This document shows, piece by piece, positions 1 to 64,000 of a DNA stretch of 64,000 nt. Position numbers and translations under genes: made by a program. Within the stretch, counting starts at the first letter, position 1; each line of letters begins with the position of its first letter. The notes below the pieces were generated by a model. The model searched no databases and was not told the origin of the DNA. It saw only the letters and a program-made list of their open reading frames with translations. This DNA is from Paludibaculum fermentans. Lineage in GTDB: Bacteria > Acidobacteriota > Terriglobia > Bryobacterales > Bryobacteraceae. The stretch is taken from the NCBI RefSeq assembly GCF_015277775.1, contig NZ_CP063849.1, positions 8,075,501 through 8,139,500 of the forward strand. Direction: 5' to 3'.

Positions 1-372
1 TTCGACATGCGCATGTTCTATGGCCGGTTGCTGCGCGACCAGAAACGCTATGACGATGCCGTGAAGCAGTTCTATGTTGCGGTGAACGCGAAGAAAGATT
101 CCCTCGAAGCCTGGAACGAATTCACCGCGATGCTCATCCTTCTGAAGAAGTACGATGCGGCGTTGACTGCGCTGGAGCAGGTGAAAGCCATGAACGGCGA
201 GACACCGGCGTATTATTACTTCCGGGCCACCATGTTCGACGCAATGGCGCAGCACAAGCCGGCTTTGGAGAACTATCTGAAGTTTCTGTCGATCAGTGAG
301 GGCAAGTTCCCGGACGAGGAATGGAAGGCCCGGCAGCGGGCCGATGCGCTCAAAAGGGTGGTGAATCGATGA
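1..372 (+). CDS. TPR-repeat protein, C-terminal part (5' end outside window)
   Basis: The frame is open from the first base, so this is the C-terminal ~123 residues of a longer protein. The helix pattern (paired helices with small/aromatic residues such as AWNEF and AYYYFRA) fits tetratricopeptide repeats, which mediate protein-protein contacts. The stop codon overlaps the start of the next gene (ATGA at 369-372), so the two are probably translated as a unit. Exact function cannot be told from this part. Family call is by pattern only. Confidence 0.6.
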   Translation, partial: FDMRMFYGRLLRDQKRYDDAVKQFYVAVNAKKDSLEAWNEFTAMLILLKKYDAALTALEQVKAMNGETPAYYYFRATMFDAMAQHKPALENYLKFLSISEGKFPDEEWKARQRADALKRVVNR

Positions 373-806
373 GAGGGCGGTTGTGGTTGACGGCCATTCT
401 GTTGGTGGGGTCCTCGCTTTTGCGGGCCGATGTGGAGGAGCTCAAAAAGGAGCCCGACCTGATCAAACGGTTTGATCGCTCGATCGAACTGGCTGAAGCC
501 GAGGCAAAGACCGCGAATACGCTGGTGAAGGAAAACGGCAGCCGGACCGAACTGATGCGTGCGCTCACCGAGATCGGGGCCGCTACGAAGCTGGCGCTGG
601 AGTCCCTGCGGGAGACCGGCAAGAAACCGGCCAAGCTGACCAAGCAGTATAAGAAAGGTGAGCTCAAGACGCAGGCGGTGATGCGGCAATTGAAGGATTT
701 GGTGCTGGCGCTCGGCTTCGAAGACCGGCCGGCCGCCGAGAAGATCCGCGACGAAGTGACGGTGACGCACGAAGAGTTCCTGCTCGGCGTCATGACCGGG
801 AAATGA
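369..806 (+). CDS. Small secreted hypothetical protein
   Basis: 145 residues. I start it at ATG 369, which overlaps the upstream stop (ATGA) and gives a clean signal peptide (basic MRGR, then hydrophobic LWLTAILLVGSSLLRA). An upstream in-frame start at 321 would bury that signal inside the TPR gene. The mature part is charged, lysine/glutamate-rich and probably helical. No known domain recognised. It lies between a TPR gene and a second exported helical protein in what looks like one transcription unit. Confidence 0.6.
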   Translation: MRGRLWLTAILLVGSSLLRADVEELKKEPDLIKRFDRSIELAEAEAKTANTLVKENGSRTELMRALTEIGAATKLALESLRETGKKPAKLTKQYKKGELKTQAVMRQLKDLVLALGFEDRPAAEKIRDEVTVTHEEFLLGVMTGK

Positions 807-819
807 GGAGGGACGAGGC

Positions 820-1506
820 ATGCGATTCCTATTGGCCCTGCTGCTGTTGGCCGCGCCGCTGGCGGCTCAAAAGGACTTTCTGACCGCCGATGAGACGGAC
901 CAGGTCCGCATCGTGCAGGATCCCGACGAACGCCTGGCGCTGTATGTGAAGTTCGCCCAGCAACGGATCTCGCTCTTGGACCAGCTCTTCGCGAAGCAGA
1001 AGGCGGGCCGCAGCGGCCTGATCCACGACACGCTAGAGCAGTACACCGAGATCATGGACGCCATCGACTCCTACATCGACAACAGCATCCACAAGCAGAA
1101 GCCCCCGACGTCCATGGGCCTGGTCGCCAAGGCTCAAAAGGAGATGGTCGCCCAGCTCGAGAAGTTTGCTGAGCTCGATCCGCCGGACAAGGGCCGCTAT
1201 CAGTTCGCGCTCGATCAGGCGATTGAAACCACCAAGGACAGCGTGGAGATCAATGAGCAGGATCTGAAGACCCGCACCCACGATGTGGAGATGCGCGAAG
1301 CCGAACTGAAGAAGCAGCGCGAAGAGTTGCTCACTCCGCAGGGCAAGGAAGAGGCGCAGAAGCAGCAGACGCGCATCGCCTCGGAGAAGGAGGGCGTCGC
1401 TCCGGGCAAGAAGAAGCCGTCGCTGCTCAAGCCGGGCGAGAAGCTGGGCGAAAGCATCCCCGATCCCAAGAGCTCGAAGGACGACAAGGACGGCAAGAAG
1501 AAGTAG
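820..1506 (+). CDS. Secreted charged coiled-coil hypothetical protein
   Basis: 228 residues, with signal peptide MRFLLALLLLAAPLAAQ and a purine-rich ribosome site (GAGGAGGGA) just upstream of ATG 820. The mature protein is strongly helical. A Glu/Lys/Gln-rich stretch at about residues 140-190 should form a coiled coil, and the C-terminal 40 residues are a disordered Lys/Asp/Ser tail ending in KDGKKK. It follows the previous small exported protein by 13 bp on the same strand, suggesting an operon. No family recognised; function unknown. Confidence 0.6.
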   Translation: MRFLLALLLLAAPLAAQKDFLTADETDQVRIVQDPDERLALYVKFAQQRISLLDQLFAKQKAGRSGLIHDTLEQYTEIMDAIDSYIDNSIHKQKPPTSMGLVAKAQKEMVAQLEKFAELDPPDKGRYQFALDQAIETTKDSVEINEQDLKTRTHDVEMREAELKKQREELLTPQGKEEAQKQQTRIASEKEGVAPGKKKPSLLKPGEKLGESIPDPKSSKDDKDGKKK

Positions 1507-1516
1507 CCCCGCCCGG

Positions 1517-2551
1517 CTACGGTTCGACGTTCTTGAGGATGTGCTCCGTCAGCAGCCGGTCGCTCAACTGGTGCGACCCGCGCACGCCGAAATTCGTGGT
1601 GGTGATGACCACGACCATGTCGAGGGAGGGGAAGACCGCGACCTTGTTTCCGCCGTTGCCCTGCATCAGGAACGCGCCATATTTCTTCGTGCCCACCGGG
1701 AATGCCTTCACCCACCAGAGATAGCCATACTCGGTGTCGTCGTCCACCTCGGCATGAGGTTTGGTGGAGGCGGTCACCCACTCTTTGGAGACGATCTGCC
1801 GGCCGTTGGCCTGGCCCCCATGCAGGTACAGCAGCCCGAGCTGCAACAGGTCGCGGCTCCTCAGTTCCAGCCCGCCGCCGGTCTGCGCAATGCCCATCGG
1901 TGAAAACTGCCACTCCGCCTTCTTGATGCCCAGCGGAGCGAACAGATTGGCCTCCGCAAAGGCGGGTACAGTGGAGCGCGTCGCCCGCTCAATCACGCCG
2001 CCCAGCGTTGTCACCCCCGCCGTGCAGTAGCTGAAACTGCGGCCATACGGCGAGTCCTTGGGCTTCTTCACCCAGGCCGGGAAGCCGCGCACCGGCAGGT
2101 CGAGCGTAAACTTGATCCAGTCTTCGATCAGGTACATGCGCTCCTCGTTGCCGCGGGAATACTGATTCTCGTCACTGCACTCCAGCAGCGAACTCATCGT
2201 GAGCAGATCTTCCACCGTGATCTTCTCCTTGCGCGGATCGGGGTTGGCCACCGGGTGTTTATCGGGGAAGAACGCGAACACCGGCGCGTCCACGCCCGAG
2301 AGCAGCTTCCTGTCGATGGCGATGCCGATCAGCATGCTGGCGACCGTCTTGGTGGCCGACCGCGTATTCCGCAGCGCCTCCGGTCCGCCTTTGTCGAAGT
2401 ACTCTTCATAGACGATGGAGCCGTGCCGGGCGACCACCACGCTGGTGATCTCCTTGAACTCGCCGGCCCGGATGGCCTGCGTCATGGGGGCGAGCGCCTG
2501 GGCCGATGCGATTCCAGCGGCGGCCAGCACGAGTAGGAAGCTGCGAAGCAT
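1517..2551 (-). CDS. Secreted serine hydrolase, beta-lactamase/class C (PBP-like) family
   Basis: 344 residues. Start set at ATG 2551, which gives a signal peptide ([18 protein letters not shown]); the open frame runs further upstream, but only over the antisense of the AraC gene. The catalytic SxxK is SATK (Ser65, Lys68). A second motif, YCT, sits where class C proteins have YxN, so the Asn is replaced by Thr. Such proteins are esterases, peptidases or amidases acting in the periplasm; the substrate cannot be told. The AraC-type regulator lies 56 bp upstream on the same strand and may control it. Confidence 0.8.
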
Positions 2552-2607
2552 GTCCTGAGTATTGGCCGGAAGGGCGGGTTCTGTCTTGTACCAGCGGAGC
2601 GGATTGG

Positions 2608-3441
2608 TCAGCGGGCAACATGCGCGCGGCGGTATTCGCTCGGCGACACGGCGAACGCCTTGCGAAAGGCCTTGGAGAAGTGGCTTTGGTCCGCGAAGCC
2701 CGCGTCCAGGGCAATCTCCGCGATGGGCTGTGCGTGACGCCGCAGCAGCCCGGCCGCGTGCTCCAGCCGGCAGTGCCGCAGATAGTCGCCAGGCGTGCAC
2801 TGGTAGAACTCCCGGAACGTCCGGGCCAGGTGGACGGGATGAACACCCACGGCCTGGGCGATCTCCGAGACGCCGATGTTCTCGGCACAACGATCGTGGA
2901 TCAGGTCTCGCGCGGTCTTCAGCCACGAGGGTGGTTGACGGTGCGGGCGGTCCGCCGCCCGCGCCATCTCCGCCATCAGCTCCAGGCACAGTCCTTCGGC
3001 GGCCAGCGGAGAAACCTGGTCCCACTGGCGGCACTCGTGGAACAAACGCTGCGCCAGTTGCAGCGGCGGACCTGACCGGAAGGCGGTGGGCTGGTCCAGG
3101 GGCTCCAGGAACTGCCGGATCCGCTGCAGGCTCTCGCCGGATACCGAGATCGTCAGAAAGCGCCCGTCCAGCGCGTGGAAGCGGTCCCGGTGCGTGGTCC
3201 CAGGCGGATTGTAGATCAGCAGCGGCGGCCGGCAGAGGGGCGGGGCCTTGGCCGCGGTGGAGATATACGTGCCATCCAGCAGCAGCACGAGATGCGCGTC
3301 TTCATGGGTATGCCGTGCGACCTCTTCCGCCGGCACGGTGGGCGTCAGTTCAGAGAGCGCGAACCCGCCAGCCTCTCGCTTCGAGGCACAGGCGCCAAGA
3401 AACTGGCCATGCGGCAGGACGAACGCGGCTCGTGGATCCAT
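2608..3441 (-). CDS. AraC-family transcriptional regulator
   Basis: 277 residues. The N-terminal ~140 residues form a cupin-like sensing domain (histidines in HTHEDAH, then a [12 protein letters not shown] turn). The C-terminal ~100 residues carry the two helix-turn-helix units of the AraC family, including the conserved stretches [14 protein letters not shown] and [15 protein letters not shown]. The first domain would bind a small ligand, the second DNA. It lies directly upstream of, and co-oriented with, the serine hydrolase gene, its most likely target or operon partner. The effector is unknown. Confidence 0.9.
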
Positions 3442-3482
3442 GAAGGGTATACGCGCCCGCGGACGGCGTGGTTCAACCCGCG

Positions 3483-4565
3483 CTAAGCCTGTTTGATCTC
3501 GAGCTCGACCATCGGCTGCGTATACTCCTCGCGCAGCATGCGGAAGACGGCGATGGCGACGGAGAAAATCACCGGTCCGGCGAACAGGCCGATGAAACCG
3601 AAGGCTTGCAATCCGCCCATCAGGGCGAAGAAAACGACCAGGGTATTCATGTCCGTGCGCCCGCTCAGCACCATGGGCCGCACGATGTTATCGGACATGC
3701 TGATGGCCAGGATGCCCCACAGCAGCATGAACAGCGCCTTGCCCCATGCGCCGTGGGCCAGCAGGATCAGCGCGGCCGGCGCCCAGACGATGGCGGTACC
3801 GGCCAGCGGCAGCAGCGAGCAGATGGCCGCAACGGAACCCCACAGGAACGGCGCGTGCAATCCGGTAAACCAGAACGCCAGGCCCGTGAGCACGCCCTGG
3901 ACGACGCCAACGGCCACGAATCCATAGACGTTCGCCACGATGGCGTCCGAGATCGTCTGCAACAGCTCTCTGGTCCGCGATTCCGGCAGGGGCATCCATC
4001 GAAGAATCCCAGCCCAGATCGCATTTCCTTCCAGGAACAGAAAGAACATGACGAAGATGCTCAGCACCAGGTCGCCCAGCGTGCTGGTCAGGTTGCCCAG
4101 CAGCGAGCCGCTCCATTGCAGCAGCGAGGAGCTCATGGTTTGCATGCGCTGCAGGACCGCCGCCTGCACGTTGGGTGCCGGCATGCCCGTCTTCGCCGCC
4201 ACCCACTGCACCGGCGGATCCAGCAGATCGTTAAGATACTGGCCCCAGCCGCCCTTTTCCGCGCTCTGCTGGGCCAGTTGATTGTAGGTCGTGCCCGCCT
4301 CGTTGATGATGGTGACGGTCAGCATGGCCAAGGGCACCAGAACGGCTGTGATCATCAGGAACGTGGTGAGAATCGCCGAAAGGGCAGGCCGCTTCAACCG
4401 CGACGAGATGGCGTGGTACAGGGGTTGAGCGGCGATCGCCAGCACGAGCGCGAAGAAAATGGGATGCAGGAACGGCAGCAGCAGCACATATACGAGAGCC
4501 GCGGCGGCAACCGCCAGAGCGGTCAGGGCGATCAGCGATCGACTCGGGCCGGAAGACTCAGTCAT
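3483..4565 (-). CDS. AI-2E/PerM-family membrane transporter
   Basis: 360 residues with about seven to eight membrane segments: two near the N-terminus (about residues 10-55), a soluble middle part, then a C-terminal group. The family signature is visible: an N-terminal hydrophobic pair with FFALVLAIAAQPLY and a C-terminal GILAISMSDNIVRPMVL. Members (PF01594) are reported as exporters of autoinducer-2 or as Na+/H+ antiporters, so the substrate here is open. The gene ends the run SpoIIE phosphatase-K+ channel-Nnr-TsaE-permease, 5 bp after TsaE, and is probably co-transcribed. Confidence 0.85.
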   Translation of the reverse strand: MTESSGPSRSLIALTALAVAAAALVYVLLLPFLHPIFFALVLAIAAQPLYHAISSRLKRPALSAILTTFLMITAVLVPLAMLTVTIINEAGTTYNQLAQQSAEKGGWGQYLNDLLDPPVQWVAAKTGMPAPNVQAAVLQRMQTMSSSLLQWSGSLLGNLTSTLGDLVLSIFVMFFLFLEGNAIWAGILRWMPLPESRTRELLQTISDAIVANVYGFVAVGVVQGVLTGLAFWFTGLHAPFLWGSVAAICSLLPLAGTAIVWAPAALILLAHGAWGKALFMLLWGILAISMSDNIVRPMVLSGRTDMNTLVVFFALMGGLQAFGFIGLFAGPVIFSVAIAVFRMLREEYTQPMVELEIKQA

Positions 4566-4570
4566 CTGCT

Positions 4571-5002
4571 TCAGGGTAGCTCAGTGACCGTCAGGACACG
4601 CGTTTCTTCCTCGATGGCCTCGATCCGGATCTCGATCCGTTCCGCCGGCAACAGGGCCGGGAAGCGCTCCGCCCATTCCAGCAGGACGACCGCCCGGCGC
4701 GAGAAGATCTCCTCCAGGCCGAGCGTCTCCACCTCCTCCATCGTGTCCAGGCGGTACAGGTCGATGTGATAGAGATCCCCCTCCTCGCCGTATTCGTGGA
4801 TCAGCGGAAACGTCGGGCTCGAGACGTCGTCCGCCCTGGCGGAGCCCAGCCCTTCGGCAATGCCCTTGGCCAGTGTGGTCTTGCCCGCCCCCAGATTGCC
4901 GATCAGCAGGACGATGCACGGCCGGGGCCAGCGGGCGGCCAGCACGCGGCCCAGTTCAATGGTCTCTTCCTCGTTCGCGGTGGTGTAGCGTGTGCTGGTC
5001 AT
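4571..5002 (-). CDS. tsaE: tRNA threonylcarbamoyladenosine biosynthesis ATPase TsaE
   Basis: 143 residues, the usual TsaE length. A Walker A loop (GNLGAGKTT, residues 35-43) is followed by SSPTF and the HIDLYRL stretch typical of the family. TsaE is the ATPase that drives the TsaB/TsaD machinery in t6A modification of ANN-decoding tRNAs, in the cytoplasm. Its start overlaps the stop of the upstream nnr gene by four bases (ATGA, 4999-5002), so translation is coupled. nnr-tsaE adjacency is common in bacteria and supports the call. Confidence 0.95.
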   Translation of the reverse strand: MTSTRYTTANEEETIELGRVLAARWPRPCIVLLIGNLGAGKTTLAKGIAEGLGSARADDVSSPTFPLIHEYGEEGDLYHIDLYRLDTMEEVETLGLEEIFSRRAVVLLEWAERFPALLPAERIEIRIEAIEEETRVLTVTELP

Positions 5003-6471
5003 GCCTGTGTTTCGCGGATGGCGGCCGGCAGATACCGGATCAGGTCCGTCGCCGTCAACGACTGTTCAGTCAGCGCCGCCGCGCCCAACTCGCCGGATCG
5101 CCCGTGCAGCCACACCGCGGCCAGCACGGCCTGTTCCCGCCGGTCGGGCCACTGCGCCATCAGGCCGGCAATCAGGCCGGTGAGGATGTCCCCGCTGCCT
5201 GCCGTGGCCATGGCGGGCGTACCGCTGGGGTTGAGGAAGGCCCGTCCATCGGGGAAGGCCACCACCGTGCGCTGGCCCTTCAGCACCAGCACCACATTCC
5301 TTTCCATCGCGAACTTGCGCGCGACGCCCACGCGATCTGCCTGGATGTCCGTCGTCTTGCAGCCGGCCAGCCGCGACATCTCACCCGGATGCGGCGTCAG
5401 CACGCGCCACGGTCCCGGCCCATGAAACGCAGTGCCGGCCAGCGCATTGAGTCCATCCGCGTCGATCACCAGCGGCAGCGCGGATTGTGCGAACAAACGC
5501 TGCGCGACCCCCGCCAGATCCGGTTCCTGGCCCAGGCCCGGCCCAATCGCGAGCACGTCCTTACCGCCCGGATCCTGCCCGATCGACTGGGTCATCAGTT
5601 CCGGAGCCAGCGCCGTCACCGTCCGCCGCTCTTCTTCCGCCGTTGCCACGGTCACCAGCCCCGCGCCGATCTTCAAAGCAGCCAGGCCGGACATCGCCGC
5701 CGCGCCGCCTTTGCCCGGGGCGCCCCCAATCACCAGAACATGCCCGAAATCACCCTTATGCGAACCAGCAGGCCGCGGCTCGAACAGCCGCCGGAACTGA
5801 CGCGGCTCCACGACATTCAGCCAGTACTCCGGACTCTTGTCCATCAGCGACAGAGGAGTGCCAATCTGCACCACATGCAGCCGGCCCACCCGGTCGCAGG
5901 TGGGTGGCACCACCTGTTCCAGCTTGGGCGCCGTAAATGTGACCGTATCCGCGGCCCGCACCGATTCACCGCCGTCGAACAAACCCGAAGGCACGTCCAC
6001 GCTCACCACCGTGGCGCCCGGGAAGCCGCCGTTGATCTCGCGAATCCACTCCAGCGCCGGACTGCGCGCCGGACCCTGCAGGCCAGTGCCCAGCAGCGCG
6101 TCGATGACCAGCGTCGCCGCGCGCATCCGCGGCTCCAGCGTCCGTGTCACGCGCGTGCCCGTCACCTGCAGCATTTTCCAGTTGGTGGCCGAGTCGTCCT
6201 TGAACTCCGTCGGCGGATAGGCCAGGATCACGTCCAGCGAACGCGGCTTGAAGCGGATGCTCAACTGCCGGGCAATCACCAGCCCGTCACCGCCATTGTT
6301 GCCCTTGCCGCACACCACCACGATGCGATGCTGGTCCAGCGGGCCGTAGTTCCGTTCCAGGAACTCCACAAAGCGGCAGCCCGCGTTCTCCATCAGCACA
6401 AGACCGGGAATGCCCGCTTCCATCGTGAGACGGTCGATCTCACGCATCTGTGCGCCGGTGAGTACTTTCAT
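4999..6471 (-). CDS. nnr: Bifunctional NAD(P)H-hydrate epimerase/ADP-dependent dehydratase
   Basis: 490 residues with both repair domains. The N-terminal ~210 residues are the epimerase (GLVLMENAGCRFVEF and the phosphate loop GKGNNGGDGLV). The C-terminal ~280 residues are the ribokinase-like dehydratase (GGAPGKGGAAAMSGLAAL, then ATAGSGDILTGLIAGL). The enzyme repairs hydrated NADH and NADPH: the epimerase interconverts R and S forms and the dehydratase removes water using ADP or ATP. It overlaps tsaE by 4 bp and follows the K+-channel gene by 13 bp, within the five-gene run. Confidence 0.95.
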   Translation of the reverse strand: MKVLTGAQMREIDRLTMEAGIPGLVLMENAGCRFVEFLERNYGPLDQHRIVVVCGKGNNGGDGLVIARQLSIRFKPRSLDVILAYPPTEFKDDSATNWKMLQVTGTRVTRTLEPRMRAATLVIDALLGTGLQGPARSPALEWIREINGGFPGATVVSVDVPSGLFDGGESVRAADTVTFTAPKLEQVVPPTCDRVGRLHVVQIGTPLSLMDKSPEYWLNVVEPRQFRRLFEPRPAGSHKGDFGHVLVIGGAPGKGGAAAMSGLAALKIGAGLVTVATAEEERRTVTALAPELMTQSIGQDPGGKDVLAIGPGLGQEPDLAGVAQRLFAQSALPLVIDADGLNALAGTAFHGPGPWRVLTPHPGEMSRLAGCKTTDIQADRVGVARKFAMERNVVLVLKGQRTVVAFPDGRAFLNPSGTPAMATAGSGDILTGLIAGLMAQWPDRREQAVLAAVWLHGRSGELGAAALTEQSLTATDLIRYLPAAIRETQA

Positions 6472-6484
6472 GGTGTCCTCAGCC

Positions 6485-7495
6485 TTACGAGGCAGCCCCC
6501 GTCACACGGCTCTCCAAACGCCGCAGCGGCTCGTTCTCGCCCATCACGATGAGGTAGTCCTGCACCTCGATCAGCGCGTCCGCGGGGGGATTGAACACCA
6601 TCTTACCGTCCGCGCGGCGGATTGCCAGCACAATCACCTTCAGTTCACTGCGGATCCGCAGGTCGGCCAGCGACTTGCCCACCAGGTCGCTGCCCGTTCC
6701 CACTTCCAACTGTTCAATGCCGACATCGAGCCCGATATTGGTGGTGGCGAAGTCGAGAAACTGGCGGACGTGCGGCTTCAGCAGCGACTGCGCCAGGCGC
6801 GTGCCGGTCATAACGTACGGCGCGAAAACAGCGTCCGCGCCCACCTGCCGCATCTTCCGCTCCGCCTCTTCTTCCGCCGCGCGCGCAGCCACGCGGATCT
6901 TTGGATTCAGCGTCTTGGCCGAAATCACGGCAAACAGGTTGTCGGCGTCCGTCGCCAGGGCTGCGATCAGGCCACGCGCGTGCGTCACCCGGACCTCGTA
7001 GAGCGTCTCGTCGCGCGTGGAATCGCCCAGGCACGCCAGGTAGCCCGCGCGCATCGCCCAGTCCACACGGTCTTCCCTGCGGTCGATGATGACGAGCGGT
7101 ACGCCGGCCTGCCGCAGTTCCGCCGCCGAGCCCCGCCCCACACGGCCAAAGCCGCAGATGATGTAGTGATTCTCCAGCTTGTCGATCATCTTCTTTGCGC
7201 GCCTCTTCACCAACAGGTTGCCGAACTGCAGTTCGATGATGGTCTGCGTCATCACGCCCAGGGCCAGCAGCAGCATGCTGACGCTCAGCAGCATGTAGCC
7301 CGTATTGAACACCCGCGCCGCCTGGCTCAGCGGCCGGATCTCGCCATAGCCCACCGTGGTCATGGTCATGACGGCCATGTAGATGGCGTCCAGCACCGGG
7401 TAATCGGCGATGAAGATATACCCCAGCGTGCCCACGGTCACCGTGCCGGCGATGGCGGCGGCGACAAACCAGATGCGGCGAAACTGCGGGGTCAC
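6485..7495 (-). CDS. Two-TM potassium channel with RCK/TrkA-N domain
   Basis: 336 residues. Two membrane helices (about 8-30 and 66-88) flank a pore loop with selectivity filter TTVGYGE (residues 46-52). A cytosolic RCK domain follows, with Rossmann loop GFGRVG (115-120) and a C-terminal TrkA-C part. This matches ligand-gated prokaryotic K+ channels of the MthK type. The gene starts 4 bp after the SpoIIE phosphatase stop, so the two are almost certainly co-transcribed. The gating ligand (Ca2+, nucleotide) cannot be read from sequence. Confidence 0.92.
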   Translation of the reverse strand: MTPQFRRIWFVAAAIAGTVTVGTLGYIFIADYPVLDAIYMAVMTMTTVGYGEIRPLSQAARVFNTGYMLLSVSMLLLALGVMTQTIIELQFGNLLVKRRAKKMIDKLENHYIICGFGRVGRGSAAELRQAGVPLVIIDRREDRVDWAMRAGYLACLGDSTRDETLYEVRVTHARGLIAALATDADNLFAVISAKTLNPKIRVAARAAEEEAERKMRQVGADAVFAPYVMTGTRLAQSLLKPHVRQFLDFATTNIGLDVGIEQLEVGTGSDLVGKSLADLRIRSELKVIVLAIRRADGKMVFNPPADALIEVQDYLIVMGENEPLRRLESRVTGAAS

Positions 7496-7499
7496 GATC

Positions 7500-9506
7500 T
7501 CAGACCTTTCGCGCCAGCAACAACGTCATATCGTCCTGCAACTCCGACGAAGCCGTCCACTTCGTGACTTCCTCCACGATCCTGGCCGCGATCTCGGCCC
7601 CGTCTTTGTCGGCATGCGCCAGCAGCAGCGCGATCAGGCGATCCTCGCCAAACATCTCGCCGTATGCGTTCTCCGGCTCCGTGATGCCGTCCGTGTAGCA
7701 CACCAACAGATCGCCCGCTTCCAGCTTGACCCGGCTCTCGCTATATTCCGCAAACGGAAACGCACCCACCACCAGGCCGTTCGAATCCAGCAGCGTCGCC
7801 TTGCCGTCACGGACCAGGATGGGCGACAGGTGGCCGCCGTTCGTATAGCTCAGCGTGCTGGACACTTCGTCATAGACGCTGAAGAAGAACGTGGCGTACT
7901 TTTCCGGAGCCGTCGACAGATAGAGGTGCTGGTTCAGGTTCGACACCAACTGCGAAGGAGACACCCTCGGGGCCGCATAGCCCTCGCCCATCCCCACCGC
8001 GGCCGCGGTGGCCATCTCGGTGGAGTGGCGCAGTTCGCACCGCAGCGCCGATTGCAGCGTCGCCATCAGCAGCGCCGCCGAGATGCCTTTGCCCGCGACA
8101 TCCCCGATCACCAGCGCGAGCTGGCTGTCGCTGATGGTCTGGTAGTCGAAATAGTCGCCCGACACCATGCGCGCCGCCGTGCAGAAGGACGTCACCCGCA
8201 GCGAACCCAAGCCCGACATCGGCTTGGGATGCAGTTGATCCTGCACCTCGCGCGCGATCTCCAGCTCCGCCTGCATCTTCTGCCGCTCCTTCTCAGACTG
8301 CAGCAGCCGTTCCAGATTCCCCGCCATGATGTTGAATGACGTACCCAGTTCCGCCAACTGGTCGTTCCCATTCACCTGGATCCGGTGCGTCAGGTCGCCT
8401 TCGCGGATGTGCACCGTGGCTTCGTAGAGCTCGTGCACCGCCAGCGTCATCGTGCGCGACAGCGAGACGCCGATGTAGAACGAGATCACCTCCACCACCA
8501 GGAAGACGATGCCGCAGAAGGTGAAGAACACCAGCAGCGAAGGCACGTCTGTCCCGGTATCGGCGCTGAAAACGATCTTCATCGGCCCGGAGATGCGCGT
8601 CACCACCCCCAGGAAATTGGTCCGGCTGACACCCGGCTTCTCCCACACCGGCACGCCCAGCCGCACGCCCCATTTCAGGCGGAAGTCGAGGAAGCTGGTG
8701 GGACTCGGGACGCCCGTCGCCGCGACGGTGGCCGCATTGACTGCCTCCTCCGGCACCGGTGGATGCAGGCGGTAGTCGAGTTCCCGCGCCTCTTCCGCGG
8801 TCAGGCCGATCGGCGCCAGTTGGATATCGCCCAATTGCGGCACCAGTGACTGCAGAAACGTCCGCGTCACCGGCACCAGGATGACGACCTCCGTCTTCGG
8901 CCCACCGGTATGCGCCCACAGGAAGAACGTTTTGTCCCGCACCACCAGCCCGGCCGATTCCAGGTGGCCCGGCGGCGGCACTTCGAGTCTGGCGTCCTCC
9001 GGATAACGGACTTCTTTCCCGTCCTGGTCGTGGACCAGAATCTGCAAGCCGGGATAGCGGTCGTGGAAGATGAACCCGGATCGCTTCACGGCCTCCGCCC
9101 TCGATTGGGCCGAGACTCTCGCCAGCGAGACCGCCGTCTGCCGCAGCGAGTTCACCCGCCGGTCCATCTCCATGTTCAATAGATAGGCCGCAATCTGGCC
9201 CGAGATCATCCAGGCGCCCGTAATCGTCAGCACGGCCAGCAGCAGGATCGGGACCACCGCGATGAACAGATAAGCGACAATCAGCCGGTTGCGCAGCCGC
9301 CAGATGGCCCGCCGCACCAGCCGGACGCCTACTCTCCAAATCGTGGCGAACCCGAAAAAGACCGTAACGAGCAGCAGCAAAAGGCCCGGCAGCGAATCGA
9401 GACCACCCCGCCAATATAGGATGGCGGAGAGCGTAAAAAATACGGCAAAGAGCCTCTCGATCCAGCCAAGCGAACGGATGGGATTCAGCCAGCCTGAAAA
9501 GGCCAT
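7500..9506 (-). CDS. Membrane HAMP-SpoIIE (RsbU-type) PP2C phosphatase
   Basis: 668 residues: two N-terminal hydrophobic segments, a third near residue 80-105, a periplasmic sensor region, a membrane helix near residue 320 (FFTFCGIVFLVVEVISFYIG), a HAMP linker (EGDLTHRIQVNGNDQL), a short coiled coil (EIAREVQDQLHP) and a C-terminal PP2C/SpoIIE domain with VSGDYFDY and IGDVAGKGISAAL. Such proteins dephosphorylate anti-anti-sigma factors in partner-switching stress signalling. No anti-sigma or STAS gene lies nearby, so its target is elsewhere. It heads a minus-strand run that continues with a K+ channel 4 bp downstream. Confidence 0.92.
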   Translation of the reverse strand: MAFSGWLNPIRSLGWIERLFAVFFTLSAILYWRGGLDSLPGLLLLLVTVFFGFATIWRVGVRLVRRAIWRLRNRLIVAYLFIAVVPILLLAVLTITGAWMISGQIAAYLLNMEMDRRVNSLRQTAVSLARVSAQSRAEAVKRSGFIFHDRYPGLQILVHDQDGKEVRYPEDARLEVPPPGHLESAGLVVRDKTFFLWAHTGGPKTEVVILVPVTRTFLQSLVPQLGDIQLAPIGLTAEEARELDYRLHPPVPEEAVNAATVAATGVPSPTSFLDFRLKWGVRLGVPVWEKPGVSRTNFLGVVTRISGPMKIVFSADTGTDVPSLLVFFTFCGIVFLVVEVISFYIGVSLSRTMTLAVHELYEATVHIREGDLTHRIQVNGNDQLAELGTSFNIMAGNLERLLQSEKERQKMQAELEIAREVQDQLHPKPMSGLGSLRVTSFCTAARMVSGDYFDYQTISDSQLALVIGDVAGKGISAALLMATLQSALRCELRHSTEMATAAAVGMGEGYAAPRVSPSQLVSNLNQHLYLSTAPEKYATFFFSVYDEVSSTLSYTNGGHLSPILVRDGKATLLDSNGLVVGAFPFAEYSESRVKLEAGDLLVCYTDGITEPENAYGEMFGEDRLIALLLAHADKDGAEIAARIVEEVTKWTASSELQDDMTLLLARKV

Positions 9507-9573
9507 TCGGGTATCAGATTACTAGATTTCGGGCCTGTGGTCTTTGTGCTAGGCAACTGAGCCTGGATTCCAC

Positions 9574-10362
9574 TCAAATGCGCGACTTCGCGATATCCGG
9601 CATCTCCTCCAGCGCGCGCACCTGGTGCGGCTGCAGGTAGTTCCGGCTCAGGAAGTCCTTCAGATGGTCCAGGGCGGTGTGCGGATCGTCCACGAAGTCC
9701 ATTAGCTTCATGTCTTCCGGAGCAATGACACCGTACTTGGCCAGCGCGTCGAAGTTGATCACTTCCTTCCAGAACTCGGTGCCGTACATGATGATCATGA
9801 TCTTCTTCTCGAGCTTCTGGGTCTGGACCAGGGTGAGGATTTCAGTCAGCTCGTCCAACGTTCCGAAGCCGCCCGGGAACACCACCAGCGCCTTGGCCAG
9901 GTAGGCGAACCAGAACTTGCGCATGAAAAAGTAGTTGAACTGGAAGTTCAGCTCGGGCGAAAGATAAGGATTCGGGTACTGCTCGTGCGGCAGCGCAATG
10001 TTCAGGCCGATCGTTTTTCCGCCGGCATCGCGCGCCCCCCGGTTGGCCGCCTCCATGATGCCCGGGCCCCCGCCCGTACAAACGACGAAACGGCGCGTCG
10101 GCGGCTCCATCGCGTCCGACCATTGCGTGATCAGCCGCGCGAATTCCCTGGCGTCCTTGTAATACTTGGCCAGCGGACCCTCTTCCTGGATCCGCGCCGA
10201 CCCGAAGAACACCACCGTGTCCCGGATCTTCTCCTGGCTGAAGCGGTCGAGCGGCTCCAGATACTCCGACAGGATTCGCAGGGAACGTCCGTTCCAGCTA
10301 TCCAGGAATGCCTCGTTCTTGTAGGCGAACGGAGCCCGGTTTTGATGTGCGCTTTTCTTCAT
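9574..10362 (-). CDS. LOG-family (TIGR00730) Rossmann-fold protein
   Basis: 262 residues with the two defining motifs: GGGPGIMEAANRG (from residue 97) and PGGFGTLDE (163-171). Plant and bacterial LOG proteins with PGGxGTxxE are cytokinin-5'-monophosphate phosphoribohydrolases or general nucleotide phosphoribohydrolases; many are mislabelled lysine decarboxylase. Its start overlaps the stop of lpxD by four bases (10359-10362), so the pair is translationally coupled. It has an N-terminal extension of ~45 residues relative to the short LOG type. Confidence 0.88.
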   Translation of the reverse strand: MKKSAHQNRAPFAYKNEAFLDSWNGRSLRILSEYLEPLDRFSQEKIRDTVVFFGSARIQEEGPLAKYYKDAREFARLITQWSDAMEPPTRRFVVCTGGGPGIMEAANRGARDAGGKTIGLNIALPHEQYPNPYLSPELNFQFNYFFMRKFWFAYLAKALVVFPGGFGTLDELTEILTLVQTQKLEKKIMIIMYGTEFWKEVINFDALAKYGVIAPEDMKLMDFVDDPHTALDHLKDFLSRNYLQPHQVRALEEMPDIAKSRI

Positions 10363-11396
10363 TCCGACTTTCCGGTCAGCGTGGATTCCAGTTCCTTGAC
10401 GCGTTTCTCCAATTGTCTCACCGTCTTGAGGAGCTCCGGCAGTTTCGGGTAGGCCGTGATCGCGCGGCGCCAGTCGCCCGCATCGAACGCCGGCGAGCCC
10501 GACACAATGCTGCCCGCCGGTACATCGTGCCCAATGCCGCTCTGCGCGTACACAATCGCGTTGTCGTGAATCGTCAGGTGGCCCGATATCCCCACCTGCC
10601 CGGCCAGCAGCACGTTCTTCTTGAGGATGGTCGACCCGGCCAGGCCCGTCTGCGAGCAGATGATGTTGTCCTCGCCCACTTCACAGGCGTGCCCGATCTG
10701 CACCAGTGAATCGATCTTCGCCCCGCGCCGCACCCGTGTCTCCCCCACCGTCGCTCGGTCCACAGAGGTCAGCGTCTGGATCTCGACATCGTCCTCAATC
10801 ACCACCGGACCCGACTGCACGATCTTGAAATGCGTTCCATCCTTGCGCTTCGCAAAGCCAAACCCGTCGCCGCCGATGATCACCCCGTTCTGCAGGATTA
10901 CCCGGTTGCCGATCCGGCAGTGCTCCCGCACCACGCAATGCGCATGTCCAAGAAAATCATCGCCGATCTCCGCGCCTTCATAGATGACTACCAGCGGGTG
11001 GATCACCGCGTTACGCCCGATCTTCACGTGCTCGCCGATCACCGCTCCGGCCCCGATGGAGGCGTTCTCCCCAATCGTCGCCGTCGCTGCGATCACAGCC
11101 GCCGAATGAATGCCCACGGACGGCTTCGGCGGCTGATAAAACAACGCCAGGGCGCGCGCGAAGTCGAGATAAGGGTTGTCGCTCACCACCACGGGGATGG
11201 GCAGTTCCGGCACCGACGCCGCCGCAATGATCGCCGCGGCCTGCGTATTCTTCACCTTGTGCGCGTACTTCGGATTCGCCAGAAACGTGATCTGCGACGG
11301 GGACGCATACTCCATGCCGGCTACGCCGCTGATCTCCACACTGCCGTCTCCGCGCAGGTCGCAGCCTAACTGTTCCGCCAGTTCCTGTAACTTCAT
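10359..11396 (-). CDS. lpxD: UDP-3-O-acylglucosamine N-acyltransferase LpxD
   Basis: 345 residues, the usual LpxD length. The N-terminal uridine-binding domain carries ITFLANPKYAHKV. A left-handed beta helix of hexapeptide repeats follows, including the active-site region QIGHACEVGEDN with its histidine, then a C-terminal helix (LLKTVRQLEKRVKELE). LpxD adds the second hydroxyacyl chain in lipid A synthesis, so the organism is a Gram-negative lipopolysaccharide maker. It is a lone copy here, away from lpxA/fabZ/lpxB, and coupled to a LOG gene. It is divergent from the creD-like gene. Confidence 0.95.
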   Translation of the reverse strand: MKLQELAEQLGCDLRGDGSVEISGVAGMEYASPSQITFLANPKYAHKVKNTQAAAIIAAASVPELPIPVVVSDNPYLDFARALALFYQPPKPSVGIHSAAVIAATATIGENASIGAGAVIGEHVKIGRNAVIHPLVVIYEGAEIGDDFLGHAHCVVREHCRIGNRVILQNGVIIGGDGFGFAKRKDGTHFKIVQSGPVVIEDDVEIQTLTSVDRATVGETRVRRGAKIDSLVQIGHACEVGEDNIICSQTGLAGSTILKKNVLLAGQVGISGHLTIHDNAIVYAQSGIGHDVPAGSIVSGSPAFDAGDWRRAITAYPKLPELLKTVRQLEKRVKELESTLTGKSE

Positions 11397-11474
11397 TCAG
11401 CCTCAGGGTAGCGCAATGGGCAGCGTGCCAGCGTTCCAGGATGGGCTACGATTTGAATGTTGGCATTTGAAATA

Positions 11475-11499
11475 ACTTTACATCGAAAAGTACTTTACA
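11475..11499 (+). promoter_or_regulatory. Direct repeat ACTTTACA x2 upstream of creD-like gene
   Basis: ACTTTACA occurs at 11475-11482 and again at 11492-11499, 17 bp apart start to start, in the AT-rich divergent space between lpxD and the creD-like gene and 33 bp before ATG 11532. Paired direct repeats on one face of the helix are typical of response-regulator sites. In E. coli, creD is controlled by CreB at a direct-repeat tag (TTCAC, 6 bp, TTCAC). The spacing and bases differ here, so a regulatory role is a guess. Confidence 0.3.
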
Positions 11500-11531
11500 A
11501 CGAGGCGAACAGCGGGCATACTGGTCCCATC

Positions 11532-12728
11532 ATGTTCAAACGCCTGGCCGCCATCGGCTTCATCTTCATCTGCACCTCCATTGCGTGGGCCATCCTCGCC
11601 GCCACCATCTACAGCCGCAGCAGCGCCTCCGGCTCCAGCCTGCGTGGCCGCGTGCAATCCGTCTGGGGCTCGGAACTCACGCAGCAGCCGCCCGTCGCCT
11701 CCGTCGATTCCGTCAACTCCACCGGCGGCGTCGAGACCCACGTCCTGCCCCTGGAGCGCAGTGACCTGCGCGTCAAACTGGCCCTCCAGCCGCGCCAGAA
11801 AGGGCTGCTCTGGTTCAGCACCTACACCGTGAACTTTGAGGGCGTTTATGCCCTGACGAACGATACCGGCCGCGCCGTCCGGGCCAAGCTCACCTTCCCC
11901 CTGCCCGCCCGCCAGGCCGTCTACGATGGCCTCACCCTGCTGCGGGACGGCCAGCCGCTGGCAACCGAAAACCGCGACGGCGCCCTCTTGACCCATGTGG
12001 AACTCGAGCCCGGCCAAGCACTCAACCTCCAGGTGGCCTACCGTTCCCAGGGGCTCGACAGCTGGCAATACCGTTTTGGCGAGGCCACCGGCCAGATCCG
12101 CAACTTCCAGTGCAAGGTGACGACGGATTTCCGCGACATCGACTTCCCCGACAACACCCTTGCGCCGACAGCAAAACGGGATGCCCCGGCCGGTTGGGAT
12201 CTCCAGTGGAACTACTCCAGCCTCGTTTCCGGCGTGCCCATTGCCGTGACAATGCCCGTCAAAGCTCAGCCTGGCCCCCTGGCCGGCGAAATCAGCGCCT
12301 TCGCCCCGGTTTCGCTCTTCTTTTTCTTTTTTCTCATGCTGGTCATCACGACGATGAAGCGCATCGACCTGCATCCCATGAACTACTTCTTCCTGGCCTG
12401 TGCCTTCTTTGCTTTCCACCTGCTGCTGGCCTATCTCGTCGATCACATCTCCATCCACGCGGCGTTCTTCATCAGCTCCGCCGTCTCCGTCCTGCTGGTC
12501 GTCAGCTACTTGCGCACCGTGGTCGGCCTGCGCTTCGCCCTGGTCGAAGCCGGACTCGCGCAATTCGCCTACCTGGTGCTCTTCTCGTATGCGTTCTTCT
12601 TCCCCGGCTACACCGGCCTCGCCATCACCATCGGCTCCATCTGCACGCTTTTCGCGGTGATGCAATGGACCGGCCGCGTCAAATGGTCGGAGCGTTTCAC
12701 GCCGGCCCCAATTCAGCCCGCCGCGTAG
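11532..12728 (+). CDS. CreD-like inner membrane protein
   Basis: 398 residues from ATG 11532; upstream in-frame codons to 11457 lack a signal anchor. There is one N-terminal membrane helix (about 5-28), a large periplasmic part (about 30-255), and a C-terminal group of five to six helices beginning PVSLFFFFFLMLV, followed by the family-like MKRIDLHPMNYFFLACAFFAFHLLLAYL. This order and the late helix cluster match CreD (PF06123), whose overproduction gives colicin E2 tolerance in E. coli and which is tied to envelope/beta-lactam stress. It is shorter than E. coli CreD and has no creBC next to it. Confidence 0.7.
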   Translation: MFKRLAAIGFIFICTSIAWAILAATIYSRSSASGSSLRGRVQSVWGSELTQQPPVASVDSVNSTGGVETHVLPLERSDLRVKLALQPRQKGLLWFSTYTVNFEGVYALTNDTGRAVRAKLTFPLPARQAVYDGLTLLRDGQPLATENRDGALLTHVELEPGQALNLQVAYRSQGLDSWQYRFGEATGQIRNFQCKVTTDFRDIDFPDNTLAPTAKRDAPAGWDLQWNYSSLVSGVPIAVTMPVKAQPGPLAGEISAFAPVSLFFFFFLMLVITTMKRIDLHPMNYFFLACAFFAFHLLLAYLVDHISIHAAFFISSAVSVLLVVSYLRTVVGLRFALVEAGLAQFAYLVLFSYAFFFPGYTGLAITIGSICTLFAVMQWTGRVKWSERFTPAPIQPAA

Positions 12729-12746
12729 TAGTAACGTAAAGAAATC

Positions 12747-13211
12747 ATGTTGTACCGCCGAGCGTTCCTCTGCTCATTCGGACTGGGTTTGTGCGCCTTT
12801 CCCGTGGAAGAAACACCTGATTTTCGGGGTACCACATTAAAAGGCGAGAAGTTCACCAAATCCTCGCTGAAGGGCACTCCGGTCCTGATCCAGTTCTGGG
12901 CCACCTGGTGCGGAGTCTGCCGCCGCGACCAGCCCGCCGTCGATGCATTGGTCGAAGAATACGGCGATCGCCTGACAGTTCTCGCCGTCAGCGTGAACGA
13001 ATCGGAACGAGTTGTACGCAAATACCTGGCGAACAGCCCGCGTAAGGGCCGGATTGTCCTGGGCGGATCCACCAACCTCCCAGCTATCTTTGGAGCCAAC
13101 GCCTTTCCCCACTATGTCCTGCTGGATGCCGAATCCCGGTTGAAAGCAGACGTGGAAGGCGGCATCGGTGACGCCGGCCTGCATCAACTGCTGAAACGAG
13201 TGAATCTGTGA
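12747..13211 (+). CDS. Periplasmic thioredoxin-fold (TlpA/ResA-like) protein
   Basis: 154 residues with a short signal peptide (MLYRRAFLCSFGLGLCAF) and a thioredoxin fold with active site WCGVC (Cys55, Cys58) and a cis-proline region NAFPHYVL. Single-domain TlpA/ResA-type proteins reduce disulfides or act in cytochrome c maturation outside the membrane. The CGVC pair keeps both cysteines, so it should be redox active. It lies 18 bp after the CreD-like gene and 28 bp before the Oar-like barrel gene on the same strand. Confidence 0.85.
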   Translation: MLYRRAFLCSFGLGLCAFPVEETPDFRGTTLKGEKFTKSSLKGTPVLIQFWATWCGVCRRDQPAVDALVEEYGDRLTVLAVSVNESERVVRKYLANSPRKGRIVLGGSTNLPAIFGANAFPHYVLLDAESRLKADVEGGIGDAGLHQLLKRVNL

Positions 13212-13239
13212 GGAAGCGTCCAGCACGGTAAACTGGTAT

Positions 13240-16062
13240 TTGGTACTTAGACGGAACAGTTCGTGGATGGCCGCTCTAATTGCGTCCGCAGCCGTGCTGC
13301 AAGGCCAGAACGCGCCGCCCGCCAAACCCGCCAGCGAACTCCAGCGGGCCGTCGAGGAGTTCAAGGTCCTGTCCCGCGACCTCGGCTTCCGCGAGGACAG
13401 TCCCAAGAAAGCCTCGAAGAGCGGCGCCAGCCGGCCGCAGTTCCACGGCCGCCTCTCTGAGAACTTCCGCAACGACGTCCTCGACGCCGTCCCCCACGAA
13501 ATCGCCCAGCGCGGCGGCGACAAAAACCTGCTGCGCCGCAATCAATGGGGCTTCAACGTCAGTGGACCCGTCATCATCCCCAAGCTCTACAACGGGGGCC
13601 GCAAAACCTTTTTCTCTCTCAGCTACGAAGGCGTCCGCGAACGCATCGGCCGCAGCTCCCTGCGCACCGTCCCCATCCTGAGTGAGCGTGAGGGCGACTA
13701 CAGCCAGGTGGTCGACAGCGCCGGCGAACCGCAGGAGATCTACGACCCCTCCACCACGCGCCTCAACCCCAACTACGACTCCTCGCAGGCCGTCTCGCGC
13801 GACAACCTGCAATACATCAAGGATCCCTACCCCAACAACCGCATCCCGGTCGACCGCCAGGACCCCATCGCCCGCAAGATCCTTGCCTTCTACCCCAAGC
13901 CCAACTCCGATGCCGGCCCGTTCTTCCGCAATAACTACTTCGCCGTCGCGCCCGAAACCAATACAGCCAGCGGCATGATCGCCAAGGTCGATCACTCCTT
14001 CCTCGAGAAACACCGCCTCGCCGTCAGCTACGCCTTCACCAACGGCTTTGCCGGCAGTGCGACCTTCATTCCCAATGCCGCCGACTCCGCCGCGCCCGAC
14101 CGCAATTACGTCAACCGCCGCGGCTCCATCGAATACGTCTACACCGCTTCGCCGCAGAGCGTGAACACGCTCACCCTGGAAGCGCACAGCGACATCAACG
14201 AGAACGTCAGCGATACCGCCGACTGGCCGTCCCAACTGGGTCTCACGGGCGTGCCCGGCAAGGCTTTCCCGCGCATCGAGCTAGGCAGCTACCTGGCCAT
14301 GGGCCGCAACAGTCCCCAGGCGCGCAACGCCCGCAATACGTTCGTCCTCACCGACGCCCACTCGCTGCGTGTCGGCAAGCACAATCTCCGCATGGTCGGC
14401 CAGTTCGTCCGCTACCAGGTGAATACGTTCAACCCCGGCCTGCCTTCGGGCGGCTACTACTTCTCGTCTTCGCTCACCAGCCTGCCCGGCATCGTGAATA
14501 CGGGCCAGAGCTTCGCCAGCTTCCTGCTGGGCGGTGTCGACACGTCGGACTACAGCGACGTGCCTTCGCCCTCCTACTTCCGCAACTGGACCTTGATCAC
14601 CGCGCTCCAGGACACCTGGGAGTACCGCCAGGGGCTCACCTTCAGCTTCGGCCTGAACATGCAGACCTCCGCCCCGCGCACTGAGCGCTACAACCGCCAA
14701 TCCACCGTCGACCTCTCTGTCATCAATCCTTCCAATGGCCGCCTCGGCGCGCTGGTCTTCGCAGGAAAAGGCGGCTACGGTGCCGCCTTCCAGCCCGTGG
14801 CCATCAAGCCTCAACCCAACTTCTCCCTGGCCTGGAACCCGCGGGGCAATCGCAAAGCCGTGCTTCGGCTCTCTTACGCCATGAGCTACCAGGCGTATCC
14901 CATCTACAACGGCCAGTGGGGCACGCGCGGCTTCACCGGGCACCCCAACTACTACGCCGCCAACTCGCAACTCGTGCCGGCCTTCACGCTCAGCCAGGGC
15001 GTGCCGCCCGCGTCCAAGCCCATACCCGACCTCACGCCCACCGCCGCCGACGATACCAACGCCACCATCCTCGAAACCGGCGGCCACCTGCCGCGCTATC
15101 AGTCCGTCGGCGCCAGCTATGAGAGGGAACTCACCGGCGGCTTTGTGCTGACCGGTTCTCTCGGCGTCTCCTGGGGCAAGGACCTCTTCGTCGGCAACTA
15201 CGCCGTGAATCCCGATGCGCTGCGGCCGGAGATGATGTCCTATCGCGACCAGTTGAACGACCAGGCCTTCAACCGCTCGCTCCGCCCCTACCCGCAGTTC
15301 ATCGCCACCGACGTCTTCAGCCAGTGGCCCGACGGCCGCTACCGCCGCGAAGCTGCCTCCGCCCGCGTCGAAAAGCGCACCGCCCAGGGCCTCTCGCTCA
15401 CCGGGACTTACGAATACTCCCGCCAATACGACGACTACTCCGGCCCCTACGGCAAGCAGGACTTCTTCAATCGTCACAATGAGTGGGGGCTCACCGCCGG
15501 CAACAATCCGCACCGCCTCTCGCTCACCTACATGTACGAGCTCCCCATCGGCACCAGCAAGCCCTACCTCGTCTTCCCGGACTGGCGTCGCTACCTCACC
15601 GATGGCTGGTCCATCAGCGGCATCTCCTCCGTCTCCAGCGGCGACCCGCTCTCCCTCCGCGCCCAGTTCAACAACACCGGCGGCGTCCTCCAGACCGTCC
15701 GCGTCAATGTCGTGCAGGGCGTGGATCCCCTCCCCTCCAAACAGGGCCCGGACATGTGGTTCAATCCCGCCGCCTTCAGCCATCCCGATGATTTCCAGAT
15801 GGGCAGCGGCCCCCGCACCCACCCCACCCTGCGCAACCCCATGACCCAGAACCACGACCTCTCCGTGAGCAAGCGCTTCGCCATCGACCAGGAGCGCAGC
15901 ATGGAGTTCACCGCCTCCGGCTTCAACTTCATCAACAACGCCAACTGGAACCTGCCCGACACCGTCATCGGCACCGAGAGCTCGCCCAACGTGAATGCCG
16001 GCAAGATCATCGGCTCGCGCGGCGGACGCGTGGTCCAGCTAGGCTTGAGGTTTAGCTTCTGA
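13240..16062 (+). CDS. Oar-like outer-membrane beta-barrel protein lacking plug domain
   Basis: 940 residues. TTG 13240 gives a proper signal peptide (MVLRRNSSWMAALIASAAVLQG); the first ATG (13267) would drop the basic residues. The usual N-terminal carboxypeptidase-regulatory domain and the TonB plug are absent. After a ~50-residue charged linker the sequence enters at QFHGRLSENFRNDVLDA, the point that follows the plug in its full-length relatives, and continues through NQWGFNVSGPVIIPKLYNG and the barrel to a C-terminal Phe (LGLRFSF). Without the plug it may be a passive pore or depend on another protein. It is followed by a VWFA-like gene. Confidence 0.8.
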   Translation: MVLRRNSSWMAALIASAAVLQGQNAPPAKPASELQRAVEEFKVLSRDLGFREDSPKKASKSGASRPQFHGRLSENFRNDVLDAVPHEIAQRGGDKNLLRRNQWGFNVSGPVIIPKLYNGGRKTFFSLSYEGVRERIGRSSLRTVPILSEREGDYSQVVDSAGEPQEIYDPSTTRLNPNYDSSQAVSRDNLQYIKDPYPNNRIPVDRQDPIARKILAFYPKPNSDAGPFFRNNYFAVAPETNTASGMIAKVDHSFLEKHRLAVSYAFTNGFAGSATFIPNAADSAAPDRNYVNRRGSIEYVYTASPQSVNTLTLEAHSDINENVSDTADWPSQLGLTGVPGKAFPRIELGSYLAMGRNSPQARNARNTFVLTDAHSLRVGKHNLRMVGQFVRYQVNTFNPGLPSGGYYFSSSLTSLPGIVNTGQSFASFLLGGVDTSDYSDVPSPSYFRNWTLITALQDTWEYRQGLTFSFGLNMQTSAPRTERYNRQSTVDLSVINPSNGRLGALVFAGKGGYGAAFQPVAIKPQPNFSLAWNPRGNRKAVLRLSYAMSYQAYPIYNGQWGTRGFTGHPNYYAANSQLVPAFTLSQGVPPASKPIPDLTPTAADDTNATILETGGHLPRYQSVGASYERELTGGFVLTGSLGVSWGKDLFVGNYAVNPDALRPEMMSYRDQLNDQAFNRSLRPYPQFIATDVFSQWPDGRYRREAASARVEKRTAQGLSLTGTYEYSRQYDDYSGPYGKQDFFNRHNEWGLTAGNNPHRLSLTYMYELPIGTSKPYLVFPDWRRYLTDGWSISGISSVSSGDPLSLRAQFNNTGGVLQTVRVNVVQGVDPLPSKQGPDMWFNPAAFSHPDDFQMGSGPRTHPTLRNPMTQNHDLSVSKRFAIDQERSMEFTASGFNFINNANWNLPDTVIGTESSPNVNAGKIIGSRGGRVVQLGLRFSF

Positions 16063-16084
16063 GCCCGGGGATTAGGCACTCAGG

Positions 16085-17020
16085 ATGATGCGCCGGTTTT
16101 CCATACCCGTGTTGGCCGCGCTCGTGGCGGCACAGCTCTTCGCCAGCACCACGGCCGCGCCGGCGGTCCACGTGCGCCGGGTCACCGCCTGGTCCTCCAC
16201 TCCCGAGTTGAAGGATCTCAAGGCGAAAGCGGAAGGCAAGGACGCCCGCATCACCCGCATCAAAGGACCCGAAGACGGCCTGATCCTGCTCGTCGTGCTC
16301 GACGTCACCGGCGACCTCACGCTGGTCGACGCCGCCCGCGCAGCCATGGCCACGGAGATCGAGAAACTGCCGCCGAACATCTGGCTCGGCGTGCTGCGCT
16401 CGCAGGACGGCCTGCGCGTCGTCACCGATCCCACGGCCGATCGCCCCTCCGTCACCACCACCATTCAACAGTCGCCCGTCTCCGGACGCGCCGGCCTGCT
16501 CGAGACCATCGAACCCGCTGAACGCCTGGCCACCAGCCTGCTGCGCAAAACCCCCGTCCGCACGGCCATCCTCTACATCACCGACTCGAACATCTACAAC
16601 TACCGCGAAGACTACACGAATCCGGTCATCAATATGAGCGACTCCCGCGACCTCAGCCGCCGCTTTCCCGAGGCGCTCATCCGGGAAAAGACGGCGAAAC
16701 TCAGCGCCACCCTGGCCGAGGCCGACGCTCCTGTCTTCGTCACCCACCTCGCCTTCCTGCGCGATCGCCTCAACGACGCCTATCAGACCGGGCTCCAGCA
16801 GATGGCCGAGGCCACCGGCGGCCAGGCCATGTTCTGCCGCACCCAGACCGACATCGCCATCACGATTACACAGGCCTTTGAGAAGATCCGCTCCATGTGG
16901 GCGGTCGATGTCGAAATCCCGCAGGGGACCCCGAAGAACTTCACCATGCACCTTTCCGCCGAAGGTGCTGATCTGCAATACCGGACGCGCTTCTCCATGC
17001 GGGCCGGCGGAAAGGAGTAA
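16085..17020 (+). CDS. Secreted VWFA-related protein
   Basis: 311 residues with a signal peptide (MMRRFSIPVLAALVAAQLFA). The body has the alternating pattern of a von Willebrand A domain: a strand LILLVVLDVTGD at the place of the MIDAS strand, then AILYITDSN, then VFVTHLAF, and a late MAEATGGQAMF. The first MIDAS motif is DVTGD rather than DxSxS, so metal binding is doubtful. This resembles the 'VWFA-related acidobacterial domain' proteins. It lies 22 bp behind the Oar-like gene and 9 bp before the coiled-coil gene, so all three are likely co-expressed at the envelope. Confidence 0.7.
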   Translation: MMRRFSIPVLAALVAAQLFASTTAAPAVHVRRVTAWSSTPELKDLKAKAEGKDARITRIKGPEDGLILLVVLDVTGDLTLVDAARAAMATEIEKLPPNIWLGVLRSQDGLRVVTDPTADRPSVTTTIQQSPVSGRAGLLETIEPAERLATSLLRKTPVRTAILYITDSNIYNYREDYTNPVINMSDSRDLSRRFPEALIREKTAKLSATLAEADAPVFVTHLAFLRDRLNDAYQTGLQQMAEATGGQAMFCRTQTDIAITITQAFEKIRSMWAVDVEIPQGTPKNFTMHLSAEGADLQYRTRFSMRAGGKE

Positions 17021-17029
17021 GATCCCGTC

Positions 17030-17860
17030 ATGCACAATCGCGTACAAGCCGTGTTGCTGGTTCTGCTGGTGCTCTCCCTGGGGCTCAGTGGATGGCTGTA
17101 TGTCAGCCAGCAGCGGAGTGGACCGGCATTACAGGCACGCGTGGGTGAACTGGAGAAGTCGAACCAGGCCGCCGCGGACAAAGCCACGGCACTGGCCAAG
17201 GAAAACGAAGCGCTCCGGGCGCAACTGGCGGAACGGGGTATCGAACCCGCTGCCGCCGCGCCTGCGCATAAGTCCGAAGGCGACGGCCGCCGTCTCGACG
17301 CGATCCGCGACCTCGCACAGGCCCAAACCCGGCTGGCCGCGGCCACGGCCACAAATGCCGACCTGCAGAACAGGGTCCGCGACCTCGAGTCAGCCCGCGA
17401 GACCCTCTCGCTCGAAAACAAGAAGCTGGCGGCCACTGAAGCCGGTGTCCGCGACGATTTCGAATCCACCCGCCGCGTCGTGCAGGCCATGGAAGCCGAG
17501 CTCAAAACGAAGAACGAACGCCTCTCGCAGTTGGAAACGAACCTGCGCCATTCGCGCGACGAACTCGCCGGCCTGCAGAAGAAATTCGGCACATCCGGCG
17601 ATACGGCCAACAGCCTGCTGGAAGTGAACCGGCGCCGGGAGACTGTGGTGAACAGTCTCCAGCGCCGCTATCGCGAACTGACAGACCAATTGCGGGCTTT
17701 GGCCGTCCGGCTCGATACCCAACGCGACAGTCCGGTGACGGCTGCGCCCGACATCTCCAGGATCCAGACGGCGGTGCAGTCCGCGGAAGACGACCTGCGC
17801 CAGCTCCTCAGCCTGAATACGCAGGCTCAGTCGCTGACGCAGAAACTGGGACAGAAATAA
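17030..17860 (+). CDS. Membrane-anchored coiled-coil protein
   Basis: 276 residues: one N-terminal membrane helix (about 6-25, VLLVLLVLSLGLSGWLYV), then a long coiled coil rich in Glu, Lys, Arg and Leu over nearly the whole length, with short Ala/Pro breaks. It probably projects into the periplasm. No enzyme motif seen. A good ribosome site (AGGAG) precedes ATG 17030. The stop is three bases from the stop of the convergent oxidoreductase gene, so the two transcripts must overlap at their 3' ends. Confidence 0.6.
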   Translation: MHNRVQAVLLVLLVLSLGLSGWLYVSQQRSGPALQARVGELEKSNQAAADKATALAKENEALRAQLAERGIEPAAAAPAHKSEGDGRRLDAIRDLAQAQTRLAAATATNADLQNRVRDLESARETLSLENKKLAATEAGVRDDFESTRRVVQAMEAELKTKNERLSQLETNLRHSRDELAGLQKKFGTSGDTANSLLEVNRRRETVVNSLQRRYRELTDQLRALAVRLDTQRDSPVTAAPDISRIQTAVQSAEDDLRQLLSLNTQAQSLTQKLGQK

Positions 17861-17863
17861 CGG

Positions 17864-18463
17864 TCAGTTGGCCGATTCCAGCACGCTGACGGGCTCAGTA
17901 TCCTCTACCCGCGTGGCGCCCTTCGACAGCAGGTTCTTGCCGAAGCCGAAGCCGTTCTCGAATGCATCCAGGTTCAGCTTCCTGAACTTCTCCGGCACGC
18001 TGTCGACCACCGCCTTCTTGCACGCATCGTAGCTGACGGCCTCCGTAATGGCGCAGAAGAAGCCCACCATCACCACATTCAGCACCATCTTCTTGCCCAG
18101 CTCTTCGGCAATGCGGGTGGCCGGAATGCTATAGACCCGGATGTGCTGCGGCACATTCTCCATGCGGACCAGGTCTTCTTCCACAATCAGCACGCCGCCC
18201 TCTTTGAGGTCGGGCGTGTAGCGTGTGAACGCTTCCTGCGACATCACGACGAGAATCTCGGGATTGGATACGTAGGGGAACAGCACCGGCTGATCACTGA
18301 TCACCAGCGCCGCACTGGCCGCCCCGCCGCGCGCCTCAGGACCGTAGTTCTGGGTCATCGTCGCAAAGCCGCCCTCGTGAATGGAGACGGCCCGGCCCAG
18401 AATGTGCGCGGCCAGAATGACGCCCTGCCCGCCGAAACCTGCAATACGAATCTCTTTCAGCAT
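17864..18463 (-). CDS. korC: 2-oxoacid:ferredoxin oxidoreductase, gamma subunit
   Basis: 199 residues from ATG 18463 (a GTG at 18475 is also possible). It begins MLKEIRIAGFGGQGV, the hallmark of the gamma subunit, and has the YGPEARGG loop. The gamma domain joins the alpha and beta subunits of 2-oxoglutarate/2-oxoisovalerate:ferredoxin oxidoreductases, which decarboxylate 2-oxoacids to acyl-CoA while reducing ferredoxin. It is the last gene of a D-A-B-C run and overlaps the beta-subunit gene by 7 bp. Substrate (2-oxoglutarate is most likely) cannot be proven from sequence. Confidence 0.9.
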   Translation of the reverse strand: MLKEIRIAGFGGQGVILAAHILGRAVSIHEGGFATMTQNYGPEARGGAASAALVISDQPVLFPYVSNPEILVVMSQEAFTRYTPDLKEGGVLIVEEDLVRMENVPQHIRVYSIPATRIAEELGKKMVLNVVMVGFFCAITEAVSYDACKKAVVDSVPEKFRKLNLDAFENGFGFGKNLLSKGATRVEDTEPVSVLESAN

Positions 18464-19350
18464 GATGAGCAGCACCCCTCCTGTTCTTCTTCCTCGGGCT
18501 GCGGCGGCAGTTCACTATAGTTCGTGCCAAGCTGGCGGCGCATGCGGGTCAGGTAGTCTTCCCGCTCGCGGTCGACAAACTCGCCCACGACGATCTCCCC
18601 GCCGGGCACCAGCGCTACTTCGTACGTCGGCGCGCCGTTCTTGATCTTGCTGCGGTTCTTGTAGTCGACCATCGCCGCCAGGCCGTCGCCCATGTTGTTC
18701 CGCCGCTGGTACAGCGTCGGGCACGGCGTCAGCACCTCGATGAACCGGAAGCCCTTCTTCTTGAGCGCCTTCGACATCGTGCGCTCCAGTTGCTTCACGT
18801 GGTACGCCGTCCAGCGCGCCACAAACACCGCCCCCGCCGCATCCACCAGTTGAGGCAGGCAGATCTCGGGTTCGAAACTGCCGAACGGGCTCGTGGTCGT
18901 GATCGAGTTGCCCGGCGTCGTCGCGGCCGCCTGGCCTCCGGTCATGGCGTAAATCATGTTGTTCACGCAGACCACCATGATGTCCATGTTGCGCCGCGCC
19001 GCATGGATCAGGTGGTTGCCGCCGATGGACGTCAGGTCGCCGTCACCGGAGTAGACAATGACAGTGAGCTCCGGATTCGCCAGCTTCAACCCCGTGGCGA
19101 AGGGGATCGCCCGGCCGTGCGTGGTGTGGAACGAATCCAGCGCCATGTAGCCGCTCACTCGACCGGAGCACCCGATGCCGCTCACGATCACCGTCTTCTT
19201 TAAATCGATGTTCTGGCCCAGCAGCGCCGCCGCGAAGCTGTTCACCGTCGTTCCGATGCCGCAGCCTGGGCACCAGATGGTGGGGATGCGCTCTTTGCGC
19301 AGTACGTCCTCCACCGGATTGTGGATGTGCAGGTCCGCCGCCGTGCTCAT
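18457..19350 (-). CDS. korB: 2-oxoacid:ferredoxin oxidoreductase, beta subunit (TPP-binding)
   Basis: 297 residues. Carries the N-terminal cysteine pair motif CPGCGIG and the thiamine diphosphate site GDGDLTSIGGNHLIHAARRN with NNMIYAMTGGQ. It also has an unusual Cys-rich end (GCCSSC). This subunit holds thiamine diphosphate. Start overlaps the alpha-subunit stop by 4 bp (19347-19350), and its stop overlaps the gamma subunit. The GQAAATTPG stretch is typical of KorB-type rather than pyruvate enzymes. Confidence 0.93.
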   Translation of the reverse strand: MSTAADLHIHNPVEDVLRKERIPTIWCPGCGIGTTVNSFAAALLGQNIDLKKTVIVSGIGCSGRVSGYMALDSFHTTHGRAIPFATGLKLANPELTVIVYSGDGDLTSIGGNHLIHAARRNMDIMVVCVNNMIYAMTGGQAAATTPGNSITTTSPFGSFEPEICLPQLVDAAGAVFVARWTAYHVKQLERTMSKALKKKGFRFIEVLTPCPTLYQRRNNMGDGLAAMVDYKNRSKIKNGAPTYEVALVPGGEIVVGEFVDREREDYLTRMRRQLGTNYSELPPQPEEEEQEGCCSSC

Positions 19351-20507
19351 TCCGCACCTCTTTCAATTGCCGCCAGGATGTCCGCCGGTTTGTGTACCGT
19401 GCCGCCCGGATGGGGCACGCTGATTACCTTGCATTGGCCGCCGGCGCAACGCTCCAGTTCAATCACCACCTGGCCCATGTTGAGTTCCGGCATGACCAGG
19501 GCCTTCACCTTCGGCGCCAGCTCCCTGATCAGCTTCTCGGGGAACGGCCATACGCAGATCAGCCGCAGCTTGCCCACCTTCAGGCCCTTATCCCGGGCCA
19601 TCTCGATCGCCCGCTGCGCTACCCGCGACGTGATGCCGTAGCTCACCACCACTACATCGGCGCCTTCCAGACCCTCGGCCTCTACAATTGTCAGTTCATC
19701 GGCCGCCCGGCTGATCTTCTCGAACAGCCGCGGGATCAGCTCCTTCTGCGAAGCCGGATTCATCAGCGGATACCCGCGCTTGTCGTGCGTCAGGCCCGTG
19801 ACATACACCTTGTAGCCCTCGCCGGCATGCGCGATCTCGGGCACCAGGTCCTCACCCGGCTCGAACAGGACAAACTCGCCCGGCGGCTTGGAGGCGTGCC
19901 GGCGCGGGGTGACTTCAATCTCTTTCGCGTCGGGGATGACCACCTTCTCCGTCATATGCCCCACGCACTCGTCCATCATGAACATCACCGGAACCCGGAA
20001 CTGCTCCGCCAGGTTGAATGCCTTCACCGTCAGGCTGAAGCACTCCTGCGGCGAGTTCGGCACCAGCGAGATCGTGGAATAGTCACCATGCGACCCAAAC
20101 CGCGCCTGCATCATGTCGCCCTGCGCCGGCAGCGTGGGCAGTCCGGTGGAGGGTCCGCCGCGCTGGACATTCACGAACACGCAAGGGGTTTCGGTCATCG
20201 CCGCGAAGCCGATATGCTCCATCATCAGCGAGTAGCCCGGTCCGGAGGTCACGGTAAACGACTTCGCCCCCGCCCAGACCATCCCCTGCAGGGCGATCGA
20301 CGCGGCCAACTCGTCTTCCATCTGGATGAAGATGCCCCCCACCTTGGGGACACGGGCGGCAAACCGCTCGACTACCTCAGTGGAAGGAGTGATGGGGTAG
20401 CCTGCGGCAAATCGCGCACCTGCGGCAAGCGCACCCTCGCAGCAGGCGGCGTCGCCATTCATGAAGTGTGTGCCCGTCAGGACACAGTTGGGATCGGCGT
20501 GCATCAT
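19347..20507 (-). CDS. korA: 2-oxoacid:ferredoxin oxidoreductase, alpha subunit
   Basis: 386 residues from ATG 20507, which overlaps the ferredoxin stop by four bases. The longer open frame to 20600 is only antisense/shadow of the ferredoxin gene. Family landmarks are GNEA-equivalent MNGDAACCEGALAAG, AGYPITPSTEV and VTSGPGYSLMMEHIG (the PYR-domain glycine turn). Together with KorB it forms the active site. The split into separate alpha, beta, gamma and ferredoxin polypeptides is the ancestral four-subunit form, common in anaerobes and in aerobes with a ferredoxin-linked TCA step. Confidence 0.92.
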   Translation of the reverse strand: MMHADPNCVLTGTHFMNGDAACCEGALAAGARFAAGYPITPSTEVVERFAARVPKVGGIFIQMEDELAASIALQGMVWAGAKSFTVTSGPGYSLMMEHIGFAAMTETPCVFVNVQRGGPSTGLPTLPAQGDMMQARFGSHGDYSTISLVPNSPQECFSLTVKAFNLAEQFRVPVMFMMDECVGHMTEKVVIPDAKEIEVTPRRHASKPPGEFVLFEPGEDLVPEIAHAGEGYKVYVTGLTHDKRGYPLMNPASQKELIPRLFEKISRAADELTIVEAEGLEGADVVVVSYGITSRVAQRAIEMARDKGLKVGKLRLICVWPFPEKLIRELAPKVKALVMPELNMGQVVIELERCAGGQCKVISVPHPGGTVHKPADILAAIERGAE

Positions 20508-20746
20508 GCTTCCTTCTTCTGGCTCTTCGCGTCCGGGAACCGGTAGCCGAAGATGGCGAAGTCTGGACAATACATGCCGCACAGGTTGCAACCCGAGCAT
20601 TTCTCGGCATTTATCATGTGCGGCGGGTGGTAGCCTTTGGCGTTAAAGGCATTCGAGAGTTCCAGCACGTGAGTGGGGCAGAACTCTACACAGAAGCCAC
20701 ACCCTTTACAGCGTTCGGCCGTGACGGCAACGGAGCCTTTTGGCAT
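20504..20746 (-). CDS. korD: 2x[4Fe-4S] ferredoxin subunit of 2-oxoacid oxidoreductase
   Basis: 80 residues with two cluster-binding motifs: CKGCGFCVEFCP and CSGCNLCGMYCP (CxxCxxCxxxCP, twice). The long loop between them (ELSNAFNAKGYHPPHMI) is typical of the delta subunit of KOR/VOR enzymes rather than free ferredoxins. It passes electrons from thiamine diphosphate to external ferredoxin. It is first in the korDABC run; the divergent membrane-protein gene begins 210 bp away, leaving room for both promoters. Confidence 0.93.
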   Translation of the reverse strand: MPKGSVAVTAERCKGCGFCVEFCPTHVLELSNAFNAKGYHPPHMINAEKCSGCNLCGMYCPDFAIFGYRFPDAKSQKKEA

Positions 20747-20955
20747 CGAGCCCCTCCTTGACCAAATGGTGTATGCAATTGCGCGGCCAATTTCAGATGT
20801 TGAACTCTTCTACACTTTGGCCCGAATCCGGCGTCCAACCGTGTTACACCGAGCCCCGCCCTCCCAACTTCACTCAACGGTCGATTGAGCCCTGCGGGAT
20901 TCTACGCACCCCTGCATCGCCAGCCCGCCAAACCGCTACTATCATGGGAAGGCCC

Positions 20956-22527
20956 ATGAACCCGACCCTCACCACCGGCGCCTTCGGTCTGCGCGTACCC
21001 CGCGGATTCTTCACCCGCCTGTGGCTGCTGGTCGCCCTGCTGGCGGCCCTCGTGAATGCCGGCAGCATGGTGAGTATCGACCCCGTCCGCCGCCTGCAGC
21101 AGACCCGTGCCCTCTGGACCTCCGAGCCCGAAATCCGCCCGGAGGAAGCCAATCTCTTTGGAACCCTCGCCTATGACGGCAAGCGGCACGCTTACTTCGG
21201 GCTCGGCCAGCCGCTCGTCTTCCTCCCCTTCGACATCGCTGTCACCACCACCCTCGATCCCGCCCGCCGGCACGTACCCGTCTCATCCCAAGTCCTCGAC
21301 GCCCTCCGCCTCATCCTCATCGCCTTCTTCTCCCAGACCCTGGTCTGCGGCTTGGCGGCCTGCTTCGCTTACCTGCTGCTCCGCCAGCTTAAGTTCGCGC
21401 ACGCCCCGGCCGCCCTCGGGACCCTCAGCCTGCTGCTGGCCACGACGTTCCTCCACTACATCCAGAACTGCCAGGAAAACAGCTTGATGCTGGCCATGGC
21501 GCTGGCCGGAGGCTTCTTCACCCTGCGCTGGTTCGACCACCGCCAGTGGCGCGACGCTGTCTGGGCGGGCGCGGCCTTCGGCTTCAGTTTCCTCACCCGC
21601 CTCACAACCCTGGCCGATGCGGCCGGCATCGTGCTCTGCCTGCTCCTGCTGCTGCTTTGGGACACCCGGAACATGAAGACCACGGCAGCCGCCCTGCTCG
21701 CCTACGCCAAGGCCTTCACGCCTGCCTTCGCCGTGTTCCTACTCATCGAACGCCTCTACCAGTACCACCGCTTCTGGACCTTCCGGGGCACCTACTACAC
21801 CCCGTTCCTGGAGCCGCCGCCCTCCACCGACAGCAGCGGCAACATGTTCAACAATCCCCTGCTGGCCGGCGTCAAAGAGGCGCTCTGGACCCCGCAGAAC
21901 TCCATCTTTCTCTTCGACCCCCTGCTGGTGATCACGCTCCTCGCCCTGGGCGTGCTCTGGCGCCAACTGGAGCCTCGGGTTCGAGCCTTCGCCCTGGGCG
22001 CCGCAGCCACCCTGACCGTCTACATCTACTTCTACGCCACCTACATGTCCCCCACCGGCGAGATCTCCTGGGGCGACCGCTACACCGAAACCCCCGTCCT
22101 CCTCCTCTGCCTCCTCGCCGTCCCCCTCCTCTGGACCAGCCGCCATCGGATCTCCACGGCCTGGCGCGGCCTCGCCATCGCCGTCATCTCCTGGAGCGTC
22201 ATCCTGCAGATCGCCTCTATCCTGCTCATCCCGTCCATTGAAGTCCTCCAGTGGCGCCGCCTCAACCTGCCCTGGAGCATCCCCCGCCGTTTCATCAACA
22301 TCTGGCTGGCCATCAGCGGCCAGGGCCCCAGCATCCCCTACCACGGACCCCTGCCGCCGGAATGGCAGCAATTGAGCCTCCTGCCCTTTCAACTGGGCCT
22401 TCGCTTTGGAGCCCTCCAGCCCTACGCCGTCGGAGCCTGGTGCGTCCTGCTGATAATTGCTTTAGTCCTTCTGGGGCAAATCGTGCATCAATGTCTCCGG
22501 GAGGACCGGGCATGGGCAACGCACTGA
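20956..22527 (+). CDS. Multi-pass membrane protein, GT39/PMT-like glycosyltransferase family
   Basis: 523 residues from ATG 20956, which has GGGAAGG seven to eight bases upstream; ATG 20944 is an alternative. About eleven membrane helices, with a first periplasmic loop after helix 1 that carries acidic residues (RALWTSEPEIRPEE). This layout resembles dolichyl-phosphate-mannose-type glycosyltransferases (GT-C fold). A hydrophilic loop with RGTYYTPFLEPPP lies after the central helices, and MSPTGEISWGDRYTE near the C-terminal third resembles loops of GT39-type proteins. Donor and acceptor unknown. It overlaps the next small gene by 16 bp. Confidence 0.55.
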   Translation: MNPTLTTGAFGLRVPRGFFTRLWLLVALLAALVNAGSMVSIDPVRRLQQTRALWTSEPEIRPEEANLFGTLAYDGKRHAYFGLGQPLVFLPFDIAVTTTLDPARRHVPVSSQVLDALRLILIAFFSQTLVCGLAACFAYLLLRQLKFAHAPAALGTLSLLLATTFLHYIQNCQENSLMLAMALAGGFFTLRWFDHRQWRDAVWAGAAFGFSFLTRLTTLADAAGIVLCLLLLLLWDTRNMKTTAAALLAYAKAFTPAFAVFLLIERLYQYHRFWTFRGTYYTPFLEPPPSTDSSGNMFNNPLLAGVKEALWTPQNSIFLFDPLLVITLLALGVLWRQLEPRVRAFALGAAATLTVYIYFYATYMSPTGEISWGDRYTETPVLLLCLLAVPLLWTSRHRISTAWRGLAIAVISWSVILQIASILLIPSIEVLQWRRLNLPWSIPRRFINIWLAISGQGPSIPYHGPLPPEWQQLSLLPFQLGLRFGALQPYAVGAWCVLLIIALVLLGQIVHQCLREDRAWATH

Positions 22528-22823
22528 CGCTTGTGGAATTGCTCGCCATGAGCCTTTGGTTGGGCGGCCTGGTCCATGGCCTGTTCACGCGCACGCCGGG
22601 TGGCCGCTGGCAGTGGGCATGTGTCGGCTGCAGTCTCGCGCTGGCCGCGGTGCAAACCGCGCGAGGTCTGCTCTGGACTTGGGACGGCATGACCCGCCCG
22701 GCCCTCATCCTCTTCAGCACCCTGGCTGTGGTCTGTGCCCTCAGCCGGCGCGCCGCGGCCAGCGCCGTGATCCTGCTGCCGCTGGCCGGCTATCTCTACT
22801 GGGTCTCGATGCGCGGGTTCTGA
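22512..22823 (+). CDS. Small four-helix membrane protein
   Basis: 103 residues, ATG 22512 overlapping the upstream gene's 3' end by 16 bp in another frame. Four hydrophobic helices: LTLVELLAMSLWLGGLVHGLF, then WQWACVGCSLALAAVQTA, LILFSTLAVVCALS and AVILLPLAGYLYWVSM. Resembles in outline the small DUF4149-type proteins, but I would not assign it. The overlap suggests it is co-translated with the glycosyltransferase-like protein. Confidence 0.55.
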   Translation: MGNALTLVELLAMSLWLGGLVHGLFTRTPGGRWQWACVGCSLALAAVQTARGLLWTWDGMTRPALILFSTLAVVCALSRRAAASAVILLPLAGYLYWVSMRGF

Positions 22824-22996
22824 TCAGCAGCACTTCGCGCGCTGGTACTTCTGCCGCATGCGCTCTTCCGAGAACGTCCGCCACTCCGCGCCGCAGTGCG
22901 TCCGGCCGTGCGCCGCCAGGTGCCGCTGATACGCGCTCTCGTCGCCGATCTCCCGCAGGATCCCCATCAGGATCCGGTACAGCGATTTCAAGCCCC

Positions 22997-23000
<4 letters not shown>
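22824..23000 (-). CDS. YbdD/YjiX-family small protein (CstA partner)
   Basis: 58 residues, on the minus strand from ATG 23000 to TGA 22824. The sequence starts [20 protein letters not shown] and continues with [14 protein letters not shown] and [16 protein letters not shown]. This matches the short YbdD/YjiX proteins (PF04328) encoded just behind cstA/btsT in many bacteria. Its start overlaps the CstA stop by four bases (ATGA, 22997-23000), and its stop abuts the stop of the convergent small membrane gene with no gap. In E. coli these partners are needed for full pyruvate uptake by CstA/BtsT. Confidence 0.88.
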
Positions 23001-25039
<2,039 letters not shown>

Positions 25040-25133
25040 AGTGAAAGATTGTATCGGTTCGCGGGGGTCATACAATAAATCACGCGGGCCGCCCGATGTT
25101 GTATAGTCGCCGCCGCATCCCGCCGCACTGCCT

Positions 25134-26806
<1,673 letters not shown>

Positions 26807-26810
<4 letters not shown>

Positions 26811-29800
26811 AGCTCGGCGCCCTGTTCCTGCTCCCTCTAGCCTGCTTCGCCCTCGACCCCGGCCTGCGCCTCTCCCAGTACCACAAGAAGGTGTGGCAGA
26901 TCGAGGACGGCCTCCCGCACAACTACGTCAACGCCATCCAATACGCGCCCGACGGCTACCTGCTGGTCGGCACGGGCGAGGGTCTGGCCCGCTTCGACGG
27001 AGTCCGCTTCACTCCGCTCGCCGGCGCCGCTTCCATCGAGCGCCAATGGATCAGCGCCCTCGCCCCAGCGCCCGGCGGCGCTTACTGGATCAGCACCTAC
27101 TACCAGGACCTCTACCGCCTGGAAAACCGCAAGCTGCGCCGCATGCTGCACGGCCAGGCCAGCATGATGGGCCTCTTCACGGACTCCACCGGAGCCCTCT
27201 GGATCAGCGCCAACGGCATCCTCCGTCTCGATGCCAAGCGCGCCGCGCCGGTAGGCATCGGCAGCTCGGCCGGCAACTCCTGGCACGTCTTCGCCGAGGA
27301 CACGCGGCATCGCATCTGGATCACGGCCGGGGGCGGACTGCACTGCTACGAGAACGGCAAGGCGCGCCTGGTCGTCAAGGACGGCGGCCCGCACGGCAGC
27401 ATGCTCAGCGTCATGGCCGGACCCGATGGCGTCATCTGGGCTGGAGCCTCCAACGGCCTCTACCGGGTGCGCGAGTCCGGCGCCACAGTCACCCTCGAAC
27501 GCCAACCCGGCGTCAACGGACCCGTCGTCAAAATCCTGCGCGACAAGGACGGCATCCTCTGGGCCGGAACCTGGGGCCAGGGCCTCTACCGCGTCACGCC
27601 CACAGGCGCCGAACACTGGTCCACCCGCGACGGCCTCTCCGACGACTTCATCCGCACTCTCTTCGAGGACCACGACGGCAACCTCTGGATCGGCTCCCGT
27701 AGCGGCGGCCTCAGCCGTTGGAAGAATCCGCTGGTCGAGCCCTTCGGCGTACCGGAAGGACTGGGCGGCAACTTCGCCTCGGCCGTCATGGAAGCCGAGG
27801 GCGGCGGCCTCTGGATGGGCACCTGGCGCAGCGGCCTCTTCCGCCTCCAGGGCGGCGTCTTCCAACCCATGCCGACGCCCCTGCCAGCCCTCGACCTCGG
27901 CATCCGCTCGCTAGCCGGCGACGGCCGCGGCGGCCTCTGGCTGGGCACCTGGGAAGGCCTCCATCACTTTGACGGAAAGACCTACGATCCGCGCATCTTC
28001 CTCCGAGGCTCCGTCTCCGCCATCCTGCGCGACCGCAAGGGCGGCCTCTGGGTAGCCGGAGCATCGCTTCGCTACTTCCCCACCGGCAACCCAACAGCCG
28101 CCATCGGAGCCGCGTTCGGAGCCGCGTTCAGAGCCGCCGCAAATAGAGCCGCGAACGTAAGTGAGCGGATAACCCCCCGTAACGCCCCAACCAACCCACC
28201 AGCGCGGCCCGCCGCGTTCGGAGCCGCGTTCAAAGCCGCGACCGCAAGCAGCGGGGGAGCCCCCGATACTCTCCAACCTGCCAGTGGACCCGTGCGTCAA
28301 CCGAGCGCGCCCTCCCCCGACCCCGGCCAACTCCTCCTCCCCGCCACCAATACCAACTGCCTCCTGCAGGACCGCCAGGGCCGCGTCTGGGCCGGCACGG
28401 ACTCCGGCGTGGCCGTCTTCGAGAATGGCCATCTCACCTGGATCCGCCGCGAACAGGGCCTCGCCGACGACTACATCACCTCCCTGACAGAGGACACCCA
28501 GGGCCGCATCTGGGCCTCCACCCGCGGTGGCTACCTCGCTTACCTGCACGGCGCCCGCGCCACCTCCCTGGGCCCCCGCGAAGGCTTGCCCGGCCACTCC
28601 CTCTTCAAACTCCTGGACGACCAGTCCGGCAGCCACTGGATCAGTTCTTCCCGAGGCATCCTCCGCATCCCGTCCACCCAACTCGACGACCTCCTCGCCG
28701 GACGCCGCCCGTCCCTCGACGTCACCCTCTACGAGCAGGAGGACGGCCTCCGCACCATCGAATGCCATGGCATCTCCCAGCCCTCTGGCTGGCGCGACTC
28801 CGAAGGCAGTCTCTGGTTCCCCACGGCCAAGGGCTTCGTCCGCATCCGGCCCGGACGCACGGCCAGTCCACCCGCGCCGCCGGTCCGCATCGAGGAGATC
28901 CTCGCCGGCTCACAGCCTCTGTCCGCACCGGTCGAACTCCAGCCCGGAGCCCGCGACCTCGAAGTCCGCTTCACCGCCCTGCGCTTCTCCTCCCCCACCC
29001 ACCTCCGCTTCCGCTACCGCCTCGAAGGCAACGATCCCGGCTGGGTCGAGCGCAACGCTGAACGCTCCGCCCGCTACACCACCGTCCCGCTCGGCCTCCA
29101 CCGCCTGCTCGTCGAGGCGCGCGAACCCGGCGGCCCCTGGAGCCAGCCCGTCTCCGTCACCATCCGCCAGTTGCCCCGCTTCTACCAGACCGCCTGGTTC
29201 TTCACCGCCGTCCTGCTCGCGCTCGCGGCCCTCGGCTACGCCTTCTACCGCTGGCGCATGTATGTCCTGCGCGGCCGCTACAAAGCGGTGCTGGCCGAAC
29301 GCAACCGCATCTCACGCGAATGGCACGACACCCTGCTGGCCGGCTTCTCCGCCATCTCCTGGCAGCTCGACGCCACACTCACTCGTCTCAAGGAACAGCC
29401 CGCCCGAGCCGCTGAGGCCGTCGACGTCGCCCGCCAGATGGTGCATCACTACCGCGCCGAAGCCCGCCGCGTCATCTGGGACCTGCGCGAAAACGACCCC
29501 GTCTCGGAAAGCCTGCAGGACGCCGTCGCCCGCACCATGGAACAGATCACCGCCGGCACCGGAGTCGCCACCAAACTGGAAGTCAGCGGCTCGCCCGGCG
29601 TCATGTCCAGCGACCTGCGCCAGAACGCCCTCCGCATCTGCCAGGAAGCCACGGCCAACGCCGTCCGCCACGGCAAGGCGGCGAACGTGCTGGTGGGCAT
29701 CCAGTACACCAGCGAAGCGGTGAAATTGCGCATCCGCGACGACGGCGCCGGCTTCGATCCCAAGCGCACCCTCAGCACGCCCAGCGGCCACTTCGGCCTC

Positions 29801-29917
29801 ATCGTGATGCAGGAGCGCGCCCGCCGCTTCGGCGGAGCCCTCCATATCGACAGCGCGCCCGGCAATGGTACGATCGTCGAAGCAGACCTTCCGCTTCAGA
29901 CGTCGAAGCCCGCATGA
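26807..29917 (+). CDS. Two-component propeller sensor histidine kinase (HisKA_3), with in-frame repeat insert
   Basis: 1036 residues with a signal peptide. Periplasmic beta-propeller repeats (GxLWIGTxxGLxR type) run from about 45 to 425 and resume at about 515-620. A Y_Y_Y domain spans ~690-790, with a membrane helix at ~795-817. HisKA_3 has phospho-acceptor His840 (REWHDTLLAGF), and the HATPase has EATANAVRHG and DDGAGFDP. The propeller is split by ~85 residues of low complexity (about 428-512) with AAFGAAFRAA and AAFGAAFKAA; at the DNA level this is a dispersed repeat also found between genes. The stop overlaps a regulator start (ATGA), but that regulator copy is only a stub because of the insertion downstream. 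Confidence 0.93.
28100..28275 (-). repeat. Dispersed repeat element lying inside a coding sequence
   Basis: Read on the minus strand, 28140-28180 is TATCCGCTCACTTACG then TTCGCGGCTCTATTTGCGG, nearly the same as the intergenic copy at 47190-47226. A 29-bp direct repeat (GCCGCGTTCGGAGCCGCGTT plus nine bases) occurs at 28109-28137 and 28211-28239 with one mismatch. A second core-like unit (minus strand CTTGCGGTCGCGGCTTTGAA) follows in each. The whole block is in frame in the propeller kinase and encodes Ala/Phe/Pro-rich sequence unlike the rest of the protein. Outer limits are estimates. Confidence 0.75.
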
Positions 29918-29987
29918 CAGACCCGATTCGCATACTTCTGGTTGAAGATCAGTACTTCGCCCGCCTTGCCCTGCACACCGTTATCGA
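29852..29987 (+). repeat. Direct repeat, left copy (kinase/regulator junction)
   Basis: 136 bp covering the last ~22 codons of the kinase and the first ~24 codons of the response regulator. It matches 34073-34208 at a fixed offset of 4221 bp. The first 115 bp are identical, then there are single-base differences at 29967 and 29982, and the match ends at 29988. This is far longer than any transposon target duplication. It marks the left edge of the insertion. Confidence 0.95.
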
Positions 29988-30051
29988 GGCCATCCTGCAT
30001 TGGGCACTCCGCCTGCCTTACCACGATGGACGGGGCAGCACACACAAGTGA
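29914..30051 (+). pseudogene. Response regulator 5' stub
   Basis: The ATG overlaps the kinase stop exactly as in an intact kinase-regulator pair. The first 24 codons (MTDPIRILLVEDQYFARLAL then HTVI) match the full regulator at 34135. After the repeat ends the frame runs into unrelated sequence and stops after 45 codons. Only the first strand and the acidic ED pair of a receiver domain remain, so it cannot be phosphorylated. It may still be translated, being coupled to the kinase stop. Confidence 0.9.
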
Positions 30052-30715
30052 TCGCGTGATTGTACCCAAACCGTCCGCGCCTCGCCGTCTGCCTGCCGCC
30101 GCAACTGAGTTCGTCGACCCACATGGGATCCACATTGGATGCTCTGGAGATCTTCCGTCTCCGAAAAGGGCTGGCGCATTGGCCCCGTCATTGGAGTCGG
30201 TGGTGTAAGGCAATCACTAGATGCATTGCGAAGTTCTCATGATTCTGCCGGGAATAGCTGGAGAAGCCGCCAAAAAGCTGAGATGGCTAACTGAACTAAA
30301 GAGCCATGTTTGTGGAGGATCTGCTCACTACAGGATGCCTGGCTGTCTGTGGCAGGATTTCCACTCCGCGTCTTCTGTTGCAGGTTGTTAGGGGGGGCAT
30401 TGCGGAGTTTGCGGCGCGTCAGTCTAGTGCTTTTTCGTGCGGTATGGTGATGGGTTGGGCTTAGTACTCGCATTTGAGAGGTACTCATCGTTGCATTAAA
30501 ACGAAAGAAACCGTCGCACGCTTCTGGCGTTTATGTGGGAAATGAAGTTGTATTTTTCTTGGTGTATGGCGGCGACTCGCTTATACTCGCTATCAGTACT
30601 GAGGTCTTCAGTCGAGGATATTGGCGCAATAGCAGTATCGGTGTCTGTCCTGCTCCCACCTAGGTGTGGGTAGGAGTCGATCTGCCGAGAGGTCGCGCCG
30701 TTAGCGAGGACGCAC
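30052..30715. other. Gene-free stretch in the insertion
   Basis: 664 bp with no convincing gene on either strand; the short open frames lack ribosome sites and protein-like composition. It includes a run of eight G at about 30389. Some parts resemble eroded coding sequence, but I cannot place a parent gene. The last 160 bp likely hold the promoter of the protease-like gene. Confidence 0.6.
30559..30587 (+). promoter_or_regulatory. Candidate sigma-70 promoter for the insertion's protease-like gene
   Basis: TTGGTG (30559-30564) and TATACT (30582-30587) with a 17-bp spacer, in a locally AT-rich stretch about 130 bp before ATG 30716. The -10 matches the consensus at five of six bases, the -35 at about four. 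The transcribed leader has a small inverted repeat (CCCAC/GTGGG) near 30655-30670. The prediction rests on sequence alone. Confidence 0.4.
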
Positions 30716-33016
30716 ATGAAATCAGGGTTCTGTCCTGGTCAAAAACCACGCGCAGCATGTGCTGCGATGGCCGCCTGGATTCTAGTTGGCTTGTCTATCT
30801 CCCCGTCGCTTGCTGGTTCACAGACGGATGCTCAGCGGCGCGATAGCCCGAGCCGTCGCTTCGTGCATTCTTCACTTAAAAGGACGCCATTGCCCGCCGG
30901 TTTCCCTCGGAGAGTGAATCGCAATGCCGCCGTGCAGTCGGCCAGTGGCACCTGTCACACGTCGACTGACACGTTGATCTCTACTGATCTCTCGCTTGCA
31001 CGTCCATCGGGCGCTGGCTCGTGGACGTGTTATGACATACTCGTGGTACCCGAGGGTGTGCCGTACGCAGCGGTCTACTTTCTCGTCACTCCGGCGACTG
31101 TGCTACCGACCTGCGTGAGCAGTTGGTCCACTTCGATCGTATCTTCGTCTCATGGGCTCTTGTTTTCTGATGGAGGCCAGTGGCTAATATCAGAACAGTC
31201 CGATTCCTACGTGATGGAGCTGCCGCCAGGCCAAGGTCAGTTCGAGATTACCGTGACAACCACAATCGCCGGACCTGATGCTGTATCGGGCCAAATTTGT
31301 GGGGGCGCTCAGAATGGCGCGATTCAGGCAGGGGCCTCCTTTGGTGCTGTCCTTCGATTGACCGGAACGCCTTATTCGTATCGTCCAATGGACGGGTACG
31401 ACAGCGCTTCAGGATGTTCGAATGCGAATCCGTCCTCGTCAGGGCAGGGCTGTCATAGGAGCTACACGGCGACCTTGATACCGGCTGCACTCGCTGGCAA
31501 ACCGGATCTCTTCGGTTACAGTACAGGGAGTCCTGCAAGAACTATTTTCCGGCTGCAAGACGTTTCAAGTCATCCCGGACGGTCTACAAACCAATGCTCT
31601 TCCCCAGCCTGCAACTCGGCCCAGGACACTGGACCTGACTACATCTTCGATGCTACACGACAAGTGCAAAGTAGCTCGCTTTCTAGCCCGGAAGATGAAG
31701 GACGCAGTATCGCCACAATTCCAGGGACTACAAATGCAACTGTTGTTGTCTCGTCCCGTGATTATGGGGGCAGTGCATCGCTTCAGGCCGTCTTGCAGTT
31801 TCAGCTGGAGGATGGAACGTGGAGCGATGCATTCTACTCGTCAGAGGTCGATGAAGTTGGTCGTTTTACCGGATCGGCTTCGACTGGACTCCCGCTCGAC
31901 GGCAACCAAAATGGGATCGCCGATAGTTGGGAGGCCCAATACAGTGCGAATGGGGACCCGATAGATCCAGACTCTGATCTCGACTGTATGTCGGGCTGCG
32001 GCACGATGAAGACCGGCGACGGCTTCACTGCGTTTGAAGAATACCGGGGGTTTCACTATGTCGATCGTACGAATGGCTATCAGATCAAGTGGCGCTCCAC
32101 AGATCCTGCGCGCAAGCGAGATCTGTTTGTCTATGATTATTCTGGACTATTTGCCGGCGATCTTCAGTTCTTTCGCGGGCAATTTCCTGATATTGAGTTG
32201 CGAGAGGTAGATCAGCAGACAGCGGAGTTGGACGACGATGCGGCACCAATTGAAATCAAGCGCCTAAATGTGAACAGTCTCTCTTCAATAGATGTATTCC
32301 CGTTGCTGCTATTGAATGCTAGCCTCCCGGGAAATTGCGATCCAAGCCATGGTCCGATCGACGCCGAACTTGGCCATGCTCCGGATGAACCCGCAGCGAC
32401 GGGGCCCGATAGTCGTGCGATTATGCTCGACAACGCGAAGATTGTTGAGTGTGGCCAGCAGTTGGGGTTTCCCTTAGCGGACTGGCGTCAGATTTTGGTC
32501 GCCCACGAAATCGGACATAATTTGAACTTACGCCACCCAACTCAACTTCGAGGCTTCGCTCCAGTGGCGTATACAAATAATCCGTTACTGCTGCAAGCGT
32601 TGCCCCTCGACAAGTACACATACGACCATTCTCCAAGTAGCGAGATATTTACCTGGCTAATGGAATATAACTACTCGGCCCCTGCGCAAGGACTGTCTTC
32701 ATTGTGGAGATTGGAGAGAGTGTATCCAGGATTAGGCGTGTTAGGATCTGTGAAAAGCGTGACCGTCAGCTCTCCATATTACACGAATTCTGGAGCCCCT
32801 CAGCGGAGTTTGCGCAAAATTGAATTTGAAAATGAGATCACGGCGCAAAACGTGCTGGTGGTCTTGAGTTGGCTGTGGAATGCAGGTCCGAGCGGCGCTT
32901 TAGCGAACGTTATGAATTGGACCCCGCGCTTTGACCCGCAGTATCAATCTGTCAGTGCCTACTCCTTTAGTGATACGGATAAGCAGACTGCCTGTACGAA
33001 GAAAGTGTGTAATTAA
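30716..33016 (+). CDS. Secreted metzincin-like zinc metalloprotease (putative)
   Basis: 766 residues. A basic N-terminus is followed by a signal peptide (about residues 14-34, ending SPSLAGSQ). The N-terminal half is Ser/Thr/Gly-rich with several Cys. A calcium-type loop follows around residues 390-425 (LDGNQNGIADSWE, DPDSDLD). The catalytic-type motif HEIGHNLNLRH lies at residues 597-607 (His597, Glu598, His601, His607). Metzincins have HExxHxxGxxH; here Asn replaces the Gly, so activity is likely but not certain. Composition differs from neighbours. It lies in the insertion and is followed 14 bp later by another exported protein. Substrate unknown. Confidence 0.75.
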   Translation: MKSGFCPGQKPRAACAAMAAWILVGLSISPSLAGSQTDAQRRDSPSRRFVHSSLKRTPLPAGFPRRVNRNAAVQSASGTCHTSTDTLISTDLSLARPSGAGSWTCYDILVVPEGVPYAAVYFLVTPATVLPTCVSSWSTSIVSSSHGLLFSDGGQWLISEQSDSYVMELPPGQGQFEITVTTTIAGPDAVSGQICGGAQNGAIQAGASFGAVLRLTGTPYSYRPMDGYDSASGCSNANPSSSGQGCHRSYTATLIPAALAGKPDLFGYSTGSPARTIFRLQDVSSHPGRSTNQCSSPACNSAQDTGPDYIFDATRQVQSSSLSSPEDEGRSIATIPGTTNATVVVSSRDYGGSASLQAVLQFQLEDGTWSDAFYSSEVDEVGRFTGSASTGLPLDGNQNGIADSWEAQYSANGDPIDPDSDLDCMSGCGTMKTGDGFTAFEEYRGFHYVDRTNGYQIKWRSTDPARKRDLFVYDYSGLFAGDLQFFRGQFPDIELREVDQQTAELDDDAAPIEIKRLNVNSLSSIDVFPLLLLNASLPGNCDPSHGPIDAELGHAPDEPAATGPDSRAIMLDNAKIVECGQQLGFPLADWRQILVAHEIGHNLNLRHPTQLRGFAPVAYTNNPLLLQALPLDKYTYDHSPSSEIFTWLMEYNYSAPAQGLSSLWRLERVYPGLGVLGSVKSVTVSSPYYTNSGAPQRSLRKIEFENEITAQNVLVVLSWLWNAGPSGALANVMNWTPRFDPQYQSVSAYSFSDTDKQTACTKKVCN

Positions 33017-33030
33017 AGTAGGTGATAAAT

Positions 33031-33918
33031 ATGTACACAAAAGTCATATTGGTTGGGCTATTGTACGCGGGCTGTCTCGCAGGTCAGCCACCAATGATGC
33101 CAGGCGAGGATGAGTATCGGCGTATTGTTCGAGGGATGAAAGCGTCATTGCGAAGCAATGTGGCCCTCGACCGCCGTGAATACTTGCCGGGCGAACGCAT
33201 CTGCGCCACCGTGACCGTCGAAAACTCGTCGAGCCATGCTGTGATGGCATTTGCTCCTTTCCATTCGAAAGAGAGCAAGTTCACCTTGTGGGCTTTGAAC
33301 AAAAGTGGCGAATGGGAGCCTACGTCCGACTGGACGCCAAGGGTCGTTTCGGAACCGACGAATCTCATGGCGGATCGGCGGTTGGAGACCTTTGTTGCCG
33401 GGGAAAAGCGATCGGCGTCGATATGTCTCACCGAAAACGATCTGGTGGGCAACCCGATTCGTCATAGGGCGGCTTGGATCTTTCCACCTGGGCAGTATAA
33501 AGCGCGATTCGATTTTCTCCAGTCCGCGGAAGCGGAGTTCACAATCCTGCCAATCGACGAGGTCGCGGCCATGGTGGCCCGGCCACTGCCAGAAGCCGAA
33601 CTTTATCGAAAAGATGGAGGCAGGATTAGGCCGGGCTGTCTAGGTATGGTTGCGGCTGCGTTTCGAAGCGGGGAGCGCACAATCCTCGTTCGTTCCATGT
33701 CCGGGATGAGGGATACGTGCTCACGACTCACCACACAGGATGCATTGGTGCGGACGATGCACCCTTCAATTCGCATCGCGGAATCTGCTGGGGCTGTGGA
33801 GTCATTCGATCTGACGCCACTCGCCGATGGTTCTGTGGAGGCGACATGGTCCAGTGCCGGAGGGCCGCATCGGGAAAGGATCGCCCGGCCGGTGTTCCCC
33901 GATCGACGAGAACGATGA
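33031..33918 (+). CDS. Small secreted protein of unknown function
   Basis: 295 residues from ATG 33031, with AGGTGA six bases upstream; GTG 33022 is an alternative. A short signal peptide (MYTKVILVGLLYAGCLAGQ) has a Cys in a lipobox-like place (AGCLAG), so it could be a lipoprotein. Residues 45-80 (YLPGERICATVTVENSS) resemble the beta-sandwich start seen in many exported proteins that shape 'earned' envelope domains. No enzyme motif. It directly follows the metalloprotease-like gene within the insertion, so the two probably work together, for example as protease and partner or inhibitor. That is inference. Confidence 0.6.
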   Translation: MYTKVILVGLLYAGCLAGQPPMMPGEDEYRRIVRGMKASLRSNVALDRREYLPGERICATVTVENSSSHAVMAFAPFHSKESKFTLWALNKSGEWEPTSDWTPRVVSEPTNLMADRRLETFVAGEKRSASICLTENDLVGNPIRHRAAWIFPPGQYKARFDFLQSAEAEFTILPIDEVAAMVARPLPEAELYRKDGGRIRPGCLGMVAAAFRSGERTILVRSMSGMRDTCSRLTTQDALVRTMHPSIRIAESAGAVESFDLTPLADGSVEATWSSAGGPHRERIARPVFPDRRER

Positions 33919-34072
33919 GCCGACTGGCTTCCCTTCTGGGGTGCCCGCACGGAGTCGCGAGGAGCCGGCGCACCCCATGGCTCACCAGCCGCCAGAAAGG
34001 TGGAATAACCTTCGTTGCCCATGGCGGAGGGACAGCGCCAGGCGAACTGTGTCGGCAGTGCTCTGCATCTGG

Positions 34073-34208
34073 AGCGCGCCCGGCAATGGTACGATCGTCG
34101 AAGCAGACCTTCCGCTTCAGACGTCGAAGCCCGCATGACAGACCCGATTCGCATACTTCTGGTTGAAGATCAGTACTTCGCCCGCCTCGCCCTGCACACC
34201 GTCATCGA
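34073..34208 (+). repeat. Direct repeat, right copy (kinase/regulator junction)
   Basis: Second copy of the 136-bp block (see 29852-29987). It retains the final 21 kinase codons (SAPGNGTIVEADLPLQTSKP then A) out of context, directly before the intact regulator start. Sequence left of 34073 shows at best weak likeness to the kinase (about 34020-34072), which may be chance or an eroded extension of the repeat. Confidence 0.95.
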
Positions 34209-34761
34209 TGCGCGGGAAGACATGCAGATCGTCGCCGAGACCGACAAGGGCGCCGAAGCCATCGGCCTCTACCGCGAACACCAGCCGGACGTCACCATCA
34301 TGGATCTGCGCCTGCCCGGCATCTCCGGTTTCGACGCCATCGCCGCCATCCGCAAGAGCGACCCCAAGGCCCGCATCGTCGTCCTCACCAACTACGAAGG
34401 CAGCGAGGACGTCCACCGCGCCCTCCAGGCCGGAGCCATGGCCTACCTGCTCAAGGACTCCAGCGCCGACGATCTGTTAACTGCCATACTCACGGTCAAG
34501 TCCGGCAAACGCTACCTCCCACCGGTGATCTGCGGCCTCCTCTCCGAGCGCATGTCCGGCTCCGAACTCACCGATCGCGAGCTCGATGTTCTCCGTCTCA
34601 TCACCGAAGGTCTCAGCAATCGCGAAATCGCAGACCGCCTCCACATCGCCGAGAAGACCGCCAAAATCCACGTCAGCCATCTCCTCGACAAACTCGGAGT
34701 CGTCGACCGCACTCAGGCCGCCATCACCGCCATTCAACGCGGCATAGTCCATTTAGACTAG
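34135..34761 (+). CDS. NarL/FixJ-family response regulator
   Basis: 208 residues. Receiver domain with acidic pair Glu11-Asp12, phospho-acceptor Asp57 (TIMDLRLPG), Thr in VVLTNYEG and Lys in YLLKDSS; then a C-terminal LuxR-type helix-turn-helix (LTDRELDVLRLITEGLSNRE region). It is the natural partner of the HisKA_3 kinase at 26807-29917, whose gene originally ran straight into it with an ATGA overlap. The insertion has cut that coupling, so its expression now depends on a promoter inside the insertion or on read-through. The right repeat copy keeps 21 kinase codons in front of it. Confidence 0.95.
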   Translation: MTDPIRILLVEDQYFARLALHTVIDAREDMQIVAETDKGAEAIGLYREHQPDVTIMDLRLPGISGFDAIAAIRKSDPKARIVVLTNYEGSEDVHRALQAGAMAYLLKDSSADDLLTAILTVKSGKRYLPPVICGLLSERMSGSELTDRELDVLRLITEGLSNREIADRLHIAEKTAKIHVSHLLDKLGVVDRTQAAITAIQRGIVHLD

Positions 34762-34866
34762 ATTCCTCTAGGCCCTACGACCTACAAATAATCAATCCAA
34801 ATGGCAGACGCGCCCAGGCAACGAAAAGGCGCATAACTAACATGGTCCCTGGCGGACCGGACTACG

Positions 34867-36264
34867 ATGTCATTTTCCCGACGCTCTCTTCTCTCCCTGG
34901 TGGCCGGCTCCGCTGGCGCCTCTTTTGCCCAGTCCCTGACGCCGGCTTCGGCGAACATTGGATTCAAGGCCGACACCATCCCTGAACGTTCTGAATGCGG
35001 CATCGGCGCCCTCATGCCCTGGGCCGATTCGCTCTGGGCCATCACCTACAACAGCCACATGCAGGGCACCGGCTACGGCCTCGGGCTCTATCGCATCGAC
35101 GAGCAGTTGAAGAGCGAACGCGTCCACGTTCACGACGGCACTCACGCCAACCGCCTCATCCACAAGGAATCGAACCAGTGTTTCATCGGCCCCTACGTCA
35201 TCGACGCCAAGGGCAACTGGAAGCACATCCCCGAGTTCGACAAGCACCGCATCACGTCCACCATGCGCCATCTGACGGATCCGGCCAACCGGGTCTACTT
35301 CCAGACTATGGAAGGCGTCTTCGGCGAGATGGATGTCAAGGATCTCAAGCCCCGCCCGCTGTTCGACCTCGTGAAGCAGATGGGCCTGGCCAAGCGGCCC
35401 CACTTCAAGGGCGGCTTCACCGCGCAGGGCCGCGTCGTGGTCGCCAACAATGGCTTCTATGAGTACGGCGAAGACAGCGCCGGCCTCTTCGAGTTCGACG
35501 GCAAGGCCTGGAACCGGCTCTCCGGCAAGCCGCACATGGACGTGGCCGCCCGTCAGGATATGGGCTCCGTCATGTTCGCGACGGGTTGGGACGAAGCGTC
35601 GGTCCTCTTCTGGGCGCTCGTGCAGGGCAAGTGGCAGCGCTTCCGCCTGCCCAAGGCCAGCCACTCCTTCGAGCAGGCCTGGCAGACCGAATGGATGCGC
35701 ATCCGCGAGGTGGAAACCGAACACTACCTCATGGACATCCAGGGCATGTTCTACGAACTCCAGCCCATCGCCTTCACCGGCCATATCTGGGGCGTCAAGC
35801 CCATCTGCCAGCACCTGCGCATCATCCCCGACTACTGCGCCTTCCGCGGCCTCTTCGCCGTGGGCGGCAATCAGACCACACCCAACCGCGACAACAACGC
35901 CGTGGCCGGACAGCCGCAATCCGGCCTCTGGTTCGGCAAAACCGACGATCTCTGGAGTTGGGGGAAACCCGCCGGTTGGGGCGGACCCTGGTGGAACTCC
36001 CAGATCAAAAAGGACGAAACGTCCGACCCGTATCTCATGACCGGCTTCGACCGCAAAATGCTCCACGTCAGTGCCGACAAGCCCGTGGTCATCGAGATCG
36101 AGATCGACTTTATGGGCACAGGCGCCTGGATGCCCTATGGACGCGTCAGTGTGGGAGCTGACGGCTATCAGAAGCACATCTTCCCGGATGGCTTCTCGGC
36201 GCATTGGGTGCGGTTGAAGTCGCAGGCGGATTGCCGCGCTACGGCTGCATTCTTTTATTCATGA
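34867..36264 (+). CDS. Exported protein of unknown function (Tat-type signal)
   Basis: 465 residues. The N-terminus MSFSRRSLLSLVAGSAGASFAQ has the SRRSLL twin-arginine pattern followed by a mildly hydrophobic stretch, so export folded through Tat is likely. The body is rich in Trp, Gly and Phe with repeated short beta segments (YFQTMEGVFGEMD, GLFEFDGKAWNRL), which suggests a beta-propeller-like fold. No catalytic motif recognised. It sits 43 bp before the Oar-type receptor gene on the same strand, so an envelope or nutrient-uptake role is possible. Confidence 0.65.
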   Translation: MSFSRRSLLSLVAGSAGASFAQSLTPASANIGFKADTIPERSECGIGALMPWADSLWAITYNSHMQGTGYGLGLYRIDEQLKSERVHVHDGTHANRLIHKESNQCFIGPYVIDAKGNWKHIPEFDKHRITSTMRHLTDPANRVYFQTMEGVFGEMDVKDLKPRPLFDLVKQMGLAKRPHFKGGFTAQGRVVVANNGFYEYGEDSAGLFEFDGKAWNRLSGKPHMDVAARQDMGSVMFATGWDEASVLFWALVQGKWQRFRLPKASHSFEQAWQTEWMRIREVETEHYLMDIQGMFYELQPIAFTGHIWGVKPICQHLRIIPDYCAFRGLFAVGGNQTTPNRDNNAVAGQPQSGLWFGKTDDLWSWGKPAGWGGPWWNSQIKKDETSDPYLMTGFDRKMLHVSADKPVVIEIEIDFMGTGAWMPYGRVSVGADGYQKHIFPDGFSAHWVRLKSQADCRATAAFFYS

Positions 36265-36306
36265 TCAGGGGCTGCCCCGTCGCAAAAGGTCTTTTGAGGT
36301 GATTCC

Positions 36307-39300
36307 ATGTTGAGATTCGCTTTGGTTTTTCTGCTTTCCCTGGCCCTTCCGCTGGTTGCCCAGCAGGGCCGCGGAACCGTAATAGGAACGGTGACGGATG
36401 TCTCCGGCGCGGCTGTGCCCGCCGCCGAGATACGCGTCATCAACACCGGCACCAATGCCGCTTTCACTGCAACCACGAATGAGGAAGGGCAGTTCACGGC
36501 GCCCTCCTTGCCCGTCGGTTCCTACACCGTCACCGCTGAGAAGCAGGGCTTCAAGAAGGGTGTCCGCAGCGGCATCACCCTGCTCGTCGATCAGCGCGCC
36601 GAGGTCAATATCCGCATGGAGGTCGGCCAGACCTCCGAATCCATCGAAGTCGTCGGTGAAGCCTCCCTGGTGGACACCAGCAGCGCCACCGTCGGTAAAG
36701 TGGTCGAGAACCGCCGCATCGCCGACCTGCCGTTGAACGGCAGAAACGCCCTCGCGCTCGTCATGCTGACGCCTGGCGTCAAGTCCCAGGCCGGCCCCAC
36801 CAACAGCGGCTTTGTCGATCGCGGCACCGCGCTCTCGGCCATCAGCATCAACGGCGGCCCCAGCTCGATGAACAGCTTCATCGTCGACGGCGGCAACAAC
36901 AACAGCGCCTTCCTCGCTGACATCAACGTCAACCCCACGGTCGACGCCGTCCAGGAATTCAAGGTGCAGTCCAACGTCATGTCCGCTGAATTCGGCTTCA
37001 CCGCCGGCGGCGTCGTGAACATCGTCACCAAGTCGGGCACCAACGATCCCCACGGGTCGCTCTACTACTTCGCCCGCAACGACGCCTTCGACGCCCGCAA
37101 CGCCTTCGCCGCCACCAAGTCGCCCTTCCGCTACCACCAGTACGGCGGCACCATCGGCGGGCCCGTGGTTCTGCCCAAGATCTACAACGGCAAGGACAAG
37201 ACGTTCTTCTTCTTTAACTACGAAGGCTGGCAGAACCGCCGCTTCGCGTCTAACATCCTCAGCGTGCCCATCGAAGAGCAGCGCAACGGCAACTTCTCCA
37301 ACCTGCGAGACGCTTCCGGCAAGCTCATCCAGCTCTACGATCCCAGCACGACGAAGCAGAACCCGAACGGTTCCGGCTTTGTCCGCGATCCCCTGCCCAA
37401 CAACATCATCCCCACCAATCGGCTCGACCCCGTGTCGCTCAAGATGATGCAGTTCTACCCGCTGCCCAACCGCACCCCCACCAACGCCTACACCTTCGCC
37501 AATAACTGGATCGGTCAGGTACAGGAAGAGCGTCACATGAATCAGTGGACCGCCAAGGGCGATCACCGCTTCAACGACAAAAACACGCTCTCCGGCCGCT
37601 GGGCTTACTACAAGCACTTCAACAACAACGGCTTCGCGGGCTCGCTGCCCGACCCCAACGTCCGCCAGCGTCTCGACAACTACCTCAACTACAACGGCGT
37701 CATCAGCGACACGCACAGCTTTACGCCGACCATGCTGAACGAATTCCGCATCAGCGCCGCCCGCCAGGCCTTCCCCTTTACCGCTTACAGCTATGGTCAG
37801 GGCTGGCCCGCCAAGCTCGGCCTGCCCTCCAGCGTTCCCGGCGACACCCTGCCTCGCGTCGACAACGGCCTGCCCGGCTTCGGCGCCTTCACAGTCGGCC
37901 TCCGCGGCTCTACCACCTGGCAGTTCGTCGATTCGCTCACCAAGATCGCCGGCAGCCACACCATGAAGTTCGGCGTGGACTTCCGCCTGCAGCAGGCCAA
38001 CAACTACCAGCGCGAAGTGCCCTCGGGGCAGTTCAACTTCTCCGCCGGCCTCACCCAGAACCCGCAGACGCCTGTCGGCACCGGCAGCTCCTTCGCGACC
38101 TTCCTCCTGGGCAGCGTGAGCAGCGCCTCCCTCATCCGCTACGGCGGCGAGTCCGAGAAGGCTTATTCCACCAGCTTCTTCTTCCAGGACGATTGGAAGA
38201 TGTCGCGCAAGTTCACCGTGAACCTCGGCCTTCGCTACGACTACCAGCAGTGGCCGCGCGAGCGCAACAACGGCACGTCTAATTTCGATCCCTTCGCCGT
38301 CAACTCGCTCACGGGCCTCCCTGGCCGCATCGAGTACGCCAACATCGACTACGGCAAGACGTTCACGGATCCGATCTACACGAACTTCGGACCCCGCGTC
38401 GGCTTCGCCTATGACGTGTTCGGAACCGGCAAGACCGTCCTGCGCGGCGGGTACGCCATCTTCTATCCGCAGACGTTCTACCGCGATTCGTTCGGCAACA
38501 CCGCCGGCTTCGCCAATACGTCCACCGCTTACAATCCCCCCAACAACAACACCAACCTGGCGGCCTTTCAGTTCAAGGATGGCTTCCCGACTCCGGCCAT
38601 CGAACCCCTCGGTCCGAAGCTCGGCCCCAGCGCCTTTCTCGGCCAGGGCGTGAGCTGGGATCAGGGCGGCCAGAAGGTCCCCATGTCCCAGCAGTGGACC
38701 CTCTCGCTGCAGCAGCAACTGCCCGGCAAGTGGATGGTCGATGCCGCCTACACGGCCAACAAGGGCACCAACTACTACGCCAGCTCCTTCGACTACAACC
38801 AGCTCGACCCGCAGTACAACGCGCTCGGTCTGAGCCTGCAGGATCAGGTCCCGAACCCCTACGTGGGCAAGGTAACCGGCTCTCTCGGCGGGTCCACCAT
38901 CGCCCGCTCCCAGTCGTTGAAGCCCTACCCTTACTACACCGCCGTCACCGTCCGCCTGCCTCACCTGGGCGGCTCGAACTATCACGCCCTGCTCGCGACC
39001 GCCGAACGCCGGCTCGACAATGGCTTCGCCATCCTCGCGTCCTACACCTTCGGCAAGGTCATCAGCGACAGCGAAGTCGTTCCCTCCAACTTCGGCGCGG
39101 TCGAAGTCGGCGCCGACAACGGCTACCAGAACGGCAAGTACAACCGCAAGGCTGAACGCTCGCTGGATCCCACCGATGTCTCGCAGCGCCTCGTGCTCAG
39201 CGGCATCTACGAACTGCCCTTCGGCAAAGGCAAGCGCTTTGCCTCCAACAACGGCTTCACTGACCGCATCATGGGCGGCTGGCAGTTGAACGTCATCTCC

Positions 39301-39726
39301 ACCCTGCAGGGCGGCTTGCCGCTGGCCGTGCGCGGAGCGAACAACTTCCTCGCCAACCGGCCCAATTCGACCGGCGTCAGCGCCAAGCTCGACAACCGGA
39401 CGTCGGACAAATGGTTCGACACCACGGCGTTCATCAACCCGCCCAACTTCACCTACGGCAACGTCAGCCGGACCTTGCCCGACGTTCGCGGACCTGGCAT
39501 CGTCAACTTCGATCTGTCGATGATCAAGGACACCCGCATCGCCGAACGAGTCCGGCTTCAGTTTCGCGCTGAGGCTTTCAACTTCGTCAACCACCGCAAT
39601 CTCGGCAATCCGAACGTCAGCTTCTCTCCGGGCACCAACGGCCTGAACATCAGCTCGACCTTCGGCATCATCACTTCAGCCCGCGACCCGCGCATCATGC
39701 AGTTCGGGATGAAGTTGATGTTCTAA
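36307..39726 (+). CDS. Oar-like TonB-dependent receptor with carboxypeptidase-regulatory domain
   Basis: 1139 residues: signal peptide (MLRFALVFLLSLALPLVAQ); carboxypeptidase-regulatory-like domain ~20-100 (GTVIGTVTDVSGAAVPAAEI); plug ~115-230 (LPLNGRNALALVMLTPGV, INGGPSSMNSFIVDG); then the large barrel starting near GGVVNIVTKSGTN, ending in MKLMF. GAGGTGA lies five bases before ATG 36307. Such proteins are abundant in Solibacter relatives and take up large substrates or act in surface attachment. The substrate is not evident. A 12-bp stem-loop follows between it and the convergent proC. Confidence 0.92.
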   Translation: MLRFALVFLLSLALPLVAQQGRGTVIGTVTDVSGAAVPAAEIRVINTGTNAAFTATTNEEGQFTAPSLPVGSYTVTAEKQGFKKGVRSGITLLVDQRAEVNIRMEVGQTSESIEVVGEASLVDTSSATVGKVVENRRIADLPLNGRNALALVMLTPGVKSQAGPTNSGFVDRGTALSAISINGGPSSMNSFIVDGGNNNSAFLADINVNPTVDAVQEFKVQSNVMSAEFGFTAGGVVNIVTKSGTNDPHGSLYYFARNDAFDARNAFAATKSPFRYHQYGGTIGGPVVLPKIYNGKDKTFFFFNYEGWQNRRFASNILSVPIEEQRNGNFSNLRDASGKLIQLYDPSTTKQNPNGSGFVRDPLPNNIIPTNRLDPVSLKMMQFYPLPNRTPTNAYTFANNWIGQVQEERHMNQWTAKGDHRFNDKNTLSGRWAYYKHFNNNGFAGSLPDPNVRQRLDNYLNYNGVISDTHSFTPTMLNEFRISAARQAFPFTAYSYGQGWPAKLGLPSSVPGDTLPRVDNGLPGFGAFTVGLRGSTTWQFVDSLTKIAGSHTMKFGVDFRLQQANNYQREVPSGQFNFSAGLTQNPQTPVGTGSSFATFLLGSVSSASLIRYGGESEKAYSTSFFFQDDWKMSRKFTVNLGLRYDYQQWPRERNNGTSNFDPFAVNSLTGLPGRIEYANIDYGKTFTDPIYTNFGPRVGFAYDVFGTGKTVLRGGYAIFYPQTFYRDSFGNTAGFANTSTAYNPPNNNTNLAAFQFKDGFPTPAIEPLGPKLGPSAFLGQGVSWDQGGQKVPMSQQWTLSLQQQLPGKWMVDAAYTANKGTNYYASSFDYNQLDPQYNALGLSLQDQVPNPYVGKVTGSLGGSTIARSQSLKPYPYYTAVTVRLPHLGGSNYHALLATAERRLDNGFAILASYTFGKVISDSEVVPSNFGAVEVGADNGYQNGKYNRKAERSLDPTDVSQRLVLSGIYELPFGKGKRFASNNGFTDRIMGGWQLNVISTLQGGLPLAVRGANNFLANRPNSTGVSAKLDNRTSDKWFDTTAFINPPNFTYGNVSRTLPDVRGPGIVNFDLSMIKDTRIAERVRLQFRAEAFNFVNHRNLGNPNVSFSPGTNGLNISSTFGIITSARDPRIMQFGMKLMF

Positions 39727-39748
39727 TTTGACGGTGTTTGGCACACTA

Positions 39749-39775
39749 AAATTACTTGACTCCGTCAAGTAATTT
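39749..39775. terminator. Stem-loop between convergent genes (bidirectional terminator candidate)
   Basis: AAATTACTTGAC, three-base loop TCC, GTCAAGTAATTT: a perfect 12-bp inverted repeat, 22 bp after the Oar-type stop and 23 bp from the stop of the convergent proC. The stem is AT-rich for this genome, and the U-run on either side is short (TTTAGTT), so it is not a classic intrinsic terminator. It may instead be a protein site. It lies near the point where strand composition switches (about 40 kb). Confidence 0.55.
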
Positions 39776-39798
39776 AGTTGCTTCGGTCAAATAACCGC

Positions 39799-40668
39799 TC
39801 ACCCATGGCTCTTGTCCTTCGGAAGGGCAGGAGCCAGGTGGGCGGCGGTCTTCGCCGCTTCTTCGATCGCCCTCGCCAGCACGGACCGGATCTTCCCGTC
39901 TTCCAGCATCAGCAATCCCGCAATCGTACACCCCGCCGGAGTCGTCACATCGTCCCGCAAGGCCGCCGGATGCCGCCCCGTCACCTGGACCATGCGTGCG
40001 GCTCCCAGCATGGTTTGAGCCACCAAAGTGAGTGCCAGTTGGCGTGGCAATCCGACCCTAACCCCTGCATCCGCAAGGGCTTCCATGACCAGATAGAGAT
40101 AGGCCGGACCGCTGCCGCTCAGCGCCGTGATGGCATTGAAGTGGTTCTCGTCCACGGTGACGCAGCGCCCGACTGCCTCGAAAATCCGCTGTGCCCGGGC
40201 GAGATCGACGTCGGTGGAATGTGTGCCGCCGCATACAACGGTCATCCCCTCGCGAACGACGCACGGAGTGTTGGGCATCGCCCGTATCCACGGGTTCGCG
40301 GTGCCCAGCATGGCTTCCAGTTGAGGGGTGCCCACCCCCGCCATGATCGACACAAGAAGTGTTTCCGGCCTTACACCAGACTGGCGAATCTTGTCGAGCA
40401 CCTTGCCCGACTGCGCCGGCTTCACGCAGAGCAGCAGCAGGTCCGCCCCGGGGACGCGAGCCGAGTAGTCCATCTCCACAGGAATGCCCAATTCGGCCGA
40501 GACTTTGGCGCAACTGGCCTGTGTTTTCGCCGAGGCCCAGATGCGATCGCGTTCAATGACGCCGCTCTCGACCAAGCCCTGAATCAGGGTGCGGCCCATG
40601 ACTCCGGCGCCAATCACACCCAGTGTGCGGCCCTTGGCCACGATGCCCTTTTTGTAGTCCGTGCTCAT
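39799..40668 (-). CDS. proC: Pyrroline-5-carboxylate reductase
   Basis: 289 residues. N-terminal Rossmann domain with LGVIGAGVMGRTL, NADP-loop features and the VKPAQ turn (CVKPAQSGKVLD); C-terminal domain with the family signature in ALSGSGPAYLYLVMEAL and TTPAGCTIAGLLMLE. The enzyme reduces pyrroline-5-carboxylate to proline, the last step of proline synthesis. The length is ~20 residues above the usual 270. It stands alone, convergent with the receptor and divergent from lacI. Confidence 0.93.
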   Translation of the reverse strand: MSTDYKKGIVAKGRTLGVIGAGVMGRTLIQGLVESGVIERDRIWASAKTQASCAKVSAELGIPVEMDYSARVPGADLLLLCVKPAQSGKVLDKIRQSGVRPETLLVSIMAGVGTPQLEAMLGTANPWIRAMPNTPCVVREGMTVVCGGTHSTDVDLARAQRIFEAVGRCVTVDENHFNAITALSGSGPAYLYLVMEALADAGVRVGLPRQLALTLVAQTMLGAARMVQVTGRHPAALRDDVTTPAGCTIAGLLMLEDGKIRSVLARAIEEAAKTAAHLAPALPKDKSHG

Positions 40669-40732
40669 GCTGCCTCAACTTTAACTCAGCCGGTCATCCT
40701 CGACTCATTCACTTTATCGATATAGTTACTAC

Positions 40733-41752
40733 ATGGCGACGCGCATGAAGGACATTGCAGTGGACCTGGGCGTCTCGCTGATGACAGTTTCCAAGGCGCT
40801 GCGGAACCACAGCGATATCAGCGAGGAGACCCGGGCCCGGGTGCTGAAGCGTGCCCGGGAGCTCAACTACGAGCCCAATTGGATCGCCCGCAGCCTCGCT
40901 ACGCGGCGGACATACATGGTCGGAGTGGTGATCCCGGACCTGATGCACTCGTTCTTCGCCGAGGTGGCCAAGGGCATTGCGCGGCACCTCGATCCCCTGG
41001 GTTATCAGGTGGTCATTTCGAATACAGACGAGAACCCGGCTGCCGAGCGGCGGCAGGTGGATCTGCTCGTCGCGCGCCATATTGACGGCCTGATCATCGC
41101 CACCGCGCTGCCTAGCTGGAAGCTGAATGCTCACCCCGCCTTTGAGTCCAGGGCCACGCCCTACGTGTTGATCGATCGCCTGCCGGCGGGGCTGGAGGCC
41201 AACTATGTTGGGGTGCGCGATGAGGAGTTAGGCGAAATGGCAACGGCCCATCTGCTGGCCCAGGGGTGCCGGCGCGTGGCGCATTTGCGTGGGCCGGCCA
41301 CGGCCAACAGCGCGGGCCGGGTGCGCGGCTACAAACGCGCTTTGAGCAGGGCGGGCGTCGAGTTTCACCCAGAATATGTGGTGCAGGCAGGCGGCGGCGA
41401 CATGTCGGGCTTCACCGCAATGCAGCATCTGTTGTCGCTGCCGAGCCGGCCGGATGCGGTGTTTTGTTATAACGATCCCGTAGCGGCGGGGGCGATTCAG
41501 GCGGTGCTGGAATCGGGCTTGCAGGTGCCCGCGGATGTGGCGATTATCGGGGCGGGCAATGTCCACTATTCCGATCAACTCCGGGTGCCGTTGTCGACCA
41601 TCGACCAGAGCAGCGGGCTGCTGGGCGAGGAAGCCGCCGGCCTGCTGGTGCAGTGCATCGAAGCGAAAACACCCGCCAAACACAGCCACATCCTGATTCC
41701 GCCGCGGCTGATCGTGCGGGACTCCAGCCGCAGGGCCGCATTACGAACGTAA
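40733..41752 (+). CDS. LacI-family transcriptional regulator
   Basis: 339 residues. N-terminal helix-turn-helix and hinge (MKDIAVDLGVSLMTVSKAL, NYEPNWIARSLATRRT); periplasmic-binding-like core from ~60 with effector pocket region; the end is RRAALRT. LacI proteins sense sugars. The gene lies 84 bp before the fucokinase-type gene, so L-fucose or a downstream sugar nucleotide is the plausible effector. No clear ribosome site precedes ATG 40733; TATAGTT lies about ten bases upstream, so it may be made from a leaderless mRNA. Confidence 0.92.
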   Translation: MATRMKDIAVDLGVSLMTVSKALRNHSDISEETRARVLKRARELNYEPNWIARSLATRRTYMVGVVIPDLMHSFFAEVAKGIARHLDPLGYQVVISNTDENPAAERRQVDLLVARHIDGLIIATALPSWKLNAHPAFESRATPYVLIDRLPAGLEANYVGVRDEELGEMATAHLLAQGCRRVAHLRGPATANSAGRVRGYKRALSRAGVEFHPEYVVQAGGGDMSGFTAMQHLLSLPSRPDAVFCYNDPVAAGAIQAVLESGLQVPADVAIIGAGNVHYSDQLRVPLSTIDQSSGLLGEEAAGLLVQCIEAKTPAKHSHILIPPRLIVRDSSRRAALRT

Positions 41753-41772
41753 TACAGGTTCTTCGCTATAAT
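41740..41772 (+). promoter_or_regulatory. Inverted repeat and -10 box before the fkp-type gene
   Basis: ATTACG AA CGTAAT (41740-41753) is a perfect 6-bp inverted repeat that overlaps the lacI stop codon. TATAAT follows at 41767-41772, a perfect -10 box. The inverted repeat covers the -35 place, where a repressor would block RNA polymerase, so it may be the operator for the adjacent LacI-family protein. The most typical LacI-family operators have a central CG, which this lacks. Confidence 0.45.
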
Positions 41773-41836
41773 TGCGGGCTTGGTATGCGGCTATCCGCAA
41801 CAAACATGACGTTTGGCGAGGCCTTTTCATCCTTCC

Positions 41837-44800
41837 ATGCCAGTTACTGATTCGCCCCTCCACGATGAGACAAACCAGGTGGATGCGGCCGCGCAATCGG
41901 CCCGCTCGCGCTATGTGGCGCGGATCGCTTCCACCGCCGCCCAGGATCCCTGGTGGGACGCGGTGGTGGTCACCGCGGGCTCTGCCCGGCAGGCGGAAAA
42001 ATACTCAGAGGAGATCGTGCGGCGGCGCATGGAAGGCCGGCTCCCCGCCGGGGTGCTGTATCTCACTGCGCCCGATCTGGATGACAGCCGATTGGGGAGC
42101 GGCGGCGCCACATTGAATGCGCTGCGGATCCTGGCGGAAGCGACGCTGGTGCAGGAGCAGCCGTGGAAGGATTCGTTGGAATCGTGGTGGGGCCGGCGGC
42201 GGGTTCTGATCATCCAGGGCGGAGGCGACCCACGCCGGCTGCCGCAGTATGCGCTGTCGGGACGCCTGTTTGCGCCGCTGCCGGCGCATACGCCGTGGGG
42301 CGGACCGAGCACCGCGTTTGACGAAATCCTCGCTTCGTCGACGGCCTGGGCGGCACGAATTCGCAGCGGCCTGGTGGTGTGCGCGGGCGATGTGCTGATC
42401 GATCTCGACGACAGCGCGCTGTCGTGGGACCGGCCAGGGATCAGGGGCGCCGCAATCATTCAACCCGCGGAGCGGGCGGCTGAACATGGCGTCTATTCCA
42501 TTGACGAATCCGGGCGGGTGTACGCCTTCCTGAGCAAGCCGACGCGGGCGGAGATGGCGGCGGCCGGCGCACTTACGCCGGACGGACAAGCCGCGATCGA
42601 TACCGGCCTGCTGGCTTTCGACGCGGCGGCCTGCGCCCGGTTGAGCGAGTTGGCGGGCGTCCGGTACAGTTTCGGGCGCTGGCTGGCGGATCAGGGTATT
42701 CTCACGGCGATTGGCGGAGAGCGGCCGTTCATTGATCTGTACCAGCACGTGACCACGTCGCTGACGGGGCAGTGGGCTCCGGCAGCCAACGCTCCGGCCG
42801 CGTTGCGCCACCTGGCGCTCGCGTTGCAGGGTTTGCCATTTCACTGCTCGCTGGTGCCGGGGCGGCTGCAGCACATCGGTTCCGATGGCGCGCTGCAGGG
42901 GGTGGCGCTGCGGGATGCCGGGCTGGCGGGCGTTTACTCCGGGCAGCGGCGCACGGGTTCGATTGCTGCGTCGGGTGTCGAGTCGGCGGGTGTCGTGGTG
43001 GACAGTGTGTTCAGCGCCGGGTGCCGGCTGGATTCGGGCGCGATGGCGATCGAGTGCAACCTGGATGTGCCGGTGCGGGCTGCGCAGGGTGCGGTGTTGC
43101 GAGGGTTGACCGGGCTGAGTTCGGCGATCGAAATCCCTGAAGGCGTCATTGTCCACCAGATCCCGGTGACGCGTGCGGGCGGGGCTTCGTGCGTTGTCTT
43201 TCAGGTTTACGGCGTGGCCGATCATCCGGAGCGGCTGATCACGAATGGGTCGGCGACCTGGTTTGGGCGACCGATGGGGCAGGTGCTGGCGGACCTGGAG
43301 CTGGACACGGAGCTGGTGTGGGCTGATGTGCCCGTGGGGGCTCGGAGTTTGTGGAATGCGGGGCTGTTCGGCTGCTCGGACCTGGAGTCCGCCTGGACGT
43401 GCGCGCAGTGGCTGATGGGCCTGCATCCGCCGGGGTTCTCGGCTGTCGGGTGGAAGGCGATGGCGAAGCTGTCGCTCGAAGCCAGCGAGCAGCGGGCCGA
43501 TGCCGCCGCGCTGGCCGAGGCGCGGGTGGCGCGCATGCAGACGGGCTGGCGGCGCACGGCGATGGAGCTGGCGCGCGATGGTTCGGACATCCGGCCCATG
43601 CTGGCGCTATCGCCAGGGATTCCCGCTTTGGCCGCGACGGGCCGCGCGCTGTGTGCCGATGCGCTGTCGCTGGAAGACGGGAAACTGACCGAGGCGGCGA
43701 GCCGGCACTTCCAGGCGAGCCTGTTCCTGGGGCAGGCGGGCTTGGCGGAAGAGGCGGGGCAGGCGCATGCGGCGGCGTTCCGGTGCGTGCGGTCGGCCGT
43801 GGAAGCGGCGACTCCGGCGGGGGGCGTTCCGCTGTTGACCGATGTCGAGCCGCGGTATCGAGAGGTGCGGGTGGCGGCGCCGCCGCGGATCGATCTGGGC
43901 GGCGGCTGGTCAGACACGCCTCCGTTCTGCTTTGACTGGGGCGGGACTGTGCTGAACATGTCGCTGGCGCTGGACGGCAGGTATCCGATCCGCACGTCGG
44001 TGCGCGTGCTGGATGAGCCCGTGGTGCGGTGTTTTGCCGATGGGGCCCTCGTCGAGTACCAGAGCGTGGATGAGGTGCGGCAGCCGCCGGCTCCGGGGGA
44101 TCCGTTTTCGATTCCGCGTGTAGCGCTGCGGATGCTGGGGTGGAACGGGCTGGGTCTGGAGATTCGCACATCGGTTGATTTGCCGATGGGGTCGGGGTTG
44201 GGGACGAGCAGCATTCTCGCCGCGACCGTGCTGCGCGCGTTGGCCGAGTTGGCCGGGCACACACCCAGCGATGCGGAGTTGAGCGACCAGGTGATGACGC
44301 TGGAGCAGCGGATGACGACGGGTGGCGGCTGGCAGGACCAGGCCGGCGGGATTTTTCCCGGCGCAAAGCTGATCAGTACCGGGCCGGGGTTGCGGCAGAG
44401 GTTGCGGGTTCAGCCGGTGGGGTGGAGTGCTGAGCGGCAGCAGGAGTTTCAGCGGCGGTTTGTGCTGCATTATACGGGGATCCGCAGGATTGCGAAGGGG
44501 CTGCTCACGCAGGTGGTGGGCGGGTATCTGGCGCGAGAGGTGGCGGTGGTCCAGGTGCTGCACAGTATCAAGACGCTGGCCGTGGAGATGGCGTATGCGC
44601 TGCGGGAGGGCGAGTGGGGGTATCTGGGCGAGCTGATGCAACGGCACTGGCTGCTGAACCAGCAGTTGGATCCGCATACGACGAATGCTCCGATCAATCA
44701 GATGCTGGGTGAGTTGCAGCCGTATCTGGCGGGGGCGAAGCTGGCGGGGGCCGGCGGCGGAGGGTTCCTGATGCTGCTGGCGAAGGATGAAGAGGCGGCC

Positions 44801-44890
44801 GGGCAGGTGCGGGCGTTGCTGGGTGGGGTCGGCGGGCGGGTGTATGAGTATGAGATTGCGGAGGAAGGGTTGCGGGTGGAGAGGGGGTAG
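41837..44890 (+). CDS. fkp: Bifunctional L-fucokinase/GDP-fucose pyrophosphorylase (Fkp-type)
   Basis: 1017 residues from ATG 41837 (TTG 41813 is also possible). The N-terminal ~600 residues match fucose-1-phosphate guanylyltransferase (fucokinase-domain family PF07959), with LDDSRLGSGGATLNALRIL. The C-terminal ~350 form a GHMP kinase: DLGGGWSDTPP (686-696), PMGSGLGTSS (783-792) and the late GAGGGGFLMLL. The enzyme makes GDP-L-fucose from free fucose by salvage, for surface glycans. The pairing of both activities in one protein is known from Bacteroides. Controlled perhaps by the LacI protein upstream. Confidence 0.9.
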   Translation: MPVTDSPLHDETNQVDAAAQSARSRYVARIASTAAQDPWWDAVVVTAGSARQAEKYSEEIVRRRMEGRLPAGVLYLTAPDLDDSRLGSGGATLNALRILAEATLVQEQPWKDSLESWWGRRRVLIIQGGGDPRRLPQYALSGRLFAPLPAHTPWGGPSTAFDEILASSTAWAARIRSGLVVCAGDVLIDLDDSALSWDRPGIRGAAIIQPAERAAEHGVYSIDESGRVYAFLSKPTRAEMAAAGALTPDGQAAIDTGLLAFDAAACARLSELAGVRYSFGRWLADQGILTAIGGERPFIDLYQHVTTSLTGQWAPAANAPAALRHLALALQGLPFHCSLVPGRLQHIGSDGALQGVALRDAGLAGVYSGQRRTGSIAASGVESAGVVVDSVFSAGCRLDSGAMAIECNLDVPVRAAQGAVLRGLTGLSSAIEIPEGVIVHQIPVTRAGGASCVVFQVYGVADHPERLITNGSATWFGRPMGQVLADLELDTELVWADVPVGARSLWNAGLFGCSDLESAWTCAQWLMGLHPPGFSAVGWKAMAKLSLEASEQRADAAALAEARVARMQTGWRRTAMELARDGSDIRPMLALSPGIPALAATGRALCADALSLEDGKLTEAASRHFQASLFLGQAGLAEEAGQAHAAAFRCVRSAVEAATPAGGVPLLTDVEPRYREVRVAAPPRIDLGGGWSDTPPFCFDWGGTVLNMSLALDGRYPIRTSVRVLDEPVVRCFADGALVEYQSVDEVRQPPAPGDPFSIPRVALRMLGWNGLGLEIRTSVDLPMGSGLGTSSILAATVLRALAELAGHTPSDAELSDQVMTLEQRMTTGGGWQDQAGGIFPGAKLISTGPGLRQRLRVQPVGWSAERQQEFQRRFVLHYTGIRRIAKGLLTQVVGGYLAREVAVVQVLHSIKTLAVEMAYALREGEWGYLGELMQRHWLLNQQLDPHTTNAPINQMLGELQPYLAGAKLAGAGGGGFLMLLAKDEEAAGQVRALLGGVGGRVYEYEIAEEGLRVERG

Positions 44891-44994
44891 CGTGTCCGGG
44901 TTCGCCCGGCTCGCTTGGTGGTTGGGTGGGGCTCGCTGGAGGGATTCCGGGTTGGCGCTGGTAGTGCCTGGTGTTGGCGGGAGAGTTTTGGATG

Positions 44995-45030
44995 GTGCCC
45001 GCTCCCTTACGGTCGCGGCTCAATTCGCTG
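44995..45030 (+). repeat. Dispersed intergenic repeat, copy A
   Basis: GCTCCCTTACGGTCGCGGCT with flanks, in the 172-bp space between fkp and the phosphorylase-like gene. It shares the core CTTACG(G/T)TCGCGGCT with the copy inside the propeller kinase (28140-28180, minus strand) and with 47341-47370. Short, with no open frame. Confidence 0.7.
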
Positions 45031-45062
45031 TTGGCGGTTCGGTTCGGGGGTAGGCTGAGAAG

Positions 45063-45824
45063 ATGTTGCGACGCACTTTCACCGCGGGGTTGCCGGCTGC
45101 TGCTGCTGCTGCCCCGGCTGCTGCGGGGGGTGGGCTGAAGTTTGCCGTTTTGATTTCCGCTAACGCGGAGTGGGGGCCGGTGCGGCGCTTTTTTCCCCAG
45201 GCTCCGGTTGCGAAATCGCCTTTTGGCGAGTTCTTTTCCGCTAGGGTGGGGGCTCATGCTCCGCTGTTTGTGCATGGGGGGTGGGGGAAGATCGACGCGG
45301 CGGCGTCGGCGCAGTACGTCATCGATCGGTGGGCGCCCCGGTTGCTGCTGAATCTCGGGACTTGCGGCGGGATGCAGGGGGCCGTGGAACGGGATCAGAT
45401 CGTTCTGGCCGAGCGGACCGTGGTCTATGACATTGTCGAGCTGATGGGCGATGCCGAGGAGGCGATCTCGGATTACACGACCCGGATTGACCTGGGGTGG
45501 CTGGGCTCGAAGCACCCCGGTCCGGTGGTGCGGTCCACGCTCGTTTCCGCGGATCGGGATCTGGCCGTTGCCGATATTGCGCGGTTGCGGGCCAAGTATG
45601 GCGCGGTGGCGGCGGATTGGGAGTCCGGCGCGATTGCCCGGGTGGCCGCGCGGAATGGGCAGAAAGTGCTGATCTTGCGGGCAGTCAGCGATCTGGTGGG
45701 CTCCGGCGGCGGGGAAGCGTATGGGCAGCCGGGCTTCTTTGAGCGACGGTCGGAGGAGATTATGCAGGGGCTGCTGCGGTCGTTGCCGCTGTGGCTCGAC
45801 CATTGCGTTGGGCGGCTCAGTTAG
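45063..45824 (+). CDS. Exported nucleoside-phosphorylase/MTAN-superfamily protein
   Basis: 253 residues. Begins with a basic MLRRTF and an alanine run, possibly a weak export signal. The body has the PNP/MTAN fold: MLNLGT-like LLLNLGTCGGM, an active-site acidic/aromatic stretch AADWESGAIARVA near residue 180 (place of the VEMEGA-type motif), and LRAVSDLVG with the catalytic-type Asp. Such enzymes cleave N-glycosidic bonds of nucleosides such as methylthioadenosine or S-adenosylhomocysteine. The motif deviates (DWESGA), so substrate is open. 31 bp precede the serA start. Confidence 0.75.
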   Translation: MLRRTFTAGLPAAAAAAPAAAGGGLKFAVLISANAEWGPVRRFFPQAPVAKSPFGEFFSARVGAHAPLFVHGGWGKIDAAASAQYVIDRWAPRLLLNLGTCGGMQGAVERDQIVLAERTVVYDIVELMGDAEEAISDYTTRIDLGWLGSKHPGPVVRSTLVSADRDLAVADIARLRAKYGAVAADWESGAIARVAARNGQKVLILRAVSDLVGSGGGEAYGQPGFFERRSEEIMQGLLRSLPLWLDHCVGRLS

Positions 45825-45855
45825 CTCGCGGGCTATCATTAAAAATACCGCCCGC

Positions 45856-47094
45856 ATGAGCAAAACATCCCTGGACAAGAGCAGAATCAAGATCCTGTTG
45901 CTGGAGGGCCTGCACCCCAGCGCCGAGGCCGCCATCCGCGCCGATGGGTACTCGTGGATCGAATCGCACCCCAAGTCGCTTGCGCCGCAGGATCTGGCTG
46001 CGGCCATGAGTGACGCCTACTTCGTGGGCATCCGCTCGGCTACTCAGCTTACGCGCGAGGTGATCGAGCAGGCACCCCGCCTGACCGGCATCGGCTGCTT
46101 CTGTATCGGCACGAACCAGGTGGACCTGGAAGCCGCGCTGGAGCGTGGGATTCCGGTGTTCAACGCTCCGTTCTCGAATACGCGCAGCGTGGCGGAACTG
46201 GTGATGGCGGAGGTCGTGCTGCTGATGAGGGGCATTCCTTCGCGAAACGCGGCTGCGCATCGCGGGGAATGGATCAAGACGGCCACGGGCTCGAATGAAG
46301 TCCGCGGGAAGACGTTGGGCATCATCGGATACGGGCACATCGGGACGCAGGTGGGCCTGCTGGCCGAGGCGCTGGGCATGCGGGTGCTCTACTACGACAT
46401 CGAGACGAAGCTGGCTTTGGGGAATGCCCGGCCGGTGTCCACGCTTGAGATGTTGCTGCAGGCTTCCGATGTGGTGACACTGCATGTGCCGGAGACTCCG
46501 CAGACGATGGGGATGTTCGGGGCCGCGCAGATCGCGGCGATGAAGCCGGGCTCGAAGCTGATCAACAACGCGCGCGGGACGGTGGTGGATATCGATGCGC
46601 TTGTAGTGGCATTGCAAAGCGGCCATATCGGCGGGGCTGCGATCGATGTGTTTCCGGAAGAGCCGAAGACGGCGGGCGAAGAGTTCCGGTCGCCGCTGCG
46701 CGGCTTGGATAATGTGCTGCTGACGCCGCATGTGGGCGGGAGCACGGCGGAGGCCCAGGAGAACATTGGGATCGAAGTGGCGGAGAAGCTGATTAAGTAC
46801 AGCAACAACGGGTCGACGCTGAGCGCCGTGAATTTTCCGGAGGTTGCGCTGCCGGAGCATCCGGGGTTGCACCGGTTGCTGCATATTCACCGGAATCAGC
46901 CGGGCGTGCTGTCGGCAATCAATGCCGTGTTCTCGAAACAGGAGATCAATATCGCCGGCCAGTATCTGCAGACGAATCCTCGGATGGGGTACGTCGTGAT
47001 CGATGTGGAGTCGGATGAGAAGGCCGAGACGCTGCAGTTGAAGCAGCTGCTGGATGAGGTGCCGGGGACGATCCGGACTCGGGTGCTGTACTAG
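45856..47094 (+). CDS. serA: D-3-phosphoglycerate dehydrogenase
   Basis: 412 residues from ATG 45856, the length of E. coli SerA. Landmarks: N-terminal KILLLEGLHPSAE, NAD loop GYGHIGTQ (from 158), catalytic Arg in INNARGTVVD, Glu region, and HVGGSTAEAQENIG with the catalytic His; then a C-terminal ACT domain (LHIHRNQPGVLSAINAVF) that binds serine for feedback inhibition. It carries out the first committed step of serine synthesis. The ACT-bearing E. coli-like form distinguishes it from the long form. Confidence 0.95.
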   Translation: MSKTSLDKSRIKILLLEGLHPSAEAAIRADGYSWIESHPKSLAPQDLAAAMSDAYFVGIRSATQLTREVIEQAPRLTGIGCFCIGTNQVDLEAALERGIPVFNAPFSNTRSVAELVMAEVVLLMRGIPSRNAAAHRGEWIKTATGSNEVRGKTLGIIGYGHIGTQVGLLAEALGMRVLYYDIETKLALGNARPVSTLEMLLQASDVVTLHVPETPQTMGMFGAAQIAAMKPGSKLINNARGTVVDIDALVVALQSGHIGGAAIDVFPEEPKTAGEEFRSPLRGLDNVLLTPHVGGSTAEAQENIGIEVAEKLIKYSNNGSTLSAVNFPEVALPEHPGLHRLLHIHRNQPGVLSAINAVFSKQEINIAGQYLQTNPRMGYVVIDVESDEKAETLQLKQLLDEVPGTIRTRVLY

Positions 47095-47384
47095 GGCGGT
47101 GGGGATGAAGGGATGCGCTGGATGGCGGCGCGGCGTTGAAGAGGCGACGGCAAAGGGTTGCGATCCTGCCTGAGTGGAGGCTTTCGGGTGCTATCCGCTC
47201 ATCTAGATTCGCGGCTCTATTTGCGGGCTGAGTACGGGGTGGCGACCACTCCGTTGAAGACGCCCGCGTAGCCCGTCGCTGCGCTCCGGGACTGGGGTTG
47301 TGGGGGCGGCTTCGGGCGCGTGGGCGGCACGTGGGGCCATACTGGGACTCCCTTACGGTCGTGGTTCGTTGTGGGGGGCGCGGG
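47095..47384. other. Gene-free spacer with two dispersed-repeat copies
   Basis: 290 bp between convergent serA and the FtsX-type permease. No gene seen. Copy B, at 47190-47226 (TATCCGCTCATCTAGATTCG then CGGCTCTATTTGCGG), is ~90% like the copy inside the propeller kinase. Copy C, at 47345-47370, reads GGACTCCCTTACGGTCGTGG. The intervening part is G-rich and has GC-rich short inverted repeats (for example CCCGTCGCTGCGCTCCGGG near 47273). Confidence 0.7.
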
Positions 47385-50027
47385 TTAGTCCATGCGTAGG
47401 GCTGACATCGGGTCCAGACGGCCGGCTCGACGGGCTGGGAGATAGGCCGCCAGGAGCGCTACCGCGAGCAGGACCGCCGGGACCACCGCGAAGGTGGCCG
47501 GGTCGCGCGGCTCCACTCCGTATAAGAGGCCTTGCAGCAGGCCCGCTAAGGCCAGGGCTCCCGCTATGCCGGCCAGGGTTCCGGCTAGAACGAAGCGGGC
47601 ACCGGCGGCTACGATTTGCGCCGTGATCTTGGCCGGGCCCGCGCCCAAGGCGAGGCGGAGGCCGATTTCGCGGGTTCGCTCAGTGACGGAGTAGGCCAGG
47701 ACTCCGTAGACTCCTACCGCTGCCAGGAGCAGCGAGAGGATCGAGAAGCCCACCAGCAGCAGCGCGCTGAAGCGCTGGCGCGCGAGGGTTTCGCCCAGGA
47801 CTTCGTCCATGGTGCGGGCTTCGGCGATGGGCTGCGCGGGGTCGAGTTCCTGGACGATGCGGCGGGCGGGCTCGATGAGGGTGCGCGGGTCCGACTGCGT
47901 CTTCAGCAGGAGGGTCATGCCCGGGTAGTTCAGGCGGGCGTGCGGATAGTAGATCGTGGGCTCGGCCGGTTTGTCGAGCGCGCCTTCCCTGACATCTCCG
48001 ACGACGCCCACGATCTGGCCGTAGGGATTTGTCGCATCCATCAATGCGTTGATGGAGGTGCTGAGGGCTGGGGTGCCTGCGAGGAACTTCTTCGCGTACG
48101 CCTCATTGACGATGAAGCGCATGGGCGATTTTTCTTCGTTGTCGGCGGCCGTGAAGTCGCGGCCCTGCTGCACGGGGATGCCCATGGTCTGGAAATAGCC
48201 GGGCATCACGGTACGGATGACGGCGAGCAGTTCCTCGCCTGGGCGCGGAGCGGGCCGGCCTTGGATTGCGGTGTAAGTGCCGGCCGCGTCGCCGTCGAAG
48301 GGGAGATAGCTGACGGCGCTGGCGGACTGCACACCGGGCAGTTGACCGAGGCGGGCGAGCGCCTGTGTAAAGAAGCGGGTGCGCCGGTACTCGGGCTTAT
48401 ACTTCGCGGCCGGGAGTGAGACGCGAAACGTCAGCAGGTTGGCCGGGTTGAGGCCGGAGGAGACGGATTGCAGGCCGGTGAGGCTTTGGAAGAGGAGTCC
48501 GGCACCTGTCAGGAGGATGACGGAAAGGGCGACTTCGGCGCCAACGAGCCAGGCGCGCAGGGATCCGCGCCGCGAGACTGTGCCACCGCTCTGCCGCATC
48601 ACTTCGAAGAGGTTGAAACGGGTGGCGGTCCAGGCGGGGGCGAAGCCGAAGAGCAGGCCGCTGAGTGTAGACAAGCCGACAGCGAAGACGATGATGCGCA
48701 GGTCGATGCGGATATCGGCCATGCCGGTGAGCGCTTTGGGGGCAAGGATGAGGAGGCCGAGGACGAGCCAGCGGGCCAGCAGGATGCCGGAGGCGCCGCC
48801 GATTAACGACAGGACAACGCTTTCCGTGAGCAATTGCCGCATGACTCGCCAGCGTCCGGCGCCCATGGAAGCACGCACGGCCATTTCCCGGCGGCGCGAC
48901 GCGCAGCGCGCCAGCATGAGGTTGGCAACGTTTGCGCAGGCGACGAGCAGGAGCAGGCCGACGGAGCCGAGCAGCACGAGCAGGGAGGAGCGTGTATTGC
49001 CCACGAGTGAATCGCGTAAGGATTCGACGTTCACGGTCCAGTTCTTGTTGAAGCCGGGATTGGCGGCCTCCAGTTGGCTCGCAATGGCGGTCATCTCGGC
49101 GTGGGCCTGGTCGCGTGTGACTCCGGGGTTGAGGCGGCCGGCGACCATGATGTAGCGGCCGGAGGTCTGGCGGTAGTTTCTGGCCGGATCGATGCCGAAC
49201 GGCTCCCACAGATCCGTTTCGCGATTGCGGAAGTAGAAGCCGGGGGGCATGACGCCGATGATGGTGCGCGGGGTGGAGTTGATCATCACCTTGCGCCCCA
49301 GGATGGACTCGTCACCGCCGAACCAGGACTGCCAAAGGCGGTGGCTGATGAGGATGACGGTGTCGCGGCCTGGGCGGTCTTCCTCCTCGGTGAAGAAGCG
49401 GCCGCGGTAGGGCTGGACTCCGAGCATGGGGAGCAGGTTGGCCGTCATGGCCTGTTTTTTCAGCTCTTCGGCGCGATGGCCGTCGGAGAGGACGGAGTTC
49501 AGGTAGCGGAAGGCGGCGATCTGCTGGAAGGTGCGGGTGCGGGCTCTCCAGTCGAGGTAGTTGCCGGGCGACACCACGTTCTGAGTGGAATCGACATGTT
49601 TGTGGTTTGCCTCCCAGATCATCATCAGGCGGGCGGGGTCCCGGTAGGGCAGCGGCCGGAGGAGCACGCCATCGGCGACGGTGAAGATGGAGACGCTGGC
49701 ACCGATGCCGAGGGCGATGGAGAGGGCGGCGGTGGTGGAGTAACCGGGATTGCGGCGCAGGCTGCGGAGGCTGTAGCGGAGGTCCTGCCCCCAGGTCTCG
49801 AGCCAGGCGAGGGTCCAGCGATCGCGCATGGATTCCTTCAGGGGTTCGACGCCGCCGAGCTTGAGCAGCGCCTCGCGGCGGGCTTCGGCTTCGGTCATGC
49901 CGGCGCGGAGGTTATCGTCGATGTGCATCTGGAGGTGGGCTTCGAGCTCCTCCTGGAATTCGCGCTCACGCCGGGATTGGCCGAGGAAGTTGCCGAGACG
50001 GAGGAGAAGGACTCGAAGAGCTCTCAC
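47385..50027 (-). CDS. Acidobacterial FtsX/MacB-type ABC transporter permease
   Basis: 880 residues from GTG 50027, which overlaps the PadR stop (GTGA, 50024-50027). The N-terminal ~100 residues (EFQEELEAHLQMHIDDNLRA) are the helical prefix of this family. Then a MacB periplasmic core domain (~105-330) and two FtsX-type four-helix units around residues 365-500 and ~770-880, with a second periplasmic domain between. No ATPase gene is next to it, hence 'orphan permease'. Role (efflux or mechanotransmission) unknown. Controlled most likely by the PadR regulator in the same operon. Confidence 0.9.
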   Translation of the reverse strand: MRALRVLLLRLGNFLGQSRREREFQEELEAHLQMHIDDNLRAGMTEAEARREALLKLGGVEPLKESMRDRWTLAWLETWGQDLRYSLRSLRRNPGYSTTAALSIALGIGASVSIFTVADGVLLRPLPYRDPARLMMIWEANHKHVDSTQNVVSPGNYLDWRARTRTFQQIAAFRYLNSVLSDGHRAEELKKQAMTANLLPMLGVQPYRGRFFTEEEDRPGRDTVILISHRLWQSWFGGDESILGRKVMINSTPRTIIGVMPPGFYFRNRETDLWEPFGIDPARNYRQTSGRYIMVAGRLNPGVTRDQAHAEMTAIASQLEAANPGFNKNWTVNVESLRDSLVGNTRSSLLVLLGSVGLLLLVACANVANLMLARCASRRREMAVRASMGAGRWRVMRQLLTESVVLSLIGGASGILLARWLVLGLLILAPKALTGMADIRIDLRIIVFAVGLSTLSGLLFGFAPAWTATRFNLFEVMRQSGGTVSRRGSLRAWLVGAEVALSVILLTGAGLLFQSLTGLQSVSSGLNPANLLTFRVSLPAAKYKPEYRRTRFFTQALARLGQLPGVQSASAVSYLPFDGDAAGTYTAIQGRPAPRPGEELLAVIRTVMPGYFQTMGIPVQQGRDFTAADNEEKSPMRFIVNEAYAKKFLAGTPALSTSINALMDATNPYGQIVGVVGDVREGALDKPAEPTIYYPHARLNYPGMTLLLKTQSDPRTLIEPARRIVQELDPAQPIAEARTMDEVLGETLARQRFSALLLVGFSILSLLLAAVGVYGVLAYSVTERTREIGLRLALGAGPAKITAQIVAAGARFVLAGTLAGIAGALALAGLLQGLLYGVEPRDPATFAVVPAVLLAVALLAAYLPARRAGRLDPMSALRMD

Positions 50028-50377
50028 AGAGTTTCGCCTCCGGGTTCGAAGAAGCGGGCAATGATGTCGGTGGTCTCCTGCCACTCGCGCTGTTCGCGGG
50101 CGACCTGGCGTTTGCCGGCGGCGGTGAGCTTGTAGAACTTCGCCTTGCGGTTGTTCTCGGAGACGCCCCATTCCGAGGCGATGTAGCCTTCCTGCTCAAG
50201 CTTGAGGAGGGCCGGATAGATGGTGCCGTAGTTGAGCACCAGGCGGTCGCCGCTGGTCTGCTCAATGCGGCGGGCCACGCCGTAGCCGTGGAGTGGGCCC
50301 AGGCCCTGCAGGGTCCTGAGGATCATGAGGGCCAGGGTGCCCTGCCAGACTTCGCTTTTCGCTGGTTTCCTGCCCAT
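50024..50377 (-). CDS. PadR-family transcriptional regulator
   Basis: 117 residues from ATG 50377. The winged-helix core is plain: LGPLHGYGVARRIEQ, GTIYPALLKLEQEGYI, ENNRKAKFYKLTAAGKR. PadR proteins repress genes of drug/phenolic stress or transport and are often next to permeases in Acidobacteriota. It precedes and overlaps the FtsX-type permease gene. Confidence 0.93.
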   Translation of the reverse strand: MGRKPAKSEVWQGTLALMILRTLQGLGPLHGYGVARRIEQTSGDRLVLNYGTIYPALLKLEQEGYIASEWGVSENNRKAKFYKLTAAGKRQVAREQREWQETTDIIARFFEPGGETL

Positions 50378-50453
50378 ATGGGATGCCAATACAAAGGTAC
50401 GGCAGGACCTATGGCCTGGCAATAGGAAGAGGCGAAGTTTACATGCCGGACAA

Positions 50454-50496
50454 GCAAAACCGCGCCGGACCCGGGTGGGGTGCGGCGCGGTTTTGC
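50454..50496 (-). terminator. Intrinsic terminator after the 1149-residue gene
   Basis: GCAAAACCGCGCCG (50454-50467) and its exact reverse complement CGGCGCGGTTTTGC (50483-50496): a 14-bp stem with a 15-base loop, 14 bp past the stop of the minus-strand gene. Read on the minus strand, the stem ends GGTTTTGC. It separates that gene from the padR-permease unit. Confidence 0.8.
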
Positions 50497-50510
50497 GGTT
50501 GGGCGGAGGG

Positions 50511-53500
50511 TTAGTTGGGGATCTGGAGGGTGAAGGGGTCGGCTCCGATGGTGCCCACGAGTTCCTCCAGGTATTCGGGGGCGCTGACGCGGGCCAGTTG
50601 GACGCGGGCCTCGGCGAGGCGGGCGTCCACGTCGAACTGCTGGGCGACGGCGCGGGGCAGGAAGGCTTCGAGCTCCTGGACATGGCGTGTCCAGAGGGCG
50701 ACGTCGCGCTGCTGCTTCACGGCGAGGCGCTGGTGATACCAATCGCTGGCCAGGAGGGACTCGCGCGTGAAGAGGGCGCGCAGGCGGGGATCCTGGATGG
50801 TCATGCCTTCGAAGTGGCCGTGGACCAGGACGTGGAGGAGGGCCTTGAGCGGAGGGCAGGCGGCGTCGACGCTGCCGTCCTCGAAGTAGTTGAGGGCGAC
50901 GCGCTGCTGGGCTTCGACGATGGCGTGGATGCCGGCGGCGAAGTCTTCCGGCCCCTGTTTTTCGGGGCGCAGGAGCTCCTCGGTGAAGACGGCGTCGGGG
51001 GTCTCGAAGATGCGGCCGAGGAAGCGGTCGACGAAGAGGGAGGTGACGCGGTAGCCGAGGCGGCTGGCGAGGACGACGCGGCCGTCGTGCTCGAAGTCCT
51101 CGAGCTTTTCCAGGTAGCCGTTGTCGATGAGGAATTTCGGATCGCGCTCGTCGACGCGGATGCGGCACCAGACCTCGGGCACGAGCATGCTGACGTCGTG
51201 GTCGACCTTGTATTTGGGGCCGACATAGCCGGCGGCGGTGGTGAAGCCGGCGTACTCGGTGAGGATGAAGGAGACGAGGGCGTTGTTGAGATCGACGACC
51301 GGCCAGACGGCGTTGAAGGGTCCTTTGGTGAGCGCGCCTTCACTGCCGAAGCCCGTGGTGGAGGGCGATTTGCCGGTGAGGCTGCAGATGAAGTCCATGA
51401 ACAGCTCGGGCAGTTCCTGGTAGTGGATGGGGTTGTAGACGGCCAGGGGCGGGACTCCGATTTTGGGATCGGAGGGATTGCCGCGGCGGCCGGCGAGGAC
51501 GGCGTTCACGGGGAAGTGGACGGGCTCGGTCGAAGGCACGGTGCGGTTGAGGCGGGCGCAGACTTCGGCGAGATAGGCGTCGCGCGGATCCACACGGTTG
51601 GGCACCTGCTGGAGGTAGCGCGGGTTCTTCGACGGTTTGCCGTCGATGACGCGGGCGTGGGCGGAGGAGACGATGAAGCTGCCTTCCTTGCTGTTGACGA
51701 AGTCAAACAGGAGGCGCTTCATGGGCAGGGTGTACTTGTCGAATTGGACAACGTGATCGACGAGTTCGCGGGCTTGGCCGCGGGTGATGGGCTCGAAGTT
51801 GGAGATGAAGGTGTTGGGGGTGGCGAGGTCGGCTTCGGCCTGGGCGTCGAAGCCGCGGATGACGGCGTCGTCGGGGCGCTGGAAGAGGAACGACTCGCAG
51901 TTGGTGACGAGCTTGGCGCTCTGGTTGGGGTACTTGGTGTCGAAGTCGGGCAGGGAGTTGCGCGGGACGACGACGGAGGCGGTGATGTCGTCTTCCACCT
52001 GCACCTTGTCGGCGGGGTGGAAGTCCGGGCGGAGTTTATAGATGCGCCAGGAGCCGTCGGGATCGAAGCCGACGCGGAGGTAGTTGCCGACTAATTTCTG
52101 GTTGCGGTATTTGAGTTCGTGGCCGAGGAAGCCGTTGATGCGGTCGACGGTGAAGAACTCGCGCCAATTGGAACCCCACTCCTGGCGGTAGTAGCGTTTG
52201 ACGGTGAAGACGAGCTGGCGGATGGTCTGGGGCAGGCCGCGGAGCCAGGCGTTGTGCGCGTCGCTGTATTCGGAGGAAGGCGTGAGGAGGCGGATGACGG
52301 AGCCGAGCGAACGCTCCGGGCTGAGGATGGGGCGGTTGGCGCGGCTGTCGGGCTGGGGCAGGGCGAAGATGTTGGAGAAGTCCATGGCGAGGATGCGCTC
52401 GACTTCGTCCATGTCGTGGTGGTAGTCGCGGACGAAGACGGGTCCTTCGAGCTGGGCGTTGGCGATGGACTTCGAGATCTCCGATTTGCCGCCGCCGGAG
52501 ACGGTGCAGGGCTTGTGGCAGAGGGTGCCGTGGGCGACGACGCCGACGAGGCGCCAGGCTGCGCCTTTTAACTGCTTCTCGAGGCGCAGGCGGTAGCCGG
52601 AGGGGAGGACGTAGGTTTCGCCGACGCGCAGGGTGAGACGGTGTTCGCCGTCGTCGCGGATCCATTTGACGTAACCGCCCTGGACGTTGAACTCGGCGTG
52701 CTCGGGCAGATAGAGGATTTCGGGGTAGCGGACGTCGACAGCGTAGCCTTCGGGCATGGCGCGGGCGCGGCCGTCGAGCAGGCGGAGCACGTCGTCGATG
52801 GTGCTCTTTTTGAGTTGGACGGCGCGGTCTTCGCTGAACTCCTGGCCGACGACGTAGGCGGGGAAGGCGATGGCGCCGCCGGCGTGTTCTTCCTCGGCGA
52901 GGCCGTAGAGGTTGGCGGCGAAGCTGACCTGGGTTTTGACTTCCTTCTTGCAGTAGCCGAAGTAGTTGTCGGCGATGATGGTGACCATGACGCCGCGGTG
53001 GTCGCGGCAGGCGATCTTGAAGGCGCGGCCGCCGTTGTAGGGCTCGTCTTCGGCGCGCCAGCACATCTCATCGCGGCGCTGGCGATCGGTGGCCTGGTCG
53101 TAGTGGGGCAGGCCGAGGTACTTCTTGCTGAGGCCGACGAGGTGTGGGGCGAGGATGACGCAGCCGGAGTGGCCGGTCCAATGATGGACGTCGAGGGCGG
53201 CGTTGTTCTCGGGCAGATAGGGGTCGCCGGCGTTGCCGAAGATGCTTTCGACGAAGTCGAGGTTGCTGACCAGGCTGGCGGGCGCGAAGAAGCGGATCTC
53301 CATCGACTTCTGGGGATCGCGTCCGGTGGCGGGGCAGACGATGGGGCGGAGCAGCAGGGAGACGAAGAGGCGGTCCTTATCGTCCTGGTTCGCGGTGAAG
53401 GGCAGTTCCAGGACTTCGGACGGGGGGCGGAGGGCTTCGCGCAACAGAGTGGCAAAGGCCTGTTTTGGGGCTTCCAACTTGTCGGCGGGCACGGGCAGGC

Positions 53501-53960
53501 CGCCTTCGACGATCTGGAAGAGGCCCTGGGTGGTGCGGCGGTCGCTGCGCGGGTTGTGGAGAACGCCCTGGGCGATACGGTAGGACTGCAGGTAGGGGGA
53601 CGAGAAGGAGTCCGCGTCGACGGGCAGGGACATGGCGCGCGCGAGTCCGGGGCGGTCGAGGACAAAGGTGTTGGCCGGCAGCTTAGGCGCGCCACCTGGG
53701 CAGATCTCGGATAAGTAGGAATCGAGGAACGCCTGGATGCGGGTGTCGGCCTGGCAGAGCTGCCCGCCGAGGAGCTGATCCTTCTGATAGTAGTTTCTGA
53801 GCAGGGGGCCCGCGAGTTCGAGGAAGTAGGGGTCCGCTGCGGATTTACTGGTGGGCTGGCCCAACGCTGCCAGCTTGAGATTGATATACCGGATTAACTC
53901 GACGTCCACTCTCTGTTGGGATCGATCAGATTGACTTACATCGCTACCAGAAAAAGGCAT
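50511..53960 (-). CDS. Very large cytosolic protein; probable PPi-dependent PEP carboxykinase
   Basis: 1149 residues without signal peptide or membrane helix. It has a P-loop-like SGGGKSEISKSIA (GGGKS 489-493, Lys492) preceded by CHKPC, where PEPCKs have their kinase-1a loop. Length and this loop fit the PPi-type PEP carboxykinases known from Entamoeba and Propionibacterium (~1150 residues), which convert oxaloacetate or PEP using pyrophosphate instead of GTP/ATP. I recall this from the family and could not align it, so it stays a proposal. If wrong, it is a conserved P-loop protein of unknown role. A terminator follows; SthA lies 65 bp upstream on the same strand. Confidence 0.55.
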   Translation of the reverse strand: MPFSGSDVSQSDRSQQRVDVELIRYINLKLAALGQPTSKSAADPYFLELAGPLLRNYYQKDQLLGGQLCQADTRIQAFLDSYLSEICPGGAPKLPANTFVLDRPGLARAMSLPVDADSFSSPYLQSYRIAQGVLHNPRSDRRTTQGLFQIVEGGLPVPADKLEAPKQAFATLLREALRPPSEVLELPFTANQDDKDRLFVSLLLRPIVCPATGRDPQKSMEIRFFAPASLVSNLDFVESIFGNAGDPYLPENNAALDVHHWTGHSGCVILAPHLVGLSKKYLGLPHYDQATDRQRRDEMCWRAEDEPYNGGRAFKIACRDHRGVMVTIIADNYFGYCKKEVKTQVSFAANLYGLAEEEHAGGAIAFPAYVVGQEFSEDRAVQLKKSTIDDVLRLLDGRARAMPEGYAVDVRYPEILYLPEHAEFNVQGGYVKWIRDDGEHRLTLRVGETYVLPSGYRLRLEKQLKGAAWRLVGVVAHGTLCHKPCTVSGGGKSEISKSIANAQLEGPVFVRDYHHDMDEVERILAMDFSNIFALPQPDSRANRPILSPERSLGSVIRLLTPSSEYSDAHNAWLRGLPQTIRQLVFTVKRYYRQEWGSNWREFFTVDRINGFLGHELKYRNQKLVGNYLRVGFDPDGSWRIYKLRPDFHPADKVQVEDDITASVVVPRNSLPDFDTKYPNQSAKLVTNCESFLFQRPDDAVIRGFDAQAEADLATPNTFISNFEPITRGQARELVDHVVQFDKYTLPMKRLLFDFVNSKEGSFIVSSAHARVIDGKPSKNPRYLQQVPNRVDPRDAYLAEVCARLNRTVPSTEPVHFPVNAVLAGRRGNPSDPKIGVPPLAVYNPIHYQELPELFMDFICSLTGKSPSTTGFGSEGALTKGPFNAVWPVVDLNNALVSFILTEYAGFTTAAGYVGPKYKVDHDVSMLVPEVWCRIRVDERDPKFLIDNGYLEKLEDFEHDGRVVLASRLGYRVTSLFVDRFLGRIFETPDAVFTEELLRPEKQGPEDFAAGIHAIVEAQQRVALNYFEDGSVDAACPPLKALLHVLVHGHFEGMTIQDPRLRALFTRESLLASDWYHQRLAVKQQRDVALWTRHVQELEAFLPRAVAQQFDVDARLAEARVQLARVSAPEYLEELVGTIGADPFTLQIPN

Positions 53961-54025
53961 TATGCCAGTTGTAGCATGACGGGGGTATGGTTCAGCGGGG
54001 CCTGCGGCTGTGGGTGTAACCGCTC

Positions 54026-55432
54026 TCAGTCACCCTGCATACTCTGCCGGGTCTCCAGGTCACATTGGAGGACGACGTCATGGGTGGCGGTCTCGTAGAG
54101 ATCGCCGAGGGTGGGGTAGTTGAAGCAGGCGCGCTCCAGCAGTTCGGCGCCGCCGTCAGCGAGCATCACCATCATGCCGGTGTGGGCGAGTTCCGAGGCG
54201 AGTTCGCCGATGACGTGTACGCCGAGGAGCTTCAGGTCGGACTTGCGGAACAGGAGCTTGAGGAAGCCTTTGCAGTCGCCGATGATCTGGCCACGGGCGT
54301 TCTCTGAATAGTTGGCGCGGCCGACGAGGTACTCGATGCTCTTCGCCTTGAGGGTCTCCTCGGTTTCGCCGACCATGCTGATTTCGGGGATCGTGTAGAT
54401 GCCGGTGGGCAGCAGGGCGGCCATGCGCGACCTCTCGAGAAAGCCGAACGCATGGCCCATGGCGAGACGGCCCTGGGCGGCGCTGGTGGAAGAGAGGGCA
54501 GGGAAGCCGACGACGTCTCCGGCGGCGTAGATGTGGGGAATGTTGGTCTGGTATTGCTCGTTCACGGGGATGATGCCGCGCTTGCCGAGGGTGACGCCCG
54601 CCGCCTCGAGATTCAAGCTGGCGGTGTTGCTGCTGCGTCCGGCGGCGACGAGCACCTGGTCCACTGAGAGCTTCAGGCCCGACGCGCATCCCAGATGGAT
54701 CTGGCCGGGCTGCTCCGAGTCGCAGCACTTCACCATTTCGTTTTTGTGGAATTGGATGCGCAGGTCCAGGGAGAGGGCCTTTTCCAGCGCGAGCGAGATT
54801 TCGCGGTCGAGAAAGGGCAGGAGTGAATCGCGACCGTCCAGCAGATGTACGTCGCAGCCGAGGGCCGCGAAGGTGCAGGCGTACTCGGTGCCGATGACGC
54901 CGGCGCCGATGACTGCGAGCGACTTGGGGATCGACTCGATCTCCAGCAGTTCGTCGGAGTCGTGGATGCGGTCGTCTTCGAACTTGAACTCCGGCGGACG
55001 GAAGGGGGAGGAGCCGGTAGCGATGAGGATCTTTTCGGCGCGCAGTTGGATGCGGCCGGTTTCGATGGTGTTGGCGTCGAGGAAGCGGGCGGCTCCGGCA
55101 TAGAGGTCGACGCCGCGCTGGCGGATGTTGTCGAGGACGCGGGCACGTTCGCGCGCCTTCACCTGGGTCTCGTGATACATGACGTCGCGGATGTTGGCCT
55201 CGCGACGCAGCGAGAGGTCGACGCCGTAGAGGTTGCGGGCGCGCATGCCGGTCAAGGCGAGTGCCGTTTCCCGCAGCGTCTTGCTAGGCAGGGTTCCGGT
55301 GTTGGTGGAAGCGCCACCGAGGGCCGTGTTTTTCTCGATCATGGCGACACGCTTGCCTAGCGCCGCCGCGGTGGCCGCTCCTTTTTCCCCAGCCGGACCC
55401 GAGCCAATTACGATCGCGTCGTACTCTTGCAT
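54026..55432 (-). CDS. sthA: Soluble pyridine nucleotide transhydrogenase (Si-specific)
   Basis: 468 residues, the usual SthA length. N-terminal FAD loop GSGPAGEKGA (from residue 10). The TNTGTLPSKTLRE stretch replaces the redox-active cysteine pair of lipoamide dehydrogenases and is the SthA signature. NAD(P) loop VIGAGVIGTEYA, and a dimerisation domain with IPEISMVGETEE. The enzyme moves reducing equivalents between NADPH and NADH in the cytosol. The 1149-residue gene begins 65 bp downstream on the same strand and may be co-transcribed, which would link redox balance to a PEP/oxaloacetate step. Confidence 0.93.
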   Translation of the reverse strand: MQEYDAIVIGSGPAGEKGAATAAALGKRVAMIEKNTALGGASTNTGTLPSKTLRETALALTGMRARNLYGVDLSLRREANIRDVMYHETQVKARERARVLDNIRQRGVDLYAGAARFLDANTIETGRIQLRAEKILIATGSSPFRPPEFKFEDDRIHDSDELLEIESIPKSLAVIGAGVIGTEYACTFAALGCDVHLLDGRDSLLPFLDREISLALEKALSLDLRIQFHKNEMVKCCDSEQPGQIHLGCASGLKLSVDQVLVAAGRSSNTASLNLEAAGVTLGKRGIIPVNEQYQTNIPHIYAAGDVVGFPALSSTSAAQGRLAMGHAFGFLERSRMAALLPTGIYTIPEISMVGETEETLKAKSIEYLVGRANYSENARGQIIGDCKGFLKLLFRKSDLKLLGVHVIGELASELAHTGMMVMLADGGAELLERACFNYPTLGDLYETATHDVVLQCDLETRQSMQGD

Positions 55433-55537
55433 CCTCAGTCTCTCCTTTGGCCCGAGCGCCTGATCCCCGGCGGGCCGCTTTTTCGAGTGTAGCGGGAACT
55501 GCCTCTTGGCACGGCGCTGCGCTCGGAGGATAGGCCT

Positions 55538-56821
55538 TTACGGGTCGAGCGGTTCGGTGTTATCTGCCTGCAGGGAGTCGGTCAGGGGGAGGAACTCGAG
55601 GTCGAAGCGCGAGACGCGTTTGATGACCCGGTGGGGGACGTAGCCAAGTTCCAGCTTGCAGCGGGCCGTGAAAACAGGGCTTTCGATGGAAGCGCTCTGG
55701 AACTCATCGGTGGTGATGAGAGCCGGTTTTCCAAACGGGATGCCGTAGCGGTACATGAGGCGGGCCGCGTTGCGAAGGTTGGTGGTGGTGTGACGCGCGT
55801 GCGGATCGATGAGGATTGCGCCGGCGGGGATGTGGAGTTCCTCCACCAGCAGGCGCTTCATCTCGATCGCTTCGGCCCACGGGGTCTGGTTGGGGTGGAC
55901 ATAGCCGCCGGAGACCAGGATGAGCGGGGCTTTGTGGTCGAGGTAGCGTTTGGCCGCGAGTTCGCAACGCATGCGGCCCGCGGGGGACATGCGGACGCTG
56001 ACGCTCTCAGTGCCGGAGCCGGGCACGACGATGACGGTCCAGGGGTACTTCGCCCAGGGGATGGTGCGGATACGGGCGAGGGCAGCGCGGTTCTCGCCGA
56101 GGTCAAGAGGCTCGTGCCGGCCGGCCTCGTCGCGGCGGTGGAGGCGGAGGACCTCGAGGGCGAAGTCGAGCGAGGGTTGGAAGAACAGTTTCGACTCGGG
56201 CAGGCGGTCTTCGATGACCAGGGAGGCGGCGGTTTGGATGAGGCGGCCGAAGGCGGCGGACTTGACGTCGTAGGCAGCGGAGTCGATCTGGGCATAACGC
56301 GGTTTCTGGCCCAGGGCGTAGAGGTCGAGCATGCGGTTGATGCCCTGGGCGCAGTCCTGCCAGGCGGAGGCGAGCATGTCGGGTCCGGGGTTGGATTGAT
56401 ACTTCTGGTAGAGGCCGCTGCGGCGCAGGGTGGTGCCGGTGAAGAAGCGGAGATATGGGTTGGCGGCGTAGAGGGCGCGTAACGCGGTGGAAACCTGGTC
56501 GATCTCAGCGGGGGGCCACCGCATCGGCTGGGCGTAGCATTCGGCGGCCGCGGTGGGGGTGGCGGGGCAGGCCTTGTCCGCGGCCCGGAGCGCCTGCTGT
56601 TTGCTGTCCAGCAGTTGTTTGAGGACAGGGTCAGCGGCTATGGCCTCGCGAGTACGGGCGTCCCTTTCGAGGGCGGAGAGCAGCCAGAAGTTTTTGTCGC
56701 GGACGGGATCGGCGCCCATGGCGAGCGGAGTCTTGGCGGCGGTGACGGGCTCCAGCGCGTAGAGCGGAAGGCAGCCGAGGATCAGGCCAAAGATCAGGGA
56801 TCTGGGTTGCACGCGACTCAT
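55538..56821 (-). CDS. Secreted YdcF/DUF218-family protein
   Basis: 427 residues from ATG 56821, giving signal peptide MSRVQPRSLIFGLILGCLPLYA. The N-terminal ~240 residues are helical and not recognised. The C-terminal ~180 are a DUF218 Rossmann-like domain: TVIVVPGSGTES, PLILVSGGYVHP, HARHTTTNLRNAARL and LITTDEFQSAS. DUF218 proteins may act on nucleotide or polyprenyl substrates at the envelope. The fusion of a long helical part to the DUF218 domain is less common than DUF218 alone. Confidence 0.75.
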   Translation of the reverse strand: MSRVQPRSLIFGLILGCLPLYALEPVTAAKTPLAMGADPVRDKNFWLLSALERDARTREAIAADPVLKQLLDSKQQALRAADKACPATPTAAAECYAQPMRWPPAEIDQVSTALRALYAANPYLRFFTGTTLRRSGLYQKYQSNPGPDMLASAWQDCAQGINRMLDLYALGQKPRYAQIDSAAYDVKSAAFGRLIQTAASLVIEDRLPESKLFFQPSLDFALEVLRLHRRDEAGRHEPLDLGENRAALARIRTIPWAKYPWTVIVVPGSGTESVSVRMSPAGRMRCELAAKRYLDHKAPLILVSGGYVHPNQTPWAEAIEMKRLLVEELHIPAGAILIDPHARHTTTNLRNAARLMYRYGIPFGKPALITTDEFQSASIESPVFTARCKLELGYVPHRVIKRVSRFDLEFLPLTDSLQADNTEPLDP

Positions 56822-56863
56822 TCTCGCACGGCAGGCAGTTGGAAACTCGTGAGCTGAAAAGCA

Positions 56864-56901
56864 GAACGCCCGCCGGCCCGGTTGGGGCTCGGCGGGCGTT
56901 C
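56864..56901 (-). terminator. Intrinsic terminator after the 1200-residue receptor
   Basis: GAACGCCCGCCG (56864-56875) pairs exactly with CGGCGGGCGTTC (56890-56901), 12 bp with a 14-base loop. On the minus strand it follows the receptor stop by 23 bp and is followed by CTGCTTTTC, a short T-rich tail. It also lies before the next minus-strand gene start (56821). Confidence 0.8.
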
Positions 56902-56924
56902 GAATGAACAGGACTGGCCAGAGT

Positions 56925-59900
56925 CTAGAACACATACCGCAGCGACAGGATGGCGCGGCGGCTGTTGTACTGCGTGCCCTGGATGGTGCCGAAGGCGGAG
57001 TTGGTGTTGACGCCGGTGGTGTAGTTGCGGGTGATGGTCATGTTCGGGTTGGCCGGATTGAAGTGATTCAAGGCGTTGATCGTCTCGATCTTGAATTCCA
57101 AGCGCTTTGCTTCGGAGAAGCGGAATTCCTTCAACAGGGACAGGTTGAACAGTTCGAGGCCCGGGCCGTAGGTCAGCGTTGGGGGCATGTTGCCCTGGAT
57201 GCCGCGGCCGGCGAAGGTGGAGTTGATGGTGGGCAACACGAAGTTGTTGACGTTCATCGGGTACCACAGCTTGGGATCCGCGGTGGAGCCCACATCAGAC
57301 GGCTTGGCGCCGCTGGGCAGCCAGACGCCGTTCATGGTGGCATCCGTCATCTGGCAGCGGAACAGGACGCCGCCGGTGGGCGTGCCGTTGGGCCAGCCGA
57401 CAGGGTTGGCGGTGTAGCCGCAACTGGGCGCCATGGCGGCTCCGGAGAAGATCTGCGCGGTGCCGGTGAAGCGCCAGCCATCGGTGATCTGCTTCACCAG
57501 CCGGCTGGCGCTGGGCAGGGTGGGCAGCGAATAGCCGAAGTTGGCGTTGAAGGCGTGAGGGCGGTTGCTGGTGACGTTCTTGGTGAGTGCGTCGTCAGTG
57601 AACTGCTGGTGCGCATAGAGCAGTGTCTTGGACCAGGTGTAGTTCGTACTGAAGGTCAGTTTGCGGCCGATGCGGCGGTTGACCTGCAGTTGCAGCGAAT
57701 TGTAGTTCGAAGCGCCGACGTTCATGAAGACCGGAACCTGGCCCACGCCCTTCAGGCCGGTCATGGAGCGGATGAGGTTCGTGCTGTAGAGAGCTCCACT
57801 GGAGCTCGTCGGATCGACGAACGTCTTGTTGGTGCCGCCCTGCGGAGTCCAGGTGGTGAAGGGCCGAACTGCGTTCAGGTCTTCCCAGTTGTAGTTGTAG
57901 CCGTGGTGGTAGGAGTTGCCTACATAGGCGACGTCAAGAATCAAGCCCCAGCCGATATCCTGCTGGATGCCGAAGCTCCAGTTGTAGGTGGTCGGCGGCA
58001 GGTGATCGGGGGAGCCGCCCTGGATGTTCTGCGGCGTGAAGAGGCTCTGTTGCCCCTGCATGGCTGAGAAGGTGGTGTTCAACAGGATGGGGGCGAGGAA
58101 GTCGGGCGGAGCGGCCAGTGGGCCGGTGCCGACGCCCTGGGCGCCAATGTAGTCGACGGTGTAGGCACGGTCGTAGAAGATACCGAAGCCGCCACGGACC
58201 GCCATCTTGCCGTTGCCGAACACGTCGTAGGCGAAGCCGACGCGCGGGCCCAGCGTGATGGGCGGCGTATTCCAGAAGCTGCCTTTGTAATCCTTAACGC
58301 CACTGAATGGAGACCCGGAGAAGCTCTTCGGATCGAAGGTGCCTTGCAGCACGTAGGGGTAAACCGCGCCGGTGGACGGGTTGATGGAGACCTTCTTGCC
58401 GTCCTGCATCGCCGGGTAGAGGGGCTGGCCCGCTTTGGCCGCGCTGTAGACGGAGGTGTCGAACAAGCCCAGGCGCTGGCCGTCGGTGTGGAGGGCCCCC
58501 ATCCGCTGGAAGCGCATGCCGAGATCGAAGGTCAGGCGGGAGGAGACCTTCCAGCTATCCTGAATGAACCAGTCCACCTGGGTATAGCGGGAGTGGTTGA
58601 CCTGCTTCACGCTGTCTTCGCCGTATGCGAAGAAGGCGCCGGTGGCCATGTTGGAGTACGGATAGTTGGTATCCACTGGGCTCGCCGTGTCGGAGCCGAA
58701 GTAGTAGGTGCCGGCGATGTTGTACGTCGAGTAGACGCTGACATTGCGCGACATCCGTTCGAGGTAGATGCCCATCTTCAGGTTGTGGCGGCCCTTGACC
58801 CAGGTGAGGTTGTTGCTGATGGTCTGCAACTGGTCAGTGCCGTCGAACGGCCAGCGGCTGTCGAACCCGTACTGCGGACCGTTGGTAATCGCGAGGCCGG
58901 CCGACTGCGCATTGAAGGAGTTCGGGAAGCCCAGGTTGATGGCGGGCCGCAGGTTGAGGTAGTTCGAAGCCGACAACCGCGTGAGCGGGATGGTGCCCGC
59001 GGCATCAGTGAACGGGAGTTGGCTGTTCTTGTAGAGTTCCGGATCGGTCGGCGTATTCATCTGGTGGCCGCGGTTGATGCCCCAGCTGGTTTCGTTGATC
59101 AGATTCGGACGGAAGGTGTGAATGATGGCGGCCACGGCGCCAGCCGACGGGATGTCGTAGCCGTGTGGGAACTGCCGCCAGCCATCGCCCAGGGCGCCGA
59201 GAATCTGGCCGTAGCCGTCGTTGCCAGTGTAGTCCTGCAACAGACGGACATAGGACGTGGTCTTGGAGCTGATGGGATAATCGACGCGCAGGATGCGATC
59301 GTGCCGCGGCTGGGTGAAGGGGTTGACGAACTCCGCGTTGTACTGGCGCTGTCCGGTGGGATCCGTGGTGTTCGGCAGCGGGAAGAGATTCATCATCGCT
59401 AGACCGGTGCGGTCGAGACGCGAGGAAGGAATCTTGTTGCCGGGGAACTGTGCGCCGGAGAGCGGGTCCTTAATGGGGATGACCGTGCCTGTGGTGGTGG
59501 TGGTAGCGGAGAAGTCGCCTGTGCGTTCCAGGGCCGTAGGCATCGTATAGCGGTTGGGTGCCGTGACGTTCTTGGTGTGCAGGTAGTCGTAGGAGAAGAA
59601 CCAGAAGAGTTTATTGTGGTCCTTATTGAAATTCGTGCCCGGGATGATGAACGGTCCGCCGATGGTGCCGCCGACGTTCTGATAGCGGTAACGTGGGCGG
59701 GCGACGCCGGTCTTATTGTTAAAGAACTCGTTGGCGTTCAGTTTTTCATGCCGCAGGAAGGCGTAGCCTGTGCCGTGGAATGAGTTGGTGCCGCTCTTGA
59801 TCATGACGTTCATCTGACCGCCGGAGCGCGCGCCGTACTCGGCATTGAAGTTCGCCGTCAGCACCTGGACTTCGCCGATGGCGTCGACGCTGGGTGCGAT

Positions 59901-60527
59901 GTAGCCGAAGTCACGGTTGCCCGAATCCTGGGCCGCCGCGCCGTCGAGCGTCAACATCTTCTGGCCGGACTGTCCGCCCATGATGGTCGGACTGCCGGTG
60001 CCCCATCCGCGTGAGTCATTCTGGTTCAGATCCTGGACGCCGGGCAAAGTGCCCATCAGCGCCATGTAGTTTCTGCCCTTGGTGACCGTATCTTCAATCT
60101 GGGTGGTGGTTACGCTGACACGGCGATCGGAACTGTCGGTTGCCACGTGAACCGCCTGGGCCTGCACTTCCACCGACGTGCTGACATCGCCCACTTGCAG
60201 TGCGATCTCCGGCAGCGCGACCCTTTCCAGGCCGGCCACGTTGAGGCCCTTCTGCTCGTAGGTTTTGAAGCCGGGCTGGGCTACACGCAGACTGTAGTTG
60301 CCCGGTACGACGTTGGTAAAGATGAAAGTGCCGTTCGAATCAGTGCTGAACTCACGCACTTGTTTTGTCAGGTCGTTGGCGAGCTGAACTTTTGCGCCGA
60401 TGATGACCGAACCGCCCGCATCCACCAGGCGGCCAGTGATCTGACCTGTGATCGTTTGGGAGTATGCGAATGGCAACACTGCCATAAGCAAGAACGCTAC
60501 TAACGCCACAACACGATAAGACTTCAT
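56925..60527 (-). CDS. Oar-like TonB-dependent receptor with carboxypeptidase-regulatory domain
   Basis: 1200 residues from ATG 60527, giving signal peptide MKSYRVVALVAFLLMAVLPF then AYSQ. Domains: carboxypeptidase-regulatory ~25-105 (ITGRLVDAGGSVIIGA), plug ~120-255 (GRNYMALMGTLPGVQDL, MLTLDGAAAQDSG), then barrel from GGQMNVMIKSGTNSFHGTG to the C-terminal ILSLRYVF. The Phe end fits outer-membrane insertion. The plug is complete, unlike the protein at 13.2 kb. It has a long 5' spacer with possible regulator sites. Substrate unknown. Confidence 0.92.
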   Translation of the reverse strand: MKSYRVVALVAFLLMAVLPFAYSQTITGQITGRLVDAGGSVIIGAKVQLANDLTKQVREFSTDSNGTFIFTNVVPGNYSLRVAQPGFKTYEQKGLNVAGLERVALPEIALQVGDVSTSVEVQAQAVHVATDSSDRRVSVTTTQIEDTVTKGRNYMALMGTLPGVQDLNQNDSRGWGTGSPTIMGGQSGQKMLTLDGAAAQDSGNRDFGYIAPSVDAIGEVQVLTANFNAEYGARSGGQMNVMIKSGTNSFHGTGYAFLRHEKLNANEFFNNKTGVARPRYRYQNVGGTIGGPFIIPGTNFNKDHNKLFWFFSYDYLHTKNVTAPNRYTMPTALERTGDFSATTTTTGTVIPIKDPLSGAQFPGNKIPSSRLDRTGLAMMNLFPLPNTTDPTGQRQYNAEFVNPFTQPRHDRILRVDYPISSKTTSYVRLLQDYTGNDGYGQILGALGDGWRQFPHGYDIPSAGAVAAIIHTFRPNLINETSWGINRGHQMNTPTDPELYKNSQLPFTDAAGTIPLTRLSASNYLNLRPAINLGFPNSFNAQSAGLAITNGPQYGFDSRWPFDGTDQLQTISNNLTWVKGRHNLKMGIYLERMSRNVSVYSTYNIAGTYYFGSDTASPVDTNYPYSNMATGAFFAYGEDSVKQVNHSRYTQVDWFIQDSWKVSSRLTFDLGMRFQRMGALHTDGQRLGLFDTSVYSAAKAGQPLYPAMQDGKKVSINPSTGAVYPYVLQGTFDPKSFSGSPFSGVKDYKGSFWNTPPITLGPRVGFAYDVFGNGKMAVRGGFGIFYDRAYTVDYIGAQGVGTGPLAAPPDFLAPILLNTTFSAMQGQQSLFTPQNIQGGSPDHLPPTTYNWSFGIQQDIGWGLILDVAYVGNSYHHGYNYNWEDLNAVRPFTTWTPQGGTNKTFVDPTSSSGALYSTNLIRSMTGLKGVGQVPVFMNVGASNYNSLQLQVNRRIGRKLTFSTNYTWSKTLLYAHQQFTDDALTKNVTSNRPHAFNANFGYSLPTLPSASRLVKQITDGWRFTGTAQIFSGAAMAPSCGYTANPVGWPNGTPTGGVLFRCQMTDATMNGVWLPSGAKPSDVGSTADPKLWYPMNVNNFVLPTINSTFAGRGIQGNMPPTLTYGPGLELFNLSLLKEFRFSEAKRLEFKIETINALNHFNPANPNMTITRNYTTGVNTNSAFGTIQGTQYNSRRAILSLRYVF

Positions 60528-61075
60528 GAGGTACCCCTGTTTGTCCGTATTCTCGGACTGACTCATTGCATACCGGTCGGATTTGGGGCGGCGGTTGTGT
60601 TGTCCCGTCGACTGACGATGAAGGAAGCAATCGAACGTAGCTTGATCCAACTTCCCAACCTCAGGACCCGCTCATCCCCCAGACCCGTAACTCGCCAGAG
60701 CATAGTAGTACAGCGTTTTAAGGATTTCAAGGCAAAAAGGACTGCAGAGAAGAGCGGCTCGCCACTGGTGGCCAACTGCCCCGGCGAGCCTTCGAAAGCC
60801 GCAATTTTAAAGGGTTCCGGGCATGAGCCAAGCCCCAGGGAGGAATTGGCTATCCTCCGTCGCAATATTCCGACATGCGGAATATGCAGCAATGCGAGTG
60901 TGCGTAGTGCTATTGGTCTGACATGCGACAGCTCGAGTGTAAGCGCTTTCGGCGCTGCATGTTCGGGTGGGCAGCCGTTATTAGCGCCTGGACTAATTAA
61001 GGGTATGATTGTCCACAATAAACAGGAGGGACGAAGAGAAAGAGAATAAGATACCGGCAGCTTTCGGGTAGCCTG
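60528..61075. other. Gene-free spacer upstream of the 1200-residue receptor
   Basis: 548 bp between the receptor start and the esterase stop (both minus strand). The open frames here look unreal (no signal or ribosome sites). It contains short palindromes: ATTCCG-ACATG-CGGAAT at about 60867-60884, and TGTAAGCGCTTTCG at 60938-60951, which resembles LacI-family operators (TGNAANCGNTNNCA) except for its last base. These may control the receptor, although they lie 340-420 bp from its start. Confidence 0.5.
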
Positions 61076-62026
61076 CTACTGGCCGCCGCAATCGGGAAAC
61101 ATGATCTGCGCGGTTTGGTGGAGGTAGCGCCGCCAGTTGGCCCATTCGTGGCCGCCGGAGCTGAGCACCCAGAAGTTGCGAATTCCGTTCTGGTTGAAGA
61201 GCGCCATCACCTTCTGGCCGTTTTTGAGGGCGATGTCGGTCTCGCCGGCGGCCATGTAGTACGGCACGCGGAACAGGTCGTTGGTGGCCGGATCCTTCAG
61301 GACCGGCGCGAAGTTGTCCTCGAACTGTTTGAGGGTGGACTCGTTGATGTGGCCGGAGCTGTAGACATAGAGTTCGCTGAAGGTGTCGAGGTGCGGCATG
61401 CCTGTGTGCAATACCACGAAGCCGCCCATGGAGAGGCCGGCCAAGGCACGGCTGGCACGGTGGGCGCGGGTGCGGTAGCGGGCGTCGATCATCGGAATAA
61501 TGTCCTTCAGGAACTCCTGGGTGCAGGCGTCGTCTTTGCCGGGGGCCGATGGAGTGGCGCTGGCGCAGCCCCGGGTGCTGGGCATCACGACGAGCATTGG
61601 TTTTGCCTTGCCCGCTGCAATAAGATTGTCGAGGATGAGATGGGCACTGCCGCCGCTTGCTCCGGTGGCGGACCATTTGGAGTCGTCGCCGCCGCCGCCG
61701 TGGTTCAGGTAGAGGACGGGGTAGCGCGTTGTCGGGTTCTGCTCGTAGCCGGGCGGCAGGTAGACGTGCAGGCGTTTGTCGGCGGCGGCGAAGTTCTTGT
61801 ACTGCACTTGCTCCACCTTGCCGTGGGGCACATCCTTCTGCGCATAGAACGAGGCGTCGTCCATGGCAGGCAACGCCGGGAGGATAGGCAGGGGGCAGAC
61901 TCCTGCTTTCGGTGGCGCCATGCGGACGGGCGGCACTGTCTGGCCCGGCACCGCCGGCGTCTGTGCGGACGCCATCATCGAAGCTGCCGCCAGGGCGGAA
62001 GCGAGCCAACCGGAGATCCTGCGCAT
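61076..62026 (-). CDS. Secreted esterase, enterochelin-esterase/feruloyl-esterase-like alpha/beta hydrolase
   Basis: 316 residues from ATG 62026, giving signal peptide MRRISGWLASALAAASMMAS then AQ; the longer frame to 62062 adds 12 unlikely residues. After a Pro-rich linker comes an esterase-D-type alpha/beta hydrolase: LHVYLPPGYEQN, YLNHGGGGDDSKW, nucleophile Ser199 in GLSMGG (197-202), and His in GGHEW near the end. Family members remove acyl or aryl groups from plant polysaccharides or hydrolyse siderophore esters. Plant polymer breakdown fits the lifestyle. The operon context is lone. Confidence 0.88.
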   Translation of the reverse strand: MRRISGWLASALAAASMMASAQTPAVPGQTVPPVRMAPPKAGVCPLPILPALPAMDDASFYAQKDVPHGKVEQVQYKNFAAADKRLHVYLPPGYEQNPTTRYPVLYLNHGGGGDDSKWSATGASGGSAHLILDNLIAAGKAKPMLVVMPSTRGCASATPSAPGKDDACTQEFLKDIIPMIDARYRTRAHRASRALAGLSMGGFVVLHTGMPHLDTFSELYVYSSGHINESTLKQFEDNFAPVLKDPATNDLFRVPYYMAAGETDIALKNGQKVMALFNQNGIRNFWVLSSGGHEWANWRRYLHQTAQIMFPDCGGQ

Positions 62027-62132
62027 ACAACTGACTCCAGCGCCCCGCTCGGGCCGGGGCAAACCGCCTCCTATTCTATTGAAAAGGGAGGCGGGCGGTG
62101 AGGCCGCTTTGCCGGGTGCCGGCCCAACCGGG

Positions 62133-62372
62133 TCAGGCCGAAGGCCAGCCGGCGCCTGCCTCAGCCTGACCCGGCTTCCTCTCTACCCCGGTGGACTTCT
62201 TCAGCACGGCGGTGAACGTCCCTGACGGAACTTCACTCGCCATGGTGCCGCGCATGCGGTTGGCGGCCCCCAGCGTGCCCTCATAGCGGACCGTCACCTC
62301 AGGATGCTTCGGCGGACTGAGTGAGAACTGGATCCTGCCGCATCGCGTTGTAGGCGGCGCAGCTCCAACGGA
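62133..62372 (-). pseudogene. C-terminal gene remnant
   Basis: On the minus strand an open stretch of 79 codons without a start reads CGRIQFSLSPPKHPEVTV, then RYEGTLGAANRMRGTMASEV and PSGTFTAVLKKS. It has protein-like composition and looks like the end of a beta-rich extracytoplasmic domain, but it begins right after a stop codon (62373-62375), so the 5' part is gone or frame-shifted. Parent family not recognised. It lies directly behind a decayed PadR gene. Confidence 0.45.
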
Positions 62373-62384
62373 TCATCGGATTCA

Positions 62385-62650
62385 TCAGCGCGGCTCCGCG
62401 GTCCGGAGGCTCATCGACCTCGTTTTCGCCAAGGAGGCCGCCATGCGGTCCAACTCCAAGCGGAGGGCCGCGCTGCCGTCCGTTGTGACCCGGTGGTAGC
62501 GCCTGCGGCTGTCGGCGTCGTCGGGACCTTCCACCTCCTCAGTCAGGCTGTGCTCCAGCAGCCGCTGAATGGTGGTGTAGAGCGTGGCCGGCACAGGGTT
62601 GGCATCGAGTATCTGGGCGAGACGAGATGTTACAGTCTCTGCCCGGAAGG
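62385..62650 (-). pseudogene. PadR-family regulator remnant
   Basis: The minus-strand frame has the second half of a PadR winged helix: ATLYTTIQRLLEHSLTEEVE, SRRRYHRVTTDGSAALRLEL and a helical tail LDRMAASLAKTRS. The first ~50 residues of a PadR domain are missing. Upstream, the same frame continues as unrelated hydrophobic sequence (from 62729) that overlaps the blaI-type start and is unlikely to be real. I call it a 5'-truncated relic. Confidence 0.65.
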
Positions 62651-62716
62651 CCGCAGATTTCGATTGATCCAAAACAAACAGACGTAGTAGTATAACAAGC
62701 AGAATTAGTAGGAAGC

Positions 62717-63103
62717 ATGCCGTCGCCAAAACTCACCAAGCTGGAACTTCGAATCATGGAAGCGCTCTGGAGACTCGGGCCTGTCTCCATTCGCGAGATT
62801 CAGGAAGACTTCCCGGAAGATGACCGGCCCGCTTACACGACCATCCAGACTACGGTCTACCGCATGGAAGACAAGCAGGCCCTGCGGCGTGTCCGGAAGA
62901 TCGGCAACGCGCATATCTTCGAGCCGATGGTGGAGCGCAAGTCGGCCCAGAAGAACCTGATCGACGAGTTGCTGAGACTGTTTGGCGGGCGGAGCCAGCT
63001 CATCATGTCGCACCTTATCGAATCGGGGAACCTGACGCTGGAAGACGTACACGAGGCGGAGAAGACGTTACTGAAGCTGGCAAAGAAGGACAAGACGAGA
63101 TGA
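62717..63103 (+). CDS. blaI: BlaI/MecI/CopY-family repressor
   Basis: 128 residues. Winged-helix core LTKLELRIMEALWRLGPVSI and TTIQTTVYRMEDKQALRRV, then a C-terminal dimerisation part with NLIDELLRLFGG. BlaI-type proteins repress beta-lactamase/PBP or copper genes until cut by a BlaR1-type sensor protease. The sensor gene overlaps its stop by four bases (ATGA, 63100-63103). Ahead of it is TAGTAGTATAAC at about 62685-62696, possibly promoter and operator. Confidence 0.93.
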   Translation: MPSPKLTKLELRIMEALWRLGPVSIREIQEDFPEDDRPAYTTIQTTVYRMEDKQALRRVRKIGNAHIFEPMVERKSAQKNLIDELLRLFGGRSQLIMSHLIESGNLTLEDVHEAEKTLLKLAKKDKTR

Positions 63104-64000
63104 TCAGCGAAGTCCTGAACCTGACGAAGGGTGCGGCCTGGCCGGCCCTGGCGCATCACCTGTGGCAGTCGACGGCTTGCCTGGGACTGGCTGTGCTGCT
63201 GACTTCCGCGCTACGGCGGAATCGGGCTTACATCCGGTATTGGGTATGGCTGGCGGCCTCCGCGAAGTTTCTCCTGCCGTTCTCGGCGCTGGTCTATCTC
63301 GGAGAACGGCTGGGCTGGAGGTTGACTCCGGTGAGCTCGCCGTTGATCTACTGGTTCCTCGAAGAGAGCTCCGCTGGTGCCTCCTCGATGGTGCCGGCAT
63401 TGCCGCCCGCGCTGCAGGGGGCTGGTGCGCCGATCCTGCCGCTTGTGTTCACAGGGATCTGGCTGCTGGGCGCGGTCTGCGTGCTTGCCCGGTGGCGGTC
63501 TGAGTGGAGGCGGAGCCGGATGGTTGTTCGAGAGGCAGTCCTGTTGCGGACAGGGTCCGAGTGGGATGCCCTGCAGCGGTGCCGCTGCCTCACCTCCATG
63601 TCGCGGTCGGTTGAGCTCGCGATCAGCCGGTCGGCCATCGAGCCGGGCGTCTTTGGAATCCTGCGTCCAACGATCATCCTGCCGGAGGCGATTCTGCGGC
63701 GTCTGACGGTGGAGCAACTGGAGGCGATTCTCTCTCACGAGTTGGCGCACATCCGGCGCCGCGACAACCTGCTGGCCGCGATGCATCTGTCGGTGGAAGC
63801 GGTGTTCTGGTTCCACCCGCTGCTCTGGTGGGTGCGGACCAGGCTGCTGGTGGAGCGGGAACGCGCGTGTGACGAAGCGGTGCTGCAGTCCGGCCGCGAT
63901 CCGCAGGCCTATGCCGAGGCGATCCTTGTGGTCTGCCGGTTCTGCCTGGCTGCTCCGGCCGCCTGTGTGGCCGGCGTGACAAATGCCGATATCCGCCATC
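63100..64000 (+). CDS. BlaR1-type M56 membrane peptidase (3' end outside window)
   Basis: The first 300 codons are present; the frame is open at the window end. ATG 63100 overlaps the blaI stop. N-terminal membrane helices (about 20-40 and 48-72, a third near 122-140), then the zinc-protease motif HELAH (213-217) with HIRRRDN behind it and a helix before a conserved ERERACDEAVL (the third ligand region). It senses a signal and cuts the BlaI-type repressor. In Acidobacteriota such pairs are numerous and often regulate things other than beta-lactamases; the C-terminal sensor part cannot be seen here. Confidence 0.9.
   Translation, partial: MISEVLNLTKGAAWPALAHHLWQSTACLGLAVLLTSALRRNRAYIRYWVWLAASAKFLLPFSALVYLGERLGWRLTPVSSPLIYWFLEESSAGASSMVPALPPALQGAGAPILPLVFTGIWLLGAVCVLARWRSEWRRSRMVVREAVLLRTGSEWDALQRCRCLTSMSRSVELAISRSAIEPGVFGILRPTIILPEAILRRLTVEQLEAILSHELAHIRRRDNLLAAMHLSVEAVFWFHPLLWWVRTRLLVERERACDEAVLQSGRDPQAYAEAILVVCRFCLAAPAACVAGVTNADIRH

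Follow-up and report, generated by a model that had tools for sequence, protein, structure and literature searches.

Duplicated kinase/regulator junction around a foreign two-gene insert in the chromosome of Paludibaculum fermentans

The closest described counterparts of the locus reported here are Campbell-type integrants at lacZ of Escherichia coli, in which direct copies of the homologous stretch flank the insert. In the part of that study on which we draw, single-crossover integrants carried duplications of 109-950 bp; the diagnostic PCR was positive in 56 of 60 clones, and sequencing was done on 14 (PMC3240628). Our locus likewise has an insert between direct copies, here of 136-139 bp, but the donor in E. 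coli was a laboratory plasmid, whereas here the homology is a gene junction and the donor is one that we only infer. Homology-facilitated illegitimate recombination is similar in combining homology on one side with an abrupt joint on the other. According to the same part of the E. coli study, it usually inserts DNA together with a deletion of similar size (PMC3240628); we rejected it because host sequence at our locus is duplicated and none is missing in comparison with the related genome G002. Integrative elements with long attachment repeats are alike in that a repeat over gene ends leaves both genes intact, and unlike in that the insert of about 4 kb holds only two cargo genes and no mobility gene was found. 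Literature searches on end joining with target duplication, on islands without an integrase and on single crossover with foreign DNA yielded no closer precedent.

The host is the wetland acidobacterium P. fermentans P105T. Its genome of 9,532,094 bases consists of a chromosome of 9,476,802 bp and a plasmid of 55,292 bp (PMC8407742). The window, i.e. the whole stretch of DNA that was analyzed, covers 64 kb of the chromosome (8075501-8139500), and all positions refer to it unless stated otherwise. The features of the locus are:

26807-29917, plus strand: intact hybrid two-component sensor kinase (open reading frame; Pfam Reg_prop, Y_Y_Y, HisKA_3 and HATPase_c), its 3' end lying in the left repeat
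29852-29990, plus strand: left-hand repeat of the kinase/regulator junction, without a difference from the right copy over 29852-29966
29914-30051, plus strand: 45-codon regulator stub (translation), departing from the regulator after HTVIEA
29991-34072, no strand assigned: inserted DNA of about 4.08 kb, GC 0.550, absent from the relatives G002 and G006
30716-33016, plus strand: putative secreted metzincin-like metallopeptidase of 766 aa (open reading frame with HEIGHNLNLRH; relatives L186, 29-33%, and L035, 32%)
33022-33918, plus strand: partner gene of 298 aa (open reading frame) with a lipobox-like N-terminus and no named domain, i.e. no Pfam match above cut-off
34030-34072, plus strand: diverged kinase-tail homology within the insert, directly upstream of the right repeat (agreement with G002 at 18 of 24 bases, then a 2-bp gap)
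34073-34211, plus strand: right copy of the junction repeat (repeat search)
34135-34761, plus strand: intact LuxR-type response regulator (Pfam Response_reg and GerE; 97% at the amino acid level in JAFKEE010000017.1)

The two copies form the single direct-repeat family in the 64 kb (search for at least 40 nt, seed 20). At an offset of 4221 they are identical at 136 of 139 nt (98%), with 115 bp in a row without a difference and mismatches at 29967, 29982 and 29988, so all three fall within the last 24 of the 139 positions of the left copy, on the insert side. An earlier note on this DNA, made from the letters alone, had placed the repeat at 29852-29987 and 34073-34208, with 136 bp, two mismatches and 115 identical bp; this is correct, and the third mismatch follows directly at 29988. 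BLAST lengthens the similarity to 162 bp at 93.2% (29829-29990 and 34052-34211). In the native arrangement the two genes form a signalling operon in which the stop of the kinase overlaps the start of the regulator (ATGA). The repeat covers this overlap, so that each gene retains the end it needs: the left copy keeps the end of the kinase, the right copy keeps the start of the regulator, and both genes are intact. The 45-codon stub and the intact regulator described in the note are both seen in translation. Within the kinase gene, a stretch at 28100-28250 carries short imperfect repeats (GCCGCGTTCGGAGCCGCGTTC and similar) and is absent from G006.

Direct repeats are classic points of misassembly, and the duplicated junction might have arisen in this way. 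The finished, closed assembly combines 454 reads of 530 bp on average with Nanopore reads whose N50 is 23.7 kb (PMC8407742). The former are longer than the repeat, the latter span it, and three differences separate the two copies. Misassembly of the locus is unlikely given these reads, and we regard an artefact as highly improbable.

Comparison with relatives shows an insertion. A search with the kinase matched 18 of 61 genomes at E <=1e-60, its own genome counted. Orthologues were found in G002 (82% amino acid identity) and G006 (78% and 74%, in two pieces), and the next matches reached at most 52%. At both orthologous loci kinase and regulator are joined at one copy of the stretch and the insert is missing. 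DNA identity on both sides of this empty site is about 90% in G002 and about 82% in G006, and synteny with G002 runs 7.5 kb downstream at 90%. The alignment to insert-free relatives that the note had proposed as a check thus found both sites empty and single-copy, and because of this the insertion is lineage-specific.

The inserted DNA is foreign in composition, as the note had suggested. Its GC content of 0.550 lies below the 0.686 and 0.622 of the 4-kb flanks and below all 257 other stretches of the same size in the window (0.601-0.689), and the GC3 of its two genes (0.54 and 0.60) differs from that of four neighbours (0.80-0.88). The insert DNA has no second copy in its own genome, and searches of the chromosome and the 55-kb plasmid returned no further one. 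Sigma-70-like sites numbered 5, with 2.3 expected, and terminators 4, with 3.8 expected; neither count was persuasive. Rfam gave no match within 25000-40000.

Part of the picture would be accounted for by a site-specific integrative element that has its attachment region over the junction, restores both genes and has lost its integrase or depends on one acting in trans. With attachment sites within genes, gene ends are preserved and homology fades outward from the core; here, too, the gene ends are kept at both ends of the insert and homology weakens with distance from the core. Against this, no integrase, transposase or phage family was detected in the two insert genes or in eight open reading frames at the insert ends, the 64-kb window contains no tRNA and hence no tRNA attachment site, the ends show no terminal inverted repeat above chance (score reached by 231 of 1000 shuffles) and the insert does not recur in the genome. 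This explanation is improbable. The note's statement that no integrase is present holds for the genes and frames searched. Its argument that the repeat is too long for the target site of a transposon is upheld as well. A transposon or insertion sequence was rejected, as neither transposase nor terminal inverted repeats were found in the genes, frames and insert ends searched.

Compared with G002, the changes sit at the insert-side end of the left copy, whereas the right copy looks native there. Similarity ends sharply at the left edge, near which there are two C-to-T differences, and does not extend beyond it (score reached by 483 of 1000 shuffles). Before the right copy, BLAST carries the homology 21 bp further into the insert. 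The next 24 bases agree with the G002 kinase at 18 positions, the best among 21 kinase tails in a test that was made post hoc; no match of this quality was reached by 200 shuffles or by 200 24-mers of the insert. The anchored extension scored 21; a score as high came from 1 of 1000 shuffles, from none of 300 sites in the insert and from 5 of 2000 random sites in the host. Two sites at the right edge have G, as in G002, and differ there both from the C of the chromosome's own left flank and from G006. One base common to both copies (C at 29913 and 34134) is absent from G002 and G006. At 34073-34226, 154 bp differ from G002 by a single base in a region whose mean difference is about 10%. This is the minimum among 8227 windows of comparison (mean 14.8); we do not rely on it because other such windows have 3-5 mismatches.

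The gradient from a core with 0 differences in 115 positions to a right edge with 6 in 24 would also be expected from an older and longer duplication. It would have measured at least about 180 bp, might be what is left of a tandem duplication, and would have had its interior filled or exchanged with foreign DNA while gene conversion kept the 115-bp core identical. Since fourfold sites differ between P105T and G002 by 31% in the kinase and 21% in the regulator, dead sequence of that age should differ. This explanation requires two or more steps and left no trace of a wider duplication in the 64-kb window, and we consider it unlikely.

We give about an even chance to single-crossover integration of a circular or circularized DNA carrying a homologous junction. 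DNA foreign to the lineage would have carried the protease/partner pair together with a homologous copy of the kinase-regulator junction of about 160-180 bp, and would have entered as a circle or been circularized by end joining. One recombination with the chromosome at the junction would then have inserted the circle in full, with a copy of the shared stretch at each end, thereby keeping the kinase end on the left and the regulator start on the right. The 45-codon stub and a dead kinase tail would be the residues beside the insert. Mismatch repair at the crossover, or later conversion, could have made the 115-bp core identical, so that donor differences stay at the insert-side edges, where all differences are found. 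We favour this mechanism because of the divergence at the insert-side edges, the diverged kinase tail past the right copy, which is closest to that of a sister species (G002), and the precedent in E. coli. Several findings speak against it: the C shared at 29913 and 34134 agrees no less well with a duplication of host origin, the core without a difference requires conversion or a donor identical there, the right-edge homology is short, the left end has no extension, and the donor must have borne the junction beside unrelated genes. The crossover proposed in the note is thus the leading explanation, but the episome it assumed did not turn up: neither a donor nor a free circle, nor any other match to the insert, was found in the organism's own chromosome and plasmid or among 72,556 plasmid and 50,697 phage records. 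Recombination through the repeat could also remove the insert again, as the note suggested, but no sign of excision was seen.

The shared C and the sharp left edge with its two C-to-T differences are at the same time what a second route would leave, in which a foreign fragment was captured at a long-staggered double-strand break or by template switching in break repair. Fill-in, or a return 136-139 bp upstream, would have duplicated host DNA, Ku and LigD would have joined the ends, and the outer parts would later have decayed while conversion kept the core alike. A base missing from G002 and G006 but present in both copies is expected of a duplicated host stretch, and the genome encodes both Ku and LigD. 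The diverged kinase homology past the right copy and the agreement with G002 at two sites are left unexplained by capture itself, and no bacterial route through such a long staggered break is documented in the literature consulted. We regard capture as possible, if doubtful. The gene for Ku (around chromosome position 3774285-3774821) adjoins a long LigD-type frame in convergent orientation. Genes for ComEC and DprA, which would bear on the uptake of DNA, are present as well, and the presence of all four genes also counts for the crossover. ComEC and DprA say little about competence, since they were also matched in 10 and 11 of 14 control genomes, respectively.

Whichever route applies, the locus is a real insertion with a duplicated host junction. 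It is fairly ordinary, and its mechanism is most likely of an already known kind. Its value lies in being a natural, datable case in which foreign genes entered a chromosome without mobility genes and left both interrupted genes intact. As a result of the insertion, the regulator may now be placed downstream of the insert genes and no longer be coupled to its kinase.

The larger cargo gene encodes a protein of 766 aa with HEIGHNLNLRH, a metzincin-type HExxHxxxxxH motif. Its residues H597, E598, H601 and H607 are conserved in all three aligned sequences. In Pfam only Reprolysin families matched, all below cut-off, with Reprolysin_5 as the best (E 0.01, 16.5 bits against 27). Single-sequence structure models were poor for both proteins (mean pLDDT 33.5 for the 766-aa and 37.7 for the 298-aa protein). 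A pattern search for a donor, made with the 766-aa protein, returned no relatives from 57 genome-contig stretches, none from 8 viral-contig stretches and none in plasmids, and a profile search detected distant ones in 11 of 121 relatives and 8 of 396 genomes of the phylum, the own genome being included in both counts. The best-matching relative lies in G191, where 560 columns can be aligned (29%); the gene after it, of 339 aa, is related to the 298-aa partner (23%, E 2e-5 for a single comparison). In G021, the gene after a 534-aa relative of the protease encodes 310 aa and matches the 339-aa gene of G191 (E 9e-24). Compared directly, the 310-aa and 298-aa proteins do not match (E 0.37), and another stretch of the same G021 contig matches the 298-aa protein at E 8e-4. 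Because protease relatives precede related partner genes in both genomes, the pair is a recurring two-gene unit, shared with two other Acidobacteriota genomes. As a guess, the protease might be bound or held in check by its partner. A BsuPI-type proteinase inhibitor, considered as a candidate for the partner, was dropped, as Pfam gave it no support up to E 10; the one match in that range was Arrestin_C (E 0.094). The pair in G021 lies on a contig of 3.4 kb (G021:C25), one end of which resembles the start of its own protease frame, and this suggests a tandem array of such pairs.

To place the repeat in the context of the chromosome, 2.464 Mb (26%) were scanned for direct pairs of at least 100 bp spaced by 0.3-40 kb. 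Two pairs reached at least 95% identity: the kinase/regulator junction, counted by its 139-bp core although BLAST lists it as 162 bp at 93.2%, and a pair at galT (95.8%); the next, of 106 bp, reached 94.3%. The last 120 bp of galT (Pfam) are repeated 1791 bp downstream (chromosome 8251537-8251656 and 8253328-8253447). The copies enclose a 417-aa gene, for which no Pfam family scored above cut-off, together with a 246-bp piece (85.8%) copied from the region upstream of another gene at a distance of about 1.3 kb. The interval downstream of galT varies in length in G002 and G006. DNA past the second galT end matches the G002 sequence downstream of galT, so the DNA after the first end is the newcomer. 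The galT case resembles the kinase/regulator insert but is older or more complex. Its composite insert with a piece copied from a nearby upstream region looks like patchwork repair, in line with capture, and its order would also fit a tandem duplication with one interior replaced.

Two cases make no system, and it is improbable that the lineage repeatedly gains foreign DNA by a joining that duplicates 100-140 bp at gene ends and keeps the operon intact. If this were true, the window and galT would represent two events and the protease/partner pair one travelling cargo; and if galT arose by the same process, Acidobacteria could reveal the frequency with which genes are gained through short homology or end joining. 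The scan also listed several pairs of about 105 bp (88-94% identity) that bear no resemblance to each other. Repeat pairs at 3.10 and 3.21 Mb look, by reading, like Rhs/YD-type genes.
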